Part shown: positions 1 through 36,866 of the stretch, piece by piece
How positions within the stretch are numbered: position 1 is the first letter of the stretch
How the letters are laid out: each line of letters starts with the position of its first letter
Assembly: GCA_012521395.1 (NCBI GenBank)
Contig: JAAYML010000039.1
Location: 1 to 36,866, forward strand
Origin: Candidatus Epulonipiscium sp.
GTDB taxonomy: Bacteria; Bacillota; Clostridia; Lachnospirales; Defluviitaleaceae
DNA: 36,866 nt
Direction of reading: 5' to 3'
Translations under genes and position numbers: made by a program
Notes under the pieces: generated by a model
What the model was told of the DNA's origin: nothing
The model's input: only the letters and a program-made list of their open reading frames with translations
Database searches by the model: none

Positions 1-639
1 AAAGAAAAGATTAAAGACTTTATATCAAACATTTTGTTTTTTGTAGTGGCCTTTGGGGTGACACTTTTCATCTTTAATTATAAGGGTTTTGGCTTTAACA
101 ATAGTGACAAGATGATTATTCAAATTATAGAGTTTTTATTAATGTATCCGATAGTTCTTTTTATCATTGGTTTGTTAATGGCTCTGTTAGTGTTCTTGTT
201 GGCAATCCTTAAAAGCATTATCAATAAAATTTTAGGAAAAGATTCAGGGAAGAGATATTTTTCAGATACTTTCAGGAGTAATTTTGCAAGAAAAAATAAG
301 ATTAAACTCGTACTGGCAGATGATAAAATGACAGTTTTATATGAGTATCTTGAGGTTGCACCGGATTTGACCACAGTTGCTTATGGCATCGATACCATTT
401 ATTATTCAGATATTAAAAGAATTGTTTATACTCCGGCAGATTTTTATATACATATTTATTGCAAGTATACATTTAATAAGACATTAAGCGATTATAACAG
501 AATATATAAGACCTATGACCATGAAGGCTGGTATAATTTTTGTTTATTATTTGAAGATGCAGAGGGTTTTTTAAAGGACTTAGCCTTAAAAGCTAATTTT
601 CAAATTGAAAAGATTTACGACGAAAAATATGATTTATAA
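1..639 (+). CDS. membrane protein of unknown function, 5'-truncated by window edge
   Basis: The reading frame is open from base 1, reading KEKIKDFISNI before the first possible start (TTG at 34), so the true start probably lies upstream of the window. The visible part has two hydrophobic segments, roughly bases 31-90 and 110-205 (the second rich in I, L and F, as in PIVLFIIGLLMALLVFLL). A soluble domain of about 130 residues follows, with alternating beta-like and charged stretches ending in KIYDEKYDL. Two membrane helices followed by a cytoplasmic domain resembles YcxB-like or bacterial PH-like membrane proteins, but I recognise no diagnostic motif. The following pyr operon has its own promoter, so this gene is probably not part of it. 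The existence of the gene is fairly secure; its function is unknown. Confidence 0.7.
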   Translation, partial: KEKIKDFISNILFFVVAFGVTLFIFNYKGFGFNNSDKMIIQIIEFLLMYPIVLFIIGLLMALLVFLLAILKSIINKILGKDSGKRYFSDTFRSNFARKNKIKLVLADDKMTVLYEYLEVAPDLTTVAYGIDTIYYSDIKRIVYTPADFYIHIYCKYTFNKTLSDYNRIYKTYDHEGWYNFCLLFEDAEGFLKDLALKANFQIEKIYDEKYDL

Positions 640-909
640 GCTTAAGATTAGCTAAGATATATTTTATTTATTATTTTAAGATGACTTAGATTTATTAAAG
701 AATATATTCTTTTTAAGGTGGAATAATTCAATAAAAAAATTAATAAAGCAAAACATGCATTATAAAATATATGTAGTAGCTTTGATCTGGTTTGTCAAGC
801 CGATGGAATTACTTTAATACAATATTAAGTTATGAATTACATTCTTTATTAAAAAATAGAAATCTAAAAAGTCTAAAAATAAAAACATATACTAATTTCT
901 TAAACTTCG
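640..909. other. AT-rich intergenic stretch without recognisable gene
   Basis: This lies between the first gene and the pyr promoter. I see no ORF with a ribosome binding site and no strong GC-containing hairpin with a T-run. Only weak AT palindromes around 640-720 are visible, so no terminator for the upstream gene can be called with confidence. Confidence 0.5.
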
Positions 910-938
910 TTGACAAAGTATATTGACCGTGATATGAT
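910..938 (+). promoter_or_regulatory. sigma-A promoter of the pyr operon
   Basis: A perfect -35 TTGACA at 910-915 is followed after 17 bases by TATGAT at 933-938, one base from the -10 consensus. Transcription would start near 945, giving a leader of about 300 nt before pyrB. This is the best-looking promoter in the window. Confidence 0.85.
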
Positions 939-980
939 TATTGAGATAATAAATAAGGCAACAGATAGGTAACTTACTCG

Positions 981-1026
981 AACGCATATTAACCTTTAAT
1001 TTGGTCCTGTGAGGCCGGAAAGGAAG
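981..1026 (+). promoter_or_regulatory. PyrR-binding loop (anti-antiterminator) of the pyr leader
   Basis: The outer stem pairs CCTTT (993-997) with AAAGG (1019-1023). The inner stem pairs GGTC (1003-1006) with GGCC (1013-1016) and carries the hexaloop CTGTGA (1007-1012), which fits the CNGNGA loop recognised by PyrR in Bacillus pyr leaders. From family knowledge, PyrR bound to UMP or UTP stabilises this structure and lowers expression. The upstream sequence AACGCAT (981-987) can pair either with ATGCG (1034-1038) or with TGCGTT (1048-1053), giving alternative folds. AAAGGAAG (1019-1026) is also a good Shine-Dalgarno, and its AAAGG lies inside the outer stem. pyrR itself is not in the window. 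Confidence 0.8.
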
Positions 1027-1030
1027 AGTG

Positions 1031-1058
1031 AAGATGCGAGACATCGGTGCGTTTTTTT
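1031..1058 (+). terminator. candidate first attenuator terminator of the pyr leader
   Basis: AAGATGCG (1031-1038) can pair with TGCGTTTT (1048-1055), including G-U pairs, around a 9-base loop, followed directly by a run of seven T ending at 1058. The stem is weak. Its position just downstream of the PyrR loop, with the T-run, is what a PyrR attenuator needs. The alternative pairing of 1034-1038 with 983-987 would prevent it. Confidence 0.5.
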
Positions 1059-1219
1059 ATTATGTAAAAAATCAATATAATCAAGTTGTAACTTGTGGAA
1101 ATATGGGGGTAGAACCAGCTTTTGTTTTAGATTTTCTACCTGCTTTTATATTTCCATTTTTATTATTACCAATTAAAAGCAATAAAGAGAATAATTATTC
1201 TCTTTATTGCTTTTTTTAA
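1034..1219 (+). CDS. possible pyr leader peptide (61 codons)
   Basis: ATG at 1034 lies 7 nt after AAAGGAAG. The frame runs 61 codons to TAA at 1217-1219, just past the strong terminator hairpin at 1175-1217. The product would be hydrophobic and F/Y-rich, with no family I recognise. The arrangement recalls the E. coli pyrL leader peptide, whose reading frame also spans the attenuator. The Shine-Dalgarno is part of the PyrR-binding stem, so PyrR binding would hide it. A chance ORF in AT-rich DNA is a real alternative. GTG at 1028 is an alternative start but sits too close to the ribosome binding site. Confidence 0.3.
   Translation: MRDIGAFFYYVKNQYNQVVTCGNMGVEPAFVLDFLPAFIFPFLLLPIKSNKENNYSLYCFF
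1096..1161 (+). promoter_or_regulatory. large nested leader hairpin
   Basis: TGGAAATAT (1096-1104) is the exact complement of ATATTTCCA (1148-1156). Inside it GGTAGAA (1108-1114) is the exact complement of TTCTACC (1134-1140). The outer stem is followed by TTTTTATTATT, so this could act as a second, weaker terminator or as a structural partner in attenuation. I do not recognise it as a named riboswitch. Confidence 0.5.
1175..1217 (+). terminator. strong terminator hairpin immediately before pyrB
   Basis: The segment 1175-1214 is a perfect 20+20 base inverted repeat (left arm starts AAAAGCAATAAAGAG) closed by a small AATT loop and followed by a T-run to 1217. It sits 11 bases before the pyrB Shine-Dalgarno AAAGGAGG (1229-1236), with no gene between promoter and hairpin except the possible leader ORF. 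It must therefore be an attenuator rather than an end-of-operon terminator. Confidence 0.8.
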
Positions 1220-1244
1220 TGAAATCAAAAAAGGAGGAAATTAA

Positions 1245-2243
1245 ATGTTGGAAAATAAGGACTTGTTAGGAATCAGGTATTTAAGTCCTTTTGAAATTTT
1301 GTCTATTATCCATACGGCAGAAAAAATGAAGTTGAAGATAGATAATAAAAAATTAAGAGAAAATATCCTTGAAAATTATAATATCGTTACTCTTTTTTAT
1401 GAAAACAGTACGAGAACAAAAATGTCATTTTCCATGGCTGGTAAGTATCTTGGAGCAAAGGTGACTGACCTGGGCGTTGCAACCAGCAGCGTTAATAAGG
1501 GTGAAAGTTTAATAGATACGGGAATCACACTGGATCAAATGGGTTTTGATATAATGGTTATCCGTCATAGTATGTCAGGGACGGCTAATCTGTTAGCAAG
1601 AAATGTTAAGGCCTCTGTTATTAATGCCGGTGATGGAATCAATGAACATCCGACACAAGCCTTATTAGACCTTTTTACGATATATGAAAAGAAAAAGAAC
1701 TTTCAGGATTTAAAAGTAGCAATTATTGGAGATATCGTTCACAGCCGGGTAGCAAGAAGCAATATCTTTGGCCTGAAGAAATTAGGTGCCGAAGTGGTTG
1801 TATGTGGTCCGGCGACCTTAGTGGATAAAAATATTGAATGTCTTGGGGCAAAGGTAACAACGGATATAAAAGAAGCACTGAAAGATGCAGATGTGGTGAT
1901 GGGGCTGCGTATTCAGCTTGAAAGACAAAAAGGTGGCCTTTTCCCTGACCTTAGAGAATATAGTCAAACCTTTGGTGTCAATAAAGAGTTAATGCAATAT
2001 GCCAAAGAAGATGCTATTCTTTTACATCCTGGTCCAGTGAACCGGGGGGTAGAATTAACAACTGAGCTTATTGACGGGGAACAGTCTTTGATTCATGAAC
2101 AGGTGAAAAATGGCGTTGCGGTTAGAATGGCTATAATAGATCTATTAATGGAAAGGAGAAAGAAAGATGAAGTTACTGATACAAAATGGCCGGCTTCTGG
2201 ATCCCTTGTCCAGGACGGATGGGAAAAAAGATATATTGGTTGA
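1245..2243 (+). CDS. pyrB: aspartate carbamoyltransferase catalytic subunit
   Basis: It joins carbamoyl phosphate and aspartate to give N-carbamoyl-aspartate, the committed step of pyrimidine synthesis. The carbamoyl-phosphate motif STRT sits in ENSTRTKMSFSMAG; further landmarks are HPTQALLDLFTI, GDIVHSRVARSN, MGLRIQLERQ and LLHPGPVNRGVE. ATG 1245 is preceded by AAAGGAGG. The core family fold ends near residue 306, but this frame continues to 332 because its stop lies 77 bases inside pyrC. That gives an extra basic/acidic tail of about 25 residues not expected in the family (usually about 305-311). No regulatory pyrI follows, so control is expected at the leader rather than by ATCase allostery. 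Confidence 0.96.
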   Translation: MLENKDLLGIRYLSPFEILSIIHTAEKMKLKIDNKKLRENILENYNIVTLFYENSTRTKMSFSMAGKYLGAKVTDLGVATSSVNKGESLIDTGITLDQMGFDIMVIRHSMSGTANLLARNVKASVINAGDGINEHPTQALLDLFTIYEKKKNFQDLKVAIIGDIVHSRVARSNIFGLKKLGAEVVVCGPATLVDKNIECLGAKVTTDIKEALKDADVVMGLRIQLERQKGGLFPDLREYSQTFGVNKELMQYAKEDAILLHPGPVNRGVELTTELIDGEQSLIHEQVKNGVAVRMAIIDLLMERRKKDEVTDTKWPASGSLVQDGWEKRYIG

Positions 2244-3456
2244 GGACGGGAAAATCATAGCTCTTGCAGATAAGATAGAAGATTCGGCAGACAGAATCAT
2301 CGATGCAGAAGGTCTATGGGTTACACCAGGTCTTATTGATGTCCATGTACATCTAAGAGAGCCTGGTTATGAATATAAAGAAACGATAAAAACCGGGAGC
2401 AGGGCAGCAGCAAAAGGAGGTTTTACTACCATATGCTGTATGCCAAATACCAATCCGGTGATTGACAATGAAATTCTTGTAGAATATATAAAGATGAAAG
2501 CAGAAAGAGAAGCACTTGTGAATGTTCTTCCTATTGGCAGTATTACCAAAGGACAAAAAGGAGAAGAGCTTTCTAATATTGGGAAAATGGTAGAAGCAGG
2601 GATATGTGCCATTAGTGAGGACGGCAAATCGGTGGAGAATGCAGGTCTATTAAAGAAAGCAATGAAATATGCAAGTATGTATAATATTCCTGTCTTGTCT
2701 CATTGTGAAGATAAAAGTCTTGCTGGAGACGGGGTAATGAATGCAGGAGAAATGGCTCAGCGATTAGGGATGAAAGGCATCAGTGCAGATTCTGAAGAGG
2801 TAATTGTAGCCAGAGACATCATCTTAGGCCGTAGTACAGGGGTGAAACTTCATATTTGCCATATTAGTACAGCAGGTAGTGTACAGTTGATTAAAGAAGC
2901 TAAGATGCGGGGTGAAAAGGTAACTGCTGAAGTTTGTCCACATCATTTTTCTCTTACAGATGAAGCGGTAGAAGGCTATGATGCCAATACCAAAATGAAT
3001 CCGCCTTTAAGGAGTAAAAAGGATGTAGAAAGCATTAAACAAGCCTTAAAAGAAAACATTATAGAAATTATTGCTACAGATCATGCACCCCATCATATCG
3101 ATGAAAAAAATTGTGAATATGATAAGGCAGCCTTTGGCATTGTAGGTTTAGAAACAGCTGTGGCTTTAGGAATTACGCATCTGGTTGAAGAAGGGGTATT
3201 AAGCCCTCTGGAATTGATAGAAAAAATGAGTACAAATCCTGCAAAGCTTTTGGGAATCAATAAAGGTTCTTTAGAAACAGGAAAAATTGCAGACATCACT
3301 CTCATTGACCCTAATGAGGAATACGTGATTGATGTAAACCATTTTGAATCAAAGAGTAAAAACTCTCCTTTTCACGGTTATAAGGTTAAAGGAAGGGTTA
3401 AATATACTATTGTAGCTGGAAAGATTGTTTTAGATAATGGGGAAATTGTTGATTAG
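2167..3456 (+). CDS. pyrC: dihydroorotase, type I
   Basis: This zinc amidohydrolase cyclises carbamoyl-aspartate to dihydroorotate. The metal-binding HxH is in DVHVHLREPGYEYKET, and further ligand motifs are LSHCED, HICHIST and ATDHAPH. The substrate-loop region CMPNTNP is intact. The length of 429 residues matches Bacillus-type PyrC. At the position of a carboxylated lysine in some relatives it reads SEDG, resembling Bacillus-type enzymes that use an acidic residue. ATG 2167 follows GGAAAGGAGAAAG, located within the end of pyrB, so translation is probably coupled to pyrB. Confidence 0.96.
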   Translation: MKLLIQNGRLLDPLSRTDGKKDILVEDGKIIALADKIEDSADRIIDAEGLWVTPGLIDVHVHLREPGYEYKETIKTGSRAAAKGGFTTICCMPNTNPVIDNEILVEYIKMKAEREALVNVLPIGSITKGQKGEELSNIGKMVEAGICAISEDGKSVENAGLLKKAMKYASMYNIPVLSHCEDKSLAGDGVMNAGEMAQRLGMKGISADSEEVIVARDIILGRSTGVKLHICHISTAGSVQLIKEAKMRGEKVTAEVCPHHFSLTDEAVEGYDANTKMNPPLRSKKDVESIKQALKENIIEIIATDHAPHHIDEKNCEYDKAAFGIVGLETAVALGITHLVEEGVLSPLELIEKMSTNPAKLLGINKGSLETGKIADITLIDPNEEYVIDVNHFESKSKNSPFHGYKVKGRVKYTIVAGKIVLDNGEIVD

Positions 3457-3471
3457 AAGGGGAGGATAAGG

Positions 3472-4398
3472 ATGATAGACAGACTAATCCATCAGATAGA
3501 AATGAAAGAAAATCCTACAGTTGTAGGGTTGGATCCAAGATTAGATTTTGTACCCGCTTTTATAAAAGAAGAAGCTTATGAAAGCTGGGGTAAGACTCCA
3601 AAGGCAGCCGCCTGGGCTTTCTTAAAATATAATAAAGCCATCATTGATGCTGTATATGATTTAGTACCGGCAGTTAAACCTCAGGTAGCGATGTATGAAC
3701 AATTTGGACCGGAAGGTATTCAAGCTTATATTGATACTATTCTTTATGCTAAAGAAAAAGGACTTATTGTCATTGGAGACATAAAAAGAAGCGATATTGC
3801 TTCCACGGCAGAAGCTTATGCCGATGGGCATATTGGAAAAGTTAAAGTAGAAGATGAAGCCTTTGAAGTTTATCATGAAGATAGCATTACCCTTAATCCT
3901 TATTTAGGTTATGATTCCATAGAACCTTATATTAAGCACTGTAAGGATTATGATAAGGGCTTATTTATCCTGGTTAAAACCTCTAATCCCAACAGTGGAG
4001 AGATTCAGGATTTAGACTTAGGGGGAGAAAAGCTTTACGAAAGAGTGGGCAAGTTGGTTTCTGACTGGGGTAAGGAGTTAATAGGGAAAAAAGGTTATAG
4101 TCAGGTAGGTGCTGTCGTTGGAGCAACTCATCCTGAACAGGCAAAAAGACTTAGGGAACTTATGCCTCATACTTTTTTCCTGGTGCCGGGTTATGGTGCC
4201 CAGGGGGCTACAGCTAAAGACCTGGCGGTTTGTTTTGATAAGAATGGCTTGGGGGCTATTGTAAATTCATCCAGAGGAATTATTGCTGCTTATAAATTGG
4301 ATAAATACAAAAAAGATTATAGTGAAAAAGAATTTGCGCTTGCTTCAAGACAAGCAGTTATTGATATGAAAAAAGATTTGCAGGGGGCATTCGCATGA
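3472..4398 (+). CDS. pyrF: orotidine 5'-phosphate decarboxylase, type 2
   Basis: It decarboxylates OMP to UMP, the last step of the pathway. The type 2 (long, about 305 residues) form is indicated by VVGLDPRLDFVP at the N-terminus, the catalytic Asp-Lys-Asp region in GDIKRSDIASTAEAY, LNPYLGYDSIEPY, KTSNPNSGEIQDL, VGATHPEQA and the phosphate-binding PGYGAQGATAKDL. ATG 3472 follows GGGGAGGATAAGG 15 bases after the pyrC stop. Its stop overlaps the carA start by four bases (ATGA). Confidence 0.96.
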   Translation: MIDRLIHQIEMKENPTVVGLDPRLDFVPAFIKEEAYESWGKTPKAAAWAFLKYNKAIIDAVYDLVPAVKPQVAMYEQFGPEGIQAYIDTILYAKEKGLIVIGDIKRSDIASTAEAYADGHIGKVKVEDEAFEVYHEDSITLNPYLGYDSIEPYIKHCKDYDKGLFILVKTSNPNSGEIQDLDLGGEKLYERVGKLVSDWGKELIGKKGYSQVGAVVGATHPEQAKRLRELMPHTFFLVPGYGAQGATAKDLAVCFDKNGLGAIVNSSRGIIAAYKLDKYKKDYSEKEFALASRQAVIDMKKDLQGAFA

Positions 4399-5450
4399 GA
4401 GCAAAATTGATTTTAGAAGATGGTACAACCTTTAATGGAAATGCCTTTGGTTATATGAAAGAAGCGGTTGGGGAAGTTGTATTTAATACGCAAATGACAG
4501 GTTATCAGGAGTTATTGACAGATCCCTCTTATTATGGACAAATTGTTGCCATGACTTATCCTCTCATCGGTAATTATGGTATCAATTTAGAAGATATAGA
4601 ATCTGAAACGGTTAAGGTGAAGGGGCTTATTGTAAGAGAAAAAGCAGATTTTCCGAACAACTGGCGTTGTGAAATGGAATTGGACGGATATTTAAAACAA
4701 AATAAAGTGATTGGAATTGAAGGTATAGATACCAGAGCTTTGACGAAAATTTTAAGTAAAAAAGGAACCATGAGAGGTATTATTACAGTAAGAGATTTAA
4801 CAGCTAGTCAAATTGAACAAAAAATAAGGAGCTATCACAATATTAATGCCGTTTTAGAAGTGACTACAAAAGAAAAATATGTCATAGAAGCTAAAGGGCA
4901 CCATATTGCTATAATCGATTTTGGAGTTAAACAAAGTATTATCGAATGTTTAAAGGAAAGAAATTGTGCGATGACAGTTTTTCCTGCGGGAACAACTCCG
5001 GAAGAGATATTAGAAAGTAATCCTCATGGAATTTTGTTATCTAATGGTCCGGGAAATCCTTGTGATATTTCTTGGGCAGTAGAAAATATTAAAAAGCTTA
5101 TTGGTAAAAAACCCATATTAGCTTTGGATTTGGGTTGTCAACTTTTAGCTCTGGCGCTTGGGGGCACAGTTAAAAAGCATGGACACAGAGGTGCAAATCA
5201 TCCGGTTAAAGATTTAGGAACAAACAAAATTCTTATAACAACTCAAAATCATTCTTATGGTATAGAAGAATTGCCAGGAGATACGATAAAGACTCATGTC
5301 AATATCAATGATGATACGATAGAAGGTTTTGTGCATAAAGATTTACCTCTTTTTGGGGTTCAATTCTATCCCGGGAACAGAGATATTGGCAATATTTATA
5401 GCTGCTTTATCAGAGCAATGGAGGGAGAATCAGTATGCCAAGGGATTTGA
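4395..5450 (+). CDS. carA: carbamoyl-phosphate synthase small subunit with degenerate glutaminase site
   Basis: The normal role is to hydrolyse glutamine and pass ammonia to CarB. The N-terminal CPSase_sm_chain domain is typical ([21 protein letters not shown]). The C-terminal class I amidotransferase domain is recognisable ([37 protein letters not shown]) but its catalytic residues are gone. The nucleophile motif GICLGHQ is here ALDLGCQ, placing Asp245 where Cys belongs. The His-Glu pair of QFHPE is here QFYPG (Tyr325, Gly327). The glutamine-contacting NHGF is NHSY. The frame is intact at 351 residues, so this is not a simple pseudogene. I infer a structural subunit of an ammonia-dependent synthetase. 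ATG 4395 overlaps the pyrF stop by 4 nt; the gene end overlaps carB by 16 nt. Confidence 0.93.
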
Positions 5451-8400
5451 GTATAAAAAAGGTAATGGTTATAGGTTCTGGCCCTATTGTAATAGGTCAG
5501 GCGGCAGAATTTGATTACTCTGGAACTCAGGCTTGTCAGGCTTTAAGGGAAGAAGGCGTAGAAGTTGTGCTTATCAATAGCAATCCGGCAACCATTATGA
5601 CGGATAAGGAAATGGCAGATAGTATTTATATCGAACCCATCACCATTGAAGCGATTGAACGGATTATTGAAAAAGAAAGACCAGACAGTCTGCTGGCAGG
5701 TATGGGCGGTCAGACAGGCTTAAATATGGCTGTAGAACTTTATGATAAAGGTATTCTTGATAAATATGGTGTAAGAATTATTGGGACTTCCATAGAGTCC
5801 ATTAAAGAAGGAGAAGACAGAGAAGGCTTTAAAAAATTAATGGAAAAAATAGGCCAGCCTGTTGTAGAAAGTGCCATTGTCACTAATGTAGAAGATGGAA
5901 TAAAATTTGCTGAAAAAATTGGCTATCCTCTGATTGTACGTCCTGCTTATACCTTAGGAGGGACAGGAGGCGGAATTGCCAATAATGTGGAAGAACTAAA
6001 AGAAATACTGGCCCATGGATTACATTTAAGTCGTGTAGGCCAGGTACTTCTTGAAAGAAGTATTAAGGGTTGGAAAGAAATAGAATACGAAGTGATTCGG
6101 GATGAAGACGGTAATCGTATTGTCGTATGTAATATGGAAAACATCGATCCTGTAGGGGTACATACAGGGGACAGTATTGTGGTTGCCCCATGTCAGACCT
6201 TATCGGAGAAAGAAAATAAAATGTTAAGCAACGCTGCTTTGGATATTATTGATGCAGTTGGGATTAAAGGAGGCTGTAATGTACAATTTGCTCTTAATCC
6301 CGAAAGTTTTGAATATGCCGTAATAGAGATTAATCCAAGAGTGAGTCGTTCTTCTGCTCTGGCTTCAAAAGCTACGGGTTATCCCATTGCAAAAGTAGCA
6401 ACAAAGATCGCTTTAGGATATCGGTTAGATGAGATTAAAAATAGTGTAACAGGCAAGACTTATGCTTGTTCTGAACCTACTATAGACTATGTGGTTATAA
6501 AAATACCAAAATGGCCTTTTGACAAATTCCATGGAGCAAAACGTTCACTGGGAACTAAAATGATGGCAACTGGGGAAGTCATGGCTATAGGAAATAACTT
6601 CGAAGCAGCTCTTTTAAAGGGTATTCGTTCTTTAGAAATAGGTCAGTATTCATTAAATAAGAAATCTTCTTCAGGAAGAAGTTTGGACGAGTTAAAGAAA
6701 AGGGTGCAGGTTCCTGATGATGAAAGAATTTTTGATCTGGCAGAAATGTTAAGAAGAAGCTACCGGGTGGAAAAAGTGTGTAAAATTACAGGAATGGATC
6801 CTTTCTTTGTGGAAAAAATTAAGTGGATTGTAGAGCAGGAAGAAAATTTAAAGCAAATGCAGCCAGAAGATTTAACAAAAGAATATCTTTATCTGCTAAA
6901 GAAAAAAGGTTTTTCTGATAAAGGTATTGCTGATCTTATGGGGGTTAGTCCACAACTTATTTATCAGTTAAGAGAAAAATGGGATATCCGTCCTGTCTAT
7001 AAGATGGTAGATACTTGTGCAGGGGAATTTGATGCTGAATCGCCTTATTACTATTCTACTTATGATGAATATGATGAAGTAGAAGTTTCCAATAAGAAAA
7101 AAGTGATGGTTATAGGTTCTGGTCCCATTAGAATTGGACAAGGAATAGAATTTGACTATTGTTCTGTTCACAGCATTTTGTCCTTGAAGAAAGCGGGCAT
7201 TGAAACCATTATTGTTAACAATAATCCGGAAACCGTCAGTACGGATTTTAATATATCAGACAAGTTGTATTTTGAACCTTTAACAGAAGAAGATGTTTTA
7301 AATATTGTGGAAAAAGAAAAGCCTGACGGAGTAATTCTCCAGTTTGGGGGGCAAACAGCCATCAAATTAGCTAAATTCTTTAGAGAGATGAATATACCCA
7401 TTTTAGGGACAAAACCAGAACAAATCGATATGGCAGAAGACAGGGAAAAGTTTGATGCGCTTTTAGAAGAGCTCAAGATTAAACGGCCTAAAGGTAAGGC
7501 AGTCTGGACTCTTGAAGAAGGTCTGGAGGAAGCCGGGGAATTAGGTTATCCGGTACTGGTTCGTCCTTCATATGTTTTGGGCGGACAAGGCATGGAAATT
7601 ACCTATTCTGAAGAAGAATTAAAGCAGTATTTGGGAGAGGCTTTTGAAAGAGATTCTAAAAATCCTGTCCTCATTGACAGATATTTGCTTGGAAGAGAAA
7701 TTGAAGTGGATGCGATATGTGATGGTAAAGACATTTTAATCCCTGGCATTATGGAACATTTAGAAAGGGCTGGGATACATTCAGGAGACAGTATTACCAT
7801 TTATCCAAGTCAAAACATTTCTAAGGAAATTAAAGAAAAAATTTTAGATTATACAAAAAGGATTTCTCTTGCTTTAAATGTTATCGGTATGGTAAACATT
7901 CAATTTATAGAATATGAAAATGAATTGTATATTATCGAAGTTAATCCCCGTTCAAGCCGTACAGTTCCTTATATTAGTAAGGTGACAGGGGTACCTGTTA
8001 TTGATATTGCAACAAGAGTGATGCTGGGAGAAAGTTTAAAAGATATAGGTTATGGTACAGACCTGTATAAAGAAGCAGAATTAATTGCCGTTAAAGTTCC
8101 TGTTTTTTCAACAGAAAAGCTGCCTATGGTAGAGGTAAGTTTAGGACCTGAAATGCGTTCTACAGGAGAAGTCCTGGGGGTTGGTAAAACACTCGAAGAA
8201 GCTCTGTACAAAGGCTTTTTAGCAGCAGGTATCAAAATTCCTAAAGGAAATGGCACAATTCTTGCTACCATTAAGCCTTATGACCAGGAAGAATTTTTGC
8301 CTATAGCTAAGGCTTTTGCAGACTACGGCTACCGCTTTATAGCAACAGAAGGAACAGCAAAGCTACTGGAAAAAGCCAATATTCCAGTATCCGAGGTAAA

Positions 8401-8656
8401 AAAGATTAGTGAAGGTGTTCCTAATATATTAGATATTATAAGAAGCGGTATGATTGATATGGTCATTAATACACCGACCAAAGGCAATGATTCCAGAAGA
8501 GACGGTTTCAGGATAAGAAGAGCAGCCATTGAAGCCTCTGTAGATTTATTTACTTCTTTAGATACAGTTAAAGCTTTACTTAAGGTGATGGATTCAAAGA
8601 TCAGTTTTAATGATATTGAGGTATATAACCTGGGAGGAAGTCATGAAAGAAATTAA
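5435..8656 (+). CDS. carB: carbamoyl-phosphate synthase large subunit
   Basis: It makes carbamoyl phosphate from bicarbonate, ammonia and two ATP. Full-length (1073 residues) with the usual order: first ATP-grasp domain ([32 protein letters not shown]), oligomerisation domain (about 400-550), second ATP-grasp domain ([32 protein letters not shown]) and the C-terminal MGS-like allosteric domain ([26 protein letters not shown]). That end is closer to Bacillus PyrAB than to E. coli CarB and suggests nucleotide feedback control. No catalytic residue I checked is altered, in contrast to its partner CarA. ATG 5435 lies 16 nt inside carA, preceded by GGAGGGAG. Confidence 0.97.
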
Positions 8657-9416
8657 ACATGCACTTATACTAGATAATCAATTGATAGCAGACAATATAT
8701 ACAAAATGACCCTGGAGGCAGACGGTATTGCCAGGGAAGCCAAAGCAGGCCAGTTTGTAAACTTATATTGTAAAGGGGAGGCTAAGCTTTTACCAAGGCC
8801 CATAAGTATTTGTGAAATTGATAAAGATAGAGGTAGAATTACTCTGGTTTATGGAGTGGTTGGCCAAGGGACAAAGGAATTCAGTACCCTGAAAGCGGGA
8901 GAAAAAATTGAAGTCCTTGGCCCTTTGGGAAATGGTTTTAAAATTGATGAAAGTAAAGCTAAAAACATCATTGTAGGGGGTGGCATAGGAACACCTCCTC
9001 TGGTAGAATTGGTAAAGCAGTTAAAAGGCGAAAAAGAAGTTTATTTGGGCTTCAGAAGTCAATCTATATTACTTGAAGCATTTAAAGTTTATGGAGCCAA
9101 TGTTCACGTAGCGACAGAGGATGGTTCAGAAGGTTTTAAGGGGAATGTTCTTGAACTTCTTAAAAAGAATAATGCTAAAGGAGAGATTATATATAGCTGT
9201 GGTCCTAAGCCCATGTTAAAAGCCATTGCAGCTTGGGCAAAAGAAAATGAGATAGCTATGCAAGTATCCTTAGAAGAAAGAATGGCATGTGGCATAGGGG
9301 CTTGTGTAGGCTGTGTATGTAAAATTAAAGAAAAAGATGAACTAGACTGGCAGCATAAAAAAGTCTGCAAGGATGGACCAGTCTTTTGGAGTGATGAGGT
9401 GGTATGGGATGATTAA
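8643..9416 (+). CDS. pyrK: dihydroorotate dehydrogenase B, electron-transfer subunit
   Basis: It carries FAD and a [2Fe-2S] cluster and passes electrons from PyrD to NAD+. The FAD-binding motif is RPISICEID; the NAD-binding region is [15 protein letters not shown]. Cluster cysteines lie in [12 protein letters not shown] (Cys216, 221, 224, with Cys226 adjacent) and KKVCKDGP (Cys242). I chose ATG 8643 because GGGAGGAAG stands 3-9 bases upstream and the protein then starts [10 protein letters not shown] at the usual length (257 residues). An upstream in-frame ATG at 8610 lies deep in carB without a good ribosome site. It overlaps carB by 14 nt and pyrD by 8 nt. Confidence 0.95.
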
Positions 9417-10323
9417 AGAAAAACATAATCTTAAAGTGAATATTGCAGGTGTTGAGTTAAAGAATCCTGTTACCACAGCATCCGGGACTTTTGGTTCTGG
9501 CAGGGAATATGGTGAATTTGTAGATCTCAATCAACTGGGAGCTGTTACTGTAAAAGGCGTATCCAGTACACCCTGGAAAGGCAATCCTGCTCCAAGAATT
9601 GCAGAAACCTACGGGGGAATGTTAAACAGTGTAGGTTTACAAAACCCAGGGGTGGAAGAATTTATTAAAAACGATATTCCTTTTTTACGTCAATACGATA
9701 CAAAAATTATTGTTAATGTTGCAGGAAAGTCTGTATCAGAATATTGCGAAGTTGTAGAAAGACTGTCTCATGCAGACATTGATTTAATTGAACTGAATAT
9801 TTCTTGTCCCAATGTTAAAGAAGGCGGCGTAACCTTCGGGACAGATGTTAAAATGGCTCATAAGGTTACAAAAGAAGTTAAACGTTATGCCAAACAACCC
9901 CTGATTGTTAAATTAAGCCCTAATGTAACGGATATTACAGAAATAGCAAGGGCAGTTGTTGATGGGGGTGCCGATGGTATATCCCTGATTAATACTTTAC
10001 TTGGAATGGCCATTGATATTCATAAAAGAAAACCAATCCTTGCAAATACAGTAGGTGGTTTTTCAGGACCAGCTGTAAAACCCGTTGCCCTTCGAATGGT
10101 TTATCAAGTTGCCAGGGCAGTATCGGTTCCCATCATTGGAATGGGCGGTATATCAACAGGAGAAGATGCTATAGAATTCATTTTAGCCGGAGCAACAGCA
10201 GTCGCTGTAGGGACAGCTAATTTTAGGAATCCAAGAGCAACGATAGATGTCCTTGAAGGCATTAAAGAATATATGGTTCGTTATGGTATCCAGTCCTTGG
10301 ATGAAATAAGAGGTATGATTTAG
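9409..10323 (+). CDS. pyrD: dihydroorotate dehydrogenase B (NAD+), catalytic subunit
   Basis: This FMN enzyme oxidises dihydroorotate to orotate and forms a heterotetramer with PyrK. Class 1B is shown by the active-site cysteine in NISCPNVK (Cys133), where class 2 enzymes carry serine, and by the adjacent pyrK. Other landmarks are [46 protein letters not shown] and [17 protein letters not shown] 9409 is preferred because TGAGGTGG lies just upstream and the length (304) matches the family. The in-frame ATGs at 9373 and 9397 would add unconserved residues inside pyrK. Confidence 0.95.
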
Positions 10324-10366
10324 TATCAGTAAGAAAAATAAATACAATGATAATGGAGGATTGAAG

Positions 10367-10948
10367 ATGTTAAACAAAGAGCGTGTGATTGAAATCTTTA
10401 AAGAAACAGAAGTTTTGCTTGAAGGACATTTTTTGTTAACTTCAGGCAGACATAGCAATCAATATATGCAGTGTGCGAAAATCTTACAATATCCCAATTA
10501 CGCGGAAGAAATTGCAAAAGGTTTAGCGGAAGAATTTAAAGATGACCAGATTGATATTGTTGTTGGTCCTGCTATGGGAGGTATCATCATAGCCTATGAA
10601 TTGGCAAGGCAATTAAACTGTAAAAATTTATTTGCAGAAAGAGAAGACGGGAAAATGACCTTAAGAAGAGGTTTTACTATTCCTGAAGGTGCCAGGGTTC
10701 TGGTTGCAGAAGATGTCATTACAACGGGTGGTTCTGTTAAGGAAGTAATCGACATTGTTAAAGAGCAAGGCGGCGAATTAGCAGGTGTAGCGGTCTTAGT
10801 TGACAGAAGCAATGGTAACATTGATTTTGGTACAAAGTTAAGAGCAGCTTTAACAGTAGATGTCGTTTCCTATGAAGCAGAAGAATGTCCTTTATGCAAA
10901 GAAGGAAAACTGCCTTTAGTAAAACCAGGAAGTCGGAAAATAAAGTAA
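10367..10948 (+). CDS. pyrE: orotate phosphoribosyltransferase
   Basis: It transfers orotate to PRPP to make OMP. The PRPP-binding signature is VLVAEDVITTGGSVKEVID; the N-terminal substrate region includes LLTSGRHSNQY and GPAMGGIIIAYELA. The C-terminus CPLCKEGKLPLVKPGSR is typical of clostridial PyrE. ATG 10367 lies six bases after GGAGGA; the TTG at 10361 directly abuts the ribosome site and is unlikely. It is the last gene of the operon, followed by a terminator. Confidence 0.96.
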   Translation: MLNKERVIEIFKETEVLLEGHFLLTSGRHSNQYMQCAKILQYPNYAEEIAKGLAEEFKDDQIDIVVGPAMGGIIIAYELARQLNCKNLFAEREDGKMTLRRGFTIPEGARVLVAEDVITTGGSVKEVIDIVKEQGGELAGVAVLVDRSNGNIDFGTKLRAALTVDVVSYEAEECPLCKEGKLPLVKPGSRKIK

Positions 10949-10960
10949 AGATTAAAAAAG

Positions 10961-10986
10961 GATTGCCTATAAGGCAATCTTTTTTA
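10961..10986 (+). terminator. pyr operon terminator
   Basis: GATTGCCT (10961-10968) and AGGCAATC (10972-10979) form a perfect 8-bp stem with a 3-base loop, followed by seven T. It lies 12 bases after the pyrE stop. Confidence 0.9.
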
Positions 10987-11071
10987 GAAGAAACACAACA
11001 AGACAAGATGTCTATAAAAAACTTGATTTGCATATAATAGTTTAAAAGCTTTGCTTTAGGAGTAGAGTATT

Positions 11072-11818
11072 ATGATGAGGGACTTTTTTGGGGAAAATTA
11101 CAAGGGGAAAGCTTTTGAGCTATTTTCTGCTGAGCATATTACTGTTATAGCAATCATTTTTGCTTGCTGCCTGATGATTTATTTATTTCATCATCGATTA
11201 AAGGAAGAAAAAATTAATCGCCGTTTCAGGCATGGTCTTGCTTTTTTATTGATTACTATAGAAGTTCTTTATTATATCTGGGTTTATGTAAATCACTTAT
11301 GGTCTTTTTCAAGGGAATTACCCCTTCATTTATGTGATATGGCTCTTATTGGCACCATCATCTTATTATTCACTAAATCTTATTTTTTATATGAATTTTT
11401 GTATTTTTGGGCCATGTGCGGTGTTTTGGCGGCGCTCATTACACCAGAGTTATCCGGTTACAACGCTACACATTTTTTATTTTATCATTTTTTTATTGGT
11501 CACGGACTTATTGTTATTGCTATAATATTTATGACTTTTGTCAATGAATACAGACCTAAGGTTTCTTCTATATTCAAGACTATGCTAATAAGTAATTTGT
11601 ACATGCTTTTTGTAGCTGCAGTTAATTTGATCACAGGAGGAAATTACCTTTTTATCTGCAGAAAGCCACAAGTTGTTAGTATAATGGATTTTTTAGGTCC
11701 CTGGCCATGGTATATTCTTTCAATGGAATTGGTTGCGTTAGTTGCTTTTTTGATAGCTTATTTGCCCTTTATCATTTACATCCGATTAAAAAAATCACAT
11801 GCCAGAAAAGGTATGTGA
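11072..11818 (+). CDS. YwaF/TIGR02206-type integral membrane protein
   Basis: This 248-residue protein has about six to seven hydrophobic helices. The family-like landmarks are LPLHLCDMALIG after the third helix, NYLFICRKP, and the loop ending LGPWPWYILSMEL. These match what I recall of the TIGR02206/YwaF family, whose biochemical role is unknown. ATG 11072 follows AGGAG at 11058-11062. It stands as its own unit: the pyr terminator precedes it, a TATAAT occurs at 11033-11038, and a terminator hairpin overlaps its last codons. Confidence 0.8.
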   Translation: MMRDFFGENYKGKAFELFSAEHITVIAIIFACCLMIYLFHHRLKEEKINRRFRHGLAFLLITIEVLYYIWVYVNHLWSFSRELPLHLCDMALIGTIILLFTKSYFLYEFLYFWAMCGVLAALITPELSGYNATHFLFYHFFIGHGLIVIAIIFMTFVNEYRPKVSSIFKTMLISNLYMLFVAAVNLITGGNYLFICRKPQVVSIMDFLGPWPWYILSMELVALVAFLIAYLPFIIYIRLKKSHARKGM

Positions 11819-11825
11819 TTTTCTT
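11790..11825 (+). terminator. terminator overlapping the end of the YwaF-like gene
   Basis: AATCACATGCC (11793-11803) pairs with GGTATGTGATT (11810-11820) with one G-U pair and a six-base loop, followed by TTCTT. The stop codon lies inside the 3' arm. Upstream A-run and downstream T-run extend the stem. Confidence 0.8.
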
Positions 11826-12068
11826 AAAAATTAAAGATATATTTTATAAAAACACATTTTAATCATAAAAGAAAATCAGGTTATTAGCAAAAAATAATGA
11901 AGTTGTTGAAAAAGCATATCGTTAAAATGACACAATAATTTTTTAGAATCCTATAAATTATTTATAAAATATAATATTAATTATTTATCAAATATTTGTT
12001 ATAATAGTAAGGCGCATAAAATTTGGAGAGTTTAAGGACAGAATAATCAGGCTATGGAGTGATGGAGT
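11826..12068. promoter_or_regulatory. AT-rich intergenic region with candidate promoter for the next unit
   Basis: The only clear element is TATAAT at 12000-12005. The hexamer 17 bases upstream is a poor -35 (TTAATT). The start would be near 12012, about 55 bases before the next gene. Nothing else is recognisable. Confidence 0.35.
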
Positions 12069-12719
12069 GTGGGGAATTTTAGAGAAATGAATTTAAAAGA
12101 AAAAATAGAACATGTTATTTATTATTATAAGTGGCATTTTATTTTTGGTGTGGTGATTTTAGTCTTTGCGATCAATATCATACTAAGTATTTTTCAGGCA
12201 GACAAAAATATTCCTCTGATGACTTTTTCATTACAGAATGGGGACTTAATTGATTTAGAGAAAAAAGCAAATTGGGAAAAAATATTTACAGAAAAAATTA
12301 TAAAAGAAGAAGATCTGGGAAGGTCTGTCAGAGTTGATTTTTATATAATCAATACAGAAGAACCCAATGAAGCGACTAATATAAGTATTCAAAAGCTGGC
12401 AACATATTCTGCAGTAGGAGAATTAGATATAGTATGTTTTGAGGAAAATTATTATAAAGAGCAAATGAAGATAGGAGCTTTTCTACCTTTGGATACAATT
12501 CCTGAATTATCATCTGTTCTTGAAAATAACAGGGACAAGCTTGTTTCGACTGTACTGGAAAATGGAGAAGAAGAAAACCATGTTTATGGGATTAAAGCAG
12601 ATGATATTAAAGCTTTTGAAGGTCTTGAATACGATACGAAGGGTAAAATTGTAGGAATTTCTGCTGGTACAAAACGGCTGAATTATTCGATTGAAGCCTT
12701 TAAGCATCTGTTTGAATAA
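12069..12719 (+). CDS. single-pass membrane protein of unknown function, upstream of purK
   Basis: The protein has a short charged cytoplasmic start (NFREMNLKEKIEHVIYYY), one helix at about residues 22-45 (WHFIFGVVILVFAINIIL) and an extracytoplasmic domain of about 170 residues. The stretch GELDIVCFEENYYKEQMKIGAFLPLD resembles the fold-typical segment of extracellular solute-binding proteins, so the domain may be a shortened binding-protein-like module; this is inference. The start is uncertain: GTG 12069 has GGAG about 10 bases upstream, and ATG 12087 is an alternative. It ends 47 bases before purK with no terminator between, so it may be cotranscribed with purK-purE. Confidence 0.7.
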   Translation: MGNFREMNLKEKIEHVIYYYKWHFIFGVVILVFAINIILSIFQADKNIPLMTFSLQNGDLIDLEKKANWEKIFTEKIIKEEDLGRSVRVDFYIINTEEPNEATNISIQKLATYSAVGELDIVCFEENYYKEQMKIGAFLPLDTIPELSSVLENNRDKLVSTVLENGEEENHVYGIKADDIKAFEGLEYDTKGKIVGISAGTKRLNYSIEAFKHLFE

Positions 12720-12766
12720 CCGAAGATTTAAAGTTGCTAAATTTGATTGATGGTAGAGGTGAGATC

Positions 12767-13936
12767 ATGACATATGGAATATTAAATCAAACGATTGGAA
12801 TTATTGGTGGCGGACAGTTAGGAAAGATGATGTTGCTGGAAGCAAAAAAAATGGGTTTTTACGCAGTTATTCTTGACCCAACCTTTCATTGTCCTGCCCA
12901 CAGTTTAGCAGATGAGCATATTGTCGCATCTTTTGATGATGAGGTTGCTATAAGAAAACTGGCTGACAGGGTAGATGTTATCACTTATGAATTTGAGCAT
13001 ATAGGTGTTGAAGTATTAAAAGAATTAGAAGAAGAAGGCCATATTATTTATCCGACGCCCAAAAGCCTTGCAATTATTCAAAATAAATACAAGCAAAAAG
13101 AATTATTAAAGAAAAAGAGAATACCGGTTCCAGATTTTATTTATGTATCCTCTGTGGAGGATATGAAAGAAGCTGGTAAACTTTTTGGATATCCTTTTAT
13201 ATTAAAAAGTTGCCGGGGAGGCTATGACGGAAAAGGCAACATGGTAGTTAACAGCCCAGAGGAACTTCTTTTTGCTTTTGAAAGTCTTGGTGGGGAAACA
13301 GAAGAATTAATGGCTGAGGAATTTGTTCCTTTTACAAAGGAAATCTCTGTATTGGCTTGCAGGGGAATAGATGGTGAAACGGCTGTTTATCCTGTCGGTG
13401 AAAATATACATCAAAATAATATCCTGATAAAGACCATGGTACCTGCGCAAATTTCAAAGACTTTAACCAGCCGGGCCATGAATCTTGCCAATAGGGTGAT
13501 GAAAGTTTTTGAAGGTGTAGGCATGTTTTGTGTTGAAATGTTTGTCACGGAAGATAAAAAACTATTGGTAAATGAAGTTGCGCCAAGGCCTCATAATTCA
13601 GGTCATTATTCTATTGAAGGCTGTGTGACTTCTCAATTTGAACAGCATATCCGTGCCATTACAGGTATTCCTTTAGGAGATACTTCTCTTATTCAGCCAA
13701 CAGTTATGCGAAATATACTTGGAGAAGAACTGGGTGCTGGTGAGCCGGAAATCTGTGGCGTTAAAGAAGCTTTAAGTATTCCGGGCGTTTTTCTTCATAT
13801 TTACGGGAAAGAAAAAACCAGTCCAAGAAGGAAAATGGGACATATAACTGCTGTTGCCAAAACTTTGGAAGAGGCAATACAAAAAGTGGACACTGCAGCA
13901 GAGTTTATAAAAATTTATCCAGTAAATTATAAGTAG
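12767..13936 (+). CDS. purK: 5-(carboxyamino)imidazole ribonucleotide synthase
   Basis: It uses ATP and bicarbonate to carboxylate AIR, feeding PurE. The N-terminal [17 protein letters not shown] is the family hallmark; the ATP-grasp domain follows ([44 protein letters not shown]). ATG 12767 is supported by AGAGGTGAG just upstream and gives 389 residues, the usual length. A TTG at 12734 in the same frame has no ribosome site. It is followed after 14 bases by purE. Confidence 0.95.
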
Positions 13937-13950
13937 AGAGGACAAGTGGT

Positions 13951-14469
13951 ATGGTTGAAGTTGGAATAATTATGGGTAGTGACTCTGACCTTCCGGTAAT
14001 GATTGAAGCAGCCAGAGTATTAGATGAATTTGGTATTGAATATGAGCTTACCATTGTTTCTGCACACAGGACTCCTCAAAGATTATATGAATATGCAAAG
14101 AATGCAAAAGAAAAAGGCTTAAAGGTTATTATTGCTGGTGCAGGAGGAGCAGCGCATCTTCCTGGCATGGTTGCTTCGATTACTTCTGTTCCAGTGATTG
14201 GTGTTCCAGTTAAAACTTCTACTTTAAGTGGGATAGACTCTCTTTATTCAATCGTGCAAATGCCGCCGGGAATTCCTGTTGCGACGGTTGCAATCAATGG
14301 CGCTAAAAATGCAGGAATATTAGCTGCCCAAATTATTGGCTCCTTTAATTTAGAAGTTGGTAAGAAAGTAGAAGCTTATAAGGAAAGCCTTAAAGATATG
14401 GTTGAAGAAAAAGCCCAGGAACTAGAAAAAATAGGTGGAGAATCCTATTTATTGAAAATGAAAAAATAA
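13951..14469 (+). CDS. purE: N5-CAIR mutase (class I PurE)
   Basis: It isomerises N5-CAIR to CAIR. Signature motifs are [15 protein letters not shown] and [15 protein letters not shown]. Pairing with purK agrees with the class I (mutase) type rather than the AIR carboxylase type. It has 172 residues; ATG 13951 follows AGAGAGGAC. The next pur genes are separated from it by a riboswitch. Confidence 0.96.
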
Positions 14470-14515
14470 AACCGAACGTTTTTTTATTTATTAAAGATAA
14501 AATTCGATAATTGTA

Positions 14516-14545
14516 TTGACAGTAGCATCTTGCCTATGGTACATA
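14516..14545 (+). promoter_or_regulatory. candidate promoter for purFMND
   Basis: TTGACA at 14516-14521 is perfect. The best -10 is TACATA at 14540-14545 with an 18-base spacer. A start near 14552 would place the riboswitch aptamer at the 5' end of the transcript, as expected. Confidence 0.55.
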
Positions 14546-14563
14546 TATAGATATCAAATTAAT

Positions 14564-14632
14564 ACTCATATATGCTCAATAATATGGTTTGAGCGTTTCT
14601 ACCAGGGAACCGTAAATTTCCTGACTATGGGT
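14564..14632 (+). promoter_or_regulatory. purine riboswitch aptamer, guanine class
   Basis: P1 pairs ACTCATA (14564-14570) with TATGGGT (14626-14632). The conserved core reads ATATGGTTTGAGCGTTTCTA, continuing into a CCGTAAAT loop, as in the xpt-type aptamer. The specificity position before the 3' P1 strand, in GACTAT, is C (14625), which in this class selects guanine or hypoxanthine rather than adenine. With the terminator at 14684-14712 it should switch purF-M-N-D off when guanine is plentiful. Confidence 0.9.
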
Positions 14633-14683
14633 GAAAGTGTCTGAAAGAATGTTCGACTGAAATAAAGGTATTATATATTTGGA

Positions 14684-14712
14684 CAGATTTCATGCATATG
14701 GAATCTGTTTTT
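14684..14712 (+). terminator. riboswitch expression-platform terminator
   Basis: CAGATTTCAT (14684-14693) pairs with ATGGAATCTG (14698-14707) around GCAT with one G-U pair, followed by five T. It lies about 50 bases after the aptamer and about 95 before purF. An antiterminator could use TGTC at 14638-14641, next to P1, against GACA (14682-14685). Confidence 0.85.
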
Positions 14713-14807
14713 AATTGCATCCCAAAAAATAGACATCATGGATAATTCAGGCATAATAAATATATCTCCTATTAAAATGGTTATATTTTTTCGAAAGGAG
14801 CTTTACT

Positions 14808-16220
14808 ATGCAACGGGAATTATTAGATGATAAGTTTCATGATGAATGCGGCGTTTTTGGTATTTATAACAAAAATAACTGGAATACCGCTGAAATGACT
14901 TACTTTGGTTTATATGCTTTACAGCATCGGGGACAAGAGAGTGCAGGGATTGCTATTAATGATAACGGAACCATTCTTTATCACAAAGAAATGGGAATGG
15001 TATCAGAAGTATTTGACGAGGTGATTATTAATCATTTACATGGTCAAATGGCTATTGGACATGTAAGATCGGCTATGTCTGGAGAAAACCAAAAAGAGAA
15101 TACTCAGCCTTTAGTTCTTAAATATACTAAGGGCAATATGGCTCTTGCTCATAATGGAAGTCTGGTGAATGCAGCTAAAATAAGAAATGATTTAGAGGAG
15201 AAAGGATTTTTATTTCAATCTTATAGCGACGCTGAAGTTATTGCTGCTCTTCTTTCAAAGGAGAGAATAAGACATCATAGTATAGAAGAATCATTGGTTG
15301 AAGTGATGAAGCAAATCAAAGGGGCATATTCTTTATTAGTTATGACGCCTCATAAATTAATTGCTGCAAGAGATCCTTTAGGGATGAGGCCTTTATGTAT
15401 TGGCAAGAAAGATGATTCCTATGTATTTTCTTCAGAAACTGCAGCCCTGGAAACCATAGGGGCAAATTTTGTAAGAGATGTAAAGCCAGGAGAAATTGTA
15501 GTGGTTAACGAAGAGGGTATAACTTCTATACAAACAGAAGCACCTAAGGAATCCAAAATGTGTATTTTTGAGTTTGTATATTTTGCCAGACCTGATAGCA
15601 TTATTGATGGGGCTGATGTATATGAAGCACGTTTAGAAGCCGGAAAAATTCTTGCCAGAGAGCACCCCGTAGATGCAGATTTAGTTATCGGTGTACCAGA
15701 TTCTGGTCTTACTGCAGCCCTGGGTTATGCTATGGAAAGTGGTATTCCTTATGGGGATGGCTTAATGAAAAATCGCTATATTGGAAGAACTTTCATACGA
15801 CCAAGTCAGGAAATGAGGGAACAAGCGGTCAGATTAAAATTAAACCCTTTAAAAAGTCAGGTTGATGGTAAGAGAATTATTATGATAGATGATTCTATAG
15901 TAAGAGGAACTACAAGCAAGAGGATTGTCAAAATGTTAAAAGAGGTAGGAGCAAAAGAAGTTCATATCAGAGTAAGCTCACCTCCTGTATATTACCCATG
16001 TTATTTTGGAATAGATACACCTCATAAAGAAAATTTAATTGCCAATCATTATTCCATTGAAGAAATTGCTGAATTAATCGGTGCCGACAGTCTTGCTTTT
16101 TTATCGATAGAAGGTCTTAAGAAAACACCTATTGGAGCAAAATGCGGTTTTTGTACTGCTTGTTTTGATGGAAATTATCCAATTAACGTTGATAAGGAGG
16201 AAAAAGAGTATGGATTATAA
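14808..16220 (+). CDS. purF: amidophosphoribosyltransferase
   Basis: It makes phosphoribosylamine from PRPP and glutamine, the first step of purine synthesis. The nucleophile is Cys14 in DECGVFGIY, preceded by a 13-residue propeptide that the Bacillus-type enzyme removes. The glutaminase domain continues with [10 protein letters not shown]; the PRPP loop is [16 protein letters not shown]. Candidate [4Fe-4S] ligands are the cysteines of [21 protein letters not shown] and KCGFC, matching the oxygen-sensitive Bacillus type. ATG 14808 follows AAAGGAG. Unlike CarA, its amidotransferase site looks intact. Confidence 0.96.
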
Positions 16221-17235
16221 AAGTGCTGGTGTGGATGTTGAAGCAGGTTATGAAGCTGTGCTTTTAATGAGAGAACACGTCAAGGCTACTTTTAGACCTG
16301 AGGTATTAACGGATATTGGTGGTTTTGGTGGCCTATTTTCTATTGCCAATATTAAAATGAAAGAACCTGTATTGGTTTCAGGCACAGATGGTGTTGGTAC
16401 AAAGTTAAAAATTGCTTTTCTTGCTGACAAACATGATACCATTGGCATTGATTGTGTTGCCATGTGCGCCAATGATGTCGTATGTTCAGGAGCAGAGCCT
16501 TTGTTTTTCTTAGATTATATTGCGTGTGGAAAAAATATACCAAAGAAAATTGCTGAGATTGTTAAGGGTGTTGCAGAAGGTTGTAAACAGGCCGGGGCAG
16601 CTTTAATCGGAGGAGAAACGGCAGAAATGCCAGGTTTTTATCCTGAAGATGAATATGATTTAGCAGGCTTTTGTGTAGGTATTGTTGATAAAGAAAAAAT
16701 TATTGACGGAAGCAAAATAAAAAAAGGCGATTTATTAATTGGTTTGGCTTCATCTGGTATTCACAGCAATGGCTATTCTCTTATAAGAAAGATTTTTAAT
16801 CCTAATAAAAACAATATCAATGAATATGTAGAACTTTTGGGCTGTACTTTAGGAGAAGAACTTTTAAAACCCACTAAAATTTATGTCAAAACCATTCAGA
16901 AATTAAAAGAAGAAGTTGAAATAAAGGGCATTTGTCATATTACTGGTGGCGGTTTTATTGAAAATATTCCCAGGATTTTCCCTGAAGGACTTGGAGGAAA
17001 GATTTATGAAGGCAGCTGGGATATTCCTCCTATTTTCAAATTAGCAGAAGAACTGGGTAATGTCAGCAGGATGAGTATGTATAATACTTTTAATATGGGT
17101 ATAGGAATGGTTGTTATTATCAGTGAAACCGAAAAAGAAAAAGCCCTTTCCTTGCTTTCAGGTATGGGAGAAATGGCTTATGTTATCGGAGAAGTGGTTG
17201 AAAGTGAAACAGGGGTGGAGATATGTACAAAATAG
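16210..17235 (+). CDS. purM: phosphoribosylformylglycinamidine cyclo-ligase (AIR synthetase)
   Basis: It closes FGAM to AIR with ATP. Landmarks are [56 protein letters not shown] and [16 protein letters not shown] 16210 is preceded by AAGGAGG and gives 341 residues beginning [13 protein letters not shown], as in the family. An upstream in-frame ATG at 16132 lies inside purF and is rejected. It overlaps purF by 11 nt and purN by 13 nt. Confidence 0.96.
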
Positions 17236-17852
17236 GTGTTTTGGTTTCCGGAGGGGGAACCAATCTGCAAGCCATCATTGATGCAATTGAAAATGGAAAA
17301 ATAAAGAATGGAAAAATTGTAACCGTTGTAAGTAACAAGCCCGATGCATATGCATTAGAAAGGGCAAAAAAACATCAAATTGAAGGAATTTGTATTTCAC
17401 CTAAAGATTTTGACAGCAAAGAGGTATTTACCGACTGCTTAATCAAACATTTTGAAGAAAGACAAGTAGACCTGGTTGTTTTGGCAGGCTATTTGCTGGT
17501 TTTGGATGAAAAGTTTGTTAAACGCTTTGAGAATAGAATTATGAACATTCACCCCTCTTTAATCCCTTCTTTTTGTGGAGCTGGTTATTATGGACTTAAA
17601 GTTCATCAGGCAGTATTGGACAGGGGTGTCAAAATAACAGGTGCGACGGTTCATTTTGTAGATGAAGGAACAGATACAGGACCCATTATTTTACAAAAAG
17701 CGGTTCAAGTTAAAGAAGAAGATACACCTGAAAGTCTTCAAAGAAGAGTAATGGAGGAAGCTGAGTGGGAAATATATCCTAAAGCCATACAATTGTTTTG
17801 TGATAATAAAATTATGATTAAAGATAAAAAAGTAAAAATACTTGAAGATTAA
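17223..17852 (+). CDS. purN: phosphoribosylglycinamide formyltransferase
   Basis: It formylates GAR using 10-formyl-tetrahydrofolate. The phosphate loop is [11 protein letters not shown]. The catalytic Asn-His-Asp region is visible as [11 protein letters not shown] and [17 protein letters not shown]. It has 209 residues with ATG 17223 inside the end of purM, after GGGGTGGAG. purH, which often follows purN in Firmicutes, is absent; purD comes next. Confidence 0.95.
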
Positions 17853-17870
17853 GTAAATGGAGGTAAAGCA

Positions 17871-19127
17871 ATGAAAGTATTAGTCGTTGGCAGTGGTGGA
17901 AGAGAACATGCAATTGTCTGGAAATTATCTCAAAGTAAAAAAGTTGATAAAATATTTTGTGCACCTGGTAATGCAGGAATAGCTCAATTGGCTGAGTGTG
18001 TTAATATAAAGGCAACAGATATAGAAGCTTTAGCAGATTTCGCACAAGATAAGGCAATTGATTTTACCGTTGTTGGGATGGATGACCCCTTAATGCTTGG
18101 TATTGTGGATGTTTTTCAGGAAAGAGGACTTAAAATTTTTGGTCCAACAAAGAATGCAGCAATTATTGAAGGCAGTAAATCATTTTCAAAGAATCTAATG
18201 AAAAAATATAATATCCCCACAGCAAATTATGAAGTATTTGACGATTCGAAGGATGCTTTAGAATATCTTAAGTCGCAATCTTTCCCCATAGTTGTAAAAG
18301 CAGATGGACTTGCCTTGGGCAAGGGTGTTTTAATCTGCAATAATTATGAAGAAGCTAAAGAAGCCGTTATCGATATCATGGAAAATAAAAAATTTGGTGA
18401 TGCAGGAAATAAAGTCGTTATTGAAGAATTTTTAGTTGGACAAGAGGTTTCAGTATTGTCTTTTTGTGATGGTGATACCATTGTACCTATGGTAAGTGCC
18501 CAGGACCACAAAAGAGCTTTAGATAATGACCAGGGCTTAAACACTGGTGGTATGGGAACCTTTTCTCCAAGCCGGATTTATACACAAGAGATTCAGAATT
18601 ATTGTATGGAAAAAATCTTTAAGCCTACTTTAGAAGCTATGAAAAAAGAAGGAAGACCTTTTACAGGAATATTGTTTTTTGGTCTTATGGTTACAGAAAA
18701 TGGCGTTAAAGTTTTAGAATATAATGCAAGATTTGGAGATCCTGAAGCTCAAGTTGTGCTCCCAAGACTAAAAGGAGATCTTTTGGAAATACTTGAAGCT
18801 TGTGTGGATAAAAGGCTTCATGAGATAAAGGTTGAATGGGAAGATAATGCGGCAGTGTGTGTGGTATTAGCTTCTGGTGGCTATCCTCTTTCTTATGATA
18901 CAGGATTTCCAATCTTTGGACTTGACAATTTACACGAAAATAATATGATTGTATTTCATGCGGGAACAGCTAAAAAAGATGATCAGATAGTAACCAATGG
19001 GGGAAGGGTGCTTGGTGTTACAGGAATAGCAAAGACACTGGATGAAGCAATCCGCACAGCTTATCAGGGGGTTGAAAAGATCCGGTTTGAGAATATGCAT
19101 TACAGAAAAGATATAGGAATAAAGTAA
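17871..19127 (+). CDS. purD: phosphoribosylamine-glycine ligase (GAR synthetase)
   Basis: It ligates glycine to phosphoribosylamine with ATP. Landmarks are the N-terminal VLVVGSGGREHAIVWKL, the ATP-grasp segments VVKADGLALGKGVLI and EEFLVGQEVSVLSFCDG, DHKRALDNDQGLNTGGMG and EYNARFGDPEAQVVLPRL. It has 418 residues, the usual length. ATG 17871 follows TGGAGG. It is the last pur gene here; no convincing terminator follows directly. Confidence 0.96.
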   Translation: MKVLVVGSGGREHAIVWKLSQSKKVDKIFCAPGNAGIAQLAECVNIKATDIEALADFAQDKAIDFTVVGMDDPLMLGIVDVFQERGLKIFGPTKNAAIIEGSKSFSKNLMKKYNIPTANYEVFDDSKDALEYLKSQSFPIVVKADGLALGKGVLICNNYEEAKEAVIDIMENKKFGDAGNKVVIEEFLVGQEVSVLSFCDGDTIVPMVSAQDHKRALDNDQGLNTGGMGTFSPSRIYTQEIQNYCMEKIFKPTLEAMKKEGRPFTGILFFGLMVTENGVKVLEYNARFGDPEAQVVLPRLKGDLLEILEACVDKRLHEIKVEWEDNAAVCVVLASGGYPLSYDTGFPIFGLDNLHENNMIVFHAGTAKKDDQIVTNGGRVLGVTGIAKTLDEAIRTAYQGVEKIRFENMHYRKDIGIK

Positions 19128-19315
19128 TAGTATTATAGTATTAGTAATTATTTGCTATTGCATGATAATTAAATTAAGGTTATTATAAAATAGAAGACTT
19201 AATCAATTTTTCTAGTTTTTATTTATATTATCAAAAACTACATACTTGATGCTCATTGAAAAATTATTGAAATTGACTTAAGGTATATTAAAGTATTTTA
19301 AAGTGGGGAATTTAA

Positions 19316-19495
19316 ATGTCGTATAGTAGGCTCGAAGTGCTGAAAACAAGAATTGAGCAAACAAGGGAACACCTAAATGACTTGATTATTTTGGGAGAGG
19401 AAAACATTTCAAGTAAAGATGTCATGCTAGTAAGTCAAGTATTGGATGATTTACTGGTCGAATATCTTAAAGAATTAGATAAGGACGAGCTGTAA
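19316..19495 (+). CDS. Spo0E-like aspartyl-phosphate phosphatase (59 residues)
   Basis: This small gene encodes two predicted amphipathic helices, the second containing the Spo0E-family signature SQVLDDLLVEY (family pattern SQ-x-LD-x-L-I-x-x-Y). In Bacillus such proteins dephosphorylate Spo0A-P and delay sporulation; that role is inferred from the family. ATG 19316 follows GTGGGGAA. Strong bidirectional-type terminator at 19497. Its presence supports an endospore-forming lineage. Confidence 0.85.
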   Translation: MSYSRLEVLKTRIEQTREHLNDLIILGEENISSKDVMLVSQVLDDLLVEYLKELDKDEL

Positions 19496-19496
19496 G

Positions 19497-19539
19497 AAAA
19501 ATCTACTAACTAATATAAATTAGTTAGTAGATTTTTTTT
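19497..19539. terminator. terminator between Spo0E-like gene and the convergent flavoprotein gene
   Basis: ATCTACTAACTAAT (19501-19514) pairs perfectly with ATTAGTTAGTAGAT (19519-19532), extended by flanking A and T runs. It can serve both convergent genes. Confidence 0.9.
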
Positions 19540-19549
19540 AAATTATTTA

Positions 19550-20626
19550 TTAGGTTAAAGTAAGTTCAGCTTCCTGAACCAACTCTCTTATTAATTCTTT
19601 TACGGAGATGATATTATTCAATTTGTAAGCAGTCGTTCCGGCAAAAATTAATCCTTTTTTAGTATCACCCCTGACAGCATGAATTAATGCTTTTGATATA
19701 CAATAAGGAGTGGTGGCAGGATTACAAGGTTTTAAGCAATTATAACATTTGTGGATTTTTTCTTTGTTTTTTTCTAAGGACTGTGTAAATTCATTTCTAA
19801 GGGCGCGACCGGGCATACCAACAGGACTTTTTATGATTTGGATACTTTCTTTTACGGCATCAAGATATGCTTTTTTAAAATTAATATGGGCATCGCACTC
19901 ATGAGTTGCAACAAAACGGGTTGCCATTTGTACGCCTGAGGCTCCCTCTTTAAGATATTTTGCAATATCTTTTCCATTGAAAATACCTCCTGCTGCAATA
20001 ACAGGGATTTTTTTGTTGTATTTTTCTTCAAAAGGCTTAATGACGGATAAAACTTCTTTCAGGATATTGCTTAAGCTGGGTAAGGGATGAGTATTTAGAA
20101 TTTCCAAGGGAAAACCTAAATGTCCTCCTGCTTTTGGTCCTTCAACAATAAGGGCGTCAGGAAGATACTGATATTTTTTGTCCCAGATTTTAATGATGAC
20201 GGATGCAGCTTTGGCAGAAGATACTATAGGAATAATTTTCGAAGCAGAATTTTTAACCAGTTCAGGTAAATCTACTGGCAGACCTGCACCACATATGATA
20301 AGATCAATTTTTTCTTTTACGGCTGTTAAAACCAGTTCTTTATAATGGTTGACAGCCGTTAAAATATTGATGCCTATAATACCTTTAGGACTTAATTCTC
20401 TTGCTTTTTTTATTTCTTTTTTGAGGCCTCGGATATTTGCTTCATGATTATTTGTTTCAAAATCCGGTTCTTCAAAACCAATCTGAACGCCAGAAATTAT
20501 ACCTATTCCGCCTTCGTTAGCTACGGCTGAAGCCAAATTGGCCCTTGATACTCCAATTCCCATACCACCTTGGATGATAGGAATATCGGCAACAAGATGA
20601 CCTATTTTTAATGAAGGAAGCTTCAT
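19550..20626 (-). CDS. nitronate monooxygenase / FabK-like FMN protein
   Basis: A TIM-barrel flavoprotein of the NMO (2-nitropropane dioxygenase) family. Visible are the N-terminal IIQGGMGIGVSRANLASAVA, GINILTA, the FMN-phosphate regions VEGPKAGGHLGF and VIAAGGIFNGKDIAKYLKEGASGVQMATRF. A C-terminal cysteine group KCYNCLKPCNPATTPYC occurs in clostridial members and might bind metal or a cluster (inference). The family includes nitronate oxidisers and enoyl-ACP reductases (FabK); without a fab gene neighbourhood I cannot choose. ATG 20626 has AAGGAGTG upstream on its strand. Confidence 0.88.
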   Translation of the reverse strand: MKLPSLKIGHLVADIPIIQGGMGIGVSRANLASAVANEGGIGIISGVQIGFEEPDFETNNHEANIRGLKKEIKKARELSPKGIIGINILTAVNHYKELVLTAVKEKIDLIICGAGLPVDLPELVKNSASKIIPIVSSAKAASVIIKIWDKKYQYLPDALIVEGPKAGGHLGFPLEILNTHPLPSLSNILKEVLSVIKPFEEKYNKKIPVIAAGGIFNGKDIAKYLKEGASGVQMATRFVATHECDAHINFKKAYLDAVKESIQIIKSPVGMPGRALRNEFTQSLEKNKEKIHKCYNCLKPCNPATTPYCISKALIHAVRGDTKKGLIFAGTTAYKLNNIISVKELIRELVQEAELTLT

Positions 20627-20729
20627 TACACCACTCCTTTTATTTGATTTACAAATATTTTGATAATCAAAGTATATAGGAAAAAATTGATGAAGTCAAT
20701 CTTATTCTACAGGCTTCTTTTTATGGTCA

Positions 20730-21614
20730 TTAATGGAGCAGTTCAATAAATTTTTTAGCGCCAATAGAAAGAGGAATGTGTTTATGGGTAATAATACCTA
20801 AGTAACGTTCAGGTATTTTTTCTTTTACATTGACAATAAATATTTCATCGGATTTAAGCTGTTCTTCAATACATTTTTCCCAGACAAAGCTAATACCCAA
20901 TCCGATTTTTGCCATCTCTACTAAAAGATCTATGCTGCCTAATTCAATTTCAGGGATTATATGGGTGCCATATTCCACTAACATATTGTCAAAAAAATCT
21001 CTTGTGGCAGTTTGTTTTTCCAGCATCAAAAAAGGATAGTTTTCTAAATCCTTTAAATATATTTCCCTGTTTTTCAATTCTTTAAACTGGTTTCCTGCTA
21101 CAAAAACATCTTGGATAGCTTTTATTTTTTTGATTTTCATGGAAGAATCGGCATACTGGTTAGGCAGATTAGATATAATAAAATCAACACTGCCCTGTTT
21201 TAAGAGCTCAACACATTTAGGAGAAGTGCCGTTGGTTACAAGGATTTTTACTTTCGGATAGAGTTTATGAAATTCTTTGAAATAGTTAAGAAGATAATAT
21301 TTACATATGGTGTCACTGGCCCCGATACGAATTTCGCCTCGTTCAAGAGAGTTGATTTCATCAATCATTCTTTCGCCGTTTTTGATAAGATTATAAGCTT
21401 GTTCAATATGGCGGAATAAAATTTCCCCATCGTTGGTTAATTTGACTTGTTTTGTGTTTCTGAAAAATAATTTGATATTTAAATTGTCTTCTAAGGTCTT
21501 AATCGCCTGGCTTACGGCAGATTGAGAAATGTAAAGTTTAGCAGCTGCTTTAGAAAAGCTGAGGTTTTCAGCAACGTAATAGAAAATTTTATACAGTTCA
21601 AAATTAATATCCAT
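20730..21614 (-). CDS. LysR-family transcriptional regulator
   Basis: It has a typical N-terminal winged HTH (YVAENLSFSKAAAKLYISQS followed by AVSQAIKTLEDNLNIKLFFR) and a periplasmic-binding-like effector domain starting near GEIRIGASDTI; 294 residues, full length. It lies upstream of the NMO-like gene on the same strand, separated by about 100 bases, and is divergent from the iron alcohol dehydrogenase. By LysR custom it may control the divergent gene, itself, or the NMO gene. Its effector is unknown. Confidence 0.93.
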   Translation of the reverse strand: MDINFELYKIFYYVAENLSFSKAAAKLYISQSAVSQAIKTLEDNLNIKLFFRNTKQVKLTNDGEILFRHIEQAYNLIKNGERMIDEINSLERGEIRIGASDTICKYYLLNYFKEFHKLYPKVKILVTNGTSPKCVELLKQGSVDFIISNLPNQYADSSMKIKKIKAIQDVFVAGNQFKELKNREIYLKDLENYPFLMLEKQTATRDFFDNMLVEYGTHIIPEIELGSIDLLVEMAKIGLGISFVWEKCIEEQLKSDEIFIVNVKEKIPERYLGIITHKHIPLSIGAKKFIELLH

Positions 21615-21791
21615 TTATTATCCACCCTTATAAATTGTGCTAAAGTTATTAATTTTATTTATTAAGCATAACATATCAGAATTAAATTGTAAATAAAATA
21701 AACTATTATTTATAAACCAATCGAGTCTTAAAAATGATGATATGGAATGAGGATTTATTTTTTTAATAAGCAATATAATGGTTTGGTAAAA

Positions 21792-21820
21792 TGGACTTTT
21801 TTGATAATATACAATATAAT
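21792..21820 (+). promoter_or_regulatory. candidate promoter of the iron alcohol dehydrogenase
   Basis: TGGACT (21792-21797), 17 bases, then a perfect TATAAT (21815-21820), about 40 bases before the gene. The weak -35 would suit an activator such as the divergent LysR protein. Confidence 0.5.
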
Positions 21821-21862
21821 AATCCATAATAAACGGTAATAAGTGTAGAAGGGAAGATGACA

Positions 21863-22966
21863 ATGCAAGAATTTCAGTATCTGATGCCTACAAAGATCCT
21901 GTTTGGGCAAGGGGTTATTAAAAAGAACGCATCTTTATTTAAAGAATATGGGAAAAAAGCTTTGATTGTGACTGGTAAACATTCAGCTAAGAAAAATGGT
22001 TCATTAGATGATATTTTAGAAGTATTAAAGCGCAATGGAATAGCTTACAGTATTTTTGATGAAATAGAAGAAAATCCTTCTTTAGAAACAGTAGAAAAAG
22101 GTGCAGATTTTGGGAAAAAGGAAAAAATAGATTTTATTATTGCTATAGGGGGAGGTTCTCCTCTTGATGCAGCAAAAGCCATCAATCTTTTAATAGCCAA
22201 TGAGGACAGCAGTAAGGAAGATTTATATATTCTAAAGCCCATGAAAACGCTTCCTGGGATTGCTGTTCCTACGACAGCTGGTACCGGTTCTGAGACAACG
22301 CCGTATGCGATATTGACCAATCATCAAAAGAAAACAAAAATCAATATTGTTCACAAAGTATTTTTTGACTTAGCTTTATTAGATCCTGAATATATGATGG
22401 CTATGCCTGAAGCGATTACAATTAATACTGCATTGGATGCCCTTTCGCATTTAGTAGAAGGTTATTTAACGGTAAAAGCTAATCTGTTTAGTGATATTTG
22501 GGCAGAAAAAGGACTCAACCTTTTTTCGGAATGCATGGATGCTTTGAAAAAAAAGAATTTTACCTATTTATTAAGGGAAAAACTCTTACTTGTTTCAACC
22601 ATCGCAGGAATGGTTATTGCACAAACAGGAACTTCTTTACCCCATGGTATGGGTTATGCCCTGACATATTTTCATAATATTGCTCATGGAAGGGCCAATG
22701 CTCTTTTGATGAAAGCTTTTTTAGAAATTCATCCCCATAGAGAAAGGGTAGACAGGATATTAAGCTGTTTAGGTTTAAATAATCTTGAAGAATTAGGAGA
22801 TTTTTTAGATTCTTTACTAGGAGAAAAAGAAAAAGTTACAAAAGACGAGATTATAGCTTATGCACAAGATATGACCTTCAATGATTTGAAACTTAAAAAT
22901 CATCCTGCTAAAGTTAGCTTAGAAGATATTTATCAAATCTATGAAAAAAGTTTAAATTTACAATAA
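21863..22966 (+). CDS. iron-containing alcohol dehydrogenase
   Basis: A group III, iron-dependent NAD(P)H alcohol dehydrogenase. The nucleotide-binding motif is GGGSPLDAAKAINLL; PTTAGTGSETTPYAILTN follows; metal ligands are expected in LDALSHLVEGYL and in the C-terminal SLPHGMGYALTYFHNIAHGR. It probably reduces or oxidises short alcohols/aldehydes; the substrate cannot be read from sequence. ATG 21863 is chosen over ATG 21857 because AGAAGGGAAG ends only 0-1 bases before the latter and 6 before the former. Divergent from the LysR gene, followed by a strong terminator. Confidence 0.93.
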   Translation: MQEFQYLMPTKILFGQGVIKKNASLFKEYGKKALIVTGKHSAKKNGSLDDILEVLKRNGIAYSIFDEIEENPSLETVEKGADFGKKEKIDFIIAIGGGSPLDAAKAINLLIANEDSSKEDLYILKPMKTLPGIAVPTTAGTGSETTPYAILTNHQKKTKINIVHKVFFDLALLDPEYMMAMPEAITINTALDALSHLVEGYLTVKANLFSDIWAEKGLNLFSECMDALKKKNFTYLLREKLLLVSTIAGMVIAQTGTSLPHGMGYALTYFHNIAHGRANALLMKAFLEIHPHRERVDRILSCLGLNNLEELGDFLDSLLGEKEKVTKDEIIAYAQDMTFNDLKLKNHPAKVSLEDIYQIYEKSLNLQ

Positions 22967-22967
22967 G

Positions 22968-23012
22968 AAAGTGTGTCTTAAAGTTTAACTTAACTTTAAG
23001 ACACACTTTTTT
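22968..23012 (+). terminator. terminator of the alcohol dehydrogenase gene
   Basis: An 18-bp perfect stem, AAAGTGTGTCTTAAAGTT (22968-22985) with its complement at 22992-23009, six-base loop and T-run. Confidence 0.93.
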
Positions 23013-23106
23013 GCTGCAGTCTTATAATTGTTAGACAATTAAAATAATATTCATACAGATGTCACAGCTTTTTAATATAATCTTAAAGAAGGATTTTGAC
23101 AAAATA

Positions 23107-23115
23107 TGTTATAAT
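23107..23115 (+). promoter_or_regulatory. candidate extended -10 promoter for the SLH/GHL10 gene
   Basis: TGTTATAAT fits the extended -10 form TG-N-TATAAT. TTGACA at 23096-23101 is only 8 bases from it; with an 18-base spacer it would instead pair with TATGTA (23120-23125). Either arrangement would start transcription shortly before the ribosome site. Confidence 0.45.
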
Positions 23116-23154
23116 AACATATGTATTTATATCTTATGGCTTTAGGAGGAAAAA

Positions 23155-25005
23155 ATGGGCAAAATCAAAATTTTTATAAGAAATTTTATGATCTTCACTT
23201 TATTATTATCCTTATCTTTTTCAAGTATTTCGTTATCTTATGCAAGTAATCAGGCTACTTATGTAAAAAATGCAGAAAGTTTAAAAGCTCTGGGTCTTTT
23301 CTTAGGAACCGACAAAGGTTTTGAACTGGACAGAAAAAGTACCAGGGCAGAAGCAGCAGCCATGCTGGTTAGATTATTAGGAGCAGAAAAGACCGCCGCA
23401 GAAGAATATAAGTCAAAGCCTCATCCTTTTGCGGATGTACCAGCCTGGGCAAGTCCAGCCGTTTCTTATTTATACAATAAAGGGTTGACTTTTGGTATTA
23501 GCGGCAATTTATATGGTGCAAAAGACGAGATTACTCCAGAGCAATATATGACTTTTTTATTAAGAGCCCTGGGTTATAGCGATAGAGATGGAGATTTTCA
23601 TCTAAATAATGTTTTAGATTTTGCACATCATATTGGCATGATTAATGACAGTGAATTATCTTTATTAAAAGCTAAAGAAAAAACAGGTGTTTTAAGAGAT
23701 TATATTGTGATGATGTCCTATAATTGTCTTTTTACAAAAATGAAAAATGAAAATAAAAGCTTATTGATTCATTTGGCTGAAAAAGGGGTTATTTCGAATA
23801 ATAAATTAAAAGCAGCAGCCAGGATAGACAGTCAGTTAAAACAGTTATTAATGGAGGAAGCCTATCTTGATGAAAATAATGAAGGAAATAAAATTGAAAA
23901 TAGTATAGAAGGAGAAGTAAGAGGTGTTTGGATTTCTTATTTAGAATTGCAAAATATATTCCCTAATAAGACAGAAGCACAATTTAAAGAAAGTATAAGA
24001 AAGATGTTCAGAAATATAAAAGATGCAGGTTTAAATACTGTTTTTGTTCAGGTCAGACCTTTTGGAGATGCCATTTATCCTTCTTCTTATTTCCCCTGGT
24101 CCTATATTATTTCAGGAACAGAAGGGGTAAATCCTTATTACGACCCTCTTGAAATTATGGTAAACGAAGCCCATTTACAGGGCTTAAAAATTGAAGCCTG
24201 GATTAATCCTTACCGAATCAGGAATAATAATAAGCCTTTAAGTGCTGATAATAAAGCTTTAGAGTGGTTAAATGACGGCAGCAACCGGGTGATAAAAATA
24301 AACAGTGGTATTTATTATAATCCTGCAAGCAAAGATGTCCAAAATCTAATTGTTAAAGGTATTGAAGAAATTATTCAAAATTATGACGTGGACGGTATTC
24401 ATTTTGATGATTATTTCTATCCGACTACGGATATGAGTTTTGATGCAGCAGACTATCAAAAGTATTTGCAGGAAGGAGGATATCTCAGTCAGGCGGGATG
24501 GAGAAGGGAAAATGTCAATCAATTAGTAAGAGAAGTTTATAAGACCATTAAAGCCTATGATCCTGATATAAAATTTGGTATAAGCCCTCAGGGTATTATA
24601 AGCCGTAATTATAATAATCAATATATTGATGTCGAAAAATGGCTTTCTAATTCTGGTTATATTGATTATATCTGCCCTCAGGTATATTTTGGTTTTAATC
24701 ATTCTAATTATCCGTATGATAAGGTTGTCCAGGAATGGAATCAACTTATCAAAAATAGTGATGTTGATCTTTACATAGGGCTTGCAGCTTACAAATTAGG
24801 CCAGGAAGATGCCTGGGCAGGAAATGGAAAAAATGAATGGATTGGTACGAGCGATATTCTTTCAAGGATGATAGAAGAAGGAAGAAAAAGCAGTAACTAT
24901 AAAGGTTTTATACTGTTCAGATATGATTCCTTATGGAATCCTTCTCAAAGCATAAAAGATCAGGTAGATGCAGAACGTATTCATTTAATAAATTGTTTAG
25001 ATTAA
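23155..25005 (+). CDS. secreted SLH-domain glycosyl-hydrolase-like (GHL10/DUF187) protein
   Basis: A signal peptide (KIKIFIRNF then a hydrophobic core) ends at a probable SYA|SN cleavage site after residue 30. Residues about 36-190 look like two to three S-layer homology repeats (STRAEAAAMLVRLLG; HPFADVPAWASPAVSYLYNKG; EITPEQYMTFLLRALGY). From about 258 the GHL10 domain begins: EVRGVWISYLEL, NTVFVQVRPFGDAIYPSSYF, KIEAWINPYRI, DVDGIHFDDYFYP, FGISPQGI, YIDYICPQVYF and ILFRYDSLW. The protein would bind the wall through SLH repeats and act on a glycan, perhaps peptidoglycan-related; the substrate is unknown. ATG 23155 follows TTAGGAGG. Confidence 0.9.
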   Translation: MGKIKIFIRNFMIFTLLLSLSFSSISLSYASNQATYVKNAESLKALGLFLGTDKGFELDRKSTRAEAAAMLVRLLGAEKTAAEEYKSKPHPFADVPAWASPAVSYLYNKGLTFGISGNLYGAKDEITPEQYMTFLLRALGYSDRDGDFHLNNVLDFAHHIGMINDSELSLLKAKEKTGVLRDYIVMMSYNCLFTKMKNENKSLLIHLAEKGVISNNKLKAAARIDSQLKQLLMEEAYLDENNEGNKIENSIEGEVRGVWISYLELQNIFPNKTEAQFKESIRKMFRNIKDAGLNTVFVQVRPFGDAIYPSSYFPWSYIISGTEGVNPYYDPLEIMVNEAHLQGLKIEAWINPYRIRNNNKPLSADNKALEWLNDGSNRVIKINSGIYYNPASKDVQNLIVKGIEEIIQNYDVDGIHFDDYFYPTTDMSFDAADYQKYLQEGGYLSQAGWRRENVNQLVREVYKTIKAYDPDIKFGISPQGIISRNYNNQYIDVEKWLSNSGYIDYICPQVYFGFNHSNYPYDKVVQEWNQLIKNSDVDLYIGLAAYKLGQEDAWAGNGKNEWIGTSDILSRMIEEGRKSSNYKGFILFRYDSLWNPSQSIKDQVDAERIHLINCLD

Positions 25006-25020
25006 TTTTACTTGATAAAT

Positions 25021-25076
25021 AAAAGAGCTGTTTCCTGACAGTTATTTGTCTTCAGGAACCAGCTCTTTTGCTTTTT
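25021..25076. terminator. terminator between GHL10 gene and azlD
   Basis: AAAAGAGCTG (25021-25030) pairs with CAGCTCTTTT (25060-25069), continued by TTCCTGA with TCAGGAA after one mismatch, with T-runs. The flanking A/T runs let it serve both convergent transcripts. Confidence 0.88.
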
Positions 25077-25119
25077 GTTATTAAACAGTCCGAATGGGTC
25101 ATTTGTGGAACGGCCAATT

Positions 25120-25422
25120 TTATATAAAGATTTCCCAAAGGTAAACGACCAGGATGCTGCATAGGGCAACAGTCATAAGACCTTTTTCAAAATAAGATAA
25201 AATCAGTGCCGTTATCATACCTGCCAGGGCTGAAGAAAGATGATTTGTAGAATAAAGAATATCAGGAAAAGTCATCGCAGCTAAAACGGCAAAAGGAACA
25301 TAAGATAAAAAGGATAATATAAATTTTGATTTTATTTTTTTTCTAAAAATTGCAATGGGTAAAACCCTTGGGATATAGGTTACAATTGCCATAACAATGA
25401 CCGCAGTAAAAGCGTAACTCAT
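25120..25422 (-). CDS. azlD: branched-chain amino acid exporter small subunit (AzlD)
   Basis: A 100-residue protein with three predicted membrane helices, including the family-typical start AFTAVIVMAIVTYIPRVLPIA and YVPFAVLAAMTFPDIL. It overlaps azlC by four bases (ATGA). Family knowledge: AzlCD exports branched-chain amino acids or analogues; the substrate is not provable here. Confidence 0.88.
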   Translation of the reverse strand: MSYAFTAVIVMAIVTYIPRVLPIAIFRKKIKSKFILSFLSYVPFAVLAAMTFPDILYSTNHLSSALAGMITALILSYFEKGLMTVALCSILVVYLWEIFI

Positions 25423-26120
25423 AATTCTTCTTCTCCTTTAGGAAATAATAAAGCTCCAATTGCAGAAGCAACAATGGTAGCAATAATAATTCTAAAGCCA
25501 CTGGAAATTTGATTGATATAAGGTAACCACTTTAAGATTGAACTAATAAAAATTCCTATTATAGTAACGATTAGAGGTGCTTTGGATTTTTTTGATGGAG
25601 GAACAACTAAAGCAATAAACATGGCATAAAGGGCAATACCCATCGCACTTTGAACTTGTTCTGGCAGTACTGAGCAAGTCACAGCCCCTGCGGCAGTTCC
25701 TAAAACCCAGCCAGCAAAGGGCCCTGATATCAGGCCAATCATATAAGAAAAGGTGAGTTCGTTTTTTTCAAGGGAAGCAAGGGCAAAGGTCTCATCTGTT
25801 ATTCCAAAAGCAATAATAGAGCGGTATAATAAAGTCATATTTGATTTTATTTTTTGAGACAAGGATAAAGACATTAACATATAACGGATGTTGATAACGA
25901 AAGTTGTCAAAGCAATTTCTATAATAGGTGCATTAGCAATAATTAAGTTTGTTCCAGCAAACTGTCCTGCCGAGGTCAGATTGGAAAACGAAATAAATAT
26001 GGCAAGCCAGACAGGAATTCCTCCATTGACTGCAATTAAACCAAAAGTAAAGGATACCGGGAAGTATCCTAAAGCAATAGGAACACCTGCTTTAAATCCT
26101 TTCGAAAAATCCGAATTCAT
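25419..26120 (-). CDS. azlC: branched-chain amino acid exporter large subunit (AzlC)
   Basis: Polytopic membrane protein of the AzlC/YgaZ family: GFKAGVPIALGYFPVSFTFG at the N-terminus, LTSAGQFAGTNLI, NIRYMLMSLSLSQ, and FGITDETFALA. I choose ATG at 26120 (233 residues), which has GGGGAGAAG directly upstream; the upstream TTG at 26135 overlaps the ribosome site. Forms a two-gene unit with azlD. Confidence 0.9.
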   Translation of the reverse strand: MNSDFSKGFKAGVPIALGYFPVSFTFGLIAVNGGIPVWLAIFISFSNLTSAGQFAGTNLIIANAPIIEIALTTFVINIRYMLMSLSLSQKIKSNMTLLYRSIIAFGITDETFALASLEKNELTFSYMIGLISGPFAGWVLGTAAGAVTCSVLPEQVQSAMGIALYAMFIALVVPPSKKSKAPLIVTIIGIFISSILKWLPYINQISSGFRIIIATIVASAIGALLFPKGEEEL

Positions 26121-26200
26121 AGAACTTCTCCCCAATTTCTAATAATTAATGAGTTTATTATATATCATTAAGATAAATAGTCAATATTTTATTCATTAAA

Positions 26201-26216
26201 TGTAATTTAAATCACA
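26201..26216 (+). promoter_or_regulatory. Crp/Fnr-type operator upstream of the FrdX-like gene
   Basis: TGTAA-TTTAAA-TCACA differs in one base from the TGTGA-N6-TCACA palindrome bound by Crp/Fnr-family proteins. Its centre (26208.5) lies about 41.5 bases before the predicted transcription start, the standard class II activator position. Confidence 0.55.
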
Positions 26217-26237
26217 GAATCAAACAGAGTAAGGGTT

Positions 26238-26243
26238 TATAAT
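26238..26243 (+). promoter_or_regulatory. -10 element of the FrdX-like gene
   Basis: A perfect TATAAT about 24 bases before the ribosome site AAAGGAGG. The -35 position (26215-26220) reads CAGAAT and is very poor, consistent with activator dependence. Confidence 0.55.
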
Positions 26244-26272
26244 TAAATCAAGAAATAAAGGAGGAATAAGTT

Positions 26273-27001
26273 ATGATAAGAAAAATTGTTCATATTGATG
26301 AAGATAAATGCAACGGCTGTGGTTTATGTGTGGATGCATGTCATGAAGGCGCCATTGAACTGATTGATGGCAAGGCAAGACTGGTATCAGATGAATATTG
26401 TGACGGATTGGGAGATTGTTTGCCTGCATGCCCGGTAGGAGCAATAGAAATTATTGAAAGAGAAAGTCAGGCTTATAATGAAGAATTGGTGAATCAAAAA
26501 ATGGCCGAAAGAGAAAAGCTTAAAAAAGCACAAATGCCCTGTGGTTGTCCAGGAACCATGGCAAAGACCATTCAAAGAAAGCCAGCCGTTGTTAAAGAAA
26601 AAAATGAAGTTAAAGATGAAGCTAAAGTTGAACTTCAATCTCAGTTAATGCAGTGGCCGGTACAGTTAAGTTTAATTAATCCGGATGCGACCTATCTGGA
26701 TCATCCTCACTGGCTGATTGCAGCAGATTGTACGGCATATGCTTATGGTAATTTCCATGAGGATTTTATAAAGAATCATATTACCATGATTGGCTGTCCT
26801 AAGTTAGATGATGTCAATTACTATACTGAAAAACTGACAGAAATTTTATTAAAACATGACCCGCAAAGCATTACCGTGGTCAGAATGGAAGTGCCTTGCT
26901 GCACAGGGATTGCCGCAGCTGTAAAAAAAGCTATGCTTAATGCTGAAAAGATTGTTAATTACAGAGAAGTGATTATTAGTACATCTGGTGAAATAAAATA
27001 A
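26273..27001 (+). CDS. FrdX-like two-cluster ferredoxin-type iron-sulfur protein
   Basis: The N-terminus holds a [4Fe-4S] motif with Cys13, 16, 19 and 23 (CNGCGLCVDAC), followed by a second cysteine group Cys43, 49 and 53 in YCDGLGDCLPACPVGAI. A linker contains the characteristic MPCGCPGTMA. The C-terminal domain has AADCTAYAYGNFH, MIGCPKLDD and VVRMEVPCCTGIA. This architecture is a conserved anaerobe family, often beside hybrid-cluster protein or redox genes, and thought to be an electron-transfer or nitrosative-stress factor; no hcp is visible here. ATG 26273 follows AAAGGAGG. Stands alone between its promoter and a terminator. Confidence 0.82.
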   Translation: MIRKIVHIDEDKCNGCGLCVDACHEGAIELIDGKARLVSDEYCDGLGDCLPACPVGAIEIIERESQAYNEELVNQKMAEREKLKKAQMPCGCPGTMAKTIQRKPAVVKEKNEVKDEAKVELQSQLMQWPVQLSLINPDATYLDHPHWLIAADCTAYAYGNFHEDFIKNHITMIGCPKLDDVNYYTEKLTEILLKHDPQSITVVRMEVPCCTGIAAAVKKAMLNAEKIVNYREVIISTSGEIK

Positions 27002-27031
27002 GTTGCACATATTCTGTGCAACTTATTTTTT
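26997..27031 (+). terminator. terminator of the FrdX-like gene
   Basis: AAGTTGCACA (27000-27009) pairs with TGTGCAACTT (27015-27024), extendable to AATAAG/CTTATT, followed by ATTTTTT. The stop codon lies in the 5' arm. Confidence 0.92.
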
Positions 27032-27137
27032 ATGTTAAGATAGATTGAAACCTATTATAATTTGTGTTAGGATTGAGTATGATATATATAATATGAGCTA
27101 AGAATAGGAAGATATACTATAAGGAGGACGGCTGTTA

Positions 27138-28799
27138 ATGGAGTCTAATAAAAAACAAATAAATGAAGATCATTCTAATTTTATTCATGACATCATTGAT
27201 AAAGACTTAGCAGAAGGTGTGGTTAAAAAGGTTCATACACGTTTCCCTCCGGAACCCAATGGCTATTTACATATTGGACATGCAAAGGCAATCTGGCTTG
27301 ATTTTAGTACGGCTGAAAAATATGGTGGTCTTTGTAATTTAAGATTTGATGATACCAATCCGACAGCAGAAGATGTAGAATATGTAGAATCCATTAAAGA
27401 AGACGTAAGATGGCTGGGTTACGACTGGGGTGACAGACTTTATTATGCTTCCTGGTACTTTGACCAGCTTTATGAATATGCGATAGAACTGATTAAAAAG
27501 GGTAAGGCTTATGTGGATGATTTAACTGCCGAAGAAATCAGGGAATACAGGGGCACTTTAACTGAGCCGGGAAAAGAAAGTACTTACAGAAACCGTTCAG
27601 TAGAAGAAAATCTGGATTTATTTATCAGAATGAAAAACGGGGAATTTCCTGATGGCTCCAGGGTACTCCGGGCTAAAATTGATATGGCTTCTCCTAATAT
27701 GAACATGAGAGACCCTGTCATTTACCGTATTGCTCATGTAAAACATCATAATACAGGTGATAAATGGTGTATTTATCCCATGTACGACTTTGCCCATCCT
27801 TTATCAGATGCTATTGAAGGGATTACACATTCCATTTGTACTTTAGAATTTGAAGACCATAGGCCTTTATATAATTGGTTTTTGGAAGCCCTTGAAATTG
27901 AAAACCGTCCTAAACAAATCGAGTTTGCAAGGCTTGAAGTTTCTAACATGGTAACCAGTAAGAGAAAACTCCGTAGTTTAGTTGAAGAAAAAATTGTAGA
28001 CGGTTGGGATGATCCCCGTATGCCTACAATTTCAGGTTTAAGAAGAAGAGGCTACACGCCTGAAGCCATAAAAGATTTTTGTCAAAAAACTGGTGTTGCT
28101 AAAAATAAAGGTGTAGTAGACATCTCATTTTTAGAGCATTGTATCCGTGAAGACTTAAAACTTAAAAAACCAAGAATTATGGCTGTTTTAGATCCTCTTA
28201 AGGTGGTTATCACCAATTATCCGGAAGGACAAGTTGAAATGCTGGATGTTGAAAATAATGCTGAAAATCCAGAAATGGGAACAAGACAAGTTCCTTTTTC
28301 CAGAGTAATATACATTGAGAGAGAAGATTTTATGGAAGATCCACCAAAGAAATTCTTCCGTTTATCCCCTGGCAAGGAAGTAAGATTAAAGAATGCATAT
28401 TTTATTAAATGTGAAAAAGTCATTAAGGATGAAAAAACAGGAGAAATTATCGAACTTCACTGTACTTATGATCCGGAAACCAAAAGTGGAAGCGGTTTTT
28501 CGGGAAGAAAAGTAAAAGGAACCATTCATTGGGTTTCAGCAGAACATGGAGTTCCGGCAGAAGTAAGATTATATGACCATCTGTTTATAGAAGATGAACA
28601 GACAGGAGAATTAGTTATTAACCCTGACTCTTTAAAGGTATTAAAAAATTGTCTCATTGAACCTTCCATAAAAGAGGCTAAGAAAGGGGACCAATTCCAA
28701 TTTTTACGTCATGGTTATTTTTGCATAGATACGAAAGATACAACGGATGAAAAGCTTGTATTTAACCGGATAGTTTCTTTGAAAAGTTCATGGAAATAG
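27138..28799 (+). CDS. glnS: glutaminyl-tRNA synthetase
   Basis: It charges tRNA-Gln with glutamine directly. It is class Ic with HIGH at residues 45-48 in [17 protein letters not shown] and the KMSKS-type loop as VTSKRKL (272-278). Features that separate GlnRS from GluRS are the FPPEPNG start and the full two-barrel anticodon-binding C-terminus ([31 protein letters not shown]). It has 553 residues, equal to E. coli GlnS in size. ATG 27138 follows AAGGAGG. No T-box leader is visible in the 106 bases upstream. GlnRS is uncommon in Firmicutes, most of which use Glu-tRNA-Gln amidation. Confidence 0.95.
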
Positions 28800-28806
28800 T
28801 AAGCTT

Positions 28807-28847
28807 AAAAACAAGCGGTTTATCATTTAAAATCGCTTGTTTTTTTA
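28807..28847 (+). terminator. glnS terminator
   Basis: AAAACAAGCG (28808-28817) pairs with CGCTTGTTTT (28834-28843), with the T-run continuing to 28847. Confidence 0.88.
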
Positions 28848-28906
28848 TTGCAAAGTGAAAAAATTTTCTTGTAAAAATAAAAATGAAAAAAATTTTCTTT
28901 TTTCTA

Positions 28907-28935
28907 TTGACATCTAATTCGACAAAATATACAAT
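28907..28935 (+). promoter_or_regulatory. nan operon promoter P1
   Basis: TTGACA (28907-28912), 17-base spacer, TACAAT (28930-28935). One copy of the 16-bp repeat lies within the spacer and -10, a position where a bound repressor would block polymerase. Confidence 0.65.
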
Positions 28936-28976
28936 GTAATTACAAGATATTACGTACCGGTCGACAAAATATACAA
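28919..28976 (+). repeat. tandem 16-bp direct repeats in the nan promoter region (candidate operators)
   Basis: TCGACAAAATATACAA occurs exactly at 28919-28934 and again at 28961-28976, start to start 42 bases, four helical turns. Both copies overlap promoter elements, so they are likely operators, possibly for the RpiR regulator encoded at 35260. The first copy with its preceding T gives TTCGACA, which on the other strand is the Spo0A box TGTCGAA; the second differs in one base. Confidence 0.6.
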
Positions 28977-28988
28977 AATAGGTATAAT
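28961..28988 (+). promoter_or_regulatory. nan operon promoter P2
   Basis: TCGACA (28961-28966, inside the second repeat copy), 16-base spacer, perfect TATAAT (28983-28988). It lies about 42 bases before the ribosome site of the first permease gene. Confidence 0.5.
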
Positions 28989-29039
28989 AATTGGATATTA
29001 TTAGATAATAATCAATATTAAAGAATGTAGGAGGATAAC

Positions 29040-29957
29040 ATGGCACGCATTAGAAAATTCCGGCAAAATAACATGGAGAGGCAATTACCTGGTTCAAAGA
29101 AATCTTTCCCTTACATGCTCAATATCCCGATGTTTTTATATTTGGCATGTGTATTATTTATGCCAATGATATGGGGGATTTCTTTGAGCTTTACCGATAA
29201 GGCGATTGGAGGAGAGGCAAGCTTTATTGGATTAGGTAATTACATTAAATTGATTAATGATAAGGAATATTTATTATCTTTATGGAAGACGCTTCAATTT
29301 GCTTCAATCTCACTATTGTTTAAGTTGCTTTTAGGGGTTTTAATGGCAGTCGTTCTAAATGTTGAATTTAAAGGCAGAAACATTGCAAGAGCTTTATTAT
29401 TGATACCATGGACTCTTCCGAATGTTGTAGCAGTATTAAATTGGAAATGGTTATTTGCTTCAACAGGAGGAATTATAAATCACATTTTAAAATTGGTTGG
29501 AATCATTGATAAAGATATTGTCTGGTTTGGAACAGCAGGATTAGCATTAGCGACAATCATTGTAGCCAATGTATGGCGAGGAACTCCTTTCTTTGGGATA
29601 TCAATCCTGGCAAAGTTACAGACGATTTCCAAAGATTATTATGAAGCAGCAGATATTGACGGGGCAAAGGTATGGCAAAAATTCTTTTATATTACCCTTC
29701 CCTCTATCATGGATACCATTTTCTTGACAACTCTGATGTCCAGTATTTGGACCATTAACGAATTTGAAACGGTTTGGTTGTTGACTGGAGGAGGACCTAA
29801 TGGTCAAACCCAGGTAATGAATGTCTATAGTTATAAAACAGCTATGGCAAGCATGCAGATTGGACGGGGTATAGCGGTTTCAGTGTTAGCAATGCCCGTA
29901 TTCTTATTGATTATTAGTTTGATAACGAAAAAATCCCTTGCGGATGAGAAAATGTAA
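29040..29957 (+). CDS. CUT1 ABC transporter permease 1 (probable sialic acid uptake)
   Basis: An integral membrane permease of the MalF/UgpA type with about six helices and the ATPase-contact EAA motif EAADIDGAKVWQKFFYITLP. A typical N-terminal segment FLYLACVLFMPMIWGISLSFTD is present. ATG 29040 follows TAGGAGG. No ATP-binding gene is in the locus; CUT1 systems often borrow a shared MsmK-type ATPase encoded elsewhere. Assignment to sialic acid rests on the nan genes downstream in the same operon. Confidence 0.88.
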   Translation: MARIRKFRQNNMERQLPGSKKSFPYMLNIPMFLYLACVLFMPMIWGISLSFTDKAIGGEASFIGLGNYIKLINDKEYLLSLWKTLQFASISLLFKLLLGVLMAVVLNVEFKGRNIARALLLIPWTLPNVVAVLNWKWLFASTGGIINHILKLVGIIDKDIVWFGTAGLALATIIVANVWRGTPFFGISILAKLQTISKDYYEAADIDGAKVWQKFFYITLPSIMDTIFLTTLMSSIWTINEFETVWLLTGGGPNGQTQVMNVYSYKTAMASMQIGRGIAVSVLAMPVFLLIISLITKKSLADEKM

Positions 29958-29971
29958 GGAAGGTGAGAAAT

Positions 29972-30799
29972 ATGCAGAATAAATTAGTGACCATTCTACA
30001 CCGGATAACTGTAGCGTTATTCTTAATTATTGCTCTGTTTCCTATATATTGGATGCTTAATACTTCATTAAAAACACAGGGTGAAGTTTATAGCAAGATA
30101 CCTACCTTCCTGCCAAAAAATCCAACATTAAATAACTTTAAGTATTTAATTTTTGAAACACCTTTTATGAATGCATTAAAAAACAGCTTCTTAGTAGCGC
30201 TTGTTGTAACCGTTTTGTCAATTATCATTGCTTATCCGACAGCGTATTCAATATCGCGCTTAAAATTTAAAGGAAGAAATACCTTTGCGAAAGTTATATT
30301 GTTTTGCTACCTGCTGCCTTCCTCGGTGTTATATATACCTTTGTACATTTTTGTATCCAGAGTGGGCTTATCAGATAACATAATGGGTTTAATGCTTATA
30401 TACCCGACTTTTACACTTCCTTATGTCGCCTGGATTTTAATCCCTCACATATCCTCAATACCATATGACATTGAGGAGGCTGCATTGGTAGATGGTTGCA
30501 GTAAATTTAAAATCATGTATCAGATTATTTTTCCTTTAACGATACCAGGAGTTATTTCGACAGCTATTTTTGCTTTTGCTATGTGTTGGGGTGAGTATTT
30601 GTACGCATTAGTAAATATAACAGATACTCAGGCAAAGACGTTCCCATTGATTATAGCAGGATTGATTTATGGTGACTTATATCCCTGGGGACAGATAATG
30701 GCAGGTTCCATAATAGGATGTATTCCAATACTTATTATTTATATCGCTTCATCGAGATTTTTAACGGGCGGTGCAACGGCCGGAGGCGTAAAAGGTTAA
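29972..30799 (+). CDS. CUT1 ABC transporter permease 2 (probable sialic acid uptake)
   Basis: A MalG/UgpE-type permease of 275 residues with six helices, FPIYWMLNTSLKTQGEV near the N-terminus and the EAA motif EEAALVDGCSKFKIMYQIIF. ATG 29972 is chosen because AAGGAAGGTGAG sits about six bases upstream; GTG 29963 lies within that ribosome site. It follows the first permease by 14 bases. Confidence 0.88.
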   Translation: MQNKLVTILHRITVALFLIIALFPIYWMLNTSLKTQGEVYSKIPTFLPKNPTLNNFKYLIFETPFMNALKNSFLVALVVTVLSIIIAYPTAYSISRLKFKGRNTFAKVILFCYLLPSSVLYIPLYIFVSRVGLSDNIMGLMLIYPTFTLPYVAWILIPHISSIPYDIEEAALVDGCSKFKIMYQIIFPLTIPGVISTAIFAFAMCWGEYLYALVNITDTQAKTFPLIIAGLIYGDLYPWGQIMAGSIIGCIPILIIYIASSRFLTGGATAGGVKG

Positions 30800-30815
30800 A
30801 CAATTTCTGTGGTAT

Positions 30816-30865
30816 AAATTTTCCGGCAATATACGATAAAGACTTAAATATATTGCAGGAAATTT
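30816..30865 (+). promoter_or_regulatory. intercistronic hairpin between permease and binding-protein genes
   Basis: AAATTTTCC-G-GCAATATA pairs with TATATTGC-A-GGAA-ATTT around a 14-15 base loop. There is no clean T-run after it, so it is unlikely to be a full terminator. Such hairpins commonly protect mRNA or partly attenuate, allowing higher expression of the binding protein than of the permeases (inference). Confidence 0.6.
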
Positions 30866-30918
30866 ATATAAAAGTTTTATAAAAAATAAAAGATTTTTAA
30901 AACTTTAGGAGGGATCTC

Positions 30919-32292
30919 ATGAAGAAAAGGCTAGTTTCAATTCTTTTAATGGTTGCTTTACTGGTTTCTCTTTCAGCCTGTGGTGGGGGCAAAGATAACG
31001 CAGGTCAGACGGGTGAAAATACTGGTGGAAGCAATACTAGTCAAGGTGAGTCAAAGACTCAGGGTAAGCAACTAACGGTTTGGCTGGAAAAAGTTTTTAG
31101 TGATGATGCTAATGCAGAACTGCAAAAGAGAGTTCAGCAATTTGCAGATGAGAGCGGAATTGATGTTAAATTTGAACTTTTAGCGGCTACAGATTTTGTG
31201 CCCAAATTGAATGCTGCAATTGAAGCAGGAACAAATGTTCCGGATGTTACTTTAACTTCTGGGGCAATTACAAGAGTTTTAAACTATTATCCTAATATTC
31301 CTAACTTAGATGTAACAGGTTTAGTAGATGAAATTCATGCAAACAGACCATATTTTGAATCTATTCGTGAAGGTTCAAAAATTGAAGGTGTAAATTACTT
31401 TGTTCCTTTTTATAGTTCTTCAACTTTGATGTTTATCCGTAAAGATAAATTAGAAGAAAAAGGCATTACAAAATATCCTACAACCTGGGAAGAAGTATTT
31501 GAAGTAGCAGAAGCAGTATCAGATCCTAAAAATGGTTTTTATGGTTTGGGTATTGGTTGTGGTCCTACAGATGAAGACTGTGAAAATACATTCCGTATGA
31601 TTATGTGGAATAACGGGGCTTATGTCTTTAATGAAGATGGTACAGCAGCCATTAACAGTGAAAAAGCAAAAGAATTAATTAAAAAATATGCTGAAATGTA
31701 TGGAAAAGAAATCATACCACCGTCAGCTTCAACCTGGGATCCAGGTGGAAATAACAGCACATATTTAATGGGCGAATCAGCAATCGTATTTAATGCACCT
31801 ACGTTATATAATGCATTAAAAGGAGACGAAGCATATAAAGAAATACTTGAAAATACAGTAGCTTTAGCACCTCCTGCAGGAACAGATAACTCAGTGGTTA
31901 TGGAATTCATCAGCGGCTTTGCTATAATGAACACCTGTAAAGATGTAGAATCTGCGGAAAGTTTCATTAAATATATGTTAGATGCTGAATGGTACGATGA
32001 ATACTTCAAAATTACTGCACCAGTATTTGCACCAATATTCCAGGATGTAGAAAACGATGAATTTTGGGCAGAAGGTATCAATCAACAAGTAGTTAATTAT
32101 GCTAAAAACGCTTCTGGTTACTATGGATATCCTGTAAAGAGTATTGAAGGCAGAGTGACTGCTGCTAAACATTATTTTACTTACCCTGTTGCAGAATTAC
32201 TCAACTCTGTTGTTACAGGAACAAAAACAGTAGATGAAGCAGTTGAAAAAATGGAAGCAGATATAAAGCAAATTAGTTCAGAAATAAAGTAA
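30919..32292 (+). CDS. extracellular sugar-binding lipoprotein (ABC, probable sialic acid binding)
   Basis: A lipoprotein signal with lipobox LSAC and lipidated Cys21, then a Gly/Ser/Thr/Gln-rich linker and a family 1 solute-binding domain. Typical segments are QLTVWLEKVFSD, PDVTLTSGAITRV, PFYSSSTLMFIRKDKLEEKG, YPTTWEEVFEVAEAV and MGESAIVFNAPTLY. It would deliver substrate to the two upstream permeases. 457 residues, ATG 30919 after TAGGAGGG. Binding-protein families for sialic acid vary, so ligand identity is inferred from neighbours. Confidence 0.9.
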   Translation: MKKRLVSILLMVALLVSLSACGGGKDNAGQTGENTGGSNTSQGESKTQGKQLTVWLEKVFSDDANAELQKRVQQFADESGIDVKFELLAATDFVPKLNAAIEAGTNVPDVTLTSGAITRVLNYYPNIPNLDVTGLVDEIHANRPYFESIREGSKIEGVNYFVPFYSSSTLMFIRKDKLEEKGITKYPTTWEEVFEVAEAVSDPKNGFYGLGIGCGPTDEDCENTFRMIMWNNGAYVFNEDGTAAINSEKAKELIKKYAEMYGKEIIPPSASTWDPGGNNSTYLMGESAIVFNAPTLYNALKGDEAYKEILENTVALAPPAGTDNSVVMEFISGFAIMNTCKDVESAESFIKYMLDAEWYDEYFKITAPVFAPIFQDVENDEFWAEGINQQVVNYAKNASGYYGYPVKSIEGRVTAAKHYFTYPVAELLNSVVTGTKTVDEAVEKMEADIKQISSEIK

Positions 32293-32329
32293 AATGAATG
32301 CTTTTATTTCCAGAAGGAGAAAAACCGAC

Positions 32330-33319
32330 ATGAGTAAGAAGGTATGGGTAAATATTGATCCTCAAAAAGTCGATGTGTCATATTTGGAAAAGCGTTTAAA
32401 AGACAGTGGCTTTGAGGTGATTTATAAAGTCGTTCTTGCTGATGATGAAGCAGGGACAATTGAAATGGGGAATAGTGTTGATGCAGTGGTAAGTGTTTTT
32501 GAACGATGGAATGAAAGAACACTTCCGGCTGTACGCGGACATCTAAAGTTTATTCAGAGATATGGTGCAGGTATTGATAATATTAATCTGAAAGCTGCTA
32601 CTGAGGCTGGAATACCTGTTGCAAATGTACCAGGAGCTAATTCCGCCGCAGTAGCGGAAATTGCCCTGCTGCATATATTAAATTTAGGAAGACGTTTTAA
32701 GACAGTTATAGATGATACAAAAAAAGGTCTTTGGCCTTGTGCTATAACTGGAAATGAACTAGATGGAAAAGTAGTTGGTTTAGTTGGCTTCGGGAATATT
32801 GCAAAACAATTAGCCAGAATGCTTTCCGGTTTTGATGTAAAAATCCTTGTCTATGATTCTTATGCGCAAGCAGATACAAACCAATATGATGTGAAGGTTG
32901 TTCATTCTATAGAAGAGATATTCTTACAAAGTGATATTGTAAGTCTTCACGTACCTCTAAATGATGAAACAAGAGGAATGATTGACAAAAGATTGTTAAA
33001 TCTTATGAAACCTTCAGCGTATTTGGTGAATACTTGCAGGGGTGCTGTTATCAATGAAGCAGATTTAATTGAAGCCTTACGGGAGAAAAAGATCCGCGGG
33101 GCAGGGCTGGATGTATTAAGTTTAGAACCCCCAAGTTTGGACAATCCTTTATTATCTATGGACAACGTATTTGTTACGTCTCATATGGGGGCTGAAACAG
33201 CTGAATCCGGTTTACGTTCACAAAAAATTATGGCCGATACAATCGAAGCTTTCTTTTCAGGAAAGATTCCTGCCAATTTAATGAACAAAGAAATAGTAAA
33301 AGAGGGATATCATGAGTAG
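32330..33319 (+). CDS. D-isomer-specific 2-hydroxyacid dehydrogenase
   Basis: An NAD(P)-dependent oxidoreductase. The Rossmann motif is GLVGFGNIAKQLARML; catalytic Arg237 (NTCRGAV), Glu266 (LSLEPP) and His285 (TSHMGAE) are all present. It has 329 residues. ATG 32330 is preferred because GAAGGAG lies upstream; an in-frame ATG at 32294 is two bases after the preceding stop without a ribosome site. It sits inside the nan operon and overlaps nanA by eight bases, so a role tied to sialic acid or to the pyruvate released by NanA is likely. No such enzyme belongs to the standard nan pathway; the substrate is unknown. Confidence 0.9.
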   Translation: MSKKVWVNIDPQKVDVSYLEKRLKDSGFEVIYKVVLADDEAGTIEMGNSVDAVVSVFERWNERTLPAVRGHLKFIQRYGAGIDNINLKAATEAGIPVANVPGANSAAVAEIALLHILNLGRRFKTVIDDTKKGLWPCAITGNELDGKVVGLVGFGNIAKQLARMLSGFDVKILVYDSYAQADTNQYDVKVVHSIEEIFLQSDIVSLHVPLNDETRGMIDKRLLNLMKPSAYLVNTCRGAVINEADLIEALREKKIRGAGLDVLSLEPPSLDNPLLSMDNVFVTSHMGAETAESGLRSQKIMADTIEAFFSGKIPANLMNKEIVKEGYHE

Positions 33320-34223
33320 ACTAGACAAATATAGAGGAATTTTCCCGGCATTTTATGCTTGCTATGATGATAATGGGGATGTCAGTCCTGAACGTACCAG
33401 GCTGTTTACCCAATATCTGATTGATAAAGGGGTTAAAGGCTTGTATGTTTGTGGAAGTTCAGGAGAATGTATTTATCAAAATGTAGAAGAAAGAAAAATA
33501 ATTCTTGAAAACGTCATGGAAGTTGCAAAAGGGAAAATTACCATCATTGCTCATATTGCTGCACCATCTACCCGGGACAGTATTGAGCTTGCAAAACACG
33601 CAGAAAAATGTGGGGTAGATGCTGTAGCAGCAATTCCCCCCATCTATTTTAGGTTACCTGAATATGCTATTGAAAAATATTGGAATGACATGATTGATGC
33701 AACAGATTTAGACTTTGTTATTTACAACATTCCAGGAACAACAGGTTATGCCTTGACTTTAGATTTATTTAAGAGGATGATTAAGAATAAAAAAGTGATA
33801 GGTATCAAAAATTCCTCCATGCCTACACAAGATATTCAGATTTTCAAAGCAGCGGGTGGAGAAGATTTTATTGTCTTTAATGGTCCAGATGAGCAATTTG
33901 TAGCTGGCAGAGCAATTGGCGCAGACGGAGGTATTGGCGGTACTTACGCAGTGATGCCTGAATTGTTCATAAAAGCAGATGAATTAATACGCTCAGGTGA
34001 CTTTGTTACTGCAAAAGAAATTCAATATGAGATCAACAAAGTTATTTTTGCAATGCTTTCTTGTCATGGAAATTTATATTCTGTTGCAAAAGAAATATTA
34101 AGAATTCAGGGTATAGATATTGGTGAGGCGAGATTACCGCTGCCAAGGTTTACCGAAGATGATTTACCAACCATTCATCAATGTGTTGAAATCATCGAAA
34201 AAGCGAAAAAGAAATTTTGTTAA
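33312..34223 (+). CDS. nanA: N-acetylneuraminate lyase
   Basis: A class I aldolase of the DHDPS/NAL family that splits Neu5Ac into ManNAc and pyruvate. The Schiff-base lysine is Lys166 (VIGIKNSS) and the proton-relay tyrosine Tyr138 (IYNIPGTTGY), one position off E. coli NanA (165 and 137). GLYVCGSSGE is the carboxylate loop. GADGGIGGTY plus EINKVI closely follow the NanA rather than the DapA pattern. nanE downstream supports this. 303 residues; ATG 33312 overlaps the dehydrogenase gene. Confidence 0.88.
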   Translation: MSRLDKYRGIFPAFYACYDDNGDVSPERTRLFTQYLIDKGVKGLYVCGSSGECIYQNVEERKIILENVMEVAKGKITIIAHIAAPSTRDSIELAKHAEKCGVDAVAAIPPIYFRLPEYAIEKYWNDMIDATDLDFVIYNIPGTTGYALTLDLFKRMIKNKKVIGIKNSSMPTQDIQIFKAAGGEDFIVFNGPDEQFVAGRAIGADGGIGGTYAVMPELFIKADELIRSGDFVTAKEIQYEINKVIFAMLSCHGNLYSVAKEILRIQGIDIGEARLPLPRFTEDDLPTIHQCVEIIEKAKKKFC

Positions 34224-34554
34224 TAACAAAATAGCCTTAAATATTTTCAATAAAATTTGGATGAATAAATAATCATTATTAAAATGAGAATTAGTGTTTT
34301 CGCATCTAATTCATGTATGATATGAATTCTATTTAAATGTTCTTATCACGGCAAGCTTCTTGATAAAATATTTAGATTGAGAAAGTGAAGACAAAGGTTC
34401 TTCCTTTCTCATTCTTATTATTCAGTTATTATATTTTTTTGATGGATAAGAATAAATCGATAAGGGTAAAAAAATGTTATATATGATACAATTTTTATAT
34501 GATATTATATATTTAAATAGATGGACATAGGAGTCTTTAGATAGTAGGTGAGAT
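34224..34554. other. 331-base gap inside the nan locus with competing hairpins
   Basis: No convincing gene. GAATTAG (34288-34294) can pair with CTAATTC (34306-34312), while AATTCAT (34308-34314) can pair with ATGAATT (34322-34328); the two share bases and exclude each other. A stronger hairpin spans 34378-34411. A possible extended -10, TGATACAAT, ends at 34492 and could start a separate nanE transcript. Confidence 0.5.
34378..34411 (+). terminator. hairpin after nanA, possible partial terminator
   Basis: TGAGAAAG-T-GAAG pairs with CTTC-CTTTCTCA with one bulged T. The following bases are TTCTTATTATT rather than a pure T-run, so termination may be incomplete. Confidence 0.5.
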
Positions 34555-35247
34555 ATGGTGAGTGATAGTGTGCTGAACAGAATAAAAGGAGGTTTAATTG
34601 TTTCCTGCCAGGCTTTAAATGATGAACCTCTTCATAGTTCATATATTATGTCCCGCATGGCCTATGCAGCCATGTTAGGCGGTGCTGTAGGAATAAGAGC
34701 AAATACCGTTGAAGATATTCAGGAGATCAAGAAACTTGTTCATTTGCCCATTATTGGAATTATAAAGAGGATATATGAAGATAGTGATGTTTATATTACA
34801 CCTACTTTAGAAGAAGTAGATGCTCTTGTAAACTGTGGCGTAGAAATTATTGCAATGGACGCAACTTTTCATTTGCGCCCCAAATCACAAAGTATAGATG
34901 AATTTTTTACAGAAGTGAGAAAAAAATATCCCAATCAATTATTTATGGCGGATTGCGCAACTTACGAAGAAGGCATGCATGCAGTTCAATTGGGATTTGA
35001 CATTGTTGCGACTACATTGTGTGGTTATACTTCTGAAACAAAAGATGTTAAACTTCCCAATTATGATTTAATGAGAAAACTGGTAAGAGATTCTGGGAAA
35101 CCTGTTATTGCTGAAGGAGGCATATGGAGCCCGGAGCAATTAAAGATGGCCTTTGAAACAGGAGTGTTTGCTGCTGTTGTTGGAACTGCTATTACCCGGC
35201 CTATGGATATTACCAAAAGATTTGTAGAAGCAATTAAAAATGAGTGA
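34555..35247 (+). CDS. nanE: N-acetylmannosamine-6-phosphate 2-epimerase
   Basis: It converts ManNAc-6-P to GlcNAc-6-P. The family pattern is unmistakable: KGGLIVSCQALNDEPL, LPIIGIIKR, YITPTLEEVDAL, IIAMDATFHLRP, ADCATYEEG, TTLCGYT, KPVIAEGGI and VVGTAITRP. 230 residues. The start is slightly uncertain: ATG 34555 sits two to three bases after AGGTGAG; GTG 34558 or 34564 would give better spacing with little change to the protein. Followed 12 bases later by the rpiR-type gene. Confidence 0.93.
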   Translation: MVSDSVLNRIKGGLIVSCQALNDEPLHSSYIMSRMAYAAMLGGAVGIRANTVEDIQEIKKLVHLPIIGIIKRIYEDSDVYITPTLEEVDALVNCGVEIIAMDATFHLRPKSQSIDEFFTEVRKKYPNQLFMADCATYEEGMHAVQLGFDIVATTLCGYTSETKDVKLPNYDLMRKLVRDSGKPVIAEGGIWSPEQLKMAFETGVFAAVVGTAITRPMDITKRFVEAIKNE

Positions 35248-35259
35248 GGAGTAGAAAAT

Positions 35260-36117
35260 ATGCCAAATAATGATTTTCTATTAAGCATACAATCCCATTA
35301 TCATCAATTTACTAAGGCTGAAAAAAAGGTAGCTGATTATGTATTAAGAAATCCAAAAAAAGTATTGTTCATGTCTATAACTGATCTGGCGGATGCGTGT
35401 GATGTGGGTGATACCAGTGTATTCCGCTTTTGCCGTACGATGAAATTACGGGGTTACCAGGAATTCAAAATGCGTCTTTCATTGAGTATAAAGACAGATA
35501 ATAAAGAAACCGAAGAGTTGGAATCGGATGTTACGCCAGATGATAGTTTTGCAACTTTAGCGCAAAAGGTTTTAAAATCCAATATAGATGCTATCAATGA
35601 AACTTATTCTCTTTTAAATCCTGAGGAGTTTATTCGTTGTATGGACTATTTTGAAGCAGCAGAAAATGTATATTTTTTCGGGGTTGGCTCTTCAATGCTG
35701 ACGGCTATGGAAGCTATGGATAAATTTTTACGTATAACACCAAAAGTTCACTGTATTCCAGATTCTCATATGCAGTCCATGGTAGCAAGTATGCTTACAG
35801 AAAAAGATTTGGCCATTATTATTTCATACTCTGGTTCAACTAAAGACAGTATCCATGTTGCAAAAACTGCAAAACAGGCGGGAGCTAAGGTCATATGCAT
35901 TAGCAGATTTATAAAATCCCCGCTGACGGGTTATGCAGATATAACAATTCTTTGCGGTGCTAATGAAAGCCCTTTACAAGGCGGTTCAACTTCAGCTAAA
36001 ATGTGTCTTTTGTATATTATAGATTTAATGTATATGGAGTATTATCGCAGGAACTATGATATTAGCTTTGAAAACAATCAGAAGACGATGAGTTCTGTTT
36101 TAGAAAAATTATACTAA
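35260..36117 (+). CDS. RpiR-family transcriptional regulator (probable nan regulator)
   Basis: An N-terminal RpiR HTH domain (FTKAEKKVADYVLRNPKKVL; SITDLADACDVGDTSVFRFC) is followed by a SIS sugar-phosphate-binding domain (VYFFGVGSSMLTAMEAMDKF; IIISYSGSTKDSIHVAKTAK). 285 residues, ATG 35260 after GTGAGGAG. From family knowledge, NanR-type RpiR proteins sense ManNAc-6-P or GlcNAc-6-P; placement between nanE and the kinase makes it the likely regulator of this locus. Confidence 0.92.
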   Translation: MPNNDFLLSIQSHYHQFTKAEKKVADYVLRNPKKVLFMSITDLADACDVGDTSVFRFCRTMKLRGYQEFKMRLSLSIKTDNKETEELESDVTPDDSFATLAQKVLKSNIDAINETYSLLNPEEFIRCMDYFEAAENVYFFGVGSSMLTAMEAMDKFLRITPKVHCIPDSHMQSMVASMLTEKDLAIIISYSGSTKDSIHVAKTAKQAGAKVICISRFIKSPLTGYADITILCGANESPLQGGSTSAKMCLLYIIDLMYMEYYRRNYDISFENNQKTMSSVLEKLY

Positions 36118-36144
36118 GATCAATAGTGATTTTAGAGGTGAAAA

Positions 36145-36866
36145 ATGAAGATATTAGCTTTGGACATTGGTGGAACAGCTATTAAAATTGGTCTTATCAA
36201 TAAAAATGGAGAAATCATTGAAAAAAGAGAAGTTCCTACCTTAGCAAAAGAAGGTGGGGAGGCTTTAATGAATAAAATTTTAAAGCTTATTGGAGAATAC
36301 GGTTGCATTGACAGGATAGCGGTTAGTGCTTCAGGACAAGTGGATCCACAGGAAGGAAAAATCATTTTTGCAACGGATAATATTCCTGGATGGACAGGAA
36401 TGGAAATTAAAAAGCGAATAGAAGAAAGATATAATATAGCGACAGTTGTAGAAAATGATGTCAACGCAGCGGCTATTGGTGAAGCATATTATGGAGCTGC
36501 TGAAGGGTTTGAAAATTTTTTATGCCTGACTTATGGAACAGGCATTGGTGGTGCAATTGTAGAAAAAGGGGAAATTTACAGAGGATGCTTTAATTCTGCC
36601 GGAGAATTTGGGCATATTATTACCCATGCAAATGGAAAAGATTGTACTTGTGGGTCGAAAGGATGTTATGAAGTTTATGCCTCTACAACTGCTCTTGTTA
36701 GAGAGGCTAAAGAAAAATTAGCTATAGAGAATGTAAACGGAAAAAAAATCTTTCAGTATCTTAGCCAAGGTAACGATGAGGTAAAAGAAATTGTTGATAA
36801 TTGGTTGAATGAGATCATTATTGGCTTAGTAAGTTTTGTTCATATATTTAATCCTTCTTTAATTGT
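36145..36866 (+). CDS. nanK: ROK-family sugar kinase, probable ManNAc kinase, 3'-truncated by window edge
   Basis: The first 240 codons are visible and the frame is still open at base 36866. The N-terminal phosphate loop is LDIGGTAIKIG; the catalytic Asp105 is in ENDVNAAAIGEAYYG; GTGIGGAIVEKGEIY follows. The ROK zinc site is complete: His157 and Cys167, Cys169 and Cys174 (CTCGSKGCYE). ATG 36145 follows AGAGGTG, 27 bases after the regulator. ROK sequences alone do not separate glucokinase from ManNAc kinase; the neighbouring nanA and nanE favour ManNAc kinase. Confidence 0.85.
   Translation, partial: MKILALDIGGTAIKIGLINKNGEIIEKREVPTLAKEGGEALMNKILKLIGEYGCIDRIAVSASGQVDPQEGKIIFATDNIPGWTGMEIKKRIEERYNIATVVENDVNAAAIGEAYYGAAEGFENFLCLTYGTGIGGAIVEKGEIYRGCFNSAGEFGHIITHANGKDCTCGSKGCYEVYASTTALVREAKEKLAIENVNGKKIFQYLSQGNDEVKEIVDNWLNEIIIGLVSFVHIFNPSLI

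Follow-up and report, generated by a model that had tools for sequence, protein, structure and literature searches.

The question raised by this locus is which element of a single pyrB leader, carrying a predicted PyrR-binding loop, a short open reading frame (ORF) and an intrinsic terminator, would decide whether transcription enters the gene. The window, meaning the whole stretch of 36,866 nucleotides analysed, lies on contig 42 of an AT-rich, 2.22-Mb genome of Candidatus Epulonipiscium sp., and its features are collected in Table 1. In the operon, pyrB is followed by pyrC, pyrF, carA, carB, pyrK, pyrD and pyrE, with names assigned by recognising the translated products. The promoter, whose layout is identical in the congener G001 (the nearest relative compared, recorded as Candidatus Epulonipiscium sp. 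AS23ysBPME_183), is probably the one in use, in which case transcription would start at about position 945. The entire leader folds with -70.6 kcal/mol (z -3.06), and a PyrR gene was found by profile search elsewhere in the genome, on contig C13 (258 bits, over the curated cut-off). Another RNA element of the window, a purine riboswitch (RF00167, 91.3 bits, 14546-14647), lies within a purine gene cluster and precedes a putative purF frame at 14808.

Table 1. Elements of the pyrB leader and of the start of the pyr operon, with positions in the window.
Feature	Positions	Strand	Basis
Promoter, sigma-70-type, TTGACA-17-TATGAT, TG ahead of -10	910-938	+	11/12 consensus positions
P0, 5' strand ACGCAT, partner GTGCGT 1047-1052	982-987	+	Consensus fold
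PyrR-binding loop (predicted), 3' strand AAAGG 1019-1023 being the leader-ORF ribosome site	993-1023	+	RF00515, E 0.0036
P2 hairpin GATG-CGAGA-CATC, contains start codon	1033-1045	+	Paired in 10/10 genomes
Leader ORF, 61 codons, ATG 1034, stop TAA 1217-1219	1034-1219	+	Open frame in 15/15 genomes
P0, 3' strand GTGCGT	1047-1052	+	Consensus fold, conservation
Hairpin within ORF, core GGTAGAA 1108-1114 / TTCTACC 1134-1140, then U-rich sequence	1097-1155	+	Window fold
U-rich 50 nt ahead of terminator	1126-1175	+	T 0.56 vs mean 0.28, pyr coding strand
Intrinsic terminator, 18-bp stem 1175-1192/1197-1214, T-run to 1217, in last part of leader ORF	1175-1217	+	z -8.1
pyrB Shine-Dalgarno AAGGAGG	1231-1237	+	Sequence
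pyrB, opens pyr operon	1245-2243	+	ORFs, translations; homologues in 8/8 family genomes

The window agrees with both the loop consensus and the stem of the PyrR-binding element RF00515: CCTTT (993-997) pairs with AAAGG and encloses TCCTGTGAGG (1005-1014). The match to the model spans 989-1161 and reaches 34.5 bits, short of the whole-model gathering score (54); agreement is good over the loop half and poor over the model's terminator half. A sequence-only reading of this DNA had claimed that AAAGG is at once the 3' strand of the PyrR stem and the ribosome site of an ORF beginning at ATG 1034, and that this ORF crosses the terminator and stops directly after it. Both points were borne out base by base: the ribosome site AAAGGA (1019-1024) ends 9 nt ahead of the ATG. 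The overlap of loop and ribosome site, one mark of translational control by PyrR, was found at AAAGG in the window and in 15 genomes in all.

These 15 genomes, in which the whole arrangement is conserved, belong to three families: all eight genomes of the home family (f1), two of f22 and five of a single genus (g46) of f2. In the eight home-family genomes, the loop is followed by a leader ORF of 52-64 codons, the terminator and then pyrB, and the start codon lies 10 to 12 nt past AAGG; the f22 genomes share with them the leader start MRDIGAFFY, and the g46 genomes present a different leader peptide in the same layout. Because the f2 and f22 members were chosen by layout from pattern hits, the home-family genomes, found through PyrB, constitute the cleaner sample; an open frame was not a requirement of the pattern search. 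Its class-level version, run with a fixed 8-nt spacer, missed the window itself, so that the 4 it counted do not give a frequency.

Between its start codon and the terminator, the leader ORF has no in-frame stop in any of the 15 genomes, whereas the other two frames contain 71 and 67, and the product of the shuffle probabilities, with one genome per genus, is 3.5e-10. Six added loop-bearing leaders gave no stops in this frame and 28 and 21 in the others. The weight of this finding rests on the conservation of the open frame, since in the window alone it is unremarkable (P 0.04). Conservation had been set beforehand as a test that could refute the idea; the ORF withstood it, since the frame stays open in the relatives even though the peptide is not conserved. 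Nonsynonymous changes outnumbered synonymous ones in every genome pair, and pairwise comparison revealed no clear excess of third-position changes, for which reason purifying selection on the peptide was rejected. The peptide drifts freely except in its first codons, whose bases double as P0 and P2; a Pfam search with the window peptide returned no family match, including PF08052 (PyrBI_leader), which E. coli pyrL matches at 3.1e-34. An open frame combined with free drift is what would be expected where translation matters and its product does not. The start is also conserved, ATG 1034 being kept and not the in-frame GTG 1028, a candidate start that occurs in two congeners only and was discarded.

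The conserved structure around this start goes beyond what had been noticed previously. P0 was paired in 10/10 genomes, and since it is nearly invariant (CGCAT is identical in the ten genomes, of two families), its support comes from conservation, not covariation; P2 shows one compensatory change, in G028. In predicted folds, the start codon had a mean probability of being unpaired of 0.00-0.24 in f1 and f22 and 0.50-0.73 in g46, and the ribosome site one of 0.03-0.73 and 0.03-0.07, respectively; where a loop sits immediately on a gene, the ribosome site of that gene had 0.25-0.52. In f1 and f22, the 5' domain is thereby predicted to hide the leader start even without protein, yet its stability is no greater than that of shuffles (z -0.04); of all steps in the model presented below, the opening of the ribosome site when UMP is low is the weakest. 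In genera g2-g4 (alignment A1, columns 4-21), an upstream GAAATG is complementary to CATTTC, a stretch that shares bases with the P0 strand CGCAT; such a competing hairpin could possibly free the leader start.

Further downstream, the terminator (-21.1 kcal/mol) shows compensatory changes at six stem pairs within the home family, and its counterparts in 15/15 genomes range from -16 to -26 kcal/mol, with the 5' arm beginning inside the ORF. The hairpin that precedes it within the ORF, likewise an addition to the sequence-only reading, retains its core or a close variant in the eight home-family genomes (G005 is misaligned there) with one-sided changes only, and would be a candidate site for RNA polymerase pausing. 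Over the 50 nt leading up to the terminator, the T fraction was 0.46-0.56 in f1, 0.36-0.48 in f22 and g46 and 0.44-0.74 in the loop-free leaders described below, the reference being 50-nt windows of the window's own pyr coding strand; as a control, E. coli pyrL gave 0.28 vs 0.22 in E. coli pyrB. The leader thus combines both marks of the pyrL type, an ORF across a terminator before pyrB and a U-rich stretch ahead of that terminator. Another possible terminator, at a T7 run (1052-1058), was set aside, its T-run being broken in G005, G006, G028 and G041.

The classical PyrR attenuator requires pairing between the loop region and the 5' arm of the terminator, and in the window the expected number of such pairs was 0.0. 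Among the f1 and f22 pyrB leaders it was 0-0.3, with the exception of G003 (2.2), whereas four of the five g46 leaders gave 3.9-5.7 (0.4 in G196). The pyrR leaders of G006 (11.4), G007 (8.6), G054 and G196 gave 8.6-11.9, and those of G001 and G000 gave 3.3 and 1.0. An antiterminator may be present despite a low value, since the classical controls Caldanaerobacter (0.9) and ZC4RG12 (0.0) were also low. In a duplex comparison, seven of the ten f1 and f22 leaders had z of 0.04 to 1.12, G005 had -0.49 and G003 and G004 had -1.8; three of four outgroup leaders ranged from -2.0 to -2.6, and the strongest duplex among home-family pyrR leaders was that of G006 (z -3.77). These predictions indicate almost no antiterminator pairing at home-family pyrB, whereas pyrR leaders of the same family (G006, G007) show it. 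In home-family pyrR leaders (L120, L128, L115, L119), it was observed that the AAGG of the loop is immediately followed by ATGTC, and in some genomes short frames begin there.

A wider census searched 76 genomes of the order for PyrB, and leaders were read at 20 places. Loop, ORF and terminator were found at further loci in f7 (G013), f8 (G035, G014) and f2 (G008, G032) and at L007; G044 has loop and terminator without the ORF. Six genomes of f12 and two of f18 lack the loop and have a short ORF with several UUU/UUC codons running into a terminator before pyrB, leaders that resemble E. coli pyrL. Neither loop nor ORF with terminator was seen in G052, G023 (with only 234 nt upstream) and G010. 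The PyrR gene was present in 13 of the 24 genomes tested, exactly those with a loop before pyrB, and absent from the eight loop-free genomes with ORF and terminator (8/8) and from those with neither (3/3); because these groups follow families, the association represents few independent events. In a midpoint-rooted PyrB tree of 27 rows, including one f12, one f18 and six further loop-free loci and leaving out G202, whose pyrB is cut short, the sampled loop-free leaders formed one clade (support 97/98) amid loop-bearing lineages, with the classical leaders outside. On the simplest reading of these sequences, the loop-free lineage would have lost PyrR and the loop jointly. On contig C44 of G001 (L117), a further stretch resembles pyrB (54% identity), and an additional PyrR loop precedes a pyrR-like frame; these could be assembly contamination.

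These results altogether suggest, with a probability of roughly 0.7, that a ribosome operates the transcription attenuator in the pyrB leader and that PyrR gates the start of translation there. When UMP is plentiful, PyrR would keep the loop together, and the ribosome site and the start codon would both be buried within loop, P0 and P2; with no ribosome behind the polymerase, the terminator would fold and transcription would end before pyrB. When UMP is scarce, a ribosome would translate the leader ORF, reach the 5' arm of the terminator and allow read-through. The hairpin within the ORF and the U-rich stretch probably slow the polymerase, letting the ribosome catch up, and slowing on the U-rich stretch may add a direct response to UTP. 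The merging of PyrR control with pyrL-like attenuation that had been proposed from the sequence alone gains support from the PyrR-less relatives, which keep ORF and terminator without the loop, as would fit a translation-coupled attenuator to which a PyrR loop was added. Since g46 has a partial antiterminator, a purely ribosome-operated version is claimed for f1 and f22 only.

This reading was weighed against explanations that assign the decision to one part of the leader. In classical attenuation, the known mechanism of Bacillus (PMC7430163), PyrR would stabilise an anti-antiterminator and the ORF would be a bystander. The g46 leaders speak for it, as four of the five have 4-6 expected pairs between loop and terminator arm and in 4/5 the 5' flank of the loop tracks a G/A change of that arm, but the near-absence of such pairs from f1 and f22, set against the pyrR leaders of G006 and G007, makes it unlikely at this locus; moreover, a bystander ORF leaves unexplained both the open frame and the loop-free relatives that keep it. 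It would be equally unlikely that the leader is a UTP sensor of the pyrL type, in which ribosome coupling depends on how the polymerase pauses along the U-rich stretch and PyrR has little weight at pyrB. The high T fractions of the home family and of the loop-free relatives are in its favour, but the leaders of f22 and g46 are less U-rich, and the loop stands before pyrB in 13/13 PyrR-bearing genomes tested and is missing where PyrR is missing.

The distance of 17-73 nt between the ORF stop and the pyrB start in the 15 genomes would also suit an ORF that serves mainly translational coupling or reinitiation for pyrB. This is improbable, as pyrB is itself preceded by a strong ribosome site and such a role needs no terminator starting inside the ORF, which was nevertheless seen in 15/15 genomes. 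Hardly any credence is left for an ORF that is a chance frame or encodes a functional microprotein: a short AT-rich leader can be open in one genome, as the P value of the window illustrates, but not readily in 15/15, and the excess of nonsynonymous changes in every pair and the lack of a Pfam match argue against a functional product.

The preferred reading, a PyrR-gated and ribosome-operated attenuator, has partial precedents. Van de Casteele is said to have proposed in 1997, for the pyr leader of Thermus strain ZO5, that the translating ribosome and not an antiterminator decides termination. That leader likewise joins PyrR and a terminator; it belongs to another phylum and the proposal reportedly came from one gene cluster, whereas the Bacillota leaders were compared across families with respect to the overlap, the open frame, the start-codon hairpin and the PyrR-less relatives. 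The proposed PyrR-gated leader ORF would therefore be a variant of that earlier proposal and not a wholly new idea. In Mycobacterium smegmatis, Fields and Switzer (2007) reportedly described PyrR-dependent translational repression acting directly on the first pyr gene; there, too, a PyrR loop covers a ribosome site, but in the window the site serves a leader ORF that is followed by a terminator and not pyrB directly. The Bacillus attenuator (RF00515) shares the loop consensus and the presence of PyrR in the genome and differs from the window, where no antiterminator pairing was found at pyrB and a leader ORF is added.

A translating ribosome can repress a terminator, and at E. coli pyrBI the terminator lies within a 135-bp leader gene and pause sites couple ribosome and polymerase (PMC4824070). 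The window resembles pyrBI in having a leader ORF across a terminator just before pyrB and UUU/UUC codons ahead of that terminator; unlike the window, pyrL has no PyrR loop, and only pyrL matches PF08052. Within Bacillota, bmrB of B. subtilis is subject to ribosome-mediated attenuation with a terminator in the leader coding region, in this case responsive to antibiotics and without PyrR (PMC4191407). B. subtilis is also reported (Johnson 2020, as described in PMC7858274) to uncouple transcription from translation, so that coupling of ribosome and polymerase is not assured in this order and the pyrB leader offers a direct test of it. The arrangement was not found described in the literature on PyrR leaders, attenuation, translation or pyrBI, covered mostly by titles and abstracts and thinly for subscription journals.

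One leader would thus join two textbook modes of pyrimidine control and, if the model is true, represent a conserved ribosome-operated attenuation in Bacillota. The sequences suggest a natural series (classical loop, loop with ORF, ORF alone), in which it could be tested how one mode turns into another. More tentatively, at somewhat less than even odds, a two-input attenuator may be ancestral in the order, PyrR-UMP gating ORF initiation and UTP setting the pausing on the U-rich stretch; one lineage would then have lost both PyrR and its loop, leaving Bacillota with a UTP sensor of the pyrL kind.

PyrR-like loops were also observed over ribosome sites in other settings. In three Cloacimonadota loci (L037, L038, L039), such a loop covers the ribosome site of a short ORF that precedes pyrB, and at L053 a loop-like stretch is found just ahead of the pyrB start itself. 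At L076 and L106 (f2) a permease-like gene has its ribosome site directly under the loop, as does pyrB at L098-L101 (f15, f23); judged by their placement, these loops are candidates for translational repression by PyrR in Bacillota.
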